Shown: in pieces, positions 1 through 64,000 of the stretch
Numbering within the stretch: position 1 is the stretch's first letter
Layout: the number at the start of each line of letters is the position of its first letter
NCBI GenBank assembly: GCA_002841395.1
Contig: PGZM01000001.1
Location: 610,089 to 674,088 of the forward strand
Direction: 5' to 3'
DNA from: Firmicutes bacterium HGW-Firmicutes-9
GTDB lineage: Bacteria > Bacillota > Clostridia > Christensenellales > CAG-138
Length of the DNA: 64,000 nt
Position numbers and translations under genes: made by a program
The notes under the pieces: generated by a model
What the model saw: only the letters and a program-made list of their open reading frames with translations
Told to the model about the DNA's origin: nothing
The model's database searches: none

Positions 1-27
1 CCAAACTACCCGGAGGGAAACTGATGT

Positions 28-522
28 ATGGCGCATAACGAAGAAACAAAGAAGACGATCCGACAGATGGTAAAATTCGCCATCGTAGGTGTTTTGAATA
101 CGCTGGTCGATTTCGCGGTGTTTCAGTCTCTGAATCTCACGCTTGGCTGGGTCTATGCCGCGCAGGTGGCTGGCTATACGTTTGGCGTGATCAACAGCTA
201 TCTTTGGAACAGCAATTGGACGTTTCGGGAGCACCGCACACGCTCGATCAGAGAGATGGCGATGTTCCTGCTGGTCAATCTTGCGTCTCTCGGCGTATCG
301 CTGGGGATGATCTGGCTTTTGCGCGAAGTGATCGGCGTTAGCAACGAGTGGGTTGCGCTCTGGATGCCGAAAGCACTCGCGGGCTTCATCAAGGGCGATA
401 CAGTCTGCAAGCTCATCGCAACGGTGTTTGCCATCGCGGTCAACTATTTGGGTAACCGTCTATTTGTGTTCCGCAAGAAAGAGGCAGCGCCGGATCAAGC
501 CGCTGCTACACCGATAGAATAG
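28..522 (+). CDS. GtrA-family membrane protein
   Basis: A 164-residue protein with four hydrophobic segments (about residues 15-36, 39-60, 78-101 and 123-148). The pattern of a short basic N-terminus, an early V-G-x-x-N-T-x-x-D motif and a final helix with N-Y-x-x-x-R-x-x-V-F matches the GtrA family. Members are small polytopic proteins thought to help move polyprenyl-linked sugars across the membrane for cell-surface polysaccharide. The start has a GGAGGG ribosome site at 12-17. A TGA at 22-24 may be the end of an upstream gene lying outside the window, often a glycosyltransferase in this family's neighbourhoods. A hairpin terminator follows. The exact substrate cannot be read from sequence. 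Confidence 0.85.
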   Translation: MAHNEETKKTIRQMVKFAIVGVLNTLVDFAVFQSLNLTLGWVYAAQVAGYTFGVINSYLWNSNWTFREHRTRSIREMAMFLLVNLASLGVSLGMIWLLREVIGVSNEWVALWMPKALAGFIKGDTVCKLIATVFAIAVNYLGNRLFVFRKKEAAPDQAAATPIE

Positions 523-551
523 TCAACAAAGAATACGTCGAAATTTGTCGA

Positions 552-577
552 AAAAGCGCCGCATGTTCGGCGCTTTT
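552..577 (+). terminator. Rho-independent terminator after gtrA-like gene
   Basis: A perfect 10-bp stem (552-561 with 568-577), six-base loop, A-rich 5' side and four Ts on the 3' arm. It separates the GtrA gene from the comM-dprA pair. Confidence 0.75.
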
Positions 578-637
578 CGTGTATACTAAGCATAACCGTG
601 AAAAAACGGAAAATCATGAGAGGAAACTCACAATCGC

Positions 638-2164
638 ATGCTTTCTCGCATCAAAAGCCACGGACTTAACGGAATCGGCGGCTTTGCCGTACAGGTCGAG
701 ACGGATATCGCAAACGGACTGCCCGGGTTTGAAATCGTAGGACTTCCGGATGCCGCGGTCAAGGAATCGCGCGAGCGCGTGCGCGCCGCGATCAAGAACG
801 CGGGCTACATCTTTCCTGCGGCGCGGATTACAGTCAACCTTGCGCCCGCGGACATGCGAAAAGAGGGCGCGGTATATGACCTGCCCGTTGCGCTGTCGAT
901 CCTGGCCGCATCCGGTCAGCTTGGCGCAAACCCGAACCCGGCGTTTGTTACGTTTGGCGAACTGGGGCTCGATGGTGGTGTGCGCGCGATTGCCGGTACG
1001 CTGCCGATGGTGATAGACGCGTTCTCCAAGGGCGAGACGATATTCGCCGTGCCGGAGGGTAACGCGGAAGAAGCGGCATATGTGGAGGGCGTCAAAATAC
1101 TACCCGTCTCTACGCTCGCGCAGCTTTGCGAATATGTGCGCGGGGATGCGACGATCACGCCGCACCCGACCGAGCAGTGGCTTGGGTATGAGCAGCGGTT
1201 TGCGACGGATTTCAGCGAAATCAAAGGACAGCAGGGCGCAAAACGCGCAGCCGAGATCGCCATTGCAGGCGGGCACAACATCCTCTTAATCGGCACGCCC
1301 GGCGCGGGCAAGACGATGCTGGCGCGGGCGATTCCTTCGATTTTGCCGCAGCTTACCTACGAAGAATCTCTCGAGATTACGAAGATACACTCCATCACAG
1401 GCGCAACCAAGGGACGCGGCATGATTCGAGAGCGACCGTTTCGCGCGCCGCACCACGGGGCGTCCAGCGCGGCGCTCGTCGGCGGCGGAAACCGTGCGAT
1501 GCCCGGGGAAATCAGCCTCTCGCACTATGGTGTGCTCTTCCTCGACGAACTGCCGGAATTTCAGCACAACGTGCTGGAGGCGCTAAGGCAGCCGCTGGAG
1601 GATGGATTCATTACCGTGAGTCGTGCGGCAGCAACCGCGACGTATCCCGCGGAGTTCGTCCTTGTCGCCGCAATGAACCCGTGTCCGTGCGGCAATCACG
1701 GCTCGAAGATTCACCCGTGCCGCTGTGCGAAGAGTCAGATTGAGCGCTATCGCGGACGCATCAGCGGGCCGCTGCTGGATCGCATCGATATCCAGATCGA
1801 GATGCCGGAGGTTGGATTCCTTGAGCTCTCTGAAAAATCGGCGGGAGAACCGTCCGCCGTGATTCGCGCAAGGGTGGAAGCCGCGCGGGAAGCGCAGCGA
1901 AAGCGGTTTGCCGAAGATGGCATTCTGCTCAACGCGCAGATGAGCTCTAAACTCATCAAGCGGTATTGTTCGCCGGATCCTGCGAGCGAGCAGCTGCTTG
2001 CGCGCGCCTATGCGGAGCTGAAACTCTCCGCGCGCGCGTATCAGCGTATCCTGAAGGTTGCGCGGACGATTGCGGACGTAGAAGGCGCGGAGCAGATCGC
2101 ACTCGCGCACTACGCAGAGGCGATCCAATACCGCAGCCTCGACCAGAGCGGAAGGGAAGCGTAA
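638..2164 (+). CDS. comM: ComM/YifB-type Mg-chelatase-like AAA+ ATPase
   Basis: A 508-residue protein of the usual length for YifB/ComM. The N-terminal domain has the Lon-protease-like fold typical of the family (L-P-x-F-x-I-V-G-L-P-D at about 30). Walker A is G-T-P-G-A-G-K-T at about 219-226 and Walker B is L-D-E-L-P-E-F at about 304. A zinc-type Cys cluster (C-P-C-G...C-R-C) sits near 350. ComM is a hexameric helicase that promotes branch migration during natural transformation. It lies 4 bp upstream of dprA, which acts in the same process, so the two are probably co-transcribed. Whether the organism is transformable cannot be told from this window. Confidence 0.93.
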   Translation: MLSRIKSHGLNGIGGFAVQVETDIANGLPGFEIVGLPDAAVKESRERVRAAIKNAGYIFPAARITVNLAPADMRKEGAVYDLPVALSILAASGQLGANPNPAFVTFGELGLDGGVRAIAGTLPMVIDAFSKGETIFAVPEGNAEEAAYVEGVKILPVSTLAQLCEYVRGDATITPHPTEQWLGYEQRFATDFSEIKGQQGAKRAAEIAIAGGHNILLIGTPGAGKTMLARAIPSILPQLTYEESLEITKIHSITGATKGRGMIRERPFRAPHHGASSAALVGGGNRAMPGEISLSHYGVLFLDELPEFQHNVLEALRQPLEDGFITVSRAAATATYPAEFVLVAAMNPCPCGNHGSKIHPCRCAKSQIERYRGRISGPLLDRIDIQIEMPEVGFLELSEKSAGEPSAVIRARVEAAREAQRKRFAEDGILLNAQMSSKLIKRYCSPDPASEQLLARAYAELKLSARAYQRILKVARTIADVEGAEQIALAHYAEAIQYRSLDQSGREA

Positions 2165-2168
2165 CGCT

Positions 2169-3317
2169 ATGGCGCGTGAGATAACGCCGGAGATCGCGGC
2201 GCGACTCTGGCTGAACTATGGAACGGAATATAACTCCAGATTATTTCTGCGGATCGTGAAGAAGTATGGCTCGCTGCTGGAGGCAAAAGATGCGCTGACG
2301 GCACACGCGGATGCATTTGCAGCCTTGCCGGATCGCGTTCGTGCGCGATTGACAGAGGCGAATCAGACGGGGTTTGTGGAACGCCTGATTGAGCGCATGG
2401 AGAAGAAAAGCATTCGCTTCACGTTTCCCGGAGATGATCGCTATCCCAAGCTGCTCGCCGAGATTCCCGATCCGCCGAGCGTGCTGTATTATATCGGCAA
2501 GATCGAGCCCGATCCAGAACTTTCCATCGCGATGGTCGGCTCCCGTCATCCGACGAAATATGGCATCGAGGTCGCCAAGCGCTTTGGCTACGATCTTGCT
2601 TCCGCTGGTGCATTGGTGGTATCCGGCCTTGCGGAAGGTATTGATGCCTGCGCGGCGCGCGGCGCGCTGGATGCAAAGCATGCGGTTTGCCCGACGCTTG
2701 CGGTGCTCGGCTGCGGGGTGGACGTGATCTACCCGAAAGCCAATGAACGGCTGTATGACGAAATCATCGAGCGCGGAGCAGTGGTGTCGGAGTTTTTGCC
2801 TGGCACGCAGGTGGAGCGGTTTCATTTTCCGATTCGCAACCGCGTGATGAGCGGGCTTGCGCACGGCACGCTGGTGATTGAGGCGGCGGAACGCAGCGGC
2901 ACCAGCATCACCGCGGGGTATGCGCACGATCAGGGCAGGGATGTATTCGCCGTACCCGGTCGTATTGGAGATGAGATGAGCGCGGGACCGAATGGTATGA
3001 TCGCACGCGGAGAAGCGAAGGCTGTGTTTTCGCCGGAGGAGATTCTCTCGGAATACTCCTGTTTGCATGTAGCAGCGGAGACGCGACCGCCTGCGAATGT
3101 ACTGCTTCTATCCTCACTGCCGGAAGACCAGCGCGCCATATGCCGCCTGCTCAAGAGCGGCGAGATGAGTTTTGACGATCTTTGTGATGCACTGACGCTG
3201 CCGATTGGCACCATGAACGCGTGCCTGACCGAGCTTCAATTTTCGGGCATTCTACAGGTTTTGCCCGGTCGCAGATACGCAATCGACACCGACAAGGTAA
3301 AGTTAAAAGACATATAA
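2169..3317 (+). CDS. dprA: DNA-processing protein DprA
   Basis: A 382-residue protein with an N-terminal helical/SAM-like part, a central Rossmann-like DprA domain (about 100-300, with V-G-S-R at about 120 and G-x-A-x-G-I-D-A at about 154) and a C-terminal winged helix. DprA binds incoming single-stranded DNA and loads RecA during transformation; it is also widespread in non-competent bacteria. The start lies 4 bp after the comM stop, which supports an operon. Confidence 0.93.
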   Translation: MAREITPEIAARLWLNYGTEYNSRLFLRIVKKYGSLLEAKDALTAHADAFAALPDRVRARLTEANQTGFVERLIERMEKKSIRFTFPGDDRYPKLLAEIPDPPSVLYYIGKIEPDPELSIAMVGSRHPTKYGIEVAKRFGYDLASAGALVVSGLAEGIDACAARGALDAKHAVCPTLAVLGCGVDVIYPKANERLYDEIIERGAVVSEFLPGTQVERFHFPIRNRVMSGLAHGTLVIEAAERSGTSITAGYAHDQGRDVFAVPGRIGDEMSAGPNGMIARGEAKAVFSPEEILSEYSCLHVAAETRPPANVLLLSSLPEDQRAICRLLKSGEMSFDDLCDALTLPIGTMNACLTELQFSGILQVLPGRRYAIDTDKVKLKDI

Positions 3318-3685
3318 TTCAATAAACAGTAAAAGTAATATTAATAACAGTAATACTGGCCAAACCAGATTTCGTTCGCTTTCCGTAAGACTGCAAGAGA
3401 AAATCTTGCGGCTTGCATGTGATTTCCCGCCTTGCATACAGGATACACGAGAGACAATATAATAGAAGAGATTTCCGCAGGCGACATCGTTTGCGTGTAA
3501 AAACATCTTCATTTTTGGAAAAATAGTTGTAAAAATGGTCGTTATTGCAAAAAATAGAAGGTATTTCAAAAGATTAGTCTTGACAGAATTGCATTATTTC
3601 GGAATAATGAAGCAGTTGCCGGAGGAATAATACGCTTATTATGCGTAGATCGCCCTTATCAGGGGTATCCGGCGGGAGGAACGCT
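3318..3685 (+). promoter_or_regulatory. dprA-topA intergenic region with topA promoter
   Basis: This 368-base gap holds no convincing gene. A promoter-like pair is present: TTGACA at 3580-3585 and AATAAT at 3603-3608, with a 17-bp spacer. That would give a leader of about 70 nt before topA. A short A/T-rich stretch (3480-3570) lies upstream and could be an UP-type element. Nothing else was seen. Confidence 0.65.
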
Positions 3686-5800
3686 ATGTCAGAAACACTC
3701 GTCATCGTCGAGTCGCCCGCAAAGGCCAAGACGATTGGTAAATTTTTAGGGAGCAAATACAAGGTGGTCGCGTCGAACGGCCACGTGCGTGATTTGCCCA
3801 AAAGCCAGCTCGGCGTCAAGGTCGAGCAGAATTTCGAGCCGAAATACATCACTCTGCGCGGCAGAGGCGATGTATTGGAGCGCATCCGTAAAGAGGCGAA
3901 GTCCGCCGAGAAAGTGTTTCTCGCGACTGACCCTGACCGCGAGGGTGAAGCCATCAGCTGGCACTTGGCGCAGGTGCTCAATCTCGACGAGAAGAGCAAA
4001 TGCCGCATCGTGTTCAACGAGATCACATCCAACGCCGTGAAAAACTCGATCAAAGGCGCACGCGCAATCGACATGCGCCTGGTCAACGCACAGCAGGCAC
4101 GCAGAATTCTCGATCGCCTCGTTGGCTATGAGATCAGCCCGATTCTCTGGCGCAAGGTGCGTAAAGGTCTCTCAGCCGGCCGCGTACAGAGCGTCGCGAC
4201 CCGCATTATCTGCGACCGCGAGGGCGAAATCCGCGACTTTGTGCCGGAAGAATATTGGAACATCTCCGCAAAGCTCCGCGAAATCAACAACAAGAAGACG
4301 TTTGATGCAAAGTACTACGGCGAGAACGGCACCAAGCGCGACCTTTGCAACGAGGCCGACACCAAAGAGGTGCTGGCTAGGATTCAGGATCAGCTCTTCA
4401 CCATTACGGAAGTTAAGGAAGGCGTAAAGTCCCGTCATCCCGCGCCGCCGTTCACGACGAGCAGCCTGCAGCAGGAAGCATCCCGCAAACTCGGCTTTAC
4501 CACCAAGCGCACGATGATGATTGCGCAGCAGCTCTATGAGGGCATCGATGTCGGCGGCAAAGGCGCGGTGGGTTTGATCTCCTACATCCGTACCGACTCC
4601 GTCCGCATTGCAAGCGAGGCCCAGCAGGCGGCGCGCGCGTATATCGGCGAACGCTTTGGCAGTGTGTATGTGCCCGAAAAACCGAATTTCTATAAAGGAC
4701 GCGACGGCGCGCAGGACGCGCACGAAGCCATCCGTCCGACGAGCGTGGATCACGAGCCCGCGGCGATCAAAGATCGTCTGACGAGCGAACAGTTCCGCCT
4801 CTATAAACTCATCTATGAGCGTTTCCTCGCAAGCCAGATGACGGACGCTACGTTCGCCACTACGCAGGTGACTCTGGATTGCGCTGGCGCAACGTTCCGC
4901 GCCAACGGCATCCGCACGATCTTTGACGGCTTTACCGTGATCTATACCGAAGGACGCGACGACGCGCAGGAAAAGGAAACGTCCCTGCCGGAGCTCACCT
5001 CGGGCGAGACCTGCAAAGCCGAAAAGATCGACAATGAACAGAAATTCACACAGCCGCCGCCCCGTTACACGGAAGCAACGCTGGTCAAAGCGTTGGAAGA
5101 AAAGGGAATTGGTCGTCCTAGCACCTATTCGCCGACGATCTCCACAATCGTAGAGCGCGGCTATATCGCCCGCGAGAAGAAGCAGCTGGTGCCGACGGAG
5201 CTGGGCTTTGTCGTCAACCGCTTCATGATGGACAACTTTGACGAGATCGTCGACGTCCAGTTTACTGCCGGCATGGAAAACCAGCTCGACGATGTAGAAG
5301 AGGACAAGGTCGGCTGGGCGGACGTGCTCAGCAAGTTCTACGGTCCGTTCCACAAAAAGGTCGAAGTCGCGCTGGAGAAAGCCCCGCCGGAGAAGATTCC
5401 TGACGAGGTTTCGGACGTGGTCTGCGAAAAATGCGGCGCGATGATGGTCTACAAGATCGGCAGATTTGGCAAGTTCCTTGCCTGCCCGAATTTCCCCACC
5501 TGCCGCAACACCAAGGCAATTGTCGAAAAGATCGACGTGCCATGCCCGAAGTGCGGCGCGGCGCTGATCAAGAGAAAGAGCAAGCGCGGCAAGGCGTTCT
5601 ACGGCTGCGAGCGCTATCCGGAATGCGACTTTGTCTCCTGGGACAAACCCACCAACATTCCCTGCCCGCAGTGCGGCGGTATGATGGTGCAGAAGATCGG
5701 TCAAAACGGGAGCTATATCGCCTGCATCAACAAAGAATGCGGCTATATCCACCGCAACGCGAAGAAGAACAAGGACGAGAAAGAAGCCGAAGCCGAATAA
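3686..5800 (+). CDS. topA: DNA topoisomerase I
   Basis: A type IA topoisomerase, 704 residues from the ATG at 3686, chosen because GGGAGGA lies 5-6 bases upstream; an upstream in-frame ATG at 3641 has no such site and adds 15 unrelated residues. A Toprim domain is at the N-terminus (V-E-S-P-A-K-A-K-T, then D-P-D-R-E-G-E). The catalytic tyrosine is Tyr300 in the motif I-S-Y-I-R-T-D-S. Three C-terminal C4 zinc ribbons (starting near residues 580, 620 and 660) complete the protein. It relaxes negative supercoils and is normally essential. It sits between dprA and trmFO, the classic Firmicutes order. Confidence 0.97.
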   Translation: MSETLVIVESPAKAKTIGKFLGSKYKVVASNGHVRDLPKSQLGVKVEQNFEPKYITLRGRGDVLERIRKEAKSAEKVFLATDPDREGEAISWHLAQVLNLDEKSKCRIVFNEITSNAVKNSIKGARAIDMRLVNAQQARRILDRLVGYEISPILWRKVRKGLSAGRVQSVATRIICDREGEIRDFVPEEYWNISAKLREINNKKTFDAKYYGENGTKRDLCNEADTKEVLARIQDQLFTITEVKEGVKSRHPAPPFTTSSLQQEASRKLGFTTKRTMMIAQQLYEGIDVGGKGAVGLISYIRTDSVRIASEAQQAARAYIGERFGSVYVPEKPNFYKGRDGAQDAHEAIRPTSVDHEPAAIKDRLTSEQFRLYKLIYERFLASQMTDATFATTQVTLDCAGATFRANGIRTIFDGFTVIYTEGRDDAQEKETSLPELTSGETCKAEKIDNEQKFTQPPPRYTEATLVKALEEKGIGRPSTYSPTISTIVERGYIAREKKQLVPTELGFVVNRFMMDNFDEIVDVQFTAGMENQLDDVEEDKVGWADVLSKFYGPFHKKVEVALEKAPPEKIPDEVSDVVCEKCGAMMVYKIGRFGKFLACPNFPTCRNTKAIVEKIDVPCPKCGAALIKRKSKRGKAFYGCERYPECDFVSWDKPTNIPCPQCGGMMVQKIGQNGSYIACINKECGYIHRNAKKNKDEKEAEAE

Positions 5801-5841
5801 TCGCGGCTCAACGAACCGGCACCCAGTAAGGAAGAATTCGA

Positions 5842-7146
5842 ATGACTCAACAACGCGTCAGCGTCATCGGCGCAGGCCTTGCCGGATGCGAGGCAGCTTA
5901 TCAGCTAGCCGAGCGCGGCATACCGGTCGATCTATTTGAAATGAAACCAAACAAAATGTCCCCGGCTCATCACAGCGGGGACTTTTGTGAGTTGGTCTGC
6001 AGCAACTCTCTGCGTTCCGACCGGATTGAGAACGCGGTAGGCTTGCTCAAAACGGAGCTGCGCGAACTCGGCTCGCTCGTGCTCCGCGTGGCAGACGAAA
6101 CGCGCGTGCCTGCGGGCGGTGCGCTCGCGGTAGACCGAGAAGGGTTTTCCGCGCGGGTCAGCGAGATCATCCGCTCACACCCGAATATCACGATTCACAG
6201 CGAAGAAGTCACGCGCGTGCCGGAGTCGCCCGCAATCATCGCCACGGGCCCGCTCACGAGCGACGCGCTGGCGGAGGACATTGCGCGGCTGACCGGAGAA
6301 CCGCTTCACTTTTATGACGCCGCAGCGCCGATTGTCACATTTGATTCGCTCGATATGACGAAGGTATTCCGCGCCTCGCGCTACGGCAGAGGCGACGATT
6401 ACCTCAACTGTCCCATGACGCGCGAGGAGTATGAGACATTCTACCGCGCGCTGATTTCGGCAGAGACCGCCGAGCTGCACGCGTTTGAGACGCCGCGCGT
6501 GTTTGAAGGCTGCATGCCCGTCGAGGTCATGGCAAAGCGCGGAGAGCAGACGCTCTGTTACGGTCCGCTCAAACCGGTCGGGCTTGAAGTGGACGGCAAG
6601 GAACCGCATGCTGTCGTTCAGCTTCGTCAGGATGACAAGGATGGAAGACTGTTTAACCTTGTCGGGTTTCAGACGAACCTGAAGTTTGCCGAACAGCGGC
6701 GTGTGTTCGGGTTGATTCCCGGATTGGAGCACGCGGAATATGCACGCTATGGCGTGATGCACCGCAACACGTTCCTTAATTCGCCGAAACTGCTGGATAG
6801 TAACTATCAGATGAGGAGCGTCCCCGGCCTCTATTTCGCGGGGCAGATGACGGGAGTAGAGGGGTATGTCGAGAGCGCGTCGAGCGGCTTTGTCGCGGCG
6901 GTGTCCCTCGCAAGGCAACTGCTTGAGAAACCCGCGATCGACTTCACCGCAAAGACCGCGATCGGCTCGCTGGGACACTATGTTTCGGGTTATGTTGGGG
7001 ACGATTTTCAGCCGATGAACGTGACGTTCGGCATTATGGAAAGTATTCCCGAGCGTATCCGCAAAAAAGCGCTGCGCTACGCAAAGGTCGCTGAGCGCGC
7101 GCTGGATACGATTCGTCTGCTATTGCCAGATGTGAAAGCCGAATAA
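5842..7146 (+). CDS. trmFO: tRNA (uracil-54-C5)-methyltransferase TrmFO, folate-dependent
   Basis: A 434-residue flavoprotein with the FAD-binding motif G-A-G-L-A-G-C-E-A-A near residue 6 and the signature S-N-S-L-R-S-D near residue 53. TrmFO uses 5,10-methylenetetrahydrofolate and FADH2 to make ribothymidine at U54 of tRNA. Length and motifs match the Gram-positive enzyme. The gene starts 41 bases after topA, as in many Firmicutes; xerC, often the next gene, is absent here. Confidence 0.96.
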   Translation: MTQQRVSVIGAGLAGCEAAYQLAERGIPVDLFEMKPNKMSPAHHSGDFCELVCSNSLRSDRIENAVGLLKTELRELGSLVLRVADETRVPAGGALAVDREGFSARVSEIIRSHPNITIHSEEVTRVPESPAIIATGPLTSDALAEDIARLTGEPLHFYDAAAPIVTFDSLDMTKVFRASRYGRGDDYLNCPMTREEYETFYRALISAETAELHAFETPRVFEGCMPVEVMAKRGEQTLCYGPLKPVGLEVDGKEPHAVVQLRQDDKDGRLFNLVGFQTNLKFAEQRRVFGLIPGLEHAEYARYGVMHRNTFLNSPKLLDSNYQMRSVPGLYFAGQMTGVEGYVESASSGFVAAVSLARQLLEKPAIDFTAKTAIGSLGHYVSGYVGDDFQPMNVTFGIMESIPERIRKKALRYAKVAERALDTIRLLLPDVKAE

Positions 7147-7217
7147 ACGGATCAACTGAGACAAGAAATCTTTAATGATAGAAAAATCGTGAAAGAATTG
7201 AAAACGAATACACGAAT

Positions 7218-7240
7218 GCGGGCGGATACGCCCGCTTTGT
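7218..7240 (+). terminator. Hairpin downstream of trmFO
   Basis: A perfect 7-bp GC stem (7218-7224 with 7229-7235), GATA loop, followed by TTTGT. The T-run is short, so it may be a weak terminator or attenuator ahead of hslV. Confidence 0.45.
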
Positions 7241-7334
7241 GCTAGTATGGTAGTCAGGTAGAATCTACCAACCTGCGGTAATTGACCCTTTAAAGCCAAT
7301 ATACCGGTGGTGAAGATATAGGAGGATAACCTGA

Positions 7335-7868
7335 TTGGAACTCAGGGGTACGACGATAATTGCCGTTCGTAAAGACGGTAAAACTGCGATCGCCGGCGAT
7401 GGCCAGGTGACAATGAGCGAATCCGTCATCATGAAAGCGACGGCAAAAAAAGTACGCAGACTCTATCACGATCAAGTCGTGGTTGGTTTTGCAGGATCGG
7501 TCGCGGACGCGTTCTCGCTCTGCGAACGGTTTGAAAAGAAGCTAGAACAATTCAGCGGCAATCTCACCCGCGCGGCGGTTTCACTCGCGCAGGATTGGAG
7601 AAGCGACAAGATCATGCACAAGCTCGAGGCGCTGCTGATCGTCGCCACCAAGGAAGAGCTTTTGATCGTCTCCGGCACAGGAGAAGTGATCGATCCCGAC
7701 GACGGCATCGCAGCCATCGGCTCCGGCGGCATGTATGCCCTCGCCGCGGCAAAAGCGCTCAAGGCGAACACCGATCTTCCCGCGGTGGAGGTCGCCGAAA
7801 AGGCGCTTCGTATCGCGGGTGATATCTGCGTGTTTACCAACGGCAATATCACGGTGGAGGAGGTATAA
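7335..7868 (+). CDS. hslV: ATP-dependent protease peptidase subunit HslV (ClpQ)
   Basis: A 177-residue Ntn-hydrolase. The start is the TTG at 7335, with GGAGG at 7321-7325 upstream. After a short propeptide (M-E-L-R-G) comes T-T-I-I-A-V, giving Thr6 as the likely catalytic N-terminal nucleophile, followed by the conserved G-D-G-Q-V-T. HslV forms a double hexamer capped by HslU and degrades unfolded or regulatory proteins. A threonine rather than the serine of Bacillus CodW is present. hslU follows 4 bp downstream. Confidence 0.96.
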
Positions 7869-7872
7869 GCAT

Positions 7873-9261
7873 ATGCAACTGACACCGAGAGAGATCGTAG
7901 ACGCGCTGGATAAATACATCATCGGCCAGGATCGTGCCAAGCGCGCGGTCGCGGTCGCGCTGCGCAACCGCTATCGCAGAAGCTGCCTTCCCGAAGAGCT
8001 ACGCGAAGAGATTACGCCGAAGAACATTATCATGATCGGACCCACGGGCGTCGGTAAAACCGAGATTGCCCGCAGGCTTGCAAAACTTGTGGACGCGCCT
8101 TTTGTGAAGGTCGAGGCCACGAAATATACCGAGGTCGGTTATGTCGGGCGCGATGTGGAGAGCATGGTGCGCGATCTTGTGGATGCCGCAATCCGCATCA
8201 GCATGGATCGCAGGATGGAAGATGTCCGCCTTGTCGCGGAAGCCGCCGCGGAGCAGACGCTTGCGGAGCTTTTACTGCCGGGCGTGAAAAAGCGCGAACA
8301 CAAGCAGCAAAACCCGTTGCAGATTCTGCTTGGCGCAGGACAAAATCAGCCGAGCGATCCCGAACCCACGGAAGAAGAGAAAGCCAAGCGCTACACCGAG
8401 CGCGAGCGCGTGCTCGCCGAGCTTCGCGCGGGCAGACTCGAGCAGGAGCTTGTTGAGATCGAGGTCGAGGAACAGAGCGGCAAGAACGACGCAATGTTTG
8501 CTGCGGGCATCGACCTGAACATCGGCGAGATGTTCGGCGATTTCCTGCCGAAGAAGACCAAGCGCAGAAAGCTGCCCGTCAAGGAAGCGCGCCGCGTCAT
8601 CATCCAGCAAGAGAGCGAGAAGCGCATCGACATGGATGACGTTCACCGCGAGGCCTTGCAGCGCGCAGAACAGGACGGCATCATCTTCATCGACGAATTC
8701 GACAAGATCGCGGGCTCGGAGCGCGTCGGCGGCCCCGACGTATCGCGCGAAGGCGTACAGCGGGATATCCTGCCGATCGTTGAAGGCAGCGTTGTTTCGA
8801 CAAAGTATGGACCTGTCAAAACGGATTATATGCTCTTTATCGCGGCGGGCGCGTTCCATACGGCAAAGGTTAGCGACCTGATTCCGGAATTACAGGGGCG
8901 CTTTCCGATTCGCGTCAAGCTGGACGATCTGACGCAGGACGATTTTGAAAAGATCTTGACCCAGCCGGAGAACGCAGTAACCAAGCAATATACGGCGCTG
9001 CTCTCTGCGGATAAAGTGAAGTTGAGCTTTTCTAAAGATGCGCTGCGCGAAATCGCGAAATTTGCGTTTCTTGCCAACGAAAACAGCGAAAACATCGGCG
9101 CGCGCAGGCTGCACACCGTCATGGAAAACCTGCTCGACGATATCTCCTTTAACGCCAACGGGCAGCACCCGGAGATCGAACTGAACATCGATGCGGAGTA
9201 TGTGGATGAGCACATCGGCGAAGCGTTCCATGAGGAAGACATCCACAAATACATCCTCTAA
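7873..9261 (+). CDS. hslU: HslU (ClpY) ATPase subunit of HslUV
   Basis: A 462-residue AAA+ unfoldase starting at the ATG at 7873 (M-Q-L-T-P-R-E-I-V), with a GGAGGAGG ribosome site inside the hslV end. Walker A is G-P-T-G-V-G-K-T near residue 56, and Walker B is F-I-D-E-F-D near 272. The variable I-domain with its charged E/K-rich stretch lies between them (about 110-240). It unfolds substrates and feeds them to HslV. No codY follows, unlike in Bacillus. Confidence 0.97.
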   Translation: MQLTPREIVDALDKYIIGQDRAKRAVAVALRNRYRRSCLPEELREEITPKNIIMIGPTGVGKTEIARRLAKLVDAPFVKVEATKYTEVGYVGRDVESMVRDLVDAAIRISMDRRMEDVRLVAEAAAEQTLAELLLPGVKKREHKQQNPLQILLGAGQNQPSDPEPTEEEKAKRYTERERVLAELRAGRLEQELVEIEVEEQSGKNDAMFAAGIDLNIGEMFGDFLPKKTKRRKLPVKEARRVIIQQESEKRIDMDDVHREALQRAEQDGIIFIDEFDKIAGSERVGGPDVSREGVQRDILPIVEGSVVSTKYGPVKTDYMLFIAAGAFHTAKVSDLIPELQGRFPIRVKLDDLTQDDFEKILTQPENAVTKQYTALLSADKVKLSFSKDALREIAKFAFLANENSENIGARRLHTVMENLLDDISFNANGQHPEIELNIDAEYVDEHIGEAFHEEDIHKYIL

Positions 9262-9323
9262 AGCGAATGCCTGACGATTGATCAGGCAACGACCCAACCT
9301 GAAACTAGAAGGAACGAAGGTAT

Positions 9324-10280
9324 TTGCAGAAACGACGTTTGAAAACAACGCTATCCCTGATTCTGACCGCTGCGCTTGGACTGACGTTGATCGGATGTCA
9401 GCCCGCGGCGGTACAGCGGTTGGAGGTTGCGCTCGCAACGCCGTCGCCGATGCCACAGGTCTATAACATTCAGGAAGGCGACCCGCAGAATCAGCAGATC
9501 TACGGCATGTCCATTCTCTCGCCGTACAAGGGCGAACTGCAGGAGGACGGCACGTTTCTCACGGAGTCCGGCGAGCGATTGACCGTGATGGATATCGTCG
9601 ACCCGACGCCGACGATTCCGCTCACGCCGACGCCGGTGCCAACCGCACCGCCGCCGACACCTACGCCGACGCCGAGCCCGGTACCGACAGCAACGCCGAC
9701 ACCGACCGAGACGCCGGAGCCGACGGCAAAGTCGTCAACACCGAAACCTACAACCAAAACAACAGCAACACCGAAACCAACAGCCAAACCGACGGCAACG
9801 CCGAAACCTGCGGCGACCGTTGCGCCGGACACGACGTTTGTCATCACGCCTGCGCCGACGGCAACGCCGTCTCCAACGCCGGTACAAACCTCTTCGCAGC
9901 AACCGCCAAATGTTAGCGGCGCATACAGCGGAGAAGACGTGCTGCTCGCGGCACGGGTTGCGTACTTTGAGTCTGGCAAGTCGGAGGACGGGTATCGCGC
10001 GGTGGTCTGCGTGATTCTCAACCGCGTGGAATCCAGCAGGTGGCCTGGTTCCGTCTATGAAGTGGTGTTTCAAAAGAGCCAGTTCTCGGTCGTCGGCCGA
10101 AGCGATTTTTTGACCAAGACGATACCTGACAGCGTGATCAACTATGCAAACGATGTGCTCAACGGCGGAAACCGGCTTCTGCCGACCAACGTGATGTCTT
10201 TCCGCAGCGCAACGACAGACAAAATCTGGGGTTCGCGCACGTTTTACGGCACGTTCGGCGGCAATGATTATTACAGCTGA
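9324..10280 (+). CDS. Lipoprotein cell-wall hydrolase (SleB/CwlJ-type domain)
   Basis: A 318-residue protein. Residues 1-24 form a lipoprotein signal with lipobox L-I-G-C and Cys25 as the lipidation site. A short folded part (about 35-92) is followed by a roughly 100-residue Thr/Pro-rich linker of T-P and K-P-T-A repeats (about 93-195), as in wall-spanning linkers. The C-terminal domain (202-318) has the Hydrolase_2 pattern, with A-R-V-A-Y-F-E-S at 210-217 giving the candidate catalytic Glu216. Such domains cleave spore cortex or vegetative peptidoglycan. The start is a TTG with GAAGG just upstream. A role in germination is possible but not shown. Confidence 0.82.
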   Translation: MQKRRLKTTLSLILTAALGLTLIGCQPAAVQRLEVALATPSPMPQVYNIQEGDPQNQQIYGMSILSPYKGELQEDGTFLTESGERLTVMDIVDPTPTIPLTPTPVPTAPPPTPTPTPSPVPTATPTPTETPEPTAKSSTPKPTTKTTATPKPTAKPTATPKPAATVAPDTTFVITPAPTATPSPTPVQTSSQQPPNVSGAYSGEDVLLAARVAYFESGKSEDGYRAVVCVILNRVESSRWPGSVYEVVFQKSQFSVVGRSDFLTKTIPDSVINYANDVLNGGNRLLPTNVMSFRSATTDKIWGSRTFYGTFGGNDYYS

Positions 10281-10349
10281 GTTTGGCAAAAGGATGCCGA
10301 TCAAAACATCAAAACGAACGAAGTCCCGCGCCGCATACTGAAAAATAGT

Positions 10350-10378
10350 TTGGAGCACGGGCGAAAATACACTATACT
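10350..10378 (+). promoter_or_regulatory. Probable promoter for the RNase J operon
   Basis: TTGGAG (10350-10355), a 17-bp spacer and TATACT (10373-10378), about 135 bases before the RNase J start. The spacing is ideal and the -35 is a partial match. No terminator is seen between 10281 and here. Confidence 0.5.
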
Positions 10379-10512
10379 CTTATCTGTGAGCAGAAAAACC
10401 GCAATGCGGTTTCTTTGCGCGTTAACGAACAAAACGGCGGACGCAGGTTCGCCGATACAATGGGAACACATGGGAAAGTAAGGGAATAACAAGAAATTGG
10501 GGAAACAACAAC

Positions 10513-12159
10513 ATGGCAAGTAAACTGAAAATTATACCGCTCGGCGGCGTCGGCGAAATCGGGAAAAACATGACCGTGGTCGAATACAACAACGATATCA
10601 TCGTGGTCGACTGCGGGCTGAGCTTTCCGGACGACGACATGCCTGGCATTGACATCGTCATACCGGATATGGCGTATCTGCGCGAGAACCGCTCGAAACT
10701 GAAGGGCTTTTTGATCACACACGGACACGAGGATCACATCGGCGCGCTGCCCTATGCGCTCAAAGAGTTTGACGTACCAGTCTACGGTACGGCGTTTACC
10801 ATCGCCCTCATCGAGCACAAGCTGGAAGAAGCGCGCGTAACGAACAAAAAACTCAACGTGGTTAAGCCCGGCGATTTTGTCGAACTTGGCTGCTTTAAAG
10901 TAGAGTTCATCAAGACGGGGCACTCCATCGCGGGCGCGGTTGCGCTGGCGATCAACACGCCCATCGGCACCGTGATTCACACCGGCGACTTCAAGGTGGA
11001 CTTTACGCCTATCGACGGAGAGCCGATCGACATCATCCGCTTTGCGCACTACGGCGCGCGTGGCGTACTCGCGCTAATGAGCGACAGCACCAACATCGAA
11101 AGCCCGGGGCATACGCAGAGCGAGCGCGACATCGGAAAGACGTTTGAGTATTATTTCGACGTGGCGGAGGGACGCATCATTGTCGCCTCGTTTGCAAGCA
11201 ACGTCTATCGCATCCAGCAGGTTGTGGACGTTGCGATCAGTCACGGTCGCGTGGTCTGCTTCCAGGGCAGGAGCATGGAACAGGTGGTGCAGATCGCAAT
11301 GCGGTTGGGCTACCTGAAGATTCCGCCAGAAAGCATTGTCAAAGTAGATCAGCTCAAACGCTACCGTGACGAACAGATCTGCGTGATCACGACGGGCAGC
11401 CAGGGCGAACCCATGAGCGGACTGTTCCGCATGGCGACGGCGACGCACCGACTCAACATCGGCAAAGGCGACACGGTGATCATCTCCGCGTCCGCCATTC
11501 CGGGTAACGAGATCGGCGTATCCCGCGTCATCAACCAGCTCTATCAAAAAGGCGCGCAAGTTGTTTACAACCGTATGGCGGACGTTCACGTTTCCGGCCA
11601 CGCTTGCCGCGAAGAGTTGAGGCTCATGATGGAGCTGACCAAACCGAAGTTTTTCATCCCTGTCCATGGCGAATACCGCCATCTTGTGATGCACGGAAAG
11701 CTCGCGGAGGACATGGGGATTCCGCCCGAAAACACGTTTGTGACCAACTGCGGAGACGTTGTTGAGTTGACGCAAAAACTTGGCAAGCTGGCCGGGAGCG
11801 TTACCTCCGGCGCGGTGATGGTGGACGGTATCGGTGGCATCGACGACGTCGTGCTCAAGGATCGAAAAACGCTTTCGCAGGACGGCCTCGTGGTTGCGGT
11901 ACTGACCATCGACAGCGAGACGGGCCGCATGCTGGCAGCGCCGGAAATCATCTCCCGCGGGTTTGTCTATATGCGAGATAGCGAGGAACTGATTGCGGAC
12001 ACCAAGACGCTGCTTGTCAAGGAAACCAGAAAGTTTGAGGGCGCGGACAGAAGCGACTATGCCAACATCAAAGCGGGCATCAAGAACGCGCTGAAATCGT
12101 TCCTCAAGAGCCGCACGAAGCGAACGCCGATGATTATGCCGATCGTGATCGAAATCTAA
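10513..12159 (+). CDS. rnj: Ribonuclease J
   Basis: A 548-residue metallo-beta-lactamase/beta-CASP ribonuclease. The zinc motif H-G-H-E-D-H-I-G is at about residue 74, further ligands follow (T-G-H-S near 141, H-T-G-D-F near 160), and a beta-CASP segment and C-terminal domain complete the usual length of about 550. RNase J is a 5'-exonuclease and endonuclease central to mRNA decay and rRNA maturation in Gram-positive bacteria. Only one copy is visible here, so rnjA versus rnjB cannot be assigned. It heads a likely operon with ylbF and mltG. Confidence 0.95.
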   Translation: MASKLKIIPLGGVGEIGKNMTVVEYNNDIIVVDCGLSFPDDDMPGIDIVIPDMAYLRENRSKLKGFLITHGHEDHIGALPYALKEFDVPVYGTAFTIALIEHKLEEARVTNKKLNVVKPGDFVELGCFKVEFIKTGHSIAGAVALAINTPIGTVIHTGDFKVDFTPIDGEPIDIIRFAHYGARGVLALMSDSTNIESPGHTQSERDIGKTFEYYFDVAEGRIIVASFASNVYRIQQVVDVAISHGRVVCFQGRSMEQVVQIAMRLGYLKIPPESIVKVDQLKRYRDEQICVITTGSQGEPMSGLFRMATATHRLNIGKGDTVIISASAIPGNEIGVSRVINQLYQKGAQVVYNRMADVHVSGHACREELRLMMELTKPKFFIPVHGEYRHLVMHGKLAEDMGIPPENTFVTNCGDVVELTQKLGKLAGSVTSGAVMVDGIGGIDDVVLKDRKTLSQDGLVVAVLTIDSETGRMLAAPEIISRGFVYMRDSEELIADTKTLLVKETRKFEGADRSDYANIKAGIKNALKSFLKSRTKRTPMIMPIVIEI

Positions 12160-12207
12160 GCCGAACACGGGCATCCAATAGAAACAAACACACGAATAGG
12201 GGACACT

Positions 12208-12549
12208 ATGGTTTACGATACCGCGAACCTTTTAGCCAACGAACTCAAGAACAGCGTGGAATACCGCGAATACACGGCGGTGAAAGCACGCGCGATGGAA
12301 AACAAGACCACCCGCGCGTTGATCGATGAGTACAACAAGCTCCAGATTCAAGCGCAGGCCGCGATGATCTCCGGCGACAAGGACAGCGAAGCGCTCAAGA
12401 AGCTTCAAAAGATCGGCGAAGTACTGCAGTTTGACGCGGATGCGTCCGCCTATCTCATGGCGGAATTCCGCCTCAAGCGCATGGTCGGAGACGTATATAA
12501 GATTCTTGCGGATGCGGTGGATATCGACCTGAGCCCGCTGGAAGCCTGA
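12208..12549 (+). CDS. YlbF-family regulator
   Basis: A 113-residue, highly helical, charged protein matching the YlbF/YmcA family (A-N-x-L-A-x-x-L-K-x-S near the start, L-Q-x-Q-A mid-protein). In Bacillus, YlbF works with YmcA and YaaT as a complex that steers RNase Y and competence or sporulation signalling. Its position directly after RNase J fits a role in RNA turnover. The start ATG has GGGGACACT upstream. Confidence 0.85.
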   Translation: MVYDTANLLANELKNSVEYREYTAVKARAMENKTTRALIDEYNKLQIQAQAAMISGDKDSEALKKLQKIGEVLQFDADASAYLMAEFRLKRMVGDVYKILADAVDIDLSPLEA

Positions 12550-12589
12550 TTCGTCCGGCGCAAAACACAGAGAAACAGGAAACAAACCA

Positions 12590-13747
12590 ATGAGCGAAAA
12601 ACCGGAAAAACGATTGACGAGAAAACAGAAACGCATGCGCAGGCTGTGGCTGAACATCCGCCCGATGGTGGTGATGATCATCAGCCTTGTTGTGGTGTTC
12701 TTTCTCGCGCGAACGACGGTGAACTACGTGCTTGCCAAATACATCGAGCCCGTAGATAAAAACGACGCGACCCCGATTGAGGTGACGATTCCCGCTTCCT
12801 CGTCGGCCAGCAGCATTGCGCGCATTCTCTACGGCGCATGCGGCTATGACAAGGACGGATTGATCTCCAGCACGGCGGCGTTTAAGGTGTATGTCGACTT
12901 TGTCGGCAAGGCAAACAGCCTCAAAGCCGGCACCTATGTGTTGAGCAAGAACATGAGCATCAAGCAAATCGTCGAAGAGTTGTGCGAAGGCAATCCCGCC
13001 AAAGCGACGGTAAAGTTCACGATTCCGGAAGGCTATACGATCCAGAACATCGCAAAAGTGCTGATGGAAAAGGGTCTGATCCAGAACGAGGATCAGCTTT
13101 ATGTTGCCGCGCGTACAGGCGAAGCGTTTGCAAACTTTGCGTTCATCGCGGATGCAGGCGCAACGACGAACGCAATGTCGCGCTCCTACCTGCTGGAAGG
13201 CTATCTGTTCCCGGATACGTATGAGGTGTATGCCGACGCGAGCGTAGAGACGATTCTGATCAAGATGCTCAACCGCTTCAACGAGGTGTATTCCGAGGAG
13301 CATGTCACGCGCGCACAGCAGCTCGGGCTGACGATGGATCAGGTGGTTACGCTGGCGTCTCTGATCGAGCGCGAAGCGGCGGCGCCCGGAGATTTCTCCA
13401 AGGTATCTGCGGTGTTCCATAACCGCCTTAAACAGGACATGCCGCTGCAGAGCTGCGCGAGCCTTTCCTATGCGCTGGGCGTGACCAAATATGTGTTCAA
13501 CGCTACGGAACAGGCGACCGAATCGCTCTATAACACGTATAAATTCAACGGACTGCCGGTAGGCCCGGTCTGTAATCCCGGCAAGGCCGCGATCGAAGCC
13601 GCGCTCTATCCCAACGAACAGTTCTTAACTGACGGATACCTCTATTTCTGCAACCAGAACCCGCAGGTAACCAGCGAACTCGTGTTTGCAAAGACCTATG
13701 AGGAGCACCAGCAGAACGTAGAGTTGTATCAGCAGTATTGGAGCTAA
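12590..13747 (+). CDS. mltG: Endolytic murein transglycosylase MltG
   Basis: A 385-residue inner-membrane protein: basic N-terminus, one membrane helix (about 21-42), a LysM-like segment and the YceG catalytic domain. The catalytic glutamate lies in A-S-L-I-E-R-E near residue 263, and the C-terminal G-L-P-V-G-P-V-C-N-P-G motif is present. MltG cuts nascent glycan strands and sets their length. It is the third gene of the RNase J-ylbF-mltG group and is followed by a strong terminator. Confidence 0.94.
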   Translation: MSEKPEKRLTRKQKRMRRLWLNIRPMVVMIISLVVVFFLARTTVNYVLAKYIEPVDKNDATPIEVTIPASSSASSIARILYGACGYDKDGLISSTAAFKVYVDFVGKANSLKAGTYVLSKNMSIKQIVEELCEGNPAKATVKFTIPEGYTIQNIAKVLMEKGLIQNEDQLYVAARTGEAFANFAFIADAGATTNAMSRSYLLEGYLFPDTYEVYADASVETILIKMLNRFNEVYSEEHVTRAQQLGLTMDQVVTLASLIEREAAAPGDFSKVSAVFHNRLKQDMPLQSCASLSYALGVTKYVFNATEQATESLYNTYKFNGLPVGPVCNPGKAAIEAALYPNEQFLTDGYLYFCNQNPQVTSELVFAKTYEEHQQNVELYQQYWS

Positions 13748-13763
13748 TACAAGCAGCGTATCG

Positions 13764-13792
13764 CTCCGGCGGACAACACCGCCGGAGTTTTT
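13764..13792 (+). terminator. Terminator after mltG
   Basis: A perfect 9-bp GC-rich stem (13764-13772 with 13779-13787) followed by five Ts. Confidence 0.85.
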
Positions 13793-13844
13793 CTATCCAA
13801 CAGGGAGAATGCCCGACAATGTGTTGCGGAAACGATCATTTTTA

Positions 13845-13873
13845 TTGCCCGATAAAAACATCTGTGGTAGAAT
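13845..13873 (+). promoter_or_regulatory. Extended -10 promoter of the M24 peptidase gene
   Basis: TTGCCC (13845-13850), a 17-bp spacer and TAGAAT (13868-13873), preceded by TGG as an extended -10. The predicted transcription start is about 13880-13882, essentially the A of the gene's ATG at 13882, and no ribosome site lies between. This implies a leaderless mRNA. Confidence 0.65.
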
Positions 13874-13881
13874 AACTCCGT

Positions 13882-14949
13882 ATGAAACAGAGAATTGAAG
13901 CATTGCGCGAAAACCTGAAAAAAGCGTCTCTGGACGCTGCGGTCGTCACCAGCGGTGTCAACATCCGCTACTATTCGGGATTCACCAGTTCGGAAGCGAT
14001 CCTTCTTGTCACACACAAGGGAACATATCTGATCACCGATTTTCGCTATCTGATTCAAGCGGAAGCGCAGACCAAGGGTCTGTGCGCGATCATCGATGCG
14101 AATTTTCCCGATCAGGTGGGCAAAGTCGGTGAGCTGTTGCTTGCGGACGGCTGCAAGCGCGCGGGATTTGAGCAGGACGTGCTCAGCGTCGGCGAGTTTC
14201 GCAAGTATGAAGCGATGAAGGTCGAATGGGTTCCTTTCGGCAGCGAGCTTTCATTGCAGCGCTTGATCAAGTCCACTGACGAAATCGCGGACTTACAGGC
14301 GGCGCAGCGCATTGCGGACAAGTCTTTTCTGGAGTGGCTCGGACGCATCGGCGCCGGCATGAGCGAAAAGGAAGCGGTTGCCGAGCTCAACTATGTTTGC
14401 GCGAAAAATGGCAGCGACGCGCCGTCGTTTGATCCCATCGTTGCGGCAGGCCCGAACGGCGCGATGCCGCATGCGGTGCCCGGCGAGCGTAAGATGCAGA
14501 AGGGCGATCTCGTGACCGCGGACTTTGGCTGCATGGTCAACGGGTATCATTCCGACATGACGCGCACGTTTGCCATCGGCAGCATCGATGAGCAGAGCAA
14601 AGAGATTTATGAAATCGTAAAAACCGCGCAGCAGATGGCGCTGGATGTGCTCAAAAGCGGCATCCCCGGCAAGGTTCTGGACGCCGCAGCGCGCGATTAT
14701 ATCACACAAAAAGGCTACGGGCCGCAGTTTGGCCACGGACTTGGACACGGATTCGGGCTTGAGATTCACGAATCACCCTATGCAAGAAAGTTCGGCGAGG
14801 ATACGCTCTACAGCGGCATGACCATCACGGTCGAACCGGGCATCTATGTCGAAGGCAAGTGCGGCGTGCGCATCGAGGACTGCTGTGTGGTTACGGACGA
14901 CGGCTATATCAACCTCGTCGACGTGACAAAGGAGCTCATCACGATTTAA
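13882..14949 (+). CDS. M24-family aminopeptidase (Xaa-Pro peptidase type)
   Basis: A 355-residue creatinase/aminopeptidase P family protein. The N-terminal domain (to about 130) precedes the pita-bread catalytic domain. Metal ligands are visible: D-F-G-C (Asp near 214), H-S-D-M-T-R-T (Asp near 225), H-G-L-G-H-G-F-G (His near 288), E-P-G-I-Y near 317 and I-E-D near 331. It is expected to remove residues before proline from peptides. PepQ or YpdF-like specificity cannot be distinguished. The gene starts 8 bases after a good -10 box with no ribosome site, and lies 102 bases before efp, a common Firmicutes pairing. Confidence 0.9.
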   Translation: MKQRIEALRENLKKASLDAAVVTSGVNIRYYSGFTSSEAILLVTHKGTYLITDFRYLIQAEAQTKGLCAIIDANFPDQVGKVGELLLADGCKRAGFEQDVLSVGEFRKYEAMKVEWVPFGSELSLQRLIKSTDEIADLQAAQRIADKSFLEWLGRIGAGMSEKEAVAELNYVCAKNGSDAPSFDPIVAAGPNGAMPHAVPGERKMQKGDLVTADFGCMVNGYHSDMTRTFAIGSIDEQSKEIYEIVKTAQQMALDVLKSGIPGKVLDAAARDYITQKGYGPQFGHGLGHGFGLEIHESPYARKFGEDTLYSGMTITVEPGIYVEGKCGVRIEDCCVVTDDGYINLVDVTKELITI

Positions 14950-15051
14950 TCCGCCAAAAGGGCGAAACCAACAGGAATGATTTGGCATGACGCATGCTAA
15001 AGAATAACGGAATACACGTAAGAGTATCAGAATAACGGAGGAAACAACCAT

Positions 15052-15609
15052 ATGATCAGTGCAGGCGAATTCAGAAAGGGCATGACCCTCGAAATCGACG
15101 GGAATGTCTGGCAGATTGCCGATTTTCAGCACGTCAAACCCGGCAAGGGCGCGGCTTTCGTGCGTACCCGCCTCAAGAACGTCATGACCGGCGCGGTGCT
15201 GGAGCGCACGTTTAACCCGACGGACAAATATCCGCCGGCGCACATCGAGACCAAGGAAATGCAGTACCTCTATGAAGACGGCGGTCTGTACTATTTCATG
15301 GATGTCGAGACCTATGAGCAGCTCCCGCTCAACCACGACCAGGTGGAAGACGCCATCGCATTTATCGTGGAAAACCAGAACGTGAAGATTCGCTTCTTTA
15401 AGGGCGCGCCGTTCTCCGTCGAAGCGCCGAACTTTGTCGAGCTGCTGATCACGCATTCTGAACCCGGCGTGCGCGGCGACACCGCGACGGGCACCACCAA
15501 GCCCGCGACGCTGGAAACCGGCTACACGCTCAACGTTCCGCTGTTTGTCAACGAAGGCGATCGCATCCGCGTGGACACCCGCACGGGCGAATACATGGAG
15601 CGCGTCTAA
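15052..15609 (+). CDS. efp: Translation elongation factor P
   Basis: A 185-residue EF-P of normal length with three OB-type domains. The loop tip is P-G-K-G-A-A-F with Lys32, the residue that carries a post-translational modification in other lysine-type EF-Ps (5-aminopentanol in Bacillus). EF-P relieves ribosome stalling at polyproline. The Pro-rich linkers in nearby proteins such as the lipoprotein at 9324 are plausible clients. The ribosome site is CGGAGGA just upstream. Confidence 0.97.
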
Positions 15610-15666
15610 GAGCACGGTTCTTTTGACACAGGCAGTTCGGCAACGAACAGAAAGAAGAGGATTCAC

Positions 15667-16053
15667 ATGAGCTACATATCTGAAAAGGTTGCGTATCTCG
15701 ACGGGCTGGCCGACGGCCTGCAGCTAAAAGACGAGGGCACCGATAAGGTGCTGCGCGGTATCATCGAAACGCTTGGCGCAATTGCGGAAGCACTCGAGGA
15801 GCAGGACGAGAGCATCGACGATCTCTCGGATTGCATCGACGGCATCTACGATGAGCTGGACGATATCGAAAGCGCCATCGACGAGGAGTTTGACGGCGAA
15901 CTGGACGAGGATGACTTCATCGAAGTGGTCTGCCCGCATTGCGGCGAGACCGTCTACTTTGACGAGGACATGATCGACAGCGACGACGGACTCATCTGCC
16001 CGAATTGCAACGAGACCATCGAGTTCGAAATCCCCGGCGACGAAGCCGAATAA
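15667..16053 (+). CDS. CD1247-type acidic protein with C-terminal zinc ribbon
   Basis: A 128-residue, very acidic protein. The N-terminus (M-S-Y-I-S-E-K-V-A-Y-L-x-G-L) and helical Asp/Glu-rich middle match the family annotated in Clostridia as CD1247 N-terminal domain. The C-terminus holds a C-P-H-C...C-P-N-C zinc ribbon. This gene commonly follows efp in Clostridia. Function is unknown; a nucleic-acid or ribosome association is only a guess. Confidence 0.8.
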   Translation: MSYISEKVAYLDGLADGLQLKDEGTDKVLRGIIETLGAIAEALEEQDESIDDLSDCIDGIYDELDDIESAIDEEFDGELDEDDFIEVVCPHCGETVYFDEDMIDSDDGLICPNCNETIEFEIPGDEAE

Positions 16054-16084
16054 TTCACCTGACACGATCGTATTGTGCAAATGA

Positions 16085-16113
16085 CCCTGCCTGAACTCCG
16101 GGCGGGGTTTTTT
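16085..16113 (+). terminator. Terminator after the efp pair
   Basis: A 7-bp stem with one G-T pair (16085-16091 with 16101-16107), followed by a run of six Ts. Confidence 0.75.
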
Positions 16114-16192
16114 CGTGCGCGAAACGCGATAAAACAAGGAATCTCTGCCTGCGCGGCGAATATCTATATCTTGAAACGGAGGATGCAGGCGC

Positions 16193-17212
16193 ATGACACA
16201 GGAAAACCCCAGGCAGTATTTTGAGCGTCTGGAATCAGAGACGCTCTCTGTTTATGCCACGCTTTCGAAAAACACGCGCGGGCGGGAAACACCCATCGAG
16301 CCGTGCCAGATCCGCACGGAGTTTATCCGCGACCGCGACCGGATATTGCACAGCAAGTCGTTTCGCCGGCTCAAACATAAAACGCAGGTATTTCTCTCCC
16401 CGCAGGGAGACCACTATCGCACGCGGCTGACGCACACGCTGGAGGTATCCCAGATTGCGCGGACGATTTCGCGCGCGCTGCGGCTCAATGAAGACCTCAC
16501 CGAGGCGATCTCGATGGGGCACGACCTTGGACATACGCCGTTCGGGCACTCCGGCGAGGATGTGCTGGACGCGCTGCTGCCCGGCGGGTTTGAACACAAC
16601 GTGCAGAGCCTCCGCGTTGTTGAAAAGCTGGAAAACGACGGCGCAGGGTTGAATCTAACGTTTGAGGTGCGCGACGGCATCCTGCACCACAAAAAAAGCG
16701 GCACACCCGCCACGCTGGAGGGCGTTGTGGTGTCTCTTGCAGACCGCATCGCTTATATCAATCACGACATCGACGACGCGATTCGTGCGGGCGTGCTCAA
16801 AGAGAGCGATCTGCCGGATGAATGCATCCGCGTGCTCGGAAATTCGCATGGCAAGCGCATCAATACGATGATTCTCGATGTAGTCGAGCAGAGCGCGGGG
16901 AAACCACGCGTCTGCATGAGCGAGCGTATGTACGTCCAGTTTGACGCATTACGGGATTTCATGTTTGACAATGTCTATAAAAATCCCAAAGCGAAGAGCG
17001 AAGAAGAGAAGGCGAAACGCGTCATCAACGAGCTGTTTGAGTATTATCTGGCGCACATCGAGCTGCTGACGGGCGAATACGCGAAGTATTTGGAAACGGA
17101 CGGCAAGGAGCGCGCGGTTGCGGACTATATCGCGGGCATGACGGACAACTACGCCGTCTCGGAATATATGCGTATCTTCGTGCCAAAATCCTGGATGGAT
17201 TTGATTACGTGA
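16193..17212 (+). CDS. dgt: Deoxyguanosinetriphosphate triphosphohydrolase-like HD protein
   Basis: A 339-residue HD-domain protein of the short dGTPase type. Visible motifs are R-T-R-L-T-H-T-L-E-V near residue 80 (first His), G-H-D-L-G-H-T-P-F-G-H near 110 (HD pair) and D-R-I-A-Y-I-N-H-D near 184 (final Asp). The enzyme removes triphosphate from dGTP or other dNTPs. It sits upstream of dnaG, consistent with a replication and nucleotide-balance context. The ribosome site is ACGGAGG. Confidence 0.92.
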   Translation: MTQENPRQYFERLESETLSVYATLSKNTRGRETPIEPCQIRTEFIRDRDRILHSKSFRRLKHKTQVFLSPQGDHYRTRLTHTLEVSQIARTISRALRLNEDLTEAISMGHDLGHTPFGHSGEDVLDALLPGGFEHNVQSLRVVEKLENDGAGLNLTFEVRDGILHHKKSGTPATLEGVVVSLADRIAYINHDIDDAIRAGVLKESDLPDECIRVLGNSHGKRINTMILDVVEQSAGKPRVCMSERMYVQFDALRDFMFDNVYKNPKAKSEEEKAKRVINELFEYYLAHIELLTGEYAKYLETDGKERAVADYIAGMTDNYAVSEYMRIFVPKSWMDLIT

Positions 17213-17362
17213 GATAAGAAAAACGAAATATGATCAATCCGCGTGCAGGAATGCGTGCCGAAGGGTCGAATATTACATGGCTGACGGATTCAGCCGAACA
17301 CACCAAGCGAAAAAGCGAACGAAGGCTGCTGCCTTCCGAAACGTTTGCGGAAAGGACGGCGC

Positions 17363-19144
17363 ATGGCATATCCCGACCATTGGATGAACGAACTGCTCAG
17401 TAAAAGCGATATCGTCACGGTCGTCTCTTCCTATATCGAGCTCAAACCGAAAGGGCGCAGACTCTGGGGACTTTGCCCCGTGCACGGCGAGAAGACGGCC
17501 TCGTTCTCCGTCTCGCCTGACAAGCAGCTCTACTACTGCTTCGGTTGCCACATCGGCGGTTCGGTGATCCAGTTCATCATGGATGTAGAGCATATGACGT
17601 TTCACGAGGCGGTCGAGCACCTCGCCAATCGCGCGGGGCTTGCCATGCCGCAGGAGGTCAACGACGCCGCGATGATGCAGGAGCGCGCAAAGCGCGAGCG
17701 ACTCGCGGAGGCATGCCAGCTTGCGGCACGGTTCTTTATGGAGACCCTGCTGGGCGAAGGCGGCGTTTCGGGCCGCGCGTATCTCAAAAAGCGCGGCATC
17801 AGCAGCGACGCGGTCAAGCGATTCGGCATCGGCTACGCGCCGAGCGAATGGGAAGCCCTCAAGAAGCACTTAGGCGACAAGGGATTCACGCCAGAGGAGC
17901 TGGTTGAGGCGGGGCTGCTCGTGAAGAAAGCAGACTCTGACCGCACGTATGACGCCTACCGCGGGCGGGTGATCTTCCCGATCATCGCCGCAAACGGCCG
18001 CGTGATCGGCTTTGGCGCACGCGTGCTGAACAACGACGAGAAACCCAAATACATCAATACCGGCGACACGCTGTTATATAACAAACGCAACAATCTCTAC
18101 GGCCTGAACCTGCAAAAGAGCGGGAAGCTCAACGATCTCGTGATGGTCGAAGGATACACCGACGTCATCGGATTGTATGAAGCAGGCGTTACGAACGCCG
18201 TAGCGAGCCTTGGAACCGCGTTGACGCAGCAACAGGCAAGATTGCTCAAACGCTACGTAAGCAACGTATACATCGCCTACGACGGCGATGCGGCGGGGCA
18301 GAACGCAACCATTCGCGGACTGGACATTCTTTCGGCGGAAGGGCTGAATGTTCGGGTGATCGTATTCCCCGGCGGACAGGACCCGGACGAGTTTGTTCGC
18401 GCGAACGGGAAAGAAGGATTCGACCACCTCAAGGAAGAAGCGTTGACGCTCAACTCCTTCAAGCTCGTCGCGCTTGCGCGAAACTATGATCTTTCCAAAG
18501 ATACCGAACGCGAGCAATACACCATGGAAGCCTGCCGGTTTATCGGCTCGCTATCGCCCGTGGAGCGGGAGCGGCATTATCAGCAGCTCTCCAAGCAGAC
18601 GGGGTATTCGATGGAAACGCTGCGCGCGCAGGGCGCGAGCGCACGACCAGATGAGCGACAGCAACCGGTCACCGTGAAGGATAAGATTGCGGTCGGGCGA
18701 CGCCGCGAAGCGGAGCCGGACAACGAACGCATCCGCGCCGAGAATGCACTGCTGTTTCATATGCTGCAATATCCTGTTGCGATCAAACTCGCGCAGGAAC
18801 AGGGGCTGGAGAAACAATTTGCCAGCGAGGGCATGCGCACGTTTGCAAAAGGGCTTGCGGAGGCGTATGCGCGTGGCATGGAGCCAAACCTGCCGCTGCT
18901 GCTCTCCAATATGGAGAAAGTGGACGCAGAACGCGTCAGCGCGGCGTTGAAGGACGAAGCCGCCTGCACCGAGCCGGAAAAAGCGGCAAAAGACTGTCTC
19001 TGCCGGATTGAAAAATGCAATCTTGCAGAGCAGATAGAAGAGATCAAACGCCAGTTGATCGATCCGGCATTGTCGGCGGATCAGCGGGCGGGATATTTAA
19101 GAGAGATGCAAGCACTGAACCTGCGGATGCGGGGCCTAAGCTGA
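17363..19144 (+). CDS. dnaG: DNA primase
   Basis: A 593-residue primase from the ATG at 17363 (AAAGGA just upstream); an in-frame TTG at 17345 is less likely. The zinc-binding CHC2 domain (C-P-V-H-G near 39, C-F-G-C near 59), the catalytic Toprim domain (V-E-G-Y-T-D near 259, Y-D-G-D-A-A-G near 303) and a helical helicase-binding C-terminus are present in order. It makes RNA primers for Okazaki fragments. rpoD follows 11 bases after its stop, the conserved macromolecular-synthesis arrangement. Confidence 0.97.
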
Positions 19145-19155
19145 AAGGAGCGGGT

Positions 19156-20238
<1,083 letters not shown>

Positions 20239-20250
20239 ACCGCATATACT

Positions 20251-20275
20251 GCCCGCCGCTCGCCGGCGGGCACTT
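20251..20275 (+). terminator. GC hairpin after rpoD
   Basis: A perfect 8-bp stem (20251-20258 with 20264-20271), five-base loop, weak T tract. It could be a partial terminator before the next gene. Confidence 0.5.
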
Positions 20276-20305
20276 TCGGAAACGGACACGAATAAGGAAC
20301 AGCGC

Positions 20306-20830
20306 ATGAAGATTGTGATCATCGGTTACAGCGGGTCGGGGAAATCTACGCTGGCAAAACGGCTCGCACAGGAACACGGCATCGAGCCTCTCTATCTCGA
20401 CCGCGTGCATTTTTTGCCGGATTGGGCGGAGCGGGAGCCGGAATCCGCACGCGAGATTGTTTGGGCGGAGATGCAGAAGCCCGACTGGGTGATCGACGGA
20501 AATTATACCCACATGCACCGTGAGGAGCGTCTCCGCGAAGCGGACGAAATCATATTCCTCAACTATTCGCGCATCACATGCCTGATACGCGTGCTGAAAC
20601 GATACATAGATTTTCGCGGCAACACGCGTGACAGCGTTGCAGACGGCTGCATCGAGCGGATGAACTGGGAGTTTGCGTGGTGGGTGCTCCACAAGGGAAG
20701 AACGAGCGCACGCAAACGCGCCTTTGGCGACATCGTGCGCCGGTATCCGCATAAGACCGCGGTGATCAAGAACGACCGTGCGCTGGAGCGCTATTTACAA
20801 ACAAGACGACAGAAATACAAAGGCGATTGA
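20306..20830 (+). CDS. P-loop kinase-like protein (topology modulation/FlaR-like)
   Basis: A 174-residue P-loop NTPase from the ATG at 20306 (AAGGAACAG upstream). The N-terminus is I-I-G-Y-S-G-S-G-K-S-T-L (Walker A). Next come a Y-L-D-R-V-H-F motif near 33 and W-V-I-D-G-N-Y near 63, as in small adenylate-kinase-like proteins annotated as DNA topology modulation protein. The family is thought to phosphorylate small molecules or nucleotides; the substrate is unknown. The stop overlaps the upstream TTG of the next frame, so the two genes are probably co-translated. Confidence 0.8.
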   Translation: MKIVIIGYSGSGKSTLAKRLAQEHGIEPLYLDRVHFLPDWAEREPESAREIVWAEMQKPDWVIDGNYTHMHREERLREADEIIFLNYSRITCLIRVLKRYIDFRGNTRDSVADGCIERMNWEFAWWVLHKGRTSARKRAFGDIVRRYPHKTAVIKNDRALERYLQTRRQKYKGD

Positions 20831-20835
20831 GTAGA

Positions 20836-21567
20836 ATGAGACATTATCGAATCAACGACCAAAACCCGATCAAGACAAAGAGACTGATCCTCACGCCGTT
20901 GACGGCGAAGCAACTATCCGCGTTGGAAGCACAGGAAGAAAACGAACTGCTGCGCGGGGCGCTCGTCGCTATGCGTGAAAACGTAGTTGGCGATCCCGGA
21001 TTCGCGCTCTGGTACACCGGCTGGCAGGTCAGCCTCCGGCACGGCGGAACGCCGATCGGGCTGCTTGGTTTCCATGGACCCGCGGCTGACCAGACGGTCG
21101 AGCTAGGATGCGACATCAAGGCGGACTATCGCAAAGACGGCTTCACAGAAGAGGCGATCAAAGCGCTATGCGACTGGGCTTTTGGCTGTGACGGCGTATA
21201 CTTCATCAGCGTGATTGAGGCGGAATGCAACACGATTTCGGAGGATGTCCTCAAGCGGCTGAACTTTTATCGGATCGAAAGCCCGGTGGCTGACGCTGCT
21301 GCCTGGGAACTGGAGCGCACAGCGAGCGCTTGGACATCGGTCTATACGGCGCTCGGCGTTGCAATCGGCGTCAGCTTTGGCCAAATCCTGTTTGACAACA
21401 TGGCAATCGGCATCGCGATTGGCGTCGGCGCTGGGATCGCGCTCGGGTCCGGACTGGACGCGCAGGATCGCGCCGCACGAAAGCGGGAACACCCGCCGAA
21501 GAAGCTTGAAACCCCGCAGGAAGCGGCAAAAACGGAACCGGACGAGCCGTCTGTAAAGGACGAATAA
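20836..21567 (+). CDS. GNAT-like protein with C-terminal Gly-rich membrane hairpin
   Basis: A 243-residue protein from the ATG at 20836 (a TTG three codons earlier is possible). Residues 1-145 read as a RimJ/RimL-like N-acetyltransferase: T-K-R-L-I-L-T-P-L near 12, G-x-I-G-L-L-G-F-H near 72, and a degenerate acetyl-CoA loop near 97. After this come two Gly-zipper hydrophobic stretches (about 160-177 and 182-202) and a charged Pro/Lys/Glu tail. The fusion would tether an acetyltransferase to the membrane. The usual Q/R-x-x-G-x-G/A acetyl-CoA motif is poor, so catalytic activity is uncertain. Confidence 0.65.
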   Translation: MRHYRINDQNPIKTKRLILTPLTAKQLSALEAQEENELLRGALVAMRENVVGDPGFALWYTGWQVSLRHGGTPIGLLGFHGPAADQTVELGCDIKADYRKDGFTEEAIKALCDWAFGCDGVYFISVIEAECNTISEDVLKRLNFYRIESPVADAAAWELERTASAWTSVYTALGVAIGVSFGQILFDNMAIGIAIGVGAGIALGSGLDAQDRAARKREHPPKKLETPQEAAKTEPDEPSVKDE

Positions 21568-21616
21568 AATTTGCGCGGAACGGCATAAAGACCGTATAAA
21601 GATTGTCAAAATCATA

Positions 21617-21645
21617 TTGTTTCTCGTTTCAGACTGACGTATAGT
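21617..21645 (+). promoter_or_regulatory. Promoter of the 30-residue membrane peptide gene
   Basis: TTGTTT (21617-21622), a 17-bp spacer and TATAGT (21640-21645). The start site would be near 21652, leaving a short leader with GGAGG at 21663-21667. Confidence 0.5.
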
Positions 21646-21676
21646 GCTGATATCGAATTCATGGAGGATTATGGAT

Positions 21677-21769
21677 ATGGCACTCGCAGTAACGTTTCTT
21701 TGCATCGTCGTCGTTTGCGCAATCGTCTATTTCCTGATGGAACTGATCGACAAGAAGAAAAAGAAATAA
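21677..21769 (+). CDS. Small single-helix membrane peptide
   Basis: A 30-codon gene: one hydrophobic helix rich in Val/Ile/Cys, then an E-L-I-D turn and a tail of five lysines, implying N-out/C-in topology. GGAGG at 21663-21667 lies 9 bases before the ATG at 21677; an ATG at 21671 is possible but too close to it. It has its own promoter-like sequence and a hairpin after the stop, so it looks like a genuine independent gene. Its size and position before a KdpD-like kinase recall KdpF, but no sequence identity is claimed. Function is unknown. Confidence 0.6.
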   Translation: MALAVTFLCIVVVCAIVYFLMELIDKKKKK

Positions 21770-21794
21770 TTCAATCAAAAGCTTGAACCGCTGG

Positions 21795-21823
21795 CACCGT
21801 CGTCCTTGCATCGGACGGCGGTG
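21795..21823 (+). terminator. Hairpin after the membrane peptide gene
   Basis: An 11-bp stem with one G-T pair (21795-21805 with 21813-21823), seven-base loop, modest T content after it. Confidence 0.55.
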
Positions 21824-21829
21824 TTGCTC

Positions 21830-21858
21830 TATATAATCGCGATTTTTTGTGATAAAAT
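21830..21858 (+). promoter_or_regulatory. Extended -10 promoter for the KdpDE-like genes
   Basis: TAAAAT at 21853-21858 is preceded by TGA (extended -10). TATATA at 21830-21835 is a weak -35 at 17 bp. The kinase ATG follows at 21896 with a CGGAGTG ribosome site. Confidence 0.4.
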
Positions 21859-21895
21859 CGGACTAGATTCAAATCTCACGTCGGAGTGAATAGCG

Positions 21896-22957
21896 ATGAA
21901 ACAGAACGTGCAGAAGACGATCAAAAACATCATCATGACCATCGGAATCCTGTCTGCTGCGACAGGTTTTTGCCTCCTGTTGGATCATATGGACGATATG
22001 CAGCACAGCGACGCATATGTTTCAATGGTGTTTATTCTTGCGGTGTTTCTGGTTTCGCGCGTAACGGACGGATATTTTTACGGATTGGCCGCGTCTGTTT
22101 ATGGCGTGCTGACGGTGAACTATTTCTTCTCGTTCCCGTATTTTGAGTTTAACTTTTCACTTCCGGGGTACCCGATTGCGATCATCATGCTGGTCAGCGT
22201 ATCGATGCTGACGAGCATGCTCACCACGCGCATGAAGCGGCAGGAACAGGCGCGCGCAGAGGCGGAGAAGGAGAAGCTGCGCGGGGATCTGCTAAGGTCT
22301 ATCTCACACGACTTTCGTACGCCTTTGACCGCCATCATCGGCGCAAACGATATGCTGAGCAAAAACAGCGCGCACCTGGATGAGGCACAGAAGGCAGAAC
22401 TACACCAGAGCATTGAAGACGAGGCGCAGTGGCTCCGCAGAATCGTAGAAAATCTACTGCTGGTAACGCGCATACCCGAACACGGAGAGGCGAAGATCAT
22501 CAAATCGCCGGAATCGGTAGAGGAGATCATTGCGTCATCCGTTGAGAAGTTTCGGACGAGATTCCCTGCACTTCTGGCAACGGTCACCGTGCCGGATGAG
22601 GTGCTGGTTTGTCCGATGGATGCGCTTTTGATGGAACAGGCGCTCCTGAATCTGCTGCAGAACGCGGCGCTGCATGCGACGGGTGCCACGCACGTCCATG
22701 TGGAGGCATCGCAGGAGCAGAAGTTTGCGAAAATCGTTGTGCAAGACGACGGCTGCGGCATCAGGCAGGATCTGCCAGCGCGGTTCTGGCGCATTCGCGA
22801 GGGCGGACGCGGCGTTGTCAGCGATTCGTCCCGCGCATCGGGAATCGGGCTTTCTGTCTGCGACGCGATCATTACAGCGCATGGCGGCAGCCTTAGCATT
22901 ACAAACTGCGCAGGCGGAGGCGCTTGCGCGACCATTCTGCTTCCGCTGGAGGGCTAG
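21896..22957 (+). CDS. KdpD-like sensor histidine kinase lacking the N-terminal KdpD domain
   Basis: A 353-residue kinase. Residues 10-105 form a set of 3-4 membrane helices with the DUF4118 pattern (Y-F-F-S-F-P-Y-F-E-F near 75) found in the middle of KdpD. Then come a short coiled coil, HisKA (S-I-S-H-D-F-R-T-P-L-T near 136, phospho-His) and HATPase_c (N-L-L-Q-N-A-A near 252, D-D-G-C-G-I near 285). The large N-terminal KdpD and USP domains of full-length KdpD are missing. It is paired with the next regulator and most likely senses an envelope or ionic signal. No kdpFABC genes are nearby. Confidence 0.85.
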   Translation: MKQNVQKTIKNIIMTIGILSAATGFCLLLDHMDDMQHSDAYVSMVFILAVFLVSRVTDGYFYGLAASVYGVLTVNYFFSFPYFEFNFSLPGYPIAIIMLVSVSMLTSMLTTRMKRQEQARAEAEKEKLRGDLLRSISHDFRTPLTAIIGANDMLSKNSAHLDEAQKAELHQSIEDEAQWLRRIVENLLLVTRIPEHGEAKIIKSPESVEEIIASSVEKFRTRFPALLATVTVPDEVLVCPMDALLMEQALLNLLQNAALHATGATHVHVEASQEQKFAKIVVQDDGCGIRQDLPARFWRIREGGRGVVSDSSRASGIGLSVCDAIITAHGGSLSITNCAGGGACATILLPLEG

Positions 22958-22960
22958 AGT

Positions 22961-23668
22961 ATGGATTACGCACCGGGCATATTGGTTGTTGAGGACGAGC
23001 CGGGGATCAGCGGCTTTATCAGCGCGGCGTTGGCGGCAAACGGATATGACGTAGAGAAAGCGACAAACGGAAAAGAGGCGCTGATGCTGATCGCGTCGCA
23101 CTGCCCGGATGCAGTCGTGCTTGATTTGGGTTTGCCGGATATCGATGGGCAAAAGATCATCGCTTCCGTGCGGGAATGGTCCGCCGTGCCGATTCTCGTT
23201 GTCTCTGCGCGCACGCATGAGCGCGACAAGATCACGGCGTTTGAGCAAGGCGCGGACGATTACATCACCAAGCCGTTCTCCACGGGCGAGCTCCTCGCGC
23301 GGATTAAAACAGCGCTTCGTCACGCACGCACACGAGAAGTCACTCAAAATTCTGCACCGAAACCGCGGTATCGGCTCAGGCTTCTGACCATCGATTACGA
23401 CAAGCATCGCGTCTTTCTCGGCAGTGACGACGTCCATCTCACGCAGATGGAATATCGTATCGTCGATCTATTGAGCAGAAATGCAGGACGCGTGATGACG
23501 TATGACGCGATCATGCGTGAAATATGGGGACCGAACGCGACGCAGGACTATCAGGTGCTGCGGGTGAACATGGCAAATATAAGAAGAAAACTGGAGAAGA
23601 ATCCCGCGGCGCCCGAATACATCAAGACGGAAATCGGTGTCGGGTACTGGATGGCAGAGGACGAGTAG
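22961..23668 (+). CDS. KdpE-like OmpR-family response regulator
   Basis: A 235-residue regulator: receiver domain with phospho-acceptor Asp in V-V-L-D-L-G-L-P-D near residue 54 and K-P-F near 103, then a winged-helix domain (about 135-230) ending in V-G-V-G-Y-W-M. It starts 3 bases after the kinase stop, so it is translationally coupled. Closest in layout to KdpE; its targets are not evident from the window. Confidence 0.9.
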   Translation: MDYAPGILVVEDEPGISGFISAALAANGYDVEKATNGKEALMLIASHCPDAVVLDLGLPDIDGQKIIASVREWSAVPILVVSARTHERDKITAFEQGADDYITKPFSTGELLARIKTALRHARTREVTQNSAPKPRYRLRLLTIDYDKHRVFLGSDDVHLTQMEYRIVDLLSRNAGRVMTYDAIMREIWGPNATQDYQVLRVNMANIRRKLEKNPAAPEYIKTEIGVGYWMAEDE

Positions 23669-23683
23669 CAAACTATCAAATAA

Positions 23684-23712
23684 AACAAAGCACCCGTGAA
23701 GGGTGCTTTGTT
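23684..23712. terminator. Bidirectional terminator between the KdpE-like gene and phoR
   Basis: A perfect 12-bp stem (23684-23695 with 23701-23712) with A-rich 5' and T-rich 3' flanks. It serves two convergent operons. Confidence 0.85.
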
Positions 23713-23729
23713 GTTGCAGTGGTAATGAA

Positions 23730-25397
23730 TTAGTCGATCGCGGGGAAGGAGATGGTCACCGTGGTGCCGATGCCGATCTTGCTCTGTAGCTGCACCGTGG
23801 CTCCTAGCGTCTCGGCGGAGTGCTTCACGATGGAAAGACCCAGTCCCGTGCCGCTGATCTGCTTGTTGCGGCTGCGGTCCACGCGATAGAATCGCTCAAA
23901 CACGCGGGAAACATGCTCGTCCGAGATGCCGATTCCGGTGTCGGAGACCGAGAGATCCACCCGATTATCCGAGGACTTGAGCGTAACGCCGACGCTGCCG
24001 TTGGACGTATTGTACTTGATCGCGTTATCGACGAGGTTGAGCACGATTTCTTCCAGAATTTTCGGGATTCCGCGCACGCTCAGGTTGGCGCAGTTGACGT
24101 TGAGTGAAACGCCCGCTTTATCCGCCTGCGGCTGCAACCGCTGGCAAACATCTTCGCAAATCTCTTTCAGGTTGACGGTGGTGAATTCCGGTAGGGAAGT
24201 TTTCTCGTCCAGCTGGGAGAGACGGATGATGTCTTCGATCAATGACATGAGTTGAGAAGCCTCCGTGTAGATTTTTCCGGCAAAGCGTTTGGTATCCTCT
24301 GCTTTTGCCACGCCGTCGCGCATGATTTCCGCATAGCCGAGAATCGACGTCAGCGGGGTCTTGAGCTCGTGTGAGACGTTTGCAGAGAACTCACGCCGCA
24401 TTTGCTCCGCAGCAACACGGTCGGAAATATCGAGGATCAGAATGACGGTTCCCGCCTGCGTTTGGCTGCCCGTCACCTGACTTGCCAGCACCTGATAGGT
24501 GCTGGCGCCACGCACGAGCGTTGCCTGACCCGATCCGGCGGTACGCGACTGCTCCAGCGCCTGCTGGAGGGCGACGCTGCGGTTGAGCATCAGCACATGC
24601 GCGCCGACGACCTGGCTGGGCTCCGCGCCGAAGATCTGCGCAGCGCTGCCGTTGATGGCGAGCATGCGGTCGGATGTATCCAGCAGAATGAATCCTTCGC
24701 GCATATTCTCCGTCACGGCGGTAAACTCACGCTGCTTTTCGGAGAGCGCTGCCATGCGGTCTATGATCTCCCGCCGCTGACGCTCCATGCTGGTCAGTAG
24801 CGGCGCAAGCTCGTCATAGGCGACGTTGCCGAGCGGGTTCTCAAGATCCAGCGCGTTGATGGGCTGCACGATGGTCTTTGCGGCAAAGCGGGCAAATAGC
24901 GCGGAAATCACGATGATCGCGAAGAACACGGCAAGCATGGTCGGCAGCAGGGTTCCAATCATGCCGAGCACGCTCTTTTGACTGCTCGCGACGCGCAGCA
25001 CGCGCCCATCGGGAAGCAATCTTGCGTAGTAAAAATTCTTGATCAGCTGCGTTTCGGAAAAGCGGCTGCTGGTTCCAATACCGATGGATTTCGCTTCCGC
25101 GACCTCCGGACGATCCGAATGGTTGTCCAGCTTGGTTGTATCGGAAGAGTTATCGAATAGTACCGTTCCGTCCGCGTCGATCAGTGTCAACCGGCTGGTG
25201 GAAGGCAGGCTTGATAGATAGGTGTTTTCGTCTACGGCGGAATCAAGTCCGCTCTGGACATATCTGCTTTCCGAGGCAAGTTCCGAGAAAACGAGATTCT
25301 CGAAAATACTATATTGCGCGAGCAGTACGACACCGCCGAGGAGCAGCGCCGCAATCAGCGAGGAGAGGAAGATGTTCCAAAATATCCGTTTTCTCAT
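23730..25397 (-). CDS. phoR: PhoR-type phosphate sensor histidine kinase
   Basis: A 555-residue kinase: membrane helix 1 (about 9-29), an extracytoplasmic domain (about 30-145), helix 2 (about 146-170), a PAS domain (about 220-320), HisKA (N-V-S-H-E-L-K-T-P-L-T near 345) and HATPase_c (N-L-V-D-N-A-I-K near 455, G-T-G-L-G-L-S-I near 517). It is the last gene of the minus-strand Pho cluster, directly downstream of phoP. It would phosphorylate PhoP under phosphate limitation, with PhoU and the Pst transporter as sensors. Confidence 0.92.
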   Translation of the reverse strand: MRKRIFWNIFLSSLIAALLLGGVVLLAQYSIFENLVFSELASESRYVQSGLDSAVDENTYLSSLPSTSRLTLIDADGTVLFDNSSDTTKLDNHSDRPEVAEAKSIGIGTSSRFSETQLIKNFYYARLLPDGRVLRVASSQKSVLGMIGTLLPTMLAVFFAIIVISALFARFAAKTIVQPINALDLENPLGNVAYDELAPLLTSMERQRREIIDRMAALSEKQREFTAVTENMREGFILLDTSDRMLAINGSAAQIFGAEPSQVVGAHVLMLNRSVALQQALEQSRTAGSGQATLVRGASTYQVLASQVTGSQTQAGTVILILDISDRVAAEQMRREFSANVSHELKTPLTSILGYAEIMRDGVAKAEDTKRFAGKIYTEASQLMSLIEDIIRLSQLDEKTSLPEFTTVNLKEICEDVCQRLQPQADKAGVSLNVNCANLSVRGIPKILEEIVLNLVDNAIKYNTSNGSVGVTLKSSDNRVDLSVSDTGIGISDEHVSRVFERFYRVDRSRNKQISGTGLGLSIVKHSAETLGATVQLQSKIGIGTTVTISFPAID

Positions 25398-25469
25398 TCA
25401 GTATGCTCCCTGTGTACTTGTGTCTGCTCCTGTCTGAGCCCGAAATGGGATGGATGGGCGGTCGTTTGC

Positions 25470-26134
<665 letters not shown>

Positions 26135-26138
<4 letters not shown>

Positions 26139-26788
26139 ATTTCGGCACCCTTATGCACGCCGGTGATCGAGAACTCCGCCCACTCGGCGATGTTCTGCGC
26201 GTGGTCGCCGATGCGTTCGAAGTACTTCGCGATCATCAGCAGGTCGATCGCCTGCTCACCGTTGTCGGGGTCTTTGCGGATCAGGTCGATTAGCTCGCCC
26301 TTGATCGTATCAAACAAATCGTCGATGATATCGTCCATCGCGATGATGTCGCGCGCGAGCGTGAGATCCTTGTTGATGAAAGCGTCGATGCTTCCGGACA
26401 CCATTCGGATGGAAGCCTCCGCCATCTGCGGCAGATGCTCCAGAGACTTGATGTACGGTTTTCCGGCAAGATAGATCACGATGCCGGAGATATCCGAGGC
26501 CTGGTCGCCGATGCGCTCCATGTCCGTAATCATCTTGAGCGCCGCCGAGATCAGGCGAAGGTCCCGCGCCACGGGCTGCTGCTGCAAAAGAAGCTTGAGG
26601 CAGAGCGATTCGATGTCGCGCTCTTTCTGGTCCACTTCGCGGTCAAAGGTGATCGCGTGATTCGCGGCCTCGACGTCCTGCCGGATCAGCGCTTCGCTGG
26701 CGGATTGAATCGCGTGCTCGATCAGTGCGCCCATTTCGAGCAGCTCCTGATTTAAAAGCCGCAGCTGTTCTTCAAATGTGTTTCGCAT
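26135..26788 (-). CDS. phoU: Phosphate transport regulator PhoU
   Basis: A 217-residue all-helical protein with two three-helix PhoU repeats. It carries the family's metal-binding patterns (E-R-I-G-D-Q-A near 91 and E-R-I-G-D-H-A-Q-N near 191). PhoU keeps PhoR in the off state when phosphate is plentiful and restrains Pst uptake. It abuts pstB (1-base overlap) and overlaps phoP, indicating tight translational coupling. Confidence 0.95.
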
Positions 26789-27540
26789 TAACCGAACCTC
26801 CCCGTAATATAATCTTCTGTGCGTTTGTCGCGCGGGATGCTGAATAGCTTTTCGGTGTTTCCGTACTCGATGATCTCACCGAGCAGGAAGAAGGCTGTGT
26901 TGTCGGAGATGCGAGCCGCCTGCTGCATGTTGTGCGTTACGATGATTATAGTATATTTTTCCCGCAACGTCACGCAAAGGTCCTCGATTCTGCTGGTTGA
27001 AATCGGGTCGAGCGCGCTGGTGGGTTCGTCCATCAGCACGACTTCCGGCTCAACGGCGAGCGCGCGCGCGATACAGAGACGCTGCTGCTGTCCGCCGGAG
27101 AGACCGAGCGCATCCTTGCGGAGGCGATCCTTGAGCTCATCCCAAATCGCCGCATCCCGCAGGGAGCGCTCTACGATGTCGTCAAGCTTGGCTTTGCCGC
27201 GCACGCCGTGTGTGCGGGGGCCGTAAGCGACATTGTCGTAAACGGTCATGGGGAAGGGGTTCGGTTTTTGAAACACCATGCCGACGCGTTTGCGCAGAAC
27301 GGTGGTATCCATGCTTGGAGCATAGATGTCCTGCCCGTCGAGCAGCACCTTTCCGGTGATCACACAGCCTTCCACGAGGTCGTTCATGCGATTCAGGGAA
27401 CGAAGCAGCGTGCTTTTTCCGCAGCCGCTGGGGCCGATGAAGGCTGTGATCTGACGCTCCGGAATCTGCAACTCTACATTTTTCAGCGCTTGCAGCTGTC
27501 CGTAAAACAGGTCTAGATTGGAAATATCAAACTTGTTCAT
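26788..27540 (-). CDS. pstB: Phosphate ABC transporter ATP-binding protein PstB
   Basis: A 250-residue ABC ATPase: Walker [10 protein letters not shown] near 33, signature L-S-G-G-Q-Q-Q-R near 148, Walker B V-V-L-M-D-E-P near 167, and the PstB-type D-N-V-A-Y-G-P-R motif near 103. It powers high-affinity phosphate import with PstC and PstA. An 83-base gap carrying a direct repeat separates it from pstA, whereas the other genes overlap. Confidence 0.97.
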
Positions 27541-27552
27541 ATCTTGTTTCCT

Positions 27553-27622
27553 TTAACAAACAGTTTCTGAAAATTATCTTATGTCATACAAAGTGTGTTT
27601 TTTAGCAAACAGTTTCTAAAAA
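27553..27622 (-). repeat. Two 21-bp direct repeats in the pstA-pstB gap
   Basis: Copies at 27553-27573 and 27602-27622 are identical at 19 of 21 positions and lie 49 bp apart (about five helical turns). Each contains AAACAGTTT, a near-palindrome. They fill most of the only sizeable gap inside the pst operon. They could be an operator or RNA-level signal setting pstB-phoU-phoPR levels; they do not resemble the tandem TTAACA of Bacillus Pho boxes. Confidence 0.6.
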
Positions 27623-27623
27623 A

Positions 27624-28454
27624 CTATATCTTGCGGCGGGTGACGCGCTTAGCAACCATAGCGGAGAGCGCATTGATTCCGACGACGATGACGAGCAGAA
27701 CAACCGCGGTGGCGTAGGTCTGGTTGATGTAGAGACCCTCCTGCGAGAGTGCATACATATGTACCGAGAGCGTGCGCGCAGAGTCCATGATGCCGGAGAC
27801 GGTGTCGGAAGAGGTGCCCGCGGTATACAGAAGCGCGGCGGTTTCGCCGACCGTACGGCCTACCCCAAGGATCACGCCCGCGAGAATGCCGGGGATTGCA
27901 TCCGGCAGCACTACGCGGAATACCGTGCGCAGGCGTCCGGCGCCGAGGCCGAAGCTCCCTTCGCGAAAGCTGTCCGGCACGCTCATCAGCGCTTCTTCCG
28001 ATGTTCGGAGGATGACCGGCAGGATCATGATGGAGATCGTCAGCGCTCCCGAGAGCATCGAAAAGCCGAGCTTGAGCGCGGTGACGAAGAACAGCATGCC
28101 GAAGAGTCCGTACACGATTGAGGGGATGCCCGCAAGCGTTTCCGCGTTCATACGGATCAAGCGGACAAGCTTGCTGCCGCGCTTTGCGTACTCGACCAGA
28201 TAGATTGCGGCAAACACGCCCAGCGGAACCGCGATCAGCAGCGAGAGCGCCGTCATGAGGATCGTGTTGAGCAGCGCGGGCAGAAGCGAGAGGTTATCCG
28301 TGGTATACTTCCACTCAAATAGTTTCCAAGAGAGGTTCGGTACGCCTTTCACCAGAACATACCCTGCCACAAACAGCAGCGCGCCGATGGTGATAATGGT
28401 TGCAAGATAAACCGAAAGGCGGAGGAGAAGCGCAGAAATTTTTTGACGTTTCAT
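27624..28454 (-). CDS. pstA: Phosphate ABC transporter permease PstA
   Basis: A 276-residue permease with six predicted helices. The conserved EAA-type loop includes R-E-G-S-F-G-L-G-A-G near 178-187, and G-V-G-R-T-V-G-E-T-A-A near 216. It forms the membrane channel with PstC. It overlaps pstC by 4 bases. Confidence 0.95.
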   Translation of the reverse strand: MKRQKISALLLRLSVYLATIITIGALLFVAGYVLVKGVPNLSWKLFEWKYTTDNLSLLPALLNTILMTALSLLIAVPLGVFAAIYLVEYAKRGSKLVRLIRMNAETLAGIPSIVYGLFGMLFFVTALKLGFSMLSGALTISIMILPVILRTSEEALMSVPDSFREGSFGLGAGRLRTVFRVVLPDAIPGILAGVILGVGRTVGETAALLYTAGTSSDTVSGIMDSARTLSVHMYALSQEGLYINQTYATAVVLLVIVVGINALSAMVAKRVTRRKI

Positions 28455-29332
28455 GCTTTATTCCCCCGTTTCGTAAGTGAGAAGAGAAAGTTGATGATTA
28501 AGATGAAGACAAATAGCACAACCGCGGTGGCGATCAGCGCCTCACGATGCAGATCGGCTGAGTAGCCCATCTCCATAACGATGTTGGTCGTGAGGGTTCG
28601 AAGACCCTTCATGATGCCCTGCGGCATGCGCGGCTGATTGCCCGCGACCATGATGACCGCCATGGCTTCGCCGATCGCGCGACCGACACCGAGGATTACG
28701 GCGGCAGTCACGCCGCTCTTTGCGGCAGGCAGAATGATCGAGAAGACTGAACGCTCGTGGGTCGCGCCAAGAGCGAGCGAGCCTTCATAATAGGACGATT
28801 CTACCGCGTTCAGCGAGCTTTCCGATACCGTGATGACCGTAGGAAGGATCATGATGGCTAACACGATGCTCGCAGCGAGCATGCTGCCGCGTCCGCCAAG
28901 CAGCGGGACGATGACGACTAAGCCGAAGAAGCCGTAGACGACGGACGGAATGCCCGCGAGAAGCTGTACGGCGGGTTTTAAATAGCTGACCAGCTTCTTG
29001 CTCGCAAAGCGGGAGAGGAAGATCGCCGTCAATACACCGACGGGAACGCCAAGCACCAGCGCACCTGCGGTGACATAGAGACTGCCGAGAATCATCGGCA
29101 GTATGCCGTAGATGTCGTTACCGGGCTTCCAGACGGTGCCGAAGAGAAATTTGAATACGCCGATTTCCGCGATGGCGGGTACACCGCTGACCAGGAGGAA
29201 TACCGTGATCAGCAGAACCGCAAGTATACTGACGCAGGCAGCGGCGAGAAATAGGATTCTCGCCGCGCCTTCGCGTACTTGGTTATTTCGTCCCGCGGCG
29301 GTTTCTCGCGTAAGGGATTTTTTGTTACTCAT
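28451..29332 (-). CDS. pstC: Phosphate ABC transporter permease PstC
   Basis: A 293-residue permease with six helices plus a basic N-terminal tail. The EAA loop region reads Y-Y-E-G-S-L-A-L-G-A-T near 183, followed by G-V-G-R-A-I-G-E-A-M-A near 220. It partners PstA. The start lies 27 bases after pstS, so substrate-binding protein and channel are co-transcribed. Confidence 0.95.
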   Translation of the reverse strand: MSNKKSLTRETAAGRNNQVREGAARILFLAAACVSILAVLLITVFLLVSGVPAIAEIGVFKFLFGTVWKPGNDIYGILPMILGSLYVTAGALVLGVPVGVLTAIFLSRFASKKLVSYLKPAVQLLAGIPSVVYGFFGLVVIVPLLGGRGSMLAASIVLAIMILPTVITVSESSLNAVESSYYEGSLALGATHERSVFSIILPAAKSGVTAAVILGVGRAIGEAMAVIMVAGNQPRMPQGIMKGLRTLTTNIVMEMGYSADLHREALIATAVVLFVFILIINFLFSLTKRGNKA

Positions 29333-29359
29333 CCAAGTCGCTCCAAGTCTTTTTATTGG

Positions 29360-30304
29360 TTATTTCACTTCTGCCCAGTTGAGCAGTTCGCCGACGTAGA
29401 TCTGGCGGACCTGTTCGATGGAGAGGCCGGAGATCGGGTTGTCGTTGTTGACGATGATCGCGATACCGTCGATTGCGATGACGGTCGGGGTCACGCCGGC
29501 GGAGAGTTCGCTGTCCTTGAGTTCGCGGGACGCCATGCCGATGTCGCAGTTGCCTTCGATTGCCATCTTGACGCCGGTGCTGGAGTCGCTCAGCTGGATT
29601 TCGATTTCAGCGTTGGGGTTGAGGGCCATATAGGCTTCTTTCAGCTTCTCCATGACCGGGGTGACGGAGGAGCTTCCCGCGACGACGACCTTACCGGCGA
29701 CGGTGCTGCCAGCAAAGGCGGGGGCGTTGTCAACGCTCGCGATGTACTTGTTATCCTGGATGACAGCCTGGCCTTCTGCGCTGAGGATGAAGTCGATGAA
29801 CGCCTGCGCTGCTTCGGAAACGGTTGCCTGGGTCGCGATGTTGAACGGACGGGCTACTTTGTACGCGCCGCTCTTGATGTTCTCAACGTTCGCATCCGCG
29901 CCGTCGATCTGGACGGCTTTGACGGTGTCGTTCAGAGAGCCGAGGGAGATGTAGCCGATACCGGCGACGTTGCCCGCAACGGTCTGGAGGACGACGGAGG
30001 TGCTGTTGACGATTTCGGCATCCAGCGTGGTGTAGTCCACTTTTTTGCCGTCGGCGTCTTTCTGTTCTACGCCGGTGAGTTCGATGAACGCGCCGCGGGT
30101 GCCGCTGCCATCTTCACGGGATACGACGACGATGTCTTCTTCCAGGGCGGCTGCGGGAGCGGGGGCCGCATCCATAGCGGGGGCTTCGGTTGCTTCCATT
30201 GCGGGAGCTTCGATCGCCTCGGGCGCGGCGGGTGTGGTGGCGCAAGCCGCAAGGCCGGCTACCATGGTCAGTGCGATCAGTGTCGCAAGCAGTTTCTTCA
30301 TCAT
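29360..30304 (-). CDS. pstS: Phosphate-binding lipoprotein PstS with circularly permuted domain order
   Basis: A 314-residue lipoprotein from the ATG at 30304 (GGAGAAACG upstream; longer in-frame starts lack a site). The signal ends in L-A-A-C (Cys21) and an Ala/Pro/Glu linker follows (22-56). The fold segments are in unusual order. The block that normally forms the second half of PstS comes first: S-R-E-D-G-S-G-T-R at 62-70, then G-I-G-Y-I-S-L-G-S near 115 and F-I-D-F-I-L-S-A-E-G-Q near 169. The normal N-terminal half follows: V-A-G-S-S-S-V-T-P at 208-216, D-I-G-M-A-S-R-E-L near 254, I-Y-V-G-E-L-L-N-W at 302-310, and then the stop. All phosphate-binding motifs remain. Identity as PstS is supported by the pst operon. 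Confidence 0.88.
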   Translation of the reverse strand: MMKKLLATLIALTMVAGLAACATTPAAPEAIEAPAMEATEAPAMDAAPAPAAALEEDIVVVSREDGSGTRGAFIELTGVEQKDADGKKVDYTTLDAEIVNSTSVVLQTVAGNVAGIGYISLGSLNDTVKAVQIDGADANVENIKSGAYKVARPFNIATQATVSEAAQAFIDFILSAEGQAVIQDNKYIASVDNAPAFAGSTVAGKVVVAGSSSVTPVMEKLKEAYMALNPNAEIEIQLSDSSTGVKMAIEGNCDIGMASRELKDSELSAGVTPTVIAIDGIAIIVNNDNPISGLSIEQVRQIYVGELLNWAEVK

Positions 30305-30611
30305 GAACGTTTCTCCTTTTATTTTCTTTCTCATGGCCTTAGGATAAACGAGCAATGTTTGATGAAAATATCAATTAGATCAAATGTAAGTAAAATCGAA
30401 AAACCGGATTGTTAAGCGAAGATATCGACCGTTCACCGCCATGCTGCGCAGGGTTTTGCGTGTAAACTTGCATTCAGGGGCGCTTTTCGTTATAATACAT
30501 CGGTCAGCGCATCCGGCTTTTTAGACACAGGATGCGGCTTTGAAGAAGAATGACGACGAATGCGAACGGGAATGTTGCCCTGCGTTGCGTCGGTTTGGAA
30601 ATGAGTGCAGC
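30305..30611. promoter_or_regulatory. Divergent pst/queA intergenic region with queA promoter
   Basis: This 307-base region has no gene of its own. On the plus strand TTGCAT (30468-30473), a 17-bp spacer and TATAAT (30491-30496) form a strong promoter for queA-tgt. On the minus strand, upstream of pstS, an AT-rich stretch (about 30320-30415) contains TTAACA and TTTACTTACA elements. They faintly resemble Gram-positive Pho-box half sites, but spacing is imperfect, so the PhoP site is only suggested. Confidence 0.55.
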
Positions 30612-31637
30612 ATGCAGACAAGCGACTTTGCCTACGATCTACCCAAGGAACTCATCGCGCAGACGCCGATTTCCGATCGCGCGTCCTCGCGGCTTTTGGT
30701 CTACCACCGCGACACGCGGCAGATTGAGGACCGGGTGTTTTCCGATATTACCGGGTATCTTTCATCAAAGGATGTGCTCGTGCGTAACAACACGCGCGTG
30801 CTGCCCGCAAGGCTATTTGCTCATCGTGCCGATACCGGCGGAAACATGGAGTTTCTTCTATTAAAGAGAACGGGCGAGAAAACCTGGGAATGTCTTGCGC
30901 GACCCGCGCGCAGAGCAGTAGTCGGTCGTGAATATGTAGTCAACGACGAGCTTTCCATTCGCGTGCTGGGCGATACGGAAGCCGACGGCGGCAAGCAGAT
31001 CGAGTTATTGTTCGACGGAATATTCGAAGAAGTATTGGATCGCGCAGGGCAGATGCCGTTGCCTCCATACATCACCGAGCGCCTTGCGGACAAGAACCGC
31101 TATCAGACGGTCTATGCGTTGACCAACGGTTCCGCAGCCGCACCAACCGCGGGGCTGCATTTTACAAACGACTTATTGGAACAGATTCGTTCACAGGGTA
31201 CGGACATCGTTGATATCCTGCTGCACGTGGGTCTCGGCACCTTCCGTCCCGTGGCGGAGGAGAAGATCGAAGACCACGTGATGCATAAAGAGTATTACGA
31301 GGTCTCGCCAGAGGCCGCGGATCGGATCAACCTTGCGCGGAAGAACGGTGGGCGCATCATCGCGGTCGGTACCACGAGCTGCCGTACGCTGGAAAGCGTG
31401 ACAAGCGTGGACGGCGTTGTTCAGCCCGGCAAGGACTGGACCGGCATCTACATCACGCCCGGCTATCAGTTCCGCGCGGTGGACGCGCTGATTACGAATT
31501 TCCATCTGCCGGAATCGACGCTTCTGATGCTCGTTTCCGCGTTGACAGGCCGGGAAGAGGCGCTTCGCTGCTATGAACATGCGATCAAAGAACGCTATCG
31601 TTTCTTTAGCTTCGGAGACGCAATGCTAATTTTATAA
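30612..31637 (+). CDS. queA: S-adenosylmethionine:tRNA ribosyltransferase-isomerase QueA
   Basis: A 341-residue enzyme from the ATG at 30612 (GGAAATGAG upstream); a longer in-frame start at 30540 adds 24 unrelated residues. The N-terminus S-D-F-A-Y-D-L-P-K-E-L-I-A is diagnostic, with A-A-P-T-A-G-L-H-F near 179 and the H-V-G-L-G-T-F-R-P motif near 206. QueA converts preQ1 in tRNA to epoxyqueuosine using SAM. It is followed by tgt, the preceding step of the same pathway. Confidence 0.97.
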   Translation: MQTSDFAYDLPKELIAQTPISDRASSRLLVYHRDTRQIEDRVFSDITGYLSSKDVLVRNNTRVLPARLFAHRADTGGNMEFLLLKRTGEKTWECLARPARRAVVGREYVVNDELSIRVLGDTEADGGKQIELLFDGIFEEVLDRAGQMPLPPYITERLADKNRYQTVYALTNGSAAAPTAGLHFTNDLLEQIRSQGTDIVDILLHVGLGTFRPVAEEKIEDHVMHKEYYEVSPEAADRINLARKNGGRIIAVGTTSCRTLESVTSVDGVVQPGKDWTGIYITPGYQFRAVDALITNFHLPESTLLMLVSALTGREEALRCYEHAIKERYRFFSFGDAMLIL

Positions 31638-31690
31638 TAGCACAATCGCTCGTTTTGACAATACAATCGACTATAATGTACGTTAGATAG

Positions 31691-32833
<1,143 letters not shown>

Positions 32834-32890
32834 TTCATTGTCAATAGTGATAGAACGGGATCAAGGCTGATCCAAACGAGGCGAATTCGC

Positions 32891-33337
32891 TTGAAAACCA
32901 TCGTCTGCACAACCGAACAAGAGACGGAAGACCTCGGCAGGCGGCTTGTCCGCGCGCTGCCGGTGCCGTCCTTTGTCGCGCTCTATGGCGACCTTGGCGC
33001 GGGCAAAACCGCGCTGGTGCGCGGCATGGGTGCGGAAACGGGCACGAGCGAGGTGCGCTCGCCGACGTTTACGATTGTGCACGAGTATGAAACCAAACCG
33101 AAGTTGATTCACTTTGACGCATACCGTCTTGCAGACGCGGAGGAGCTCTTTGCCATCGGGTTTGAAGATTATCTCTCGCAGGACGCTGTCGTCGTGCTGG
33201 AGTGGGCTGAGCGCGTGCCGGAGGCGTTGCCGCCGGAAAGGCTGGAGATTCGCCTTGTCGGCAGCGGAGACGACCCACGCGCGTTGGAACTGCGCACGTT
33301 GGGAGAACGTTATGAAAGCGTGGTGAACGCGCTATGA
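32891..33337 (+). CDS. tsaE: tRNA threonylcarbamoyladenosine biosynthesis ATPase TsaE
   Basis: A 148-residue P-loop protein from a TTG start (GAGGCG upstream). Walker A is G-D-L-G-A-G-K-T near 35, with T-S-E-V-R-S-P-T-F near 52 and H-F-D-A-Y-R near 75. TsaE works with TsaB and TsaD to form t6A37 in ANN-decoding tRNAs. Its stop overlaps the tsaB start (ATGA). tsaD is not in the window. Confidence 0.94.
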   Translation: MKTIVCTTEQETEDLGRRLVRALPVPSFVALYGDLGAGKTALVRGMGAETGTSEVRSPTFTIVHEYETKPKLIHFDAYRLADAEELFAIGFEDYLSQDAVVVLEWAERVPEALPPERLEIRLVGSGDDPRALELRTLGERYESVVNAL

Positions 33338-33954
33338 TGCTGCTTGCGCTGGACACAACGGCAGCGGTTGCGACCGCCGCGCTGTTTCGCGACAGCGCCT
33401 TGATTGCAGAGCGGGAAGCGGACGCGGGTAAGAAGCATGCGGAGACGGCGCTTCCGCTGATCGAAGCTCTATTGGAAGAGAACGGCGTTTCGATCGACCA
33501 GATCGATCAGTTCGCCGTGGATATCGGACCCGGATCGTTTACGGGCGTGCGCATCGGCGTCAGCCTCATCAACGCGCTGGCGTTCGCGTCGGGCAAGGGT
33601 GTCGTTCCCGTGGATTCGCTCGAAACGCTTGCGCGTTCCGTGGCGGAAACAAGTCACCCCGTATGCGCGATGATCGACGCGCGCAACGGCAACGCTTATG
33701 CTGCGCTCTATCAGGTGAGTGAAACCAAGATTGAACCGTGCGCGGTTGAAATTGCGACTTTTATCGCGACGCTGCCGGCAGACACGATATTTGTCGGTGA
33801 CGCAAATGTAGAAGAAAAAACATATCCACGCGCGCGCTTTGTCGGCATGATTGCGCTGGCAAAGCCGGAGACCGCATTGCCTGAAGTTGAACCTATGTAT
33901 CTGCGCCCGTCACAAGCGGAGCGAACGAAACAGACTTCCGTTAAGGAGGCATAG
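33334..33954 (+). CDS. tsaB: TsaB, t6A biosynthesis scaffold protein
   Basis: A 206-residue ASKHA-fold protein starting L-A-L-D-T-T, with G-P-G-S-F-T-G-V-R-I-G near 70, the family hallmark. TsaB dimerises with TsaD to support t6A transfer. It overlaps tsaE and is followed two bases later by rimI, the standard Firmicutes order. An ATG one codon downstream (33337) is equally possible. Confidence 0.95.
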   Translation: MMLLALDTTAAVATAALFRDSALIAEREADAGKKHAETALPLIEALLEENGVSIDQIDQFAVDIGPGSFTGVRIGVSLINALAFASGKGVVPVDSLETLARSVAETSHPVCAMIDARNGNAYAALYQVSETKIEPCAVEIATFIATLPADTIFVGDANVEEKTYPRARFVGMIALAKPETALPEVEPMYLRPSQAERTKQTSVKEA

Positions 33955-33956
33955 CG

Positions 33957-34433
33957 ATGGCAGGGGAGATCATTCGCCCAATGGAGCGCGCGGACGTGAG
34001 CCGTGTGCACGAAATCGAATGTACATGCTTCCGTTCGCCCTGGTCAAAACTCGCGCTCTTGGGCGAGCTGAGAAACGAGGTAGCGCGCTATCTCGTGATG
34101 GAGGTAGACGGCGTGATCTGCGGTTATGGCGGCATGTGGGTGCTCTTTGAAGAGGCGCACGTGACCAACGTCGCCATCATGCCGGATTATCGCGGAACGG
34201 GGCGCGGAAAGCGGCTCATGCTTGCCATGATGCGGCTTGCGGTCAAAAACGGCGCGGAGAAAATGACGCTGGAGGTGCGCGAGAGCAATCTTGTTGCGCA
34301 GCGGCTCTACATGGGGCTTGATTTTGAACAGAACGGCTTCCGCCCGGGATATTATTCCGACACGGGCGAAGGCGCGAAACTTTTATGGAACAATGACATT
34401 CAACAAACACTGGATAGGGAGAAAAACACATGA
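33957..34433 (+). CDS. rimI: Ribosomal protein S18-alanine N-acetyltransferase RimI
   Basis: A 158-residue GNAT enzyme: R-P-M-E-R-A-D-V near the start, [16 protein letters not shown] near 65-80 (acetyl-CoA loop), and L-E-V-R-E-S-N near 103, all RimI-typical. It acetylates the N-terminus of S18 and possibly other proteins. It lies in the tsaE-tsaB-rimI string and overlaps the next gene by 4 bases. Confidence 0.92.
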
Positions 34434-34933
34434 AACCGTATGAACAATGGCAGCAAATGGTGGAAACCGAGCGGCAGCAGGCGGAACACGATGCCTTCTG
34501 GAACGCCTACTTTGAAAAAGAGACCGAAGCCTACCGCGCAATTTTAACCGAGAACACGGGCAAGCTCACCGGTACGCACGCAGAGCTTTCCGACCGCTTC
34601 AACATGAGCGTTGCGGAGTTTGCGGGCTTCATCGACGGCATCAACACGAGCCTCAAGAAAGAAGTCAACCTCGAAAAGCTTGGCGTGGACTCTGCGCTGA
34701 AGATGGACATCGACTTTGAGAAGCTCTACTTTAACATGCACAAGGCCAAGGCGAACAGGCTGTACACCCTCAAGGAATGGGAACCTATCCTGAGTGAAGA
34801 GAAGCGTAAGGACATCGCCAAGGAGTATCGCCAGAGCACCATTTTCGTGCGCGAGGCGAAGGTTGGCAGAAACGATCCATGCCCGTGCGGCAGCGGCAAG
34901 AAGTATAAAGCCTGCTGCGGCAAGAACGCCTGA
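34430..34933 (+). CDS. SEC-C motif protein of unknown function
   Basis: A 167-residue acidic helical protein ending in a SEC-C zinc motif: [17 protein letters not shown]. Residues 1-140 are helix-rich and not recognised. SEC-C motifs occur at the end of SecA and in many stand-alone proteins, where they bind zinc and can contact ribosomes or SecB. The ATGA overlap with rimI shows co-translation. The specific role is unknown. Confidence 0.75.
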
Positions 34934-35004
34934 CGCGGATAAACAGCGCAAAGAAGACGGCAGCGGGTGGGGCAAAAAAGAGGTAATCTTTTTGTCAATT
35001 TCGG

Positions 35005-35033
35005 TTGACATAATGCCCCCTCGCCGCTATAAT
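35005..35033 (+). promoter_or_regulatory. Promoter of the first tRNA array
   Basis: TTGACA (35005-35010), a 17-bp spacer and TATAAT (35028-35033), a consensus match, 22 bases before the first tRNA. Confidence 0.85.
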
Positions 35034-35055
35034 TAATCTTCGGAACTCGCTTCCT

Positions 35056-35132
35056 GCGCCTGTAGCTCAGCAGGATAGAGCAACGGCCTTCTAAGCCGTA
35101 GGTCCCGGGTTCGAATCCCTGCAGGCGCGCCA
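35056..35132 (+). tRNA. tRNA-Arg (anticodon TCT)
   Basis: Cloverleaf with a 7-bp acceptor stem, D-loop, TTCTAA anticodon loop (TCT), TTCGAAT T-loop, and an encoded CCA end (35130-35132). Confidence 0.97.
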
Positions 35133-35140
35133 AGCTGCAC

Positions 35141-35184
35141 GACACCCCGGCGCGTAAAGAGCCAGGGTGTCGGGCAAGTTTTTT
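35141..35184 (+). terminator. Hairpin with T-run between tRNA-Arg and tRNA-His
   Basis: Stem of 7 bp plus 3 bp across one mismatch (35141-35151 with 35161-35171), followed a few bases later by six Ts (35179-35184). It may reduce read-through or mark a processing site inside the array. Confidence 0.4.
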
Positions 35185-35221
35185 GTCAGGGGATGAGCCG
35201 AATCAGGCGGCATTCCGGTAT

Positions 35222-35299
35222 GGTGGGTATAGCTCAGTTGGTTAGAGTGCCTGGTTGTGGCCCAGGAGGTCGTGGGTTCAACTCCCACTACTCACCCCA
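35222..35299 (+). tRNA. tRNA-His (anticodon GTG)
   Basis: Cloverleaf with the extra G-1 (35222) opposite discriminator C, anticodon GTG, encoded CCA. It is a natural substrate for the Tgt encoded upstream. Confidence 0.97.
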
Positions 35300-35322
35300 T
35301 TTTTTACCGAATCCGCGTACGT

Positions 35323-35397
35323 TGGGGTGTCGCCAAGCGGTAAGGCACCAGACTTTGACTCTGGCACTCGTAGGTTCAAATCCTGCCACCCCAGCCA
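35323..35397 (+). tRNA. tRNA-Gln (anticodon TTG)
   Basis: 75-nt cloverleaf, acceptor TGGGGTG/CACCCCA, anticodon TTG, discriminator G, encoded CCA. Confidence 0.97.
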
Positions 35398-35406
35398 GTT
35401 TTTTTT

Positions 35407-35482
35407 GATCCGCTAGCTCAGTTGGTAGAGCACCTGACTTTTAATCAGGTTGTCCGGAGTTCGACCCTCCGGCGGATCACCA
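35407..35482 (+). tRNA. tRNA-Lys (anticodon TTT)
   Basis: 76-nt cloverleaf, acceptor GATCCGC/GCGGATC, anticodon TTT, encoded CCA. Confidence 0.97.
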
Positions 35483-35511
35483 TTTTTTTCTTCTGCCGAT
35501 GCGGATCTTGT

Positions 35512-35597
35512 GCGGGTGTGGCGGAATTGGCAGACGCGCCAGATTTAGGTTCTGGTGCCCGAAAGGCGTATGGGTTCAAGTCCCTTCGCCCGCACCA
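35512..35597 (+). tRNA. tRNA-Leu (anticodon TAG)
   Basis: 86-nt class II tRNA with a variable arm, acceptor GCGGGTG/CGCCCGC, anticodon TAG, encoded CCA. Confidence 0.96.
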
Positions 35598-35616
35598 AAA
35601 CGACGCAATCGGTTCT

Positions 35617-35692
35617 GCGGGAGTAGCTCATTTGGTAGAGCGCAGCCTTGCCAAGGCTGAGGTGGCGGGTTCGAGCCCCGTTTCCCGCTCCA
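35617..35692 (+). tRNA. tRNA-Gly (anticodon GCC), copy 1
   Basis: 76-nt cloverleaf, anticodon GCC, encoded CCA. It is identical over its full length to the copy at 41679-41754; the flanks differ. Confidence 0.97.
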
Positions 35693-35730
35693 TTCATAAG
35701 CGGACAGCGCATTTGCCCGTTTATGAATGG
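35690..35730 (+). repeat. 14-bp inverted repeat fused to the tRNA-Gly 3' end
   Basis: Arms 35690-35703 and 35717-35730 pair perfectly with one G-T. The 5' arm begins at the CCA of tRNA-Gly. A TTTTCTTT tract follows at about 35733. It could be an internal terminator, a 3'-end processing signal, or the trace of an insertion at the tRNA end. Confidence 0.6.
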
Positions 35731-35773
35731 AGATTTTCTTTATTATCTGCTCCATACAACTTCATCACCGCGT

Positions 35774-35847
35774 GCAGGTATAGTGTAGCGGTAACACATT
35801 AGCCTTCCAAGCTGAGATCACGGGTTCGAGTCCCGTTACCTGCTCCA
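35774..35847 (+). tRNA. tRNA-Gly (anticodon TCC)
   Basis: 74-nt cloverleaf, acceptor GCAGGTA/TACCTGC, anticodon TCC, encoded CCA. Last member of the first array. Confidence 0.97.
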
Positions 35848-35850
35848 ACA

Positions 35851-35877
35851 AAACCCCGCTGAAAGGCGGGGTTTTTG
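35851..35877 (+). terminator. Terminator of the first tRNA array
   Basis: GC stem with TGAAA loop followed by TTTTT, 4 bases after the tRNA-Gly CCA. A near-identical hairpin core recurs at 38910 after the methyltransferase gene. Confidence 0.85.
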
Positions 35878-36028
35878 TCTGTCGTAAAATAAGAATAAAA
35901 GAGTATATCGGATTTCTTTATGCAGAGTGAGTGATTGAACACTGTTAAACAACACGACGTTGATTTACTCGGTTTATTTCAGAATTTGACAATATTAACC
36001 TCCAGAATAAAGCACTCTGAAATTGCAA

Positions 36029-36069
36029 TTTCTAATATTTTATGCAAATATAGAATCAAATATTAGAAA
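36029..36069 (+). promoter_or_regulatory. Perfect 12-bp hairpin overlapping the ribosome site of the QueC-like gene
   Basis: Arms 36029-36040 and 36058-36069 are perfect reverse complements with a 17-base loop. The 3' arm runs into GAAAGG (36066-36071), the only ribosome-site candidate before the ATG at 36084. A TTGACA (35986-35991) lies upstream with a poor -10. The structure could hide the ribosome site; no preQ1 riboswitch consensus was recognised. Confidence 0.5.
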
Positions 36070-36083
36070 GGTTCACAGATATC

Positions 36084-36839
36084 ATGAAAAACGTTCTTTG
36101 GACGGGTGGTTGGGATTCGACGTTCAGGATATTGGAGTTGACCATTCTAAAGATAGAAACCGTTCAGCCATATTATGTATTGGATCGGGGAAGATCGTCC
36201 GTACCGTTTGAGTTAAAGGCAATGGAACAGATCAAGGAACAGATGATCCGTAGTTTTCCCTTTACGAGAGATTCCATCAAGCCTCCCGTTATGATCGATA
36301 AAAACGAAATTCCTCCGAATGAAACGATAACGAAAGATTTTCACACGTTATTATCCAGATCGGATATGGGATCGCAGTATGAATGGCTGGCGCGGTATGC
36401 CGAAGCCAACGGGCTGTGCGATTTGGAACTGTGCATCCATGTCGATGATAAAGCGACCAACTTCATCAGCTCAAGTGTAAAGAAGGTCGAAGAGGGGAAT
36501 GACTCCTATTATGTGCTCTCGCAGGAGGATATGCCGTATCCTGAACTGACGATATTCAAGTATTTTCATTTCCCCATTTTGATGATGTCTAAGGTGGAGA
36601 TGGGTGAAACGGCAAAGCAACATGGCTTTGATGATATCATGGAACTCACGTGGTTCTGCCACAACCCGCGCAAAGACGGATCGCCTTGTGGGATGTGCAA
36701 TCCTTGCGTCTTCACACGAAACGAAGGACTGGGCAGAAGGGTTCCGAATCCGACATTGGCGCAACACGCAGGATATCAGCTAGAACGTGTGTTCAGGAAA
36801 CTTAGAACTCTGTGGAGGCGTGTTTTACGATTGCGTTGA
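36084..36839 (+). CDS. QueC-like PP-loop ATPase (7-cyano-7-deazaguanine synthase family)
   Basis: A 251-residue protein. The N-terminal PP-loop reads L-W-T-G-G-W-D-S-T-F (residues 5-14), which differs from the S-G-G-x-D-S-T of true QueC. The C-terminus has a zinc cluster W-F-C-H-N near 192 and C-G-M-C-N-P-C near 204-210, as in QueC, then a very basic Arg/Lys tail. QueC makes preQ0 from carboxydeazaguanine and ammonia with ATP. QueC-like paralogues also occur in the Qat and type IV CBASS anti-phage systems. No queD, queE or queF is beside it and its base use is more AT-rich than the core genes, so it is more likely a paralogue with another substrate than the housekeeping QueC. Confidence 0.7.
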   Translation: MKNVLWTGGWDSTFRILELTILKIETVQPYYVLDRGRSSVPFELKAMEQIKEQMIRSFPFTRDSIKPPVMIDKNEIPPNETITKDFHTLLSRSDMGSQYEWLARYAEANGLCDLELCIHVDDKATNFISSSVKKVEEGNDSYYVLSQEDMPYPELTIFKYFHFPILMMSKVEMGETAKQHGFDDIMELTWFCHNPRKDGSPCGMCNPCVFTRNEGLGRRVPNPTLAQHAGYQLERVFRKLRTLWRRVLRLR

Positions 36840-36877
36840 TGCGTTCGTTCGGCTCATTTCATTATGCTATTATCAGC

Positions 36878-36906
36878 AAACAGACGCTCAAACGTCTGTT
36901 TTTGTT
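36878..36906 (+). terminator. Terminator after the QueC-like gene
   Basis: Perfect 9-bp stem (36878-36886 with 36893-36901), six-base loop, continuing into a T-rich tract. Confidence 0.8.
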
Positions 36907-37035
36907 TTCTGTTTTGCGCTTTTGCGTTATGATGAGGATTGAATGAATACGTGTGAGGGAACGCACAGCTCCGCAATCCCGTTCAAGAAAACGAAGACGC
37001 CGTTGTGCTATCCTTTCTGCGGGTGGTGAAGAAAC

Positions 37036-37938
37036 ATGAACAATGAGGAAAAGAACAGCGCGGTGCGCCGGATGCAGGAATACATCATGGCGCATTATCA
37101 GGAGGAAGTGACCCTGCCGGACTTGGCGAAGGCCGCGATGTATTCGCCATGGCACGCTTTGCGCGCATTTGCCGAGTTGACGGGGAAAACACCGATCGAG
37201 TATCTGCGCTCTGTGCGGCTTTCCGCCGCGGCGAAGAAACTGCGGGACACGGACATGAGCGTGCTAGACGTAGCCCTTGCGTCCGCGTTTGGCTCGCATG
37301 AGGGGTTCACGAAGGCGTTTTCGCGCGAATTCGCCATCTCGCCTCAGCGATACAGAAAGGAAGCGCCGCCGATACCGCTCTTTTCCTACTATCCGGTTCG
37401 TGTGAAAACCGCCACACCTTCACAACAGAAAGGGAATGATATTATGGCAAGCACCGTTATTTTTACACAGGTTATCGAGCGCCCGGCGCGCAAGCTGATC
37501 CTCAAGCGCGGATTCAAGGCGGAGGATTACTTCGCCTACTGCGGTGAGGTTGGCTGCGATGTTTGGGGAATCCTGGAGAGCATCAAAGGCGCGCTGTACG
37601 AGTCCGTCGGGCTCTGGCTGCCGGAGGGGATGCGCAAACCCGGCACGTCGGAATACTGCCAGGGCGTGGAAGTGCCCGTGGATTTCTCCGGCGCGATTCC
37701 GGAGGGGTTCGACATCATCGACCTGCCGCCGTGCAAGTATATGGTGTTCAACAGCGAACCGTATGACGACGATGCGTTTGAGACGGCGATCGGCGAGGTT
37801 TGGGAAGCGATCGAGCGGTATGATCCGAAGCTGTACGGCTGGGAATGGGCGCCGGAGGCGGGGCCGCGGTTCCAGCTGGCTCCGGTCGGCGCGCGCGGGT
37901 ATATCGAGGGCGTGCCGGTGCGGGAGTTGAAGAAGTAA
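37036..37938 (+). CDS. AraC-family regulator with GyrI-like effector-binding domain
   Basis: A 300-residue protein. Residues 1-110 are an AraC/XylS double helix-turn-helix (L-P-D-L-A-K-A near 26, F-T-K-A-F-S-R-E-F near 92, then the P-x-x-Y-R end). Residues 137-300 match the GyrI-like small-molecule-binding fold (Y-M-V-F-N-S-E-P-Y near 235). This layout is typical of multidrug or stress sensors such as Rob/BmrR-like proteins. No exporter is adjacent, so the target is unknown. Confidence 0.85.
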   Translation: MNNEEKNSAVRRMQEYIMAHYQEEVTLPDLAKAAMYSPWHALRAFAELTGKTPIEYLRSVRLSAAAKKLRDTDMSVLDVALASAFGSHEGFTKAFSREFAISPQRYRKEAPPIPLFSYYPVRVKTATPSQQKGNDIMASTVIFTQVIERPARKLILKRGFKAEDYFAYCGEVGCDVWGILESIKGALYESVGLWLPEGMRKPGTSEYCQGVEVPVDFSGAIPEGFDIIDLPPCKYMVFNSEPYDDDAFETAIGEVWEAIERYDPKLYGWEWAPEAGPRFQLAPVGARGYIEGVPVRELKK

Positions 37939-37961
37939 GCATAACGGAACGCAAGAGATTA

Positions 37962-37991
37962 AAAAGACCCCGCCGTACGGCGGGGTCTTTT
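37962..37991 (+). terminator. Terminator after the AraC-type gene
   Basis: Near-perfect long GC palindrome (37962-37991) with A4 and T4 ends; also usable from the other side. Confidence 0.85.
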
Positions 37992-38090
37992 GCGCGAGAA
38001 GTCGTATCGCTCTTCATAAGATTCATAGTATACTGAACCATATCGGGTATTTTTTTGACGAACTGAATTTTACTCATATCGAGGACTGCA

Positions 38091-38882
38091 ATGGAATCTA
38101 ACCAAATGGAAAACAAGGATGTATTTCAGGACATCATTCGGGATTATGAGGCGGCAAGACCCGGCTATCCGTCTGAGCTGTATTGCGATATCGTCGCGTT
38201 TTCGGAGCTTGGCAAGGGCGCGAAGGTGCTGGAGATTGGTTCCGGTCCCGGTCAGGCGACGGAGTATTTTGTTGAAAACGACTACGATACTACAGCGCTT
38301 GAGATTTCCGAAAAGCAAGTTGCGTTTCTGCGGGAAAAGTTTGCCGGGCAGGGAAACCTACGTTGCGTCTGCTCGACGTTTGAAGCGTTCGAAAGCCCAG
38401 ACGATTCGTTTGATCTGATCTTTTCCGCGACCGCGTTTCATTGGATTAAGCCGGAGGTTGGTTACCCGAAAGCGCATCGGCTGCTCAAACCAAACAGAGT
38501 GATGGCGGTTTTCTGGCATCTGGCGTCGATCATCGAGCCGGAGACGGAGATGCTGCGCAAGATCAGGGAGATTTATCGAACGCATGCGCCGGAGTTGGAT
38601 GACTACATCACGCGCGAGGAAGGGGAAGCGATGCATCTGCGGCGTATCGATGAAATGCGAACTGACGGATTGCTTCAGAATCCGGTATCAAGAACGTACC
38701 GTTGGCATGATGTGTATGAGACCGAACGGTATTTGAAGCTGATGAATTCCTATTCCGATTTTCACGCGATCATCAAGGATGCGCGCGAGGCGATTTTGAA
38801 TGAGGTCGCGGCGTATATCGAGCACAATGGCGGAAGGATTACGGTACCGCAGGAGGTGCGGTTGTATATGGCGAGGAAGTAA
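38091..38882 (+). CDS. Class I SAM-dependent methyltransferase
   Basis: A 263-residue methyltransferase. Motif I is V-L-E-I-G-S-G-P-G-Q-A-T near residue 45, an acidic motif II follows (T-A-L-E-I-S near 68), and F-D-L-I-F-S-A-T-A-F-H-W-I near 107 resembles the UbiE/Tam-like methyltransferase_11 group. The substrate is likely a small molecule. It is monocistronic, with its own terminator. Confidence 0.85.
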   Translation: MESNQMENKDVFQDIIRDYEAARPGYPSELYCDIVAFSELGKGAKVLEIGSGPGQATEYFVENDYDTTALEISEKQVAFLREKFAGQGNLRCVCSTFEAFESPDDSFDLIFSATAFHWIKPEVGYPKAHRLLKPNRVMAVFWHLASIIEPETEMLRKIREIYRTHAPELDDYITREEGEAMHLRRIDEMRTDGLLQNPVSRTYRWHDVYETERYLKLMNSYSDFHAIIKDAREAILNEVAAYIEHNGGRITVPQEVRLYMARK

Positions 38883-38909
38883 GGGAATAGGGAAAGAGAT
38901 GATGAGACC

Positions 38910-38932
38910 CCCGCTGAAAGGCGGGGTTTTTA
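38910..38932 (+). terminator. Terminator after the methyltransferase gene
   Basis: CCCCGC-TGAAA-GGCGGGG hairpin followed by five Ts, the same core as the terminator at 35851. Confidence 0.8.
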
Positions 38933-38943
38933 GTCATTATGAC

Positions 38944-38971
38944 TTGACTTTTACAATAAAATATGTATTAC
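38944..38971 (+). promoter_or_regulatory. Promoter of the AT-rich two-gene cassette
   Basis: TTGACT (38944-38949), a 16-bp spacer and TATTAC (38966-38971), with AT-rich surroundings. A TAGGAG ribosome site precedes the ATG at 39003. Confidence 0.5.
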
Positions 38972-39002
38972 TACAATTAAATCCAGTGTTTTAGGAGTAA
39001 AT

Positions 39003-39857
39003 ATGAAAAGAAAATCTATTCAGTTTGATTATTTACAGTTTTTTTATTACAAAGAAAATAAATCAGGAGCAATGCAAGAGAAACTTTTAGATTTAGCGCC
39101 GCTTCTACAACAAATAAGTAAGAAAGACTTGGCAAACACATGTAGGATGATTGATGATGAAGAACATCGGATGCAAATTTGTCGACATGATGAAGAGAAC
39201 AATTTTTGGGAAATACAACTACTACGACAGAGAGAGGAAAATCTTCCCGGTATCTCGTATGAAGATGGCTCTTATGAACTTATAAACCTACCAGACGGAC
39301 AATATATTGCCGAATCTTCTTCAATTCTTTATGATGCAAACAAGTCAATAATACTGTTTCAACGAAATAGATATGGATACACAATAAATGCGCTGCTAGC
39401 ATATATTAGGTCTCTTTACAGATCAAATCCGGATTTACATGCAAAACCAATTTTGAAACGAAATCAAATTAAAAAAATTAAGGATGATATTATTTATAGG
39501 AAAGTAATTCTAGTTTCTGACGGTAATCTTGACGCAGTAAAACCAAATTCGAGTTTGTTTAAAATCCTTAGTTCCTTTGGAGTATACCAAGGTCAATATG
39601 TTACTGTGGAGATAGGTATGGGGCATATGAGAAAACGAAACCTTAACTCTGCACCTACAGCGGAACTGATTCGCCAAGCATACAAATCAAACAGCACTAC
39701 ATTTTTGCAAGCTAGAATTGCTGAAAATAAAGATACGCGCATCGAAACAATTGATTTATTAAACGATAGAGAATCTGTAGTTTTTGATATAAATTATTCT
39801 CGTGAAAAACCTATAACGCATGACAGATTATATAAGGAATGTAAAAATAACTATTAA
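39003..39857 (+). CDS. Uncharacterised soluble protein, first gene of AT-rich cassette (DUF6731-like)
   Basis: A 284-residue soluble protein without signal or membrane helices. Recognisable stretches are F-D-Y-L-Q-F-F near the start, a W-E-I-Q-L-L-R-x-R-E-E-N-L-P-G-I segment near 75, and I-I-L-F-Q-R-N-R-Y-G near 118. These recall the uncharacterised DUF6731 family, a weak recollection rather than an alignment. The C-terminal third is mixed alpha/beta with a conserved-looking V-E-I-G-M-G-H segment. Codon use is strongly A/T at third positions, unlike nearly all neighbours, pointing to transfer. A membrane protein follows 14 bases downstream, so the pair probably acts together. Function is unknown; a defence role is conjecture. 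Confidence 0.6.
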   Translation: MKRKSIQFDYLQFFYYKENKSGAMQEKLLDLAPLLQQISKKDLANTCRMIDDEEHRMQICRHDEENNFWEIQLLRQREENLPGISYEDGSYELINLPDGQYIAESSSILYDANKSIILFQRNRYGYTINALLAYIRSLYRSNPDLHAKPILKRNQIKKIKDDIIYRKVILVSDGNLDAVKPNSSLFKILSSFGVYQGQYVTVEIGMGHMRKRNLNSAPTAELIRQAYKSNSTTFLQARIAENKDTRIETIDLLNDRESVVFDINYSREKPITHDRLYKECKNNY

Positions 39858-39871
39858 GAAGAAGGAAAAAC

Positions 39872-40378
39872 ATGTCTGGTAAAAATCAAATTCTGATGCC
39901 TTTACTTTGGGCTAGTTTGCCAATAGTAATTGGATTAGCAGCTGCATTCTCGGTGCTAGCACTCGTCAAGAAAGATATAAGTATTACAAATTTTGAATTC
40001 CTACTTAACTCTGCAATCACCTGCGCAGCAACATTCACAGGCTTTGTTCTTACTTCGATCTCAATTCTGCTCGGTTTAGGTTCTTGTTCAGTTATGTGTG
40101 CCCTTAGAGAAGGGAGTGGGTTTACTGAATTAAAGATTCTTTACTCGACAACACTGGTTTTAGGATTTGTTGTGATTCTATTTGCCACGACTTCTGGGGC
40201 ATGCTTGCCGTTTGAGAAGTGTATTCCGAAAGCTTTACTTAGTATCGGTGCAGGAACTATATTTTCGTATCTTTCAAGTTTGCTAATTACGGGATTTGTC
40301 TTACTGAAACTTATTAATCTAGCTCCTAAGGAATCGGCTGTAAGTATTGATATGAAACCAAGCACACCTGAAGAATAA
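39872..40378 (+). CDS. Four-helix membrane protein, second gene of AT-rich cassette
   Basis: A 168-residue protein with four predicted membrane helices (about 8-32, 43-70, 88-110 and 117-145), short loops and a soluble 20-residue tail. Helix 2 carries T-F-T-G-F-V-L-T-S-I-S-I-L, a Gly/Ser/Thr-rich stretch. The ribosome site AAGAAGGAAAAAC precedes the ATG. With the upstream soluble gene it has the layout of a sensor or nuclease plus membrane-effector pair, such as KwaA/KwaB of Kiwa. That is an analogy of architecture only; no homology was established. Confidence 0.6.
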   Translation: MSGKNQILMPLLWASLPIVIGLAAAFSVLALVKKDISITNFEFLLNSAITCAATFTGFVLTSISILLGLGSCSVMCALREGSGFTELKILYSTTLVLGFVVILFATTSGACLPFEKCIPKALLSIGAGTIFSYLSSLLITGFVLLKLINLAPKESAVSIDMKPSTPEE

Positions 40379-40512
40379 GCAACTTTGAACCGCACGATTG
40401 GGATGTAAAAAGAGTGGTATAAAAACAACAAATTAACGTGATTCGGATTTTAGTGTCTAAAATACCCCCAAACCAATACCATTTTCCAATTCACACAAAA
40501 TTCATATACACA

Positions 40513-40528
40513 TGTTTCACGTGAAACG
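40513..40528. promoter_or_regulatory. parS-like ParB/Spo0J binding site
   Basis: TGTTTCACGTGAAACG matches the 16-bp bacterial parS consensus (TGTTNCACGTGAAACA) at all but the last base. It lies in a non-coding stretch (40379-40615) that otherwise holds only AT-rich sequence. parS sites are usually clustered around the replication origin; no parA, parB or dnaA is in the window. Confidence 0.7.
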
Positions 40529-40615
40529 TTAACGCGGAATGAACAAAATCGTGAAAATTGGACGCAAGAACTAGTAACCAATAGTCAAAAAACGGAAGAT
40601 TGACCACAAGATATA

Positions 40616-40641
40616 GAAAACCGCCCAGATGGGCGGTTTTC
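40616..40641. terminator. Bidirectional terminator after the TM2 gene
   Basis: Perfect 11-bp stem (40616-40626 with 40631-40641), AGAT loop, with A4 and T4 at its ends. It faces the TM2 gene on the minus strand. Confidence 0.8.
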
Positions 40642-40661
40642 GGAGTTTTTGAGATTCGTTC

Positions 40662-41174
40662 TTAGATTTTGCTCATCAAAATCGCTTTTTTCTGCTCGTA
40701 CTCTTCCTGCGTAATCGCGCCGGAATCGCGGAGTTTGGCGAGTTTTTCGATCTGATCGAGCACATCTTCACGTGGAGACTTTGTCTCGCCCGCGTTGCCG
40801 TTTGCGGCGTAAGCATAGGCGCGATTCGGGTTCTTGTGCTGATCCTGCACGATGAGCCTGCTATCATCATCCGTGAAATTCTCGGTGGCGATCATGATGA
40901 TATCCACCAGCGCGCCGATGCCGAAGCAGCCCGCGGTGAGCAGCCAGAGGATGCCTGTGCCGATCTTGCCGACGTAGAAGCGGTGGATGCCGAGATAGCC
41001 AAGAAAGATCGAGAACAGCAGCGTCACGAGCCAATCCTTCTCGGAGTACTGGCCGCGCTGCGCGCTATACGCGCTCTGCGCTTTTGCCGCGCACTCGCCG
41101 CAGGTGCCGTTTGAGCTGCGGAATTCGCCGGGCTGAATCGCCCGCCCGCAATTGGTACAGTATTTGGTTTCCAT
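40662..41174 (-). CDS. TM2-domain protein with N-terminal zinc ribbon
   Basis: A 170-residue protein from the ATG at 41174 (GAGGGGG upstream). It has an N-terminal C-x-x-C...C-x-x-C zinc ribbon (residues 5-31), two membrane helices with the TM2 signature [14 protein letters not shown] near 60, then G-I-G-A-L-V-D, and a C-terminal SHOCT-like segment ([19 protein letters not shown] near 145-163). TM2 proteins are small and of unknown function; SHOCT tails are oligomerisation modules. Confidence 0.88.
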
Positions 41175-41569
41175 GATAAAATCCCCCTCATCAATATCGC
41201 CAGCCACCGGTGATTTCCCCCCTCCGGCGCGGGCGACTCCGCAACACAAGATTTCTTGCGGATTGTTCTAGAAAATATCATATACGTTCTGCTCTTTTTT
41301 GCAAGGCTTTTTGCCCATTTGTTACGGAAAATACGAAATGTGTATACATTTTCGCCGTTCTGATTCGGATTCAATCCGTGCGTTGAAGTTTCGGGAAACG
41401 AATCTCATTTTTTCGGCAGAACATGGCCGGAATCGGTTGACATCCGCGCGAAAGATGCTATAATACTTTTTGCCGCGGTTTGAGGATGGCAGCCACAATC
41501 CAACCCAAACTGCTGACGATAGGGCTCAGGCCGTCGACCGGAAACGGTGACCGCCGAGCGCCCGAATGC
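41175..41569. promoter_or_regulatory. Divergent region: TM2 promoter (minus) and second tRNA array promoter (plus)
   Basis: No gene is seen in these 395 bases. On the minus strand, TTGCAA and TATGAT (41304 down to 41277) with a 16-bp spacer form a promoter about 100 bases before the TM2 gene. On the plus strand, TTGACA (41437-41442), a 16-bp spacer and TATAAT (41459-41464) form a strong promoter for the second tRNA array, leaving a leader of about 100 nt. Confidence 0.65.
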
Positions 41570-41646
41570 GCCTCCTTAGCTCAGTTGGCTAGAGCACCTG
41601 ACTCTTAATCAGGGTGTCCAGGGTTCGAATCCCTGAGGGGGTACCA
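41570..41646 (+). tRNA. tRNA-Lys (anticodon CTT), copy 1
   Basis: 77-nt cloverleaf, acceptor GCCTCCT/AGGGGGT with G-T pairs, anticodon CTT, encoded CCA. Identical to 41978-42054. Confidence 0.96.
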
Positions 41647-41678
41647 ATTTTCCCGCCGCAGTCGCAAGCGGCAAATTT

Positions 41679-41754
41679 GCGGGAGTAGCTCATTTGGTAG
41701 AGCGCAGCCTTGCCAAGGCTGAGGTGGCGGGTTCGAGCCCCGTTTCCCGCTCCA
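41679..41754 (+). tRNA. tRNA-Gly (anticodon GCC), copy 2
   Basis: 76-nt cloverleaf identical to the gene at 35617-35692, anticodon GCC, encoded CCA. Confidence 0.97.
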
Positions 41755-41898
41755 TTTTTTTTCAAAGGGGATCGAAGCCGCGTTGCGAAAACAATCCAGT
41801 GGATTGTTTTTAGCGGCAGGGGAGCGAAAGCCGACAGACGCGCAGCGCGAAGCGCAAGCGGCAAAAGGCTTGAGCGGAGAGCCCCGTTTCCCGCTCCA
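41735..41898 (+). repeat. Duplicated 20-bp tRNA-Gly 3' end, att-like scar
   Basis: The last 20 bases of tRNA-Gly (41735-41754) recur exactly at 41879-41898 with no tRNA body before the second copy. The 124 bases between include a perfect 10-bp inverted repeat (41788-41797 with 41801-41810) and a GCG/AGC-rich stretch. A 3'-end duplication next to an intact tRNA is the usual result of site-specific integration followed by loss of the element. Confidence 0.6.
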
Positions 41899-41977
41899 AA
41901 CGTGATTTGGCGGCCGTATGGCCGCTATAATATTCCGGCGAATTTCAAAGGCGTTCAACGTCGTAGAAGCCGAGTAT

Positions 41978-42054
41978 GCCTCCTTAGCTCAGTTGGCTAG
42001 AGCACCTGACTCTTAATCAGGGTGTCCAGGGTTCGAATCCCTGAGGGGGTACCA
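41978..42054 (+). tRNA. tRNA-Lys (anticodon CTT), copy 2
   Basis: 77-nt cloverleaf identical to copy 1 at 41570, encoded CCA. A TATAAT at 41926-41931 upstream may give it a separate weak promoter. Confidence 0.96.
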
Positions 42055-42056
42055 AG

Positions 42057-42088
42057 ACCCGCGCGGACCGTTCCGTGCGGGTTTTTTT
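42057..42088 (+). terminator. Terminator of the second tRNA array
   Basis: 11-bp stem with one G-T (42057-42067 with 42072-42082), four-base loop, followed by a run of Ts. It starts 2 bases after the CCA. Confidence 0.85.
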
Positions 42089-42162
42089 GATCTCCGCAAG
42101 CAACCAAACGGTTTGACAGAACGCCTGAAAGAGTGTTATTCTTTTTCGGGGAGAACGAATGC

Positions 42163-42888
42163 GTGCAGACGATTTACATGAAAAAAAACGATAGCTTGGC
42201 AACGACGTTTGACGTTCCGCAAGGCATCACCGCATTGGTGGGCGGCGGCGGCAAAACGACGCTGATGCTGCGCCTCGCCAAGGAGCTAGCGCAGCGCGGC
42301 GCGCGCGTAATCGTCACCACCACAACGCACATCTTCCCGCCGGAGGGAATCCCAACGGGGAACCCTGCTAACGCAGAAGAAGTAGCGCACGCGCTGCTCA
42401 TAGAGCCGCTGCTCTGCCTCGGCAAACCTCTGAAAGACGGCAAACTCGGCGCGCCGGATCTGACCATGACGGCACTCAGCTTCCTTGCGGACTATGTTCT
42501 GGTCGAAGCGGACGGGGCAAAGCGCCTCCCGCTGAAAGCGCCCTCCGAATACGAGCCGGTCATACCGGCGGAGACGCAACTGGTCATCGCAGTCGCAGGG
42601 CTGGACGGCGCAGGACTGCCGATCCAAGATGCTGCGTTTCGCTCCGGACTGTATGCCGCGCTATGCGGCAAGAAGGAGACGGAGCTTGTGACGCCGCATG
42701 ATATCGCGTTGGTGCTCGCGCACGAAGCGGGGCAACGCAAAGATGTTCCACAAGGCGCACGATTTGCGGTGCTGCTCAATAAAGCGGACGATGCCGAGAG
42801 GAAGGCGACCGCTCAGGAAGTTGCGGCTGAGCTAGGGAACGATTCGGTCGAGCGCGTGGTGATTGCCTCGCTCGGCGGCAAATCATAA
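42163..42888 (+). CDS. yqeC: YqeC, selenium-cofactor biosynthesis P-loop protein
   Basis: About 241 residues from the GTG at 42163, preferred because GGGGAG lies 9 bases upstream; an ATG at 42178 is the alternative. Motifs are G-G-G-G-K-T-T-L (Walker A) near 24, T-T-T-T-H-I near 49 and V-E-A-D-G-A-K-R-L-P near 115, all YqeC-typical. YqeC is found with yqeB and selD in genomes that make selenium-dependent molybdenum hydroxylases; its reaction is not settled. First gene of the cluster here. Confidence 0.88.
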   Translation: MQTIYMKKNDSLATTFDVPQGITALVGGGGKTTLMLRLAKELAQRGARVIVTTTTHIFPPEGIPTGNPANAEEVAHALLIEPLLCLGKPLKDGKLGAPDLTMTALSFLADYVLVEADGAKRLPLKAPSEYEPVIPAETQLVIAVAGLDGAGLPIQDAAFRSGLYAALCGKKETELVTPHDIALVLAHEAGQRKDVPQGARFAVLLNKADDAERKATAQEVAAELGNDSVERVVIASLGGKS

Positions 42889-42891
42889 AAG

Positions 42892-42968
42892 AAGTCTCAC
42901 GCATCGCGTGATAAAAAGTAGACTCACGTAGCTCATGATAAAAAAGTCTCACGCATCGCGTGATAAAT
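42892..42968. repeat. Three tandem ~26-bp palindromic repeats before yqeB
   Basis: Units start at about 42892, 42918 and 42944 (26-bp period). Units 1 and 3 share 24 bases; unit 2 is diverged. Units 1 and 3 contain the perfect palindrome TCACGC-ATC-GCGTGA, followed by TAAA. The array fills the yqeC-yqeB gap up to the yqeB ribosome site. Not CRISPR: there are no unique spacers. Confidence 0.75.
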
Positions 42969-42982
42969 ATGAGGATTTTTCT

Positions 42983-43792
42983 ATGATCATTTGGGTACGC
43001 GGCGCGGGCGATATCGCAACCGGCATCGCGTTTCGGCTCCATAAAAGCGGATTTTCGATCGTGATGAGCGATCTGCCACAGCCGACATCGATCCGCAGGA
43101 CGGTCTGCTTCTCGGAAGCGATTGTCAACGGCGAAACCACGGTAGAGGATATCACCGCGCGGTTTGCTGCAAGTGCTGATGCCGCAAAAGCGATTCTGTC
43201 CGTGGGCGAAATCGCGCTGCTTGCCGACCCGACTGGAGACGCAGCGAAGCAGCTCAATCCGGTTGCCGTGATTGACGCGATTCTTGCCAAGCGCAATATG
43301 GGAACGAAGATCGACGATGCAAAGATCGTCGTCGGCGTTGGCCCCGGCTTCACGGCGGGCGTCGACTGTCATGCGGTGGTTGAGACCGCGCGCGGGCATA
43401 CGCTCGGGCGAGTTTATTACAGCGGTTCTGCGCTGCCGGACACGGGCATTCCCGGCAACATCGCCGGCTTTACGCTGGAGCGGCTCCTGCGCGCGCCGAA
43501 AGCGGGCGTGTTTCGCGGGGTAAAGAAGATCGGGGACGTGGTCGAGGCGGGCGATATCTGCGCCTATGTGGACGACGTGCCTGTCGTGACCGGCATTCGC
43601 GGCGTGCTGCGCGGGCTGCTGCCCGACGGGATCACCGTTTATGAGGGGATGAAGAGCGGAGACGTCGACCCTAGATGCGAGATTTCGCATTGCTTCACGG
43701 TCTCCGACAAAGCGCTGGCAATCGGCGGTGGCGCGATGGAAGCGGTACTGCATGGTTTGTCTGCGGGAGGGTATGAATGGAAACGGAAGTAA
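42983..43792 (+). CDS. yqeB: YqeB/EF2563-family selenium-dependent molybdenum hydroxylase maturation protein
   Basis: A 269-residue protein from the ATG at 42983 (GAGG 8 bases upstream); a longer in-frame start at 42935 would translate the repeat array and is rejected. The N-terminus W-V-R-G-A-G-D-I-A-T-G is a Rossmann-type nucleotide motif shared with XdhC-like proteins. YqeB is thought to help insert the selenium-containing Mo cofactor. Its end overlaps selD by 16 bases, showing tight coupling. Confidence 0.9.
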   Translation: MIIWVRGAGDIATGIAFRLHKSGFSIVMSDLPQPTSIRRTVCFSEAIVNGETTVEDITARFAASADAAKAILSVGEIALLADPTGDAAKQLNPVAVIDAILAKRNMGTKIDDAKIVVGVGPGFTAGVDCHAVVETARGHTLGRVYYSGSALPDTGIPGNIAGFTLERLLRAPKAGVFRGVKKIGDVVEAGDICAYVDDVPVVTGIRGVLRGLLPDGITVYEGMKSGDVDPRCEISHCFTVSDKALAIGGGAMEAVLHGLSAGGYEWKRK

Positions 43793-44811
43793 AACTCACG
43801 AAGCTCAGCAGCTGCGCAGGATGCGGTGCGAAGGTCGGCGCGGGCACGCTGTCCAAGTTGCTCGGCGACATGCCGACGCATTTTGACCCGAACTTGCTGG
43901 TCGGGTTTGACCGCTCGGACGATGCCTCTGTCTATCGCGTCAGCGACGAGCTTGCCCTTGTGCAGACGGTCGATTTCTTTCCGCCGATCGTGGACGATCC
44001 GTTTACCTTCGGGCAGATCGCCGCGACAAACGCGCTCTCGGATGTCTATGCAATGGGAGGAGAGCCGAAGCTCGCGCTCAACCTGCTCTGCATTCCAGAG
44101 AGCATGCCGCAGAGCGCAGTGCAGGCGATGCTTGCGGGCGGCTACAGCAAGGTTTACGAAGCGGGCGCAATCATCACGGGCGGGCACAGCATCTTCGACG
44201 ACGTGCCGAAGTACGGATTGTCCGTGACCGGGTTTGTGCATCCGGATCGGTTTTACAAAAACCATGGCGCGCGCGAAGGTGACGTGCTGTTTCTGACCAA
44301 ACCGCTCGGCGTTGGCATCCTGACCACTGCGGAGAAAGCGGAAATGCTGGAGGCGGGCGAGATCGACCGCGCGATTCAGCTCATGACCACACTCAACAAG
44401 GGCGCGCGGGATTGCGCTGTCAACTATCGCGTGCATGCTTGCACGGACGTCACGGGCTTTTCGCTGATGGGTCATATGCTCGAGATGATGCAGGGTTCCG
44501 ACCTCTCCGCTCGCGTGGAGACAGGCGCAATCGAGTTTTTACCGCGCGTGCTGGAGTTTGCCAATATGGGGCTGTTGCCCGCCGGCGTTTATCGCAACCG
44601 CAACTTTGCCGAACCGTTTGTGGAGGAGGGAGACCTGCCGCTCAAGGTTCGGGACGCGCTCTACGATCCGCAGACATCCGGCGGCCTGTTAATCGCGGTT
44701 GACCCGCAGGACGCAGACGCGCTGGAGCGCGACCTGATGGCGAGCGTGCCGAGCACGCAGCGCATCGGTACCGTGATTGCGAAATCCGGCAAGTCGATCT
44801 ATCTGGTATAA
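43777..44811 (+). CDS. selD: Selenide, water dikinase SelD
   Basis: A 344-residue selenophosphate synthetase. The N-terminal A-G-C-G-A-K motif has Cys16 at the catalytic position and Lys19 after it, so this is a cysteine form, not a selenocysteine form. D-D-A-S-V-Y near 48, G-G-H-S near 133 and the C-terminal D-P-Q-T-S-G-G-L-L are conserved. It makes selenophosphate from selenide and ATP. With no selA, selB or tRNA-Sec visible, the context argues for labile-selenium cofactor supply, though those genes could lie elsewhere. Confidence 0.96.
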   Translation: METEVKLTKLSSCAGCGAKVGAGTLSKLLGDMPTHFDPNLLVGFDRSDDASVYRVSDELALVQTVDFFPPIVDDPFTFGQIAATNALSDVYAMGGEPKLALNLLCIPESMPQSAVQAMLAGGYSKVYEAGAIITGGHSIFDDVPKYGLSVTGFVHPDRFYKNHGAREGDVLFLTKPLGVGILTTAEKAEMLEAGEIDRAIQLMTTLNKGARDCAVNYRVHACTDVTGFSLMGHMLEMMQGSDLSARVETGAIEFLPRVLEFANMGLLPAGVYRNRNFAEPFVEEGDLPLKVRDALYDPQTSGGLLIAVDPQDADALERDLMASVPSTQRIGTVIAKSGKSIYLV

Positions 44812-44824
44812 CAACTTGCATAAG

Positions 44825-44856
44825 AAAAGCCCGCCGGAATACCGGCGGGCTTTTTT
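44825..44856. terminator. Bidirectional terminator between selD and the cysteine desulfurase gene
   Basis: Perfect 13-bp stem (44825-44837 with 44842-44854), four-base loop, T6 on one side and A4 on the other. Confidence 0.88.
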
Positions 44857-44866
44857 GTCGCATCAA

Positions 44867-46039
44867 TTAGTGCAAAATCCTTTTCAGTGCTTCCAGTGCC
44901 AGATCGATCTCTTTCTCCGTGTTACTGCTGTTAAACGAAAAGCGCACGGTTCCCTGCGGGAACGTGCCGTATGTCTTGTGCGTATTGGGCGCGCAATGCA
45001 GGCCGCAGCGGGTGAGGATGCCAAATTCAGTTGCCAGTCGGTCGGCAACCTCCGCGTTGTCCTTTACCGTAGTGCAATCGATAGAGACCACGCCGATTTT
45101 GCGCGCGAGATCCCGCGTGCCAATGATGCGAATACCGACGATCGTGTCCAGACCGCGCAGGAACCGCTTCAACAGCGCTTCCTCTTGAGACTGTCGCCAG
45201 GCCAATCCTTCCCGCTCCAGCTCACACAGCGCGGCGTGGAGCCCGTAAACGCCGGGGAGATTCGGCGTGCCGCTCTCGAAGCGATCTGGCATGTAGTCCG
45301 GCTGGACTTCGGTATGCGAATCACTGCCGGTGCCTCCCGTGATGAGCGGGTCGAGCGCTTTGGCAAGCGCAGGGGAGAGAAGCATCGCGCCGATTCCGGC
45401 AGGTCCGCGCAGCCCTTTGTGCGAGGGAACACAGAGCGCGTCGACATGCATGGAAGACAGATCGATCGGAATATGCCCCGCGGACTGCGCCGCGTCAACA
45501 GCGAGGAAGATGCCGTGCTCACGGCAAAGCTCGCCCGCGTCTGCAATCGGCAGCACCGTTCCGCTGACATTGGAGGCGTGGGTCAGGATCATGAGCTTTG
45601 TATTGGGGCGGATCAACTTTCGCGCCGCGTCGAGATCCAGCGTGTCGTCGTCATGCATCGGAATGCGATCAAACGATACACCGTGATCCAAAAGCTGCGT
45701 CAGCGGACGCATGACGCCGTTGTGCTCCACAGAACTGACCAGAGCGTGATCGCCCGGACGGAGCAATCCCTTGATGACCATATTAAGCGAAACGGTCTGT
45801 CCGGGTGTTAAGATCACATGTGTTGGGTCGGAAAAACCAAACAACGCGCAGAGTTTTTCCCGCGTTTCGAGCACATGGATCGCGGCGTCCGTTGCGGGCG
45901 TATAGGTCGAGCGGTTGACGTTTGCACAGACTTCTTCGATATAAAAACGCATGGCTTCACCGACGCCGGCGGCCTTCGGCCGGGACGTCGCAGCCTGATC
46001 CAGATAAACGGTATGATCGGAAAAAAATTCTTGAGACAT
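44867..46039 (-). CDS. Cysteine desulfurase family protein of the selenium cluster (EF2568-like)
   Basis: A 390-residue class V aminotransferase from the ATG at 46039 (GAGGATAACG upstream). The first motif is Y-L-D-Q-A-A-T-S-R-P-K. PLP-binding Lys lies in S-H-K-G-L near 207, with V-E-H-N near 99 and D-A-A-Q near 180. The candidate catalytic Cys is in L-T-R-C-G-L-H-C near 342-347. The type matches the family named for E. faecalis EF2568, encoded with SelD and YqeB. It probably delivers selenium or sulfur as a persulfide. It is opposite in strand to its partners. Confidence 0.88.
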   Translation of the reverse strand: MSQEFFSDHTVYLDQAATSRPKAAGVGEAMRFYIEEVCANVNRSTYTPATDAAIHVLETREKLCALFGFSDPTHVILTPGQTVSLNMVIKGLLRPGDHALVSSVEHNGVMRPLTQLLDHGVSFDRIPMHDDDTLDLDAARKLIRPNTKLMILTHASNVSGTVLPIADAGELCREHGIFLAVDAAQSAGHIPIDLSSMHVDALCVPSHKGLRGPAGIGAMLLSPALAKALDPLITGGTGSDSHTEVQPDYMPDRFESGTPNLPGVYGLHAALCELEREGLAWRQSQEEALLKRFLRGLDTIVGIRIIGTRDLARKIGVVSIDCTTVKDNAEVADRLATEFGILTRCGLHCAPNTHKTYGTFPQGTVRFSFNSSNTEKEIDLALEALKRILH

Positions 46040-46261
46040 TTTCGTTATCCTCGCTTGTGTATAACGGATTAATATGTTACAGTATATCCGAACAAAGGCG
46101 GGGATACAAGACCGCCACCGTAAAATCAGAAAACATAAGATCAAAATGAAATCGTCGGGGACTTTGGATTTCTCCGTGCGAAGCAATTCGCAGCGGGCTT
46201 GGTTTTGTGTTGCCTGAAATCTAAAAATTATAGAATGAACAAAGGGATGAAGGAGAAACAA

Positions 46262-47311
46262 ATGAAACAACGCAACTTTTGGGTGATTCTCACGGGCGTC
46301 ATCATCGGCATCGCCGCGCTGGCGCTCACGCTGCTGGGAAACCCCGGCAACATGGGTTTTTGCATCGCATGCTTTTTGCGTGACACGTCCGGCGCGCTGA
46401 AGCTGCATTCAGCGGAAGTGGTGCAATATATGCGCCCTGAAATCGTCGGCATGATCCTCGGATCGATGATCATCGCGATGATCTCCAAGGAGTTCAAACC
46501 GCGCGGCGGTTCTTCGCCGATGACGCGCTTTGTCATCGCCATAGTTGTGATGGTCGGCGCGCTCGTGTTCCTCGGCTGCCCGCTACGCATGATGCTCCGC
46601 GTTGGCGGCGGCGATCTCAACGCGATTGTAGGTCTGGTCGGCTTCATCGCGGGTATCTTCGTCGGCACGCTCTGGATGCGCGGCGGCTTCACGCTCAAGC
46701 GCGCCTATGCGCAGAGCATGACGGAAGGGCTTGTGCTGCCGATCATTGCGGCGGTGTTGATGGCGATGTCCGTGTTCCTGCCCTCGCTGTTTGCCGCGAG
46801 TGAATCCGGCCCCGGAGCCATGCACGCGCCGATTTTGATCGCGCTGGGCGTTGGTCTCATCGTCGGCGGACTTTGCCAGCGTTCGCGCTTCTGCACCGTA
46901 GCGGCGAGCCGCGATGCGATGATGTTCAAGGACTGGTCGATGCTCTGGGGCTTTGCCGCGGTCATCGTGACCACAATCGTCGGCAATCTCATCCTCGGCA
47001 AGTTCAACCTCTCGTTTGCGGATCAGCCGGTTGCGCACACGGATGGACTCTGGAACTTCCTCGGCATGGCGCTCGTCGGCTGGGGCAGTGTGCTGCTCGG
47101 CGGATGCCCGCTGCGTCAGGTCATTCTCGCGGGTGAAGGCAACTCCGACGCGGCGGTGACCGTGACCGGATTTGTCGTCGGCGCTGCAATCTGCCATAAC
47201 TTCGGCCTTGCATCGTCTCCGAAAGGACCGACGGTGAACGGAATGATCGCAGTTGCAGTCGGCTTTGTGATTCTCACGCTCGTGGGTGTGCTCAACCGCG
47301 AAAAGGCGTAA
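46262..47311 (+). CDS. yedE: YedE-family selenium/sulfur transport membrane protein
   Basis: A 349-residue polytopic protein from the ATG at 46262 (AAGGAG upstream) with about nine hydrophobic helices. It has paired YeeE/YedE motifs: G-F-C-I-A-C-F near 30, G-C-P-L-R-M near 101, R-S-R-F-C near 205 and G-G-C-P-L-R-Q near 281. The repeated G-C-P-L-R cysteines line the pore in YeeE, a thiosulfate channel. Members next to selD and yedF are linked to selenium uptake. Operon with the next two genes. Confidence 0.9.
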   Translation: MKQRNFWVILTGVIIGIAALALTLLGNPGNMGFCIACFLRDTSGALKLHSAEVVQYMRPEIVGMILGSMIIAMISKEFKPRGGSSPMTRFVIAIVVMVGALVFLGCPLRMMLRVGGGDLNAIVGLVGFIAGIFVGTLWMRGGFTLKRAYAQSMTEGLVLPIIAAVLMAMSVFLPSLFAASESGPGAMHAPILIALGVGLIVGGLCQRSRFCTVAASRDAMMFKDWSMLWGFAAVIVTTIVGNLILGKFNLSFADQPVAHTDGLWNFLGMALVGWGSVLLGGCPLRQVILAGEGNSDAAVTVTGFVVGAAICHNFGLASSPKGPTVNGMIAVAVGFVILTLVGVLNREKA

Positions 47312-47340
47312 CCAGACCAAACGCAGAAAGGAAATTATCG

Positions 47341-47550
47341 ATGATGATCGTAGACGCAAGAGGGCTTTTGTGCCCCGAACCCGTTGTGCGCACGCAGCGC
47401 GCCGTGAAAGACGGCATCTCCGAACTGACTGTTCTGGTGGATGCAGAGGCAGCAAAGGAGAACGTCACCCGCTTTGCCGCATCGCGCGGATATGCCGTCG
47501 CCGTGCAGCAGGAAGGCGTGGATTACACGCTCTCGCTCAAAAAAGCATGA
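47341..47550 (+). CDS. TusA/SirA-like sulfur or selenium carrier (YedF-type)
   Basis: A 69-residue protein with the hallmark D-A-R-G-L-L-C-P-E-P-V motif and carrier Cys12. It is 29 bases after yedE and overlaps the DUF3343 gene by 4 bases. TusA-type proteins carry sulfur as a persulfide; in selenium clusters the YedF form is thought to carry selenium between the desulfurase and SelD. It has only the TusA domain, without the C-terminal DsrE-like domain of longer YedF proteins. Confidence 0.88.
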   Translation: MMIVDARGLLCPEPVVRTQRAVKDGISELTVLVDAEAAKENVTRFAASRGYAVAVQQEGVDYTLSLKKA

Positions 47551-47792
47551 CGGAGTTTATCGCAACGTTCCACACGCATCTTTCCGCCATGCGCACACAG
47601 CGCGCGTTGACGCGGGAGGGGATTGCGGCGCGGCTTTCGCCCGTCCCGCGCTATTTGAGCGCAAGCTGCGGTACATGCGTGATCTATACTGCGGAAGATG
47701 CGCACCTGAACTGCATGGATGCGGATGCGGAGCGCGTTGTGGAACGACTCGATGACAAGCAATCGTTTCGCGAGCTATTCAAGTGCTCGTGA
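47547..47792 (+). CDS. DUF3343-family putative Se/S carrier
   Basis: An 81-residue protein from the ATG at 47547, overlapping the upstream stop. The S-A-M-R-T-Q-R-A-L pattern near 12 and the S-x-S-C-G-T-C motif (Cys near 41 and 44) match DUF3343, a small family found beside yedF and selD. Two further Cys are present near 53 and 80. A role in selenium delivery is inferred from neighbours. Confidence 0.82.
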   Translation: MTEFIATFHTHLSAMRTQRALTREGIAARLSPVPRYLSASCGTCVIYTAEDAHLNCMDADAERVVERLDDKQSFRELFKCS

Positions 47793-47811
47793 TACGGAAA
47801 GACAGAAGTAG

Positions 47812-47841
47812 CAGGGCGCGGGAAACCGCGCTCTGTTTTTT
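47812..47841 (+). terminator. Terminator of the yedE operon
   Basis: 10-bp stem with one G-T (47812-47821 with 47826-47835), GAAA loop, six Ts. Confidence 0.8.
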
Positions 47842-47887
47842 CACCGTTTCGTTGCAATCAAAAGCCCTGTTTGATATGGGGATGTAG

Positions 47888-47916
47888 TTGTTACAGCATA
47901 AAAAATCATGTATGAT
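47888..47916 (+). promoter_or_regulatory. Promoter of the Tim44-like gene
   Basis: TTGTTA (47888-47893), a 17-bp spacer and TATGAT (47911-47916). The gene ATG is at 47973 with a GAGGGGG ribosome site. Confidence 0.5.
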
Positions 47917-47972
47917 AGGAACGTAAATCGCAACACCATTACACAGGTACAGAATTGGTTTGAGGGGGTTGG

Positions 47973-48926
47973 ATGATGAAGAAACGATTCCGGCGCGGCC
48001 TGATTATCATAGCCGTGCTTCTTTGCTGCCTGACGCTCGGGGCATACTCCCTGGCGGATGCGGGCAACTTTTCCGGCGGGTCGGATTGGGGTGGCGGCGG
48101 CTCCTCCTGGGACAGCGGCGGATCGAGCTGGGATTCCGGTTCAAGCTGGGACTCCGGCTGGAGCAGCAGCGGGTCTACTTATGATAGCTCCTATTCCGGC
48201 GGTTCCTCGGGAATCGGCTGTCTGGGCGGCAATCTCTTCACGGTGGTCATCATCGTGATCGTCGTGATCACCATCCTGCGCTACATGCGCTCCGGCGGTC
48301 AGCAGGGCGGCGGACAAAACGTCTATACCGCGGCGCGGGAAGAACCGGGACTGCCGCTGGATACGCTCAAGCAGAAGGACCCGAACTTCAACGAACAGGC
48401 GTTGCTGGAGAAAATCGGCAACCAGTATATCCAGATGCAGAACGCATGGCAAAACAAGGATTGGGAGCCGATGCGCGCGATCATGACCGACGCGCTCTAC
48501 AACCAGATGGCGCGGCAGCTGCAGGCGCTCATCGACGCGCGGCAGACAAACTATGTCGAGCGCATCGCCGTGCTCGAATCGCGGATCATCCGCTATGCGG
48601 TGGAGGGCGACAACGACGTGCTCGTCGTGCGGCTCAGCACACGCATCACCGACTACACGAAGGACGATCGCACGGGCGCAATCGTCAGCGGCAGCACGAC
48701 ACGAGAGCTGTTCATGGTCTACGACTGGAAGATGATCCGGCAGAAGGACATGAAGACGCTCAATCAGCCGAGTGTTTCGCAGATCAGCTGCCCGAACTGC
48801 GGTGCTCCCCTGGACATCAACCACAGCGGCAAGTGCCCGTATTGCGGCACCGTCGTCACGGTCAAGGATCACGACTGGGCTCTCTCCGTCATCAAGGGAA
48901 TTTCCCAGCGGACGGTCGGCAACTAA
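47973..48926 (+). CDS. Tim44-like domain protein with Gly/Ser/Trp repeats and zinc ribbon
   Basis: A 317-residue protein. A hydrophobic N-terminal segment (about 9-27, signal peptide or anchor) is followed by a low-complexity region with repeated S-S-W-D-S-G units (about 31-80). Then come a second membrane helix (about 85-103), a Tim44-like fold (about 128-265, with N-A-W-Q-N-K-D-W near 155) and a C-terminal C-P-N-C...C-P-Y-C zinc ribbon (about 271-293). Bacterial Tim44-like proteins sit at the membrane with unclear function. The gene is monocistronic. Confidence 0.82.
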   Translation: MMKKRFRRGLIIIAVLLCCLTLGAYSLADAGNFSGGSDWGGGGSSWDSGGSSWDSGSSWDSGWSSSGSTYDSSYSGGSSGIGCLGGNLFTVVIIVIVVITILRYMRSGGQQGGGQNVYTAAREEPGLPLDTLKQKDPNFNEQALLEKIGNQYIQMQNAWQNKDWEPMRAIMTDALYNQMARQLQALIDARQTNYVERIAVLESRIIRYAVEGDNDVLVVRLSTRITDYTKDDRTGAIVSGSTTRELFMVYDWKMIRQKDMKTLNQPSVSQISCPNCGAPLDINHSGKCPYCGTVVTVKDHDWALSVIKGISQRTVGN

Positions 48927-48944
48927 CGATCGAGGCAACAATCA

Positions 48945-48978
48945 AAAACCGCCACCTGAGCGTTCAGGCGGCGGTTTT
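48945..48978. terminator. Bidirectional terminator after the Tim44-like gene
   Basis: A long stem (48945-48959 with 48964-48978, one mismatch) with A4/T4 ends, between convergent genes. Confidence 0.8.
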
Positions 48979-49013
48979 GTGTTTGTTTCGTTGTGTGTGA
49001 TGACTGCGAAAAT

Positions 49014-49769
49014 TTACGAACCCTGATTGGCGGCGATCTTTACAATTGCCTCGTGCTCCGCATCGGGAATCTCATTCACGCCTGTCAGACAGCCGTAGAA
49101 GTACATTGCGTATTCCGGCAACGGTTGATTCTCCATGCTTGGCGCGGCCTGCTGAACCGAAGCCGCGATCAGGATTCCATCGACCGTGATGACGACCGGT
49201 TGTTTTTCCGAACTGCTTGCAGCGCCGAAGAAGCCACGAAGCGTCGCGTTGTCCCAGTCCAGCTCCGGCTGCATCTTCGCGTGGCTGTCCACCGAAACGC
49301 AGACCATATGCAGCGCGATGCCGGAATAGCAGCTGGTCACGATATAACTCTTACCAACCTCGAGCTTTGTCTGCACCTCGTCCCAGGGCATCAGCGTGCC
49401 ATAGGTGACCAAAAAGCCCTGTTGTGGTCCGCTGGCGAAAACGGACGAGACCGCGGAGGCAGGCTTCGCGTCCACAGAGAAGAGGAGGTCGGCAGCTTGA
49501 TCGATGGCAACCTGGTTTGTGTCGGCAAAAACAGCAAGCGCGTCCGAATCCGACTGTTCCCAACGTCCGTTGACAACGCCAGAGAGATAGCCGAGATCGG
49601 AGAGACGAAGCTCGACGCGCATCACATCATCCGAGCAGTCTCCGATTTGAAAGCGAAAGCTTGCGGCGCTCGCGCTTCTTGAAACAGACAAAAGCAACAA
49701 AACCGCCAGCGCGATCAGCATACTGCGGCGAATGACGAATATTGCTCTTTGTAAATAATGAGAAATCAT
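49014..49769 (-). CDS. Secreted or membrane-anchored peptidoglycan-binding-like protein
   Basis: A protein of about 251 residues from the ATG at 49769; later or earlier starts are possible because no clear ribosome site is present. An N-terminal signal or anchor helix (about 16-33, ending S-A-S-A-A) precedes a PG_binding_1-like repeat (D-V-x-R-V-E-L-R-L-S-D-L-G-Y-L near 46). An unrecognised C-terminal domain (about 115-250) resembles NlpC-type or ligand-binding beta folds but lacks a visible catalytic triad. Likely in the cell envelope. Confidence 0.65.
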   Translation of the reverse strand: MISHYLQRAIFVIRRSMLIALAVLLLLSVSRSASAASFRFQIGDCSDDVMRVELRLSDLGYLSGVVNGRWEQSDSDALAVFADTNQVAIDQAADLLFSVDAKPASAVSSVFASGPQQGFLVTYGTLMPWDEVQTKLEVGKSYIVTSCYSGIALHMVCVSVDSHAKMQPELDWDNATLRGFFGAASSSEKQPVVITVDGILIAASVQQAAPSMENQPLPEYAMYFYGCLTGVNEIPDAEHEAIVKIAANQGS

Positions 49770-49898
49770 ATCGCAGAGAGTATAGCACAATCCAGAATGA
49801 AATTCCATAAACGGAATGTGAATCTGCGCGCATGTCATCCAAACGGATCAAAACGTGGTAAAATAGAGATAGAGATTTCGGCAAAGGAGGCGATCAGC

Positions 49899-50099
49899 AT
49901 GCGGTGTTCCTGTCAAAACTGCGGAGCATATATGGTACAGGACGAAAAAGGGCTCGGCAGCCGTTGCATCTGCCCGGAGTGCTTCACAACCTGCAGCGCC
50001 TGCATGGGCACGCGGCAAACTCCGATGGAACCCGATTCTCTGCGGTTTATGCTGCTTCAACGGGAACGATATGATGCGGAGCATGAAACGGACGACTGA
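49899..50099 (+). CDS. Cys-rich 66-residue protein
   Basis: A small protein from the ATG at 49899, preceded by a strong AAAGGAGG (49884-49890) and an extended -10 box TGG-TAAAAT (49856-49864). Eight cysteines lie in C-S-C-Q-N-C, C-I-C-P-E-C and C-S-A-C clusters in the first 35 residues, then a helical acidic tail. This suggests a zinc-binding knuckle. Similar short genes are usually annotated hypothetical. Confidence 0.6.
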   Translation: MRCSCQNCGAYMVQDEKGLGSRCICPECFTTCSACMGTRQTPMEPDSLRFMLLQRERYDAEHETDD

Positions 50100-50107
50100 A
50101 CGAGAAC

Positions 50108-50140
50108 AAAAAAGAGAGGGCAAAAGCCCTCTCTTTTTTT
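50108..50140. terminator. Bidirectional terminator between the Cys-rich gene and vanW-like gene
   Basis: Perfect 14-bp stem (50108-50121 with 50126-50139), AAAA loop, long A and T tracts. Confidence 0.9.
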
Positions 50141-50150
50141 ATTTAAAAAG

Positions 50151-51848
50151 TTACGGTGACGTCGTCGGGATCTCTTCAGGGGCGAATGCATCCGGCGTTG
50201 CTTCCGGCAGAGGTGTTTCTTCCGGCGGGCAGATCCAGATTTCACCCTGGAACGCCTTATAAGTCGAAACCGCGAGCTTCTCTTTCTTGACGAGCGTTCC
50301 CGCCAGATAGTAGTTCTTGTAGCTCTGGTAGACATAGCCTTTTCTCGGGGTCACGGCGACATAGGTTTCGCCCGCGACCATCAGAGAACCGTTCGCCTTT
50401 TCCGTGCCGACGGGGACAATGATCTCGACCGGTTCGCCGGCTGCTGACTGCGTGGAAACAAGCGAACTCGTCAGCTTGATCTCGTCGTACTCCGTTGTGG
50501 CAAAGGGGATTCCCCAGACCTCAAACGTGAGCTTGTTACCGGAGGTGTAGCCAATGATGATTATATCCGAGGTCGTATTGTTTTTAAACTTGAAGTCGAT
50601 GATGTTGCCGACCGAGTTGATCGTCGCATCCAGACCTTCTTTCACATAATGCACCGGCATGGAGTGATTGCGGCGATACACGACCTCCAGATCACCCTTT
50701 ACGATTGCGTTGTAGAGCGTTGTGGATAGCTGGCAAACGCCGCCGCCCGCCTGCGGCACAACCGCGCCGCTTTCATATGCGTTGGCCATCTTCCAGCCGT
50801 TGCCGGTGCTGCGTACGCCGAGCGTATCGTTTGTCGAGAAGACATCGCCGGGCTTGAGAACCGAGCCGTTGATGAGGCCGGCACCTTTGCGAACGTTATA
50901 CTTGCGCTCGCTGGTGCTGGTAGAGAAGTCTGTTGTTGCGCTCGCACGGAGGACATACTGCCCCTGTAGCATCGCCGCGGTTAACGTCGGCTGTGTGACG
51001 ATAATCGGCAATTCGATCGGGTTCTTGCTGTTGGTCTTAACCGCATCTGCGATCAGGTTGATCAGCGCGGGTTGATCGACGACGTAACCCACGACTTCGT
51101 CTTTGAAGGTAAGCTTGTGCGTATCCTTGTCGACGCCGGTGACCTGTGCCTCCTGCGCGGGTATGTCGATCTGGGACGCGATCTGCGCCACCGCCGCATT
51201 CAGGCTCGAAAGATCGTAGCTGACCGATAGCGTAAGCTCACGCCCGTTGGTCTTGACGTCTTCTACGTGTTGCATGAGCGTCGTGTAATCAATCGCGTTT
51301 TTCACGAGATCAAACGCTTCTTTCAGCACGGCGTCGGTGTTGACGGTGTAAGGCATATTGCTCAAGTCCAGCGGATAGAGCTTGTTGTCATAGACGAGCT
51401 GAATCTGTCGCTGTGCGCCGAGGTTTTGCTCGACGGGCGCGAGGGCGGCTTTTGCCTGCTCCATGGTCATGCCGCCGACAGAAACGCCGTTGACAGTAAC
51501 GCCTTGTAGGATCGTGTCGGAATATACAATCGCCTGGAACTCCGCCTGCTCTTTCTCGCGCTGCACGCGGGCTGCTTCCTCCGCGGCGATCTGCGCCGCA
51601 GCTTCCGCCGCCGCGATTCGCTGATTGCGGATGAACATAAAGAGAAAGAAGGAGAGGAGTACAGCAAACACAGCGCCTAGTATGATGATCATACGCTGCT
51701 GTTGTTTTCTTTTCTTGCGCTTTTTGGCAAGCGAGCTGCTGCTCTTTCTTTTTTTGGGGATTCCGATATCCTGAATCGGCTCCAGTATCACTTCGGAATA
51801 GCCCTGCTCTTCCTGCGGCTGGCTCGGCTGTTGCCGGTTGTCCTCCAT
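50151..51848 (-). CDS. VanW-family protein with peptidoglycan-binding-like repeats
   Basis: A 565-residue protein from the ATG at 51848, chosen for the AGGAGG 8-9 bases upstream; a start ten codons earlier has no site. A Lys/Arg-rich cytoplasmic tail precedes a membrane helix (about 52-73). Tandem extracellular PG_binding_4-like domains (about 110-290) and a VanW domain (about 315-450, with the G-G-G-V-C-Q-L-S-T-T-L-Y-N motif near 370) follow, then a Pro/Glu-rich tail. VanW proteins accompany some vancomycin resistance clusters but are common in Clostridia as envelope proteins without any resistance role; no van genes are here. Confidence 0.9.
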   Translation of the reverse strand: MEDNRQQPSQPQEEQGYSEVILEPIQDIGIPKKRKSSSSLAKKRKKRKQQQRMIIILGAVFAVLLSFFLFMFIRNQRIAAAEAAAQIAAEEAARVQREKEQAEFQAIVYSDTILQGVTVNGVSVGGMTMEQAKAALAPVEQNLGAQRQIQLVYDNKLYPLDLSNMPYTVNTDAVLKEAFDLVKNAIDYTTLMQHVEDVKTNGRELTLSVSYDLSSLNAAVAQIASQIDIPAQEAQVTGVDKDTHKLTFKDEVVGYVVDQPALINLIADAVKTNSKNPIELPIIVTQPTLTAAMLQGQYVLRASATTDFSTSTSERKYNVRKGAGLINGSVLKPGDVFSTNDTLGVRSTGNGWKMANAYESGAVVPQAGGGVCQLSTTLYNAIVKGDLEVVYRRNHSMPVHYVKEGLDATINSVGNIIDFKFKNNTTSDIIIIGYTSGNKLTFEVWGIPFATTEYDEIKLTSSLVSTQSAAGEPVEIIVPVGTEKANGSLMVAGETYVAVTPRKGYVYQSYKNYYLAGTLVKKEKLAVSTYKAFQGEIWICPPEETPLPEATPDAFAPEEIPTTSP

Positions 51849-52098
51849 TGAATATTCCTCCTGGAAAAATGGGTTCATCTACGCGTCCTGCGGTTGAACA
51901 CAATCGCAGAGCGGCGACATGCGCGTGATGCGCAGAGATATCTTTCCCTATTGTAACGGAAGATTTTGTTTTTTGCACCGCTCGAATCGTGCGCAAATGG
52001 AATTGTTACAGAATGTTCATCAGAAAGTTTCACGATTTCTGCTTTATTTGTGCAACGATTTCAGTTTTTGTCTTTCTCTGTGCGCGTACGGAAAACTA

Positions 52099-52107
52099 TG
52101 GTAAAAT
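52099..52107 (+). promoter_or_regulatory. Extended -10 promoter of recX-nnrD
   Basis: TGG followed by TAAAAT (52102-52107); no good -35. The recX ATG begins 7 bases after the -10 box with no ribosome site, implying a leaderless transcript. Confidence 0.55.
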
Positions 52108-52113
52108 AGCCGC

Positions 52114-52613
52114 ATGAGAAAAAGCATGTCAAAACCGAAAAAAGCCACGGAAACGGGGCGTACGCCGATGGACGCAGCCCTTCGTTTTCTTGGCGCGCGG
52201 GCGCGTACGGTGCGCGAAATTGAGCGACATCTGGACGCTTGCGAATACGGCGAGGTTGAGGTTTACGAGACGGTCGAGCGGCTTAAAGAACTGGGGCTTG
52301 TGAACGATCTTGCGTTTGCTAACGAGTTTGTGCGAACGCGTCTTGCAACAAAGCCGATCAGTCGCGCGCATCTGCGAGAGCAGCTACTCGCGCATGAAAC
52401 CGCGCAGGATGCAATCGACGAAGCGCTCCAACAGGTGGACGAGGAGACGCAGCAGCGGTCCGCTATATCCGTCGCGGACAAATATGCGCGGCAATATGCT
52501 CGCTTACCGCAGGAAGAACGGGACGAGATGGTCATCCGTCGGCTGCTTTCGCGCGGATATTCCTATGATGAAGCGCGCGCTGCCCTGCGCGAAGCGGTGC
52601 AGGAGACGGAAGT

Positions 52614-52617
<4 letters not shown>
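52114..52617 (+). CDS. recX: RecX-family recombination regulator
   Basis: A 167-residue all-helical protein with three RecX repeats; A-L-R-F-L-G-A-R-A-R-T-V-R-E-I near 22 and the C-terminal R-R-L-L-S-R-G-Y-S-Y-D motif are diagnostic. RecX blocks RecA filament growth. recA is not in the window. It overlaps the next gene by 4 bases. Confidence 0.9.
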
Positions 52618-54119
<1,502 letters not shown>

Positions 54120-54132
54120 CGCAAGAAACAGA

Positions 54133-54164
54133 AAAACAGCGCCCGCGGAAGCGGGCGCTGTTTT
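54133..54164. terminator. Bidirectional terminator between nnr and alr
   Basis: Perfect 14-bp stem (54133-54146 with 54151-54164), GGAA loop, A4 and T4 ends. Confidence 0.9.
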
Positions 54165-54173
54165 GTGTTTTGC

Positions 54174-55289
54174 TCAATCTTTCGTATAAACGCGCGGAAC
54201 GCGTTCTGAAATGCTCAATAGAATCTCGTAACTGATCGTGCCTGCCTTGTCCGCGAGTTCGTCCGCGGTGATTGCATCATTGCCTTGACGGCCGAGCAGC
54301 ACCACATCGTCACCAACTTCTGCATCCGGCACATCGGTCAAGTCGATCATCATCTGATCCATGCAGATGGTGCCGATCTGTCGCGCGCGGATTCCGCGAA
54401 CCAGCACATCTGCCTTGCCGGAAAGACAGCGTTTGTAGCCGTCTCCGTAACCGACCGCGACGGTGCCGACGCGCATATCGCAGGGCGTGACATACTTTAA
54501 TCCGTAGCTCACGCCTTCGCCTGCGGGGATGGTCTTGATATGCGTGACATAGGCATGCCAGCTCATCACGGGACGCAGGTCGATGCCCTTGACTGTGTGA
54601 CCTGCGGGATGGCAGCCGTACATCGCGATGCCGCCGCGCACCATATCAAACTGCGCCTCGGGGATGTGCAGCGCCGCCGCGCTGTTGCTCGCGTGCAGAA
54701 TCGGATGGAGTCCGTTCCGGCTGCAGATTTCCACATAGCGACGGAACCGATCCGCCTGCAGGAGCGTGAAGGTGGTATCTTCCAGTTCGGACACCGCAAA
54801 ATGCGTGAAGAGTCCATCGAGCACGAGGTTCGGGCAGCGTTTGAGTAAGAGAATCGCCTCGGTAAACGCGGCCTCGCTGGTGAACCCGATGCGGTTCATG
54901 CCCGTGTCCGCCTTGATGTGCACGCGGCAAACCATACCGAGCTTCACGGCATGCGTTTGCAGCAGCTGAAGCGTCTCGATGGTGAACACCGTCGGCATCA
55001 GCGCATGACGGATCACGTCGTCCATATGGTCTTCGTCGGTCGCGCCGAGCAGAAGGATCGGCGCGGTGATGCCCGCGAGGCGCAGGCGCACGCCCTCCTC
55101 GGTGAACGCAACGCCAAGATAGGCCGCGCCGCTTTCCAGCGCGCAGTTGGCGACGGCTTCCATGCCGTGACCGTATGCGTTTGCCTTGACCACCGCGAGA
55201 TACTTCGTCTCCGGCTTCAGGCGGGAACGCATCAGCTCGATGTTGTGTTTGATATTGGCGAGCGAAACGGATGCATAGGTGGAACGCAT
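54174..55289 (-). CDS. alr: Alanine racemase
   Basis: A 371-residue PLP enzyme. PLP-binding Lys lies in A-V-V-K-A-N-A-Y-G-H-G near 33-43, the catalytic Tyr is in S-Y-G near 262, and the C-terminal M-D-Q-M-M-I-D-L motif is present. It makes D-alanine for peptidoglycan. The start has an AGGCG site and lies 4 bases after the amidohydrolase stop, so the two are likely co-transcribed. Confidence 0.95.
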   Translation of the reverse strand: MRSTYASVSLANIKHNIELMRSRLKPETKYLAVVKANAYGHGMEAVANCALESGAAYLGVAFTEEGVRLRLAGITAPILLLGATDEDHMDDVIRHALMPTVFTIETLQLLQTHAVKLGMVCRVHIKADTGMNRIGFTSEAAFTEAILLLKRCPNLVLDGLFTHFAVSELEDTTFTLLQADRFRRYVEICSRNGLHPILHASNSAAALHIPEAQFDMVRGGIAMYGCHPAGHTVKGIDLRPVMSWHAYVTHIKTIPAGEGVSYGLKYVTPCDMRVGTVAVGYGDGYKRCLSGKADVLVRGIRARQIGTICMDQMMIDLTDVPDAEVGDDVVLLGRQGNDAITADELADKAGTISYEILLSISERVPRVYTKD

Positions 55290-55292
55290 GGG

Positions 55293-56459
55293 TTACGCCT
55301 CCCGATTGAGAGTTGAGTGCACGACTTTGCCATTGATGAGCGTGAGTACGCAGTGCGTGCGATAGTCGAACGGATGCCCGTCGTACACGGCGATATCCGC
55401 ATCTTTACCCGCTTCCAGCGTGCCGACGCGATCGGAAATGCCGACGATCTCCGCGGCATAGCGCGTGATGGAACGAAGCGCGGTCTCCTCGCTCAGACCC
55501 TCGCGCACGGCGAGACCCGCCTGCACGGGCAGAAACTGAATCGGGATCACGGGATGATCGGTCATCATCGCAAACGGAATACCCGCTTCTTCCAGAATGC
55601 GTGGGGCAGCAAAGGTGAGATTTTTCAGCTCAATCTTGCTGCGCTCGGAGAGCAGGGGACCAATGATGATGCCTGCGCCCTGCTCGATCAAACGATCCTT
55701 GAGCACATCGGTGATCATATAGCCCTCTGTGCAATGGTCGATGGTCACTTTCAGGTTAAACTCTTTGGCAAGACGCAGCCCCGTGAGAATATCGTCCGCA
55801 CGGTGCGCGTGAATCTTTACGGTCAGCTCGCGGTTGATCACAGGAAGCAGCGCGTCCATCGCGATGTCGCGATCGGGCTTGTCTTCCTCTTTTTCCATGC
55901 CTTTCTGGTATTCGATTGCGTCCGTCATGGTGGAGCGGAATAGCGAAGCGATCGCCATGCGCGTGGTGGGCGCAACTTTCTTTTCGGCATATACGCCCTT
56001 CGGGTTTTCGCCCGTTGCGGCTTTCATGGCGATGGGATCGCGCAGCGTCATCTCCTCGATGCTGCGTCCGACGGTCTTCAGCGCGGCAAACTGACCGCCG
56101 ATGACGTTCGCGCTGCCCGGGCCGGTGACGACCGTGGTCACGCCCGCATCGCGCGCTTCTCTAAAGCAAGGGTCAAACGGATTGAGCCCGTCCACCGCGC
56201 GCAGCTCCGGCGTGATGGGGTGGGTCATCTCGTTTCCGTCCGCGCCCTCTTCGCCCATGCCGTCTTCCCACATGCCGATGTGGCAGTGCGCGTCGATGAG
56301 CCCCGGCAAGACGAATTTGCCCGTGAGGTCGATAACCTCCGCGCCGTTTGCGGAAAGATCGCGTCCCACGGCCGAAATCTTGCCGTTTTCGACCAGAATG
56401 TCGCCGGAGAACGTATCTCCCATCATAGTATGAATCAGGCCGTTCTTCAAAAGCAGCAT
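55293..56459 (-). CDS. Amidohydrolase (imidazolonepropionase-like)
   Basis: A 388-residue metal-dependent hydrolase from the ATG at 56459 (AAGGAG upstream; a longer in-frame start is rejected). H-C-H-I-G near 60 gives the metal histidines, followed by V-K-I-H-A-H-R-A-D near 222, H-C-T-E near 250 and D-H-P near 294. The C-terminal G-T-L-E-A-G-K-D-A-D motif is typical. The substrate is unknown; related proteins act on cyclic amides or peptides. Confidence 0.88.
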   Translation of the reverse strand: MLLLKNGLIHTMMGDTFSGDILVENGKISAVGRDLSANGAEVIDLTGKFVLPGLIDAHCHIGMWEDGMGEEGADGNEMTHPITPELRAVDGLNPFDPCFREARDAGVTTVVTGPGSANVIGGQFAALKTVGRSIEEMTLRDPIAMKAATGENPKGVYAEKKVAPTTRMAIASLFRSTMTDAIEYQKGMEKEEDKPDRDIAMDALLPVINRELTVKIHAHRADDILTGLRLAKEFNLKVTIDHCTEGYMITDVLKDRLIEQGAGIIIGPLLSERSKIELKNLTFAAPRILEEAGIPFAMMTDHPVIPIQFLPVQAGLAVREGLSEETALRSITRYAAEIVGISDRVGTLEAGKDADIAVYDGHPFDYRTHCVLTLINGKVVHSTLNREA

Positions 56460-56653
56460 ATGCTTCTCCTTATAAATAGCTTGAATCAGAATCGGATTCA
56501 AAAATTTGATTAGTCGCGTGTTGTCTAACACGAAAAACAAATCTATTCTATCACATCATACGGTATTTGCATGCTTTTTTCAAATCCGAATAGAATATTC
56601 ATTTTGGAATATATTTTTTCGCAATAAAGCGCGTATAAAACCGGGTTGGCGAT

Positions 56654-56682
56654 TTGACCGGACGGGTTGCGTATGATAAACT
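56654..56682 (+). promoter_or_regulatory. Possible promoter of the radical SAM operon
   Basis: TTGACC (56654-56659), a 17-bp spacer and TAAACT (56677-56682). It lies in a 297-base intergenic region that holds no gene; the rest is AT-rich. Confidence 0.4.
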
Positions 56683-56756
56683 TATCAATTAGGTGTGCAG
56701 TTTTTTTTCGATGACGGAATCGCCTGAAAAAACGTCCGGACACCCAGAAATCAAGG

Positions 56757-58562
56757 ATGGAACGGAACAAAACTTTGGATCAAACAGCCTTCAACCGCCT
56801 GCTTGCCCGCGTGGAGAAACCCGCGCGCTACATCGGCGGAGAGTATAACAGCATCGTCAAGCAAGAGGCGGACATCCGCTTTGCGCTTTTATTCCCGGAT
56901 GTATACGAAATCGGCATGTCGCACCTCGGCTCGCGGATTCTATATCACGCGCTCAACAGCGTGGAGGGCGTCGCATGCGAGCGCGCGTTTGCGCCCTGGC
57001 CGGATATGGAGCAGGTGCTCACAGAGGAGCATATCCCGCTCTTTTCGCTCGAAACGCGGCGTCCGCTCAAAGAGTTTGACATCATAGGGTTCGCTCTTCT
57101 CTACGAGATGTGCTATACCAATATTCTTCAAATGCTCGATCTTTCGGGCATCCCGCTGCTCGCCAAAGACCGCAGCGAGACCGATCCGCTGGTCATCTGC
57201 GGCGGCCCCTGCACCTGCAACCCCACGCCTGTCGCGGCGTTTATGGACGCGGTGCTCATCGGCGACGGTGAGGACATGACGCCGGAGGTCACGCTTGCTG
57301 TATTGAACGCAAAGCGCGCGGGCAAGAGCAAAGCAGAGCTGCTCAAAGAACTTTCGACCATTCGCGGCGTATACGTGCCGTCTTTAAAAACAGATGAAAC
57401 CTGCGTTGTGCGCCGCATCGTCAAAGATCTGGACGCAGCCGTGTTTACTGGCAAGCCGATCGTGCCATATCTTGGCATCGTGCATGACCGCGTCGCGCTG
57501 GAAGTCATGCGCGGCTGCACACGCGGCTGCCGTTTCTGCCAGGCGGGGTATATCTATCGCCCGATTCGCGAACGCAAGAGTGAAACGCTCATGGAGCTCG
57601 CGCGGCAGCAGATCGCCTGCACCGGTTATGATGAAGTATCTCTTTTGAGCTTGAGCACAGGAGATTATTCCGAAGTGCACAAGCTCGTGCCCGAAATCAT
57701 CCGCGAGATGGAAGCGGGCAAAGTCTCTGTTTCTCTGCCGTCGCTTCGCGTGGACAGTGAACTCGCGAGCGACCTGAAAGTTATGCAGACCGTCCGCAAG
57801 GCGGGACTGACCTTCGCACCGGAAGCCGGCACACAGCGCCTGCGCGATGTGATCAACAAAAACGTCACGGAAGAAGACATTCTCCGTGCCACGCAGGACG
57901 CGTTCGCGGCAGGCTGGAGCAGCGTCAAGCTGTATTTTATGATCGGACTGCCGACCGAGACCGACGAAGACATCCTCGGCATCGCGCAGCTCGCGCGCAA
58001 GGTCAGCTGGCAGTTTTATCAGCTGCCGAAAGAGCAGCGCGGCAAGGGCCTGCGGCTCAACGTCAGCGTCTCAACATTCGTGCCGAAACCGTTTACCGCG
58101 TTCCAGTGGTATGGTCAGATTTCTCCGGACGAGATTCGCAGAAAGCAGGAACTGCTCCGAACCGCGATGAAAGGCATCCGCGGCGCGGAACTCAACTGCC
58201 ATTATTCACTGCTCTCCGTGCTGGAGGCCGCATTTTCCCGCGGAGATGAAAAACTTTCTGATGTGCTCCTTCGCGCTTACCAGCTTGGATGCCGGTTCGA
58301 TTCCTGGTCAGAGCATTTCAAAAGCAGCGCGTGGGCGCAGGCGTTTGCGGACTGCGGATTGAGCGAGCAGGAATATGCACAGCGAGAATATGCGCTGGAC
58401 GATCCGCTCCCGTGGGATTTCGTCGATATGCTGGTGACCAAGGCGTATCTAAAGCGCGAATACAAGCGGGCGATTAACGGCGAAACCACACCGGACTGCC
58501 GCGACAATTGCCATGGATGCTTTGGAGCGCGCTATGAAACCGACTGCAGGATGCAGGGATAA
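56757..58562 (+). CDS. TIGR03960-type B12-binding/radical SAM protein
   Basis: A 601-residue protein. An N-terminal cobalamin-binding-like region (to about 180) precedes a radical SAM core with R-G-C-T-R-G-C-R-F-C (the [4Fe-4S] cysteines) near 253. E-A-G-T-Q-R-L-R-D-V-I near 357 follows, and the C-terminus is Cys-rich. The family always pairs with the next gene's DUF2344 protein and sits upstream of rng-rplU in Clostridia. Its substrate is unknown; an RNA or ribosome modification is suspected from context. Confidence 0.9.
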   Translation: MERNKTLDQTAFNRLLARVEKPARYIGGEYNSIVKQEADIRFALLFPDVYEIGMSHLGSRILYHALNSVEGVACERAFAPWPDMEQVLTEEHIPLFSLETRRPLKEFDIIGFALLYEMCYTNILQMLDLSGIPLLAKDRSETDPLVICGGPCTCNPTPVAAFMDAVLIGDGEDMTPEVTLAVLNAKRAGKSKAELLKELSTIRGVYVPSLKTDETCVVRRIVKDLDAAVFTGKPIVPYLGIVHDRVALEVMRGCTRGCRFCQAGYIYRPIRERKSETLMELARQQIACTGYDEVSLLSLSTGDYSEVHKLVPEIIREMEAGKVSVSLPSLRVDSELASDLKVMQTVRKAGLTFAPEAGTQRLRDVINKNVTEEDILRATQDAFAAGWSSVKLYFMIGLPTETDEDILGIAQLARKVSWQFYQLPKEQRGKGLRLNVSVSTFVPKPFTAFQWYGQISPDEIRRKQELLRTAMKGIRGAELNCHYSLLSVLEAAFSRGDEKLSDVLLRAYQLGCRFDSWSEHFKSSAWAQAFADCGLSEQEYAQREYALDDPLPWDFVDMLVTKAYLKREYKRAINGETTPDCRDNCHGCFGARYETDCRMQG

Positions 58563-58583
58563 GAGACAGCTTTGGAGCACACG

Positions 58584-59267
58584 ATGAAATTGATTGCCAA
58601 ATACCACAAAGGAAACGAGATCGCGATGATCTCGCATCTGGACATTCAGCGCACACTGCAGCGCACGTTTCGCAGAGCGAATCTGCCGCTGTTGTACTCC
58701 AATGGCTTCAACCCGCATCCGCAGTTTTCGTTTGCGACAGCCGCGGCAACGGGGATGGGGAGCGATTGCGAGTGGTTTGAGGTGCAGCTCTCCGAAGAGA
58801 TTGATCCAAAGGAGTTTATGCGCCGCGCGAACGAGGTGATGCCGAACGGCATGCGCATCTCGGATGCGTTTGCAGCCCCGGAAGGATTCGGATCGCTCTC
58901 TGCAAAGCTTCGCGCTGCGGAATATCGCGTTACCATTCATTTTGAAGAGGCGGCTTCGCAGGAGAAGCTGACTCAAACGCTCGAAGACATGCTTTCGGGC
59001 GAAATCATCATACAAAAACGGACGAAGGGCGGAATCCGCCCCGTAGACATGCGTCCGTATATCCTGCGGGTTTCCGTGGAGCAGGTCGAGGGCGAACAAG
59101 CTGCCCTCCTCGTTCTAGGCAAGCTGCAAGCCGATGGCGGGCTGCGGGTCGATGCGATCATCGACGCGCTGCTCGAACGTTTGGATGCGCATGGTGCGTA
59201 CGAAATCCACCGTACGAACATGTTTTTTGCCGAAGATGGCCTGTTGCCGCATCTGCCTGCGGAATAG
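58584..59267 (+). CDS. TIGR03936-type radical-SAM-associated protein (DUF2344)
   Basis: A 227-residue protein from the ATG at 58584; a TTG four codons earlier is possible. The H-K-G-N-E-I-A-M-I-S-H-L-D motif near 9 and G-F-N-P-H-P-Q-F near 42 identify DUF2344. It is the partner of the upstream radical SAM protein, separated by 21 bases, and may be its substrate-recruiting subunit. Confidence 0.9.
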   Translation: MKLIAKYHKGNEIAMISHLDIQRTLQRTFRRANLPLLYSNGFNPHPQFSFATAAATGMGSDCEWFEVQLSEEIDPKEFMRRANEVMPNGMRISDAFAAPEGFGSLSAKLRAAEYRVTIHFEEAASQEKLTQTLEDMLSGEIIIQKRTKGGIRPVDMRPYILRVSVEQVEGEQAALLVLGKLQADGGLRVDAIIDALLERLDAHGAYEIHRTNMFFAEDGLLPHLPAE

Positions 59268-59283
59268 GAAAGAGAAGGGAAAA

Positions 59284-60795
59284 ATGAATAAGGAAATCCT
59301 GGTGGACGCAAGCGGCGTGGCAACCCGCGTCGCGGTCGTCGAGGATGGCTCGCCCGTCGAGCTCTATGTGGAGCAGGAAGGATCCGAGCGTCTCGTCGGC
59401 AACATCTACAACGGAAGGGTGCAGAATGTTTTGCCCGGCATGCAGGCCGCGTTTATCGACATCGGACTCGAGCGCAACGCCTTCCTCTACGCAGGGGATA
59501 TTGTGCTCTCGGACGATCCCGACGACATGATCGAGCAGATGCCGGAGGCAAAGAACATCCGTGACATGCTCAAGCCCGGCCAAACCATCATGGTGCAGGT
59601 CGCAAAAGACCCGGTCGGCACCAAAGGCGCGCGCGTGACCACGCATATTACGCTCGCGGGTCGCACGCTGGTACTCATGCCGACGATGGATTATGTCGGC
59701 GTTTCCCGCCGTATTGACAAAGACGAAGAGCGGCAACGGCTCAGAAAAATTTTAACGGAGATCAAACCCAAGTGTATGGGCGTGATCGTCCGCACCGCGT
59801 CGGCGGGCAAGACCAAGCAGGACTTCTCGGAAGACCTTGAGAGCATCGTTAACCTCTATGCGGAGGTCGAAAAGCGCGCCGCCGCGCAAAAAGCGCCCGC
59901 GCTGCTGCACGCAGAGCAGAGCCTGCTCTTCCGCACCGCGCGCGATCTGTTGATGAAAGACATCGACCGCGTGTTTGTCAACGATACGGTGGCTTACGAC
60001 AACCTGCGCGAGATTGCGGACGTGATGGCGCCGAAGCTCAAAGCGCGCATTTTACTCAAGGAGAGCGAAGCGTTATTTGATCGCTACGACACCGAGACCA
60101 AGATTGAGAAAGCGCTTGCCCGCAAGGTTTGGCTCAAGAGCGGCGGCTATGTCATCATCGACCGCACGGAGGCGTTGACCTCCATCGACGTTAACTCCGG
60201 CAAGTTCGTCGGCAAAGATAATCTGGAGAAGACGATCACCGCGGTCAACTGCGAGGCGGCAAAAGAGATCGCAAAACAGTTACGGCTGCGCGACATCGGC
60301 GGCATCATCATCATCGATTTCATCGATATGGAGAAAGAAGCAAACCGTTCACTAGTGCTGACCACGCTGAAAAACGCGCTGCGCGACGACCACACGCGCT
60401 CACACGTGTTCGGGTTTACGCATCTGGGTCTCGTCGAAATGACGCGTAAAAAGACCGGCAGAAGCATCTCCGACACGCTGCAGCAGATTTGCCCCTATTG
60501 CAACGGAGACGCAAAGGTGCTGGCGCCAGAAACGATGATCAACCGCATCCGCAAGCAGACGGTGCAGGTGATCAAGGGCAGCAACAACAAGCGCATGCTG
60601 ATTGAGGCGCATCCGGATGTGGTCGCCGCAATGGAACTCGCGGAGAAGAAGCACGGCTGCCTGTTCCCGGCGGAGGAAGGCGGCACTTATTATGTCCGTC
60701 CGAACGCTACGCTGCATATTGAAAAGTTTACGGTTCGTCCGCTTTCTGAGAAGAAAGTACCCGAGGCGAAACGGGATTGCAAGATCATTCACTGA
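59284..60795 (+). CDS. rng: Ribonuclease G/E family protein
   Basis: A 503-residue RNase from the ATG at 59284 (AGAAGGGA upstream). The S1-like domain (G-N-I-Y-N-G-R-V near 40), the catalytic Asp region S-I-D-V-N-S-G near 300, R-D-I-G-G-I-I-I-I-D-F near 337 and the zinc-link C-P-Y-C near 401 are all visible. It lacks the long RNase E C-terminal scaffold. Expected roles are rRNA and mRNA processing. It is encoded upstream of rplU, as in many Clostridia. Confidence 0.95.
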   Translation: MNKEILVDASGVATRVAVVEDGSPVELYVEQEGSERLVGNIYNGRVQNVLPGMQAAFIDIGLERNAFLYAGDIVLSDDPDDMIEQMPEAKNIRDMLKPGQTIMVQVAKDPVGTKGARVTTHITLAGRTLVLMPTMDYVGVSRRIDKDEERQRLRKILTEIKPKCMGVIVRTASAGKTKQDFSEDLESIVNLYAEVEKRAAAQKAPALLHAEQSLLFRTARDLLMKDIDRVFVNDTVAYDNLREIADVMAPKLKARILLKESEALFDRYDTETKIEKALARKVWLKSGGYVIIDRTEALTSIDVNSGKFVGKDNLEKTITAVNCEAAKEIAKQLRLRDIGGIIIIDFIDMEKEANRSLVLTTLKNALRDDHTRSHVFGFTHLGLVEMTRKKTGRSISDTLQQICPYCNGDAKVLAPETMINRIRKQTVQVIKGSNNKRMLIEAHPDVVAAMELAEKKHGCLFPAEEGGTYYVRPNATLHIEKFTVRPLSEKKVPEAKRDCKIIH

Positions 60796-60831
60796 GGCGT
60801 GAAATACCGCGAAACACGGCAGTTTTTCTCG

Positions 60832-60860
60832 TTGACACGGGTCATGCGCTGTGATATGAT
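60832..60860 (+). promoter_or_regulatory. Promoter of the rplU-prp-rpmA operon
   Basis: TTGACA (60832-60837), a 17-bp spacer and TATGAT (60855-60860). Confidence 0.85.
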
Positions 60861-60866
60861 CTTTCG

Positions 60867-60951
60867 GTGAGCCGCTCCGGGGCGGTATAAGCGCGCGGTT
60901 TTTCCGCGCCACCGCGGTTGGGCGAGTCTGGTATGAGGAGGTGCAGTTATC
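60867..60951 (+). ncRNA. L21 leader (autoregulatory 5' UTR)
   Basis: The segment from the promoter to rplU folds into short GC hairpins (around 60871-60886 and 60896-60918), one with a GGTATAA-type linker. This matches the place and appearance of the Rfam L21 leader, thought to bind L21 for feedback control. I judged it by position and hairpins, not a covariance model. Confidence 0.55.
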
Positions 60952-61257
60952 GTGTATGCAATCATTCAAACCGGTGGTAAGCAGTATAAGGTAGAAGCAG
61001 GCGACCAGATTCTGGTTGAATTGCTCGACGCCAATGTGAACGCCGAAGTCGAATTTGAAACGTTGCTCGTTGCGGATGACAGTGGCGTCAAGGTGGGTAA
61101 GCCCGTCTTGAGCGGTGTCGTGGTTCGCGGCAAAGTACTCGAACACGGCAAAGGCAAAAAGGTCGTCGTTTTCAAGTATAAGCCGAAGAAGGACTCCCGC
61201 ACAAAGCGCGGCCATCGTCAGCCGTACACCAAAGTCGAGATTCTCTCGATCGGGTAA
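60952..61257 (+). CDS. rplU: Ribosomal protein L21
   Basis: A 101-residue L21 from the GTG at 60952 (GAGGAGG upstream): [11 protein letters not shown] at the N-terminus, [15 protein letters not shown] near the end. Standard length. Confidence 0.98.
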
Positions 61258-61263
61258 GGCGCT

Positions 61264-61608
61264 ATGGTAACCGTAACGATGCTTCAACAGGGCGGACGTA
61301 CCGTCGGATTTACTTCGACCGGGCACGCGAACCAAGGCGAAGCGGGGGAGGACATCGTTTGCAGCGCGATTTCCGCGCTTACGCAGACATGTTGTCTGGG
61401 ACTGGTCCAGGTCGTCGGACTGAAAGAAGGCGAGTCTCTCGCCGTCTCCATCGACGAAACGGAAGGAATACACTGCGTTCTCGCGGACGATACGCGCGAG
61501 GAGCGGTTGGATCGGGCGGAGCTTTTATTCTTAACGATGGAAGCTGGATTACGCTCTATTCAAGAATCGTATCGAAAATCCCTTAAAATTCGACACAGGG
61601 AGGTGTAA
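61264..61608 (+). CDS. prp: Ribosomal-processing cysteine protease Prp
   Basis: A 114-residue protein with the catalytic His in T-G-H-A (residue 22) and Cys in I-V-C-S-A-I-S near 34, the family signature. Prp removes the N-terminal extension of L27, which is present in the downstream rpmA product. The order rplU-prp-rpmA is conserved in Firmicutes. Confidence 0.95.
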
Positions 61609-61612
61609 CGAT

Positions 61613-61903
61613 ATGTTCAAGATGAATCTGCAGCTGTTTGCGCATAAAAAAGGCGTCGGTTCGTCCCGTAACGGCCGCGACAGCCATTCCAAGCGTCTCG
61701 GACCGAAGCGTGCGGACGGTCAGTTCGTGCTTGCGGGCAACATTCTCGTGCGTCAGCGCGGCACGCATTTCCATCCCGGCACCAACGTCGGCATCGGCAA
61801 GGACGATACGCTCTTTGCTACGGTCGATGGCGTTGTCCGCTTTGAAACCAAGCACCTTGGCAAAAAGCAAGTCAGCGTTTACGAGGTCGCCGCGGGCGAG
61901 TAA
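61613..61903 (+). CDS. rpmA: Ribosomal protein L27 with cleavable N-terminus
   Basis: A 96-residue L27. The N-terminal [11 protein letters not shown] contains the Prp cleavage motif (L-Q-L-F-A just before H-K-K-G). R-N-G-R-D-S, K-R-L-G-x-K-R-A-D-G and H-P-G-x-N-V-G-I-G-K are conserved. The ribosome site is GGGAGGTG. Confidence 0.98.
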
Positions 61904-61915
61904 TTACGTTTTTTC

Positions 61916-61949
61916 AAAAAGGCAGGCGATGCAGTTCGCCTGCTTTTTT
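61916..61949 (+). terminator. Terminator of the rplU operon
   Basis: Perfect 8-bp stem (61922-61929 with 61936-61943), flanked by A5 and T6. Confidence 0.88.
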
Positions 61950-62098
61950 CATATTCGCGCATTACAATTCATGAAATTTTTCGTAAAAAAGGCACAAAGT
62001 ATTTCCAACTTTTGCAGTACAATAGATATGTTGTCGCAAACCAGACACTTGTTGATTTGATTTGCGGCGAACAACCGTTATTCGGAGGATTATTCTGC

Positions 62099-63982
62099 AT
62101 GATCACTAGGGACACCAAGGTTGGCGAACTGCTCAACAACCCGATTGCAAAAGACGTGCTCGCGCAACTGGTGCAGTATGCGGGCGTAAACGAAAAATTG
62201 ATACTCAACCCCATCGTCAAGTCGCTCAAACTTTCGGCGATCCCGAAGTTTGCGGGCAAGGCGATGCCGGATGCGGACTACGTCATCGACGCCATGATCG
62301 ATTTGTTCAATCAGGAGGCCGATACAAAGCCGCTGTCAAAATCCAATACACAGTACTGGTGGAAAGAAGCGGTTGTCTACCAGATCTATCCGCGCTCGTT
62401 TCAGGACGGAAATGGAGACGGCGTCGGCGATCTCAAGGGCATCATTCAGCGGCTCGACTACCTAAAGGAACTCGGCGTGGACGCGATCTGGCTCTCGCCG
62501 ATCTTTGACTCGCCCAACGACGACAACGGATATGACGTGCGCGACTATCGCGCTATCATGTCGGATTTCGGCACGATGGAAGACGCGGAGGAGCTGATCC
62601 GCCAGATGCATGCGCGCGGCATGCGATTGATCATCGACCTCGTGGTGAACCATACATCCGACGAGCACGAGTGGTTCATCGACTCGGCGAACAACCCGCA
62701 GGGCAAATACGCGGATTATTACATCTGGCGCAAGCCGAAAAACGGCGGGCACCCGAACAACTGGCACAGCTTCTTCTGCGGGCCTGCCTGGGAGAAGGTA
62801 GACACGCGGGATGAAGAATACCTGCACCTGTTTTCGAAAAAGCAGCCCGACCTGAACTGGGAGAACCCGAAGGTGCGGGACGAGGTCTGCGATATCATCG
62901 ATTTCTGGCGTGAGAAGGGCGTGGACGGCTTCCGCCTCGACGTCATCAACTACATCAGCAAGACGTCTCTCGACGACGGGAGCGAGACGCTGGGCGCGCT
63001 GCTGCAGTTCAGCGGCATCGAGCACTACTTCTACGGCAAACGCCTGCACGAGTACCTGCACGAGCTTAAGCGTCGCGCATTTGGCGACGCGTTCACCGTC
63101 GGCGAGACGCCGGGCACAGGCCCCGAGATGAACAAGCTGCTGACAGCCGATGAGCGGGAGGAGCTGAACACAGTATTCAGCTTCGACCACCTGGAAAATC
63201 TCGGAAAGAACCGCTTTGACGACTATCGCTACAACCTCAACCACCTGAAGAAGATCTTCAGCCGGTTGGAGGGCGATTACGCGGATTACGCTTGGCCGAG
63301 CATTTTTATCGAGAATCACGACAATCCTCGCATGGTCAGCAAGATCAACCCCAATGAAGAGTACCGCGACATCATCGCAAAGCTTCTTGCGGTCGTGCTG
63401 CTCACCGCACGCGGCACGGTCTTCCTCTATCAGGGACAGGAACTCGGCGCGGTAAACGTCGAGTTTCACGATATGTCCGAGATGCGTGATATCGAGAGCA
63501 TCAACAAGTACAACGACCTGATCGCCTGCGGCAAAACGCCGGAGCAGGCCTGGCACACGGTGCTTGTCGGCTCGCGCGATCACAGTCGCACTCCAATGCA
63601 ATGGACGAACGACGTCTACGCGGGCTTTTCAGAACACGAGCCGTGGATTCGCGTGGGTGATAAAGACACATGCAACGTTTCTCAGCAGCTGGAGGAAGAG
63701 ACTTCCGTCCTGCGCGCGTATCAGTCTCTGATTCGTTTGAGAAAGGATCATCCGGCGCTGGTCTACGGCACCTTTGAACCGCACGAAGCTGCCAAGGACG
63801 ACGTGTTCTGCTACTATCGGGACGACGGTAACGAGAGATTCTATATTGAAATCAACCTGAGTGAGAAAACGATCAAGCAGCCAGTCGTCAAGGGCGAGAT
63901 GGAGCTTGTCTACTCCAACTACATGGCGCAGGGCGACGGTCTACAACCGTATGAGGCGAACATCTACCGCGTGGTGAAGTAA
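62099..63982 (+). CDS. GH13 alpha-glucosidase with N-terminal helical domain
   Basis: A 627-residue enzyme from the ATG at 62099 (GGAGG at about 62084). Residues 1-80 form a helical domain (I-T-R-D-T-K-V-G-E-L-L, then N-P-I-V-K-S-L-K-L) not part of GH13. The catalytic TIM barrel follows from W-W-K-E-A-V-V-Y-Q-I-Y-P-R near 86. It has D-G-F-R-L-D-V (nucleophile Asp) near 280, V-G-E-T (acid Glu) near 341 and E-N-H-D-N-P-R near 416. Closest in pattern to oligo-1,6-glucosidase, trehalose-6-phosphate hydrolase or alpha-glucosidase enzymes. Cytoplasmic: no signal peptide. The stop is 18 bases before the window end. Confidence 0.9.
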   Translation: MITRDTKVGELLNNPIAKDVLAQLVQYAGVNEKLILNPIVKSLKLSAIPKFAGKAMPDADYVIDAMIDLFNQEADTKPLSKSNTQYWWKEAVVYQIYPRSFQDGNGDGVGDLKGIIQRLDYLKELGVDAIWLSPIFDSPNDDNGYDVRDYRAIMSDFGTMEDAEELIRQMHARGMRLIIDLVVNHTSDEHEWFIDSANNPQGKYADYYIWRKPKNGGHPNNWHSFFCGPAWEKVDTRDEEYLHLFSKKQPDLNWENPKVRDEVCDIIDFWREKGVDGFRLDVINYISKTSLDDGSETLGALLQFSGIEHYFYGKRLHEYLHELKRRAFGDAFTVGETPGTGPEMNKLLTADEREELNTVFSFDHLENLGKNRFDDYRYNLNHLKKIFSRLEGDYADYAWPSIFIENHDNPRMVSKINPNEEYRDIIAKLLAVVLLTARGTVFLYQGQELGAVNVEFHDMSEMRDIESINKYNDLIACGKTPEQAWHTVLVGSRDHSRTPMQWTNDVYAGFSEHEPWIRVGDKDTCNVSQQLEEETSVLRAYQSLIRLRKDHPALVYGTFEPHEAAKDDVFCYYRDDGNERFYIEINLSEKTIKQPVVKGEMELVYSNYMAQGDGLQPYEANIYRVVK

Positions 63983-64000
63983 TCGCACGCAATGTAACGT

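Follow-up and report, generated by a model that had tools for sequence, protein, structure and literature searches.

The gene at positions 29360..30304 of the window (the whole 64 000-nt stretch of DNA analysed), on the minus strand, encodes a 314-residue PstS protein whose halves stand in swapped order: in sequence comparison, the canonical second half (residues 57–190) comes ahead of the canonical first half (residues 204–314). Circular permutation is the best-supported reading of this arrangement, because the halves are single-copy as well as swapped, the motifs are retained, and the model predicted for the protein folds like the crystal structure 4H1X. The protein is, with high confidence from sequence and modelling, a permuted and predicted lipoprotein of the PstS family, likely retaining the usual two-lobed clamp, that would capture phosphate for PstC–PstA–PstB. 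Only the order of its halves is out of the ordinary, not its fold, its ligand class, or its operon, and one structure with this order has been public since 2012. We have here a naturally permuted branch of a core nutrient receptor, beside which unpermuted relatives persist and tandem forms show a possible route.

The reading frame begins at an ATG at 30304, preceded by a Shine-Dalgarno-like AGGAG, and its stop at 29360 was confirmed; all features of the gene given here lie on the minus strand. The sequence reads as a signal peptide with lipobox L-A-A-C (residues 1–21, 30242..30304) and a predicted lipid anchor at Cys21; a simple lipobox pattern is present in 107 of 119 permuted PstS open frames. 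There follows an Ala/Pro/Glu-rich tether (residues 22–56, 30137..30241), for which model pLDDT is mostly below 50 up to residue 49, and then the folded part, residues 57–314. By sequence alignment, the canonical second half occupies first place (29735..30136) and the canonical first half last place (29363..29695), and the limits of the half-matches put the segment joining the old C-terminus to the old N-terminus at residues 191–203 (29696..29734). The preliminary description had already recognized this linker, at about 192–203, and only its limits needed amending. It had also placed SREDGSGTR at residues 62–70 (30095..30121) and VAGSSSVTP at 208–216 (29657..29683), both correctly when checked in the translation. 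The two motifs are putative phosphate-binding loops by homology, a role that we take them to have in PstS generally, and both are invariant or nearly so in 57 relatives. Homology to PstS extends across both halves, these motifs included.

NCBIfam model TIGR02136 matches the protein in two stretches, the better of which aligns residues 194–313 with profile positions 29–155 of 295; in a profile search of the genome, the match to profile positions 162–294 is located, within the gene, upstream of the match to positions 29–162. A practical consequence is that this curated model splits the window PstS and scores it under its cut-off (182.9 bits for the whole protein, as compared to 206.6), a shortfall that we attribute to the split match, and we therefore do not class it as a TIGR02136 member of canonical order; PF12849 scores it at 115.8, over a cut-off of 27. 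The solved canonical structures 4q8r, 4gd5, and 1twy each break into two alignments whose order is swapped (for 4q8r, query residues 205–313 to its front and 57–185 to its back), whereas 4h1x aligns colinearly, residues 57–314 to 10–265 (E 2.6e-63). We also scanned rotations of the core by local alignment, in steps of two residues and with 20 shuffles per case, against nine canonical PstS (eight from loci, plus 4q8r) and against 4h1x. For all nine canonical proteins the score of residues 57–314 roughly doubled, from 241–299 unrotated to 465–558 at the best rotation, which started at residues 183–193; starts scoring within 5 points of the best span 181–209, the rotated protein is 43–50% identical to the nine, and shuffled controls never scored above 70. 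With 4h1x, the unrotated order scored best and no rotation did better. The order of the TIGR02136 stretches, the two pieces of 4q8r, and the rotation scores all back the original observation that the halves are swapped.

The predicted structure agrees. An AlphaFold2 model of the window PstS superposes on 4H1X over 257 of 257 residues at 1.2 Å, whereas the three best-matching canonical PstS structures superpose on it over about half only. 4H1X, released in 2012, is phosphate-binding protein SP_2084 (PstS 2) of Streptococcus pneumoniae TIGR4, and with it the permuted form was structurally solved by that year. SP_2084 is 46% identical to the window PstS and has the same permuted order along the whole folded part, in a different host organism; the window protein has its second half first, aligns colinearly, and groups with 4H1X in our trees, and we assign it to this type. 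Canonical PstS of the TIGR02136 type (4Q8R from Clostridium perfringens, and 4GD5) share its motifs, but their half order is opposite, they lack the join, and their ends and anchor are placed elsewhere. In the sequence of the window PstS each segment occurs once, the cyclic order is kept, and the old termini are joined, while the predicted model retains the same fold, as in a natural circular permutation. The earlier judgement that all binding motifs survive and that permutation is the simplest explanation is upheld by the single-copy swapped halves together with the 4H1X-like model. HisG, LysR-type domains, and OppA/NikA also gave full-length structural matches, which we read as two-lobed pseudo-symmetry and do not count as kinship.

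On the cut site we depart from the preliminary description, which had the protein end at the normal hinge. From the secondary structure of the model, the new C-terminus appears to lie in lobe II, and both new termini would be inside that lobe, between helix 296–304 and strand 59–63. The chain likely crosses between lobes first in a 15-residue strand at 272–286 and again in strand 151–158; canonical 4pqj matches the model rigidly as far as residue 280. These lobe and hinge limits are drawn from secondary structure, aligned ranges, and the domain limits of E. coli PstS, which we take to fall near residues 75 and 246 and which would agree with the model crossings. Lobe I, split in canonical PstS, would be continuous in the permuted form (about 155–276, including the new join), and lobe II would hold both termini plus the lipid anchor. 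Each lobe would start with a strand leading to a loop that binds the anion (VVV-SREDGSGTR and VVV-AGSSSVTP), and because both do so, a half-turn permutation could exchange the roles of the lobes with the fold unbroken. The permuted form makes it a testable question whether the choice of lobe carrying the membrane anchor matters. The canonical loop at the cut site comes in two lengths, the gap between half-matches being 5–8 residues in 30 of 53 canonical frames and 24–43 residues in the other 23 (L129/L169 and L130/L170 are each one gene that enters the count twice).

Permuted PstS is widespread among Clostridia. From 473 confirmed stretches in a genome scan we examined the best 80, ranked by similarity to a permuted query, a selection that does not give a frequency. 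A permuted frame, second half before first, is present in all 80 of these best-ranked loci, isolates among them, and in 77 of them pstC starts no more than 500 nt downstream of it. Most of the named hosts belong to the Lachnospiraceae, the Oscillospiraceae, or other groups of Clostridia. One locus each was found in Flexilinea flocculi of the Chloroflexota (L059 5929–6801, plus strand; pstC was not found in the fetched flank) and in a MAG labelled Gordonibacter, of the Actinomycetota (L080 5902–6918, plus strand); nested among Clostridia, they likely reflect transfer or mislabelling. Two permuted pstS-like frames occur within one locus at L019, L030, L039, and L081, adjoining each other in L030 and L081, and one of the two being divergent in L019. 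Within the host class, at least 72 of the 391 genomes sampled have a permuted-order match across both halves, with the one cut site; three further genomes (G460, G631, and G558) have a cut permuted match, and the 30 best class matches all have the permuted order. A 99-genome class sample yielded a full permuted match in 20 genomes (that of G460 being cut), 16 of which have no other match to the profile, and a phylum sample yielded permuted PstS in at least 14 of 398 genomes, with at most five candidates scored per genome. The initial impression of similar sequences in gut Clostridia needs widening, given SP_2084 of pneumococcus (46% identity) and the Flexilinea flocculi protein. Some relatives bear no more specific name than “substrate-binding domain-containing protein” or “extracellular solute-binding protein”; others are named as phosphate transport proteins.

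The permuted branch likely has one origin, which the trees fit without proving. Its architecture is almost constant, with a join of 11–14 residues in 114 of 119 permuted frames and a tail of 0–3 residues past the last half in 108 of 119 (112 and 106 of 117, respectively, without two repeat fetches of the window gene). For a larger tree we put the halves in one order and thinned near-copies, retaining 115 of 179 rows (L002, L003, L004, L115, and L150 were left out); all 69 permuted rows fell on one side of one branch (SH-aLRT 91). A more careful tree of 55 rows took in 26 of the 69 permuted, 25 of 42 canonical, and all four tandem rows, leaving out five rows that were long or odd (permuted L039_1454 and canonical L152–L155) as well as most long-insert canonical rows. 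In it, a group of 23 permuted rows, to which 4h1x and the window PstS belong, has support 98/90, and L151, the pair L128/L156, and canonical L164 stand in an open fork with these 23 (93/92). Canonical L164 falls there among the deepest permuted rows, the permuted label takes two changes, a single change being enough in only 1% of 200 bootstrap trees; the AU test does not reject a single permuted clade (p 0.495). Two origins, or one reversion, are possible for the permuted label. More broadly, several independent permutations might have struck the one loop, as a site of the fold tolerant of new ends. The length variation of canonical PstS at that loop (5–8 residues in 30/53, 24–43 in 23/53), the divergence of the deepest permuted rows (L128, L151, and L156), the canonical row nested among them, and the independent permutation of a TupA-like protein in the same genome speak for this; the near-constant join and end point, the placement of 69/69 permuted rows on one side of a branch, the 98/90 grouping with 4h1x, and the unrejected single clade speak against it, and we consider it unlikely.

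Tandem duplication followed by loss is a usual route to circular permutation. The permuted form may have arisen by in-frame tandem duplication of pstS, after which the outer halves were lost; this likely happened once, ahead of spread through Clostridia and relatives. The preliminary description had named tandem duplication with loss as a finding that would refute permutation; it is not a rival but such a route, and what stands of the remark is that N-C-N-C and (N-C)x3 PstS (N and C being the canonical first and second halves) do exist. A search with a tandem protein gave, among the 120 relatives listed, 15 N-C-N-C, five (N-C)x3, 88 canonical, three permuted, and nine three-half proteins. Tandem or triple canonical PstS joined in frame were seen in L126 (1105–2697, minus strand), L127 (1105–2736, minus strand), P0121–P0138, P0142, and P0150. 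Such fusions are very likely real, because four of them (tandem P0122 and P0137, triple P0127 and P0128) lie on contigs of 1.6–3.8 Mb; each of these four has an internal C-N unit. Duplication is thereby a demonstrated possibility, though not established as the course that evolution followed here. Our ancestry test covered the tandem pair L126/L127, which we reject as the direct ancestor: it groups with canonical rows, and a joint clade with the permuted rows is rejected (p 0.00012).

The three-half proteins, in C-N-C (P0143, P0144, P0145, P0174, and P0218) or N-C-N order (P0147, P0164, P0169, and P0208), have inner halves resembling those of permuted PstS and an outer half resembling that of canonical PstS. 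We did not count them as frozen intermediates, since five of them share blocks that fit chimeric contigs or paralog recombination as well as ancestry. P0143 and P0145 are identical at residues 1–256 and different beyond, a single residue distinguishes P0143 250–355 from P0147 142–247, and an exact block of 138 residues is common to P0164 and P0169; P0144, P0174, P0208, and P0218 have no such common block longer than 26 residues. No C-N-C match occurs among the matches listed from the 391 genomes, and three long open frames examined (G646, G535, and G664) proved to be ordinary PstS frames of 295, 310, and 403 residues.

Fission of pstS into two half genes, later fused in reversed order, would be expected to give the same final order as duplication and loss. 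Yet a free-standing half-PstS gene was not met: one half stood alone in only two of 176 half-match frames, in loci chosen by whole-PstS similarity, and both cases are explained, L094 being a full canonical match and L019 2782–3591 a permuted frame that is divergent and whose first half matches weakly. Tandem and triple PstS (15 and five of the 120 listed) exist, four of them on the contigs of 1.6–3.8 Mb, and we regard fission and fusion as improbable.

The operon is that of a conventional phosphate importer. On the same strand, pstS is followed by the permease genes pstC (28451..29332; TIGR02138 270.4 bits, cut-off 196.45) and pstA (27624..28454; TIGR00974 273.2 bits, cut-off 193.45), the ATPase gene pstB (26788..27540; TIGR00972 416.7 bits, cut-off 343.2), and phoU (26135..26788; TIGR02135 210.2 bits, cut-off 130.25), and then by a pair encoding a PhoB-like response regulator (25470..26138; TIGR02154 230.5 bits, under the cut-off of 296.2) and a PhoR/PnpS-like sensor kinase (23730..25397; NF046044 307.6 bits, under the cut-off of 400). 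The permuted pstS is thus linked to pstC, pstA, and pstB, as expected of PstS. Its product would take phosphate outside the membrane and pass it to the PstC–PstA–PstB importer encoded directly after. A second PstS was not found in the genome by TIGR02136 or PF12849 profile search; the genome is 92% complete, and a further pstS could sit in the missing portion. The protein might have left phosphate uptake to act as a sensor or to bind another oxyanion, a reading with which its sub-cut-off family score and the presence of binding proteins for other oxyanions in the same genome would fit; but no other PstS was detected, the gene stands first in a pst-pho cluster, and the binding loops show little or no variation among the 57 relatives, all of which makes such a change of role very improbable.

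That the swapped order is an artefact of assembly or annotation, as might be feared of a family in which nine three-half proteins on metagenome contigs resemble possible chimeras, we reject for the permuted form as next to impossible, on the strength of the 4H1X crystal structure and of an order conserved in 120 of 120 listed relatives and 80 of 80 loci, some from isolates, both sets having been ranked by similarity to a permuted query.

No description of a permuted PstS or TupA was found among the open-access papers listed by our searches, in agreement, as far as open-access papers go, with the earlier remark that none was known. Nor did the open-access full texts searched name 4H1X, and none of the open-access papers listed dealt with how the Pst complex is built. 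The window protein has PstS as its sequence match and best fold match, and PstS is presumably of type II fold; “Type Ic” proteins have a permuted Type I (sugar-type) fold. TpMglB-2 (Tp0684) of Treponema pallidum is such a “Type Ic” ligand-binding protein, naturally circularly permuted (PMC4990184). Like the window PstS it is tethered, and it is likely the binding protein of an ABC importer, tethering being discussed by its authors; it differs in its sugar-binding Type I fold, its family, and its cut site (PMC4990184). The CPSARST paper presents a glycine-betaine/molybdate-binding permutation family including 2b4l (OpuAC), a fold-level relation at below 24% identity and not one re-ordered family with the same ligand and operon (PMC2395249). 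An engineered permuted ribose-binding protein is mentioned in PMC10601554, and the CIRPIN paper (PMC12667903) makes no mention of PstS or phosphate.

The TupA-like protein of the window genome (L172 943–2100, plus strand; G000:C14:30328–31380) is, by sequence comparison, also circularly permuted, with a cut site different from that of PstS. Its gene is followed by those for a TupB-like permease and an ABC ATPase, and its ligand would by similarity be tungstate. The same order recurs in G433 (L206), with a radical-SAM MoaA-like gene nearby (L206 2994–3872). When the profiles of permuted PstS and permuted TupA were compared, only 29 columns aligned. With somewhat less than even confidence, we suggest that circular permutation may be a repeated re-cutting route of tethered oxyanion-binding proteins: PstS and the TupA-like protein would represent two cut sites, each with a continuous lobe I and a short join, roughly a dozen residues long, that connects the old C-terminus to the old N-terminus, and the point at which the anchor pulls on the clamp would have moved. 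The molybdate-type binding protein of the same genome (G000:C4:86978–87694; L225) has, unlike PstS and TupA, the canonical order by PF13531.
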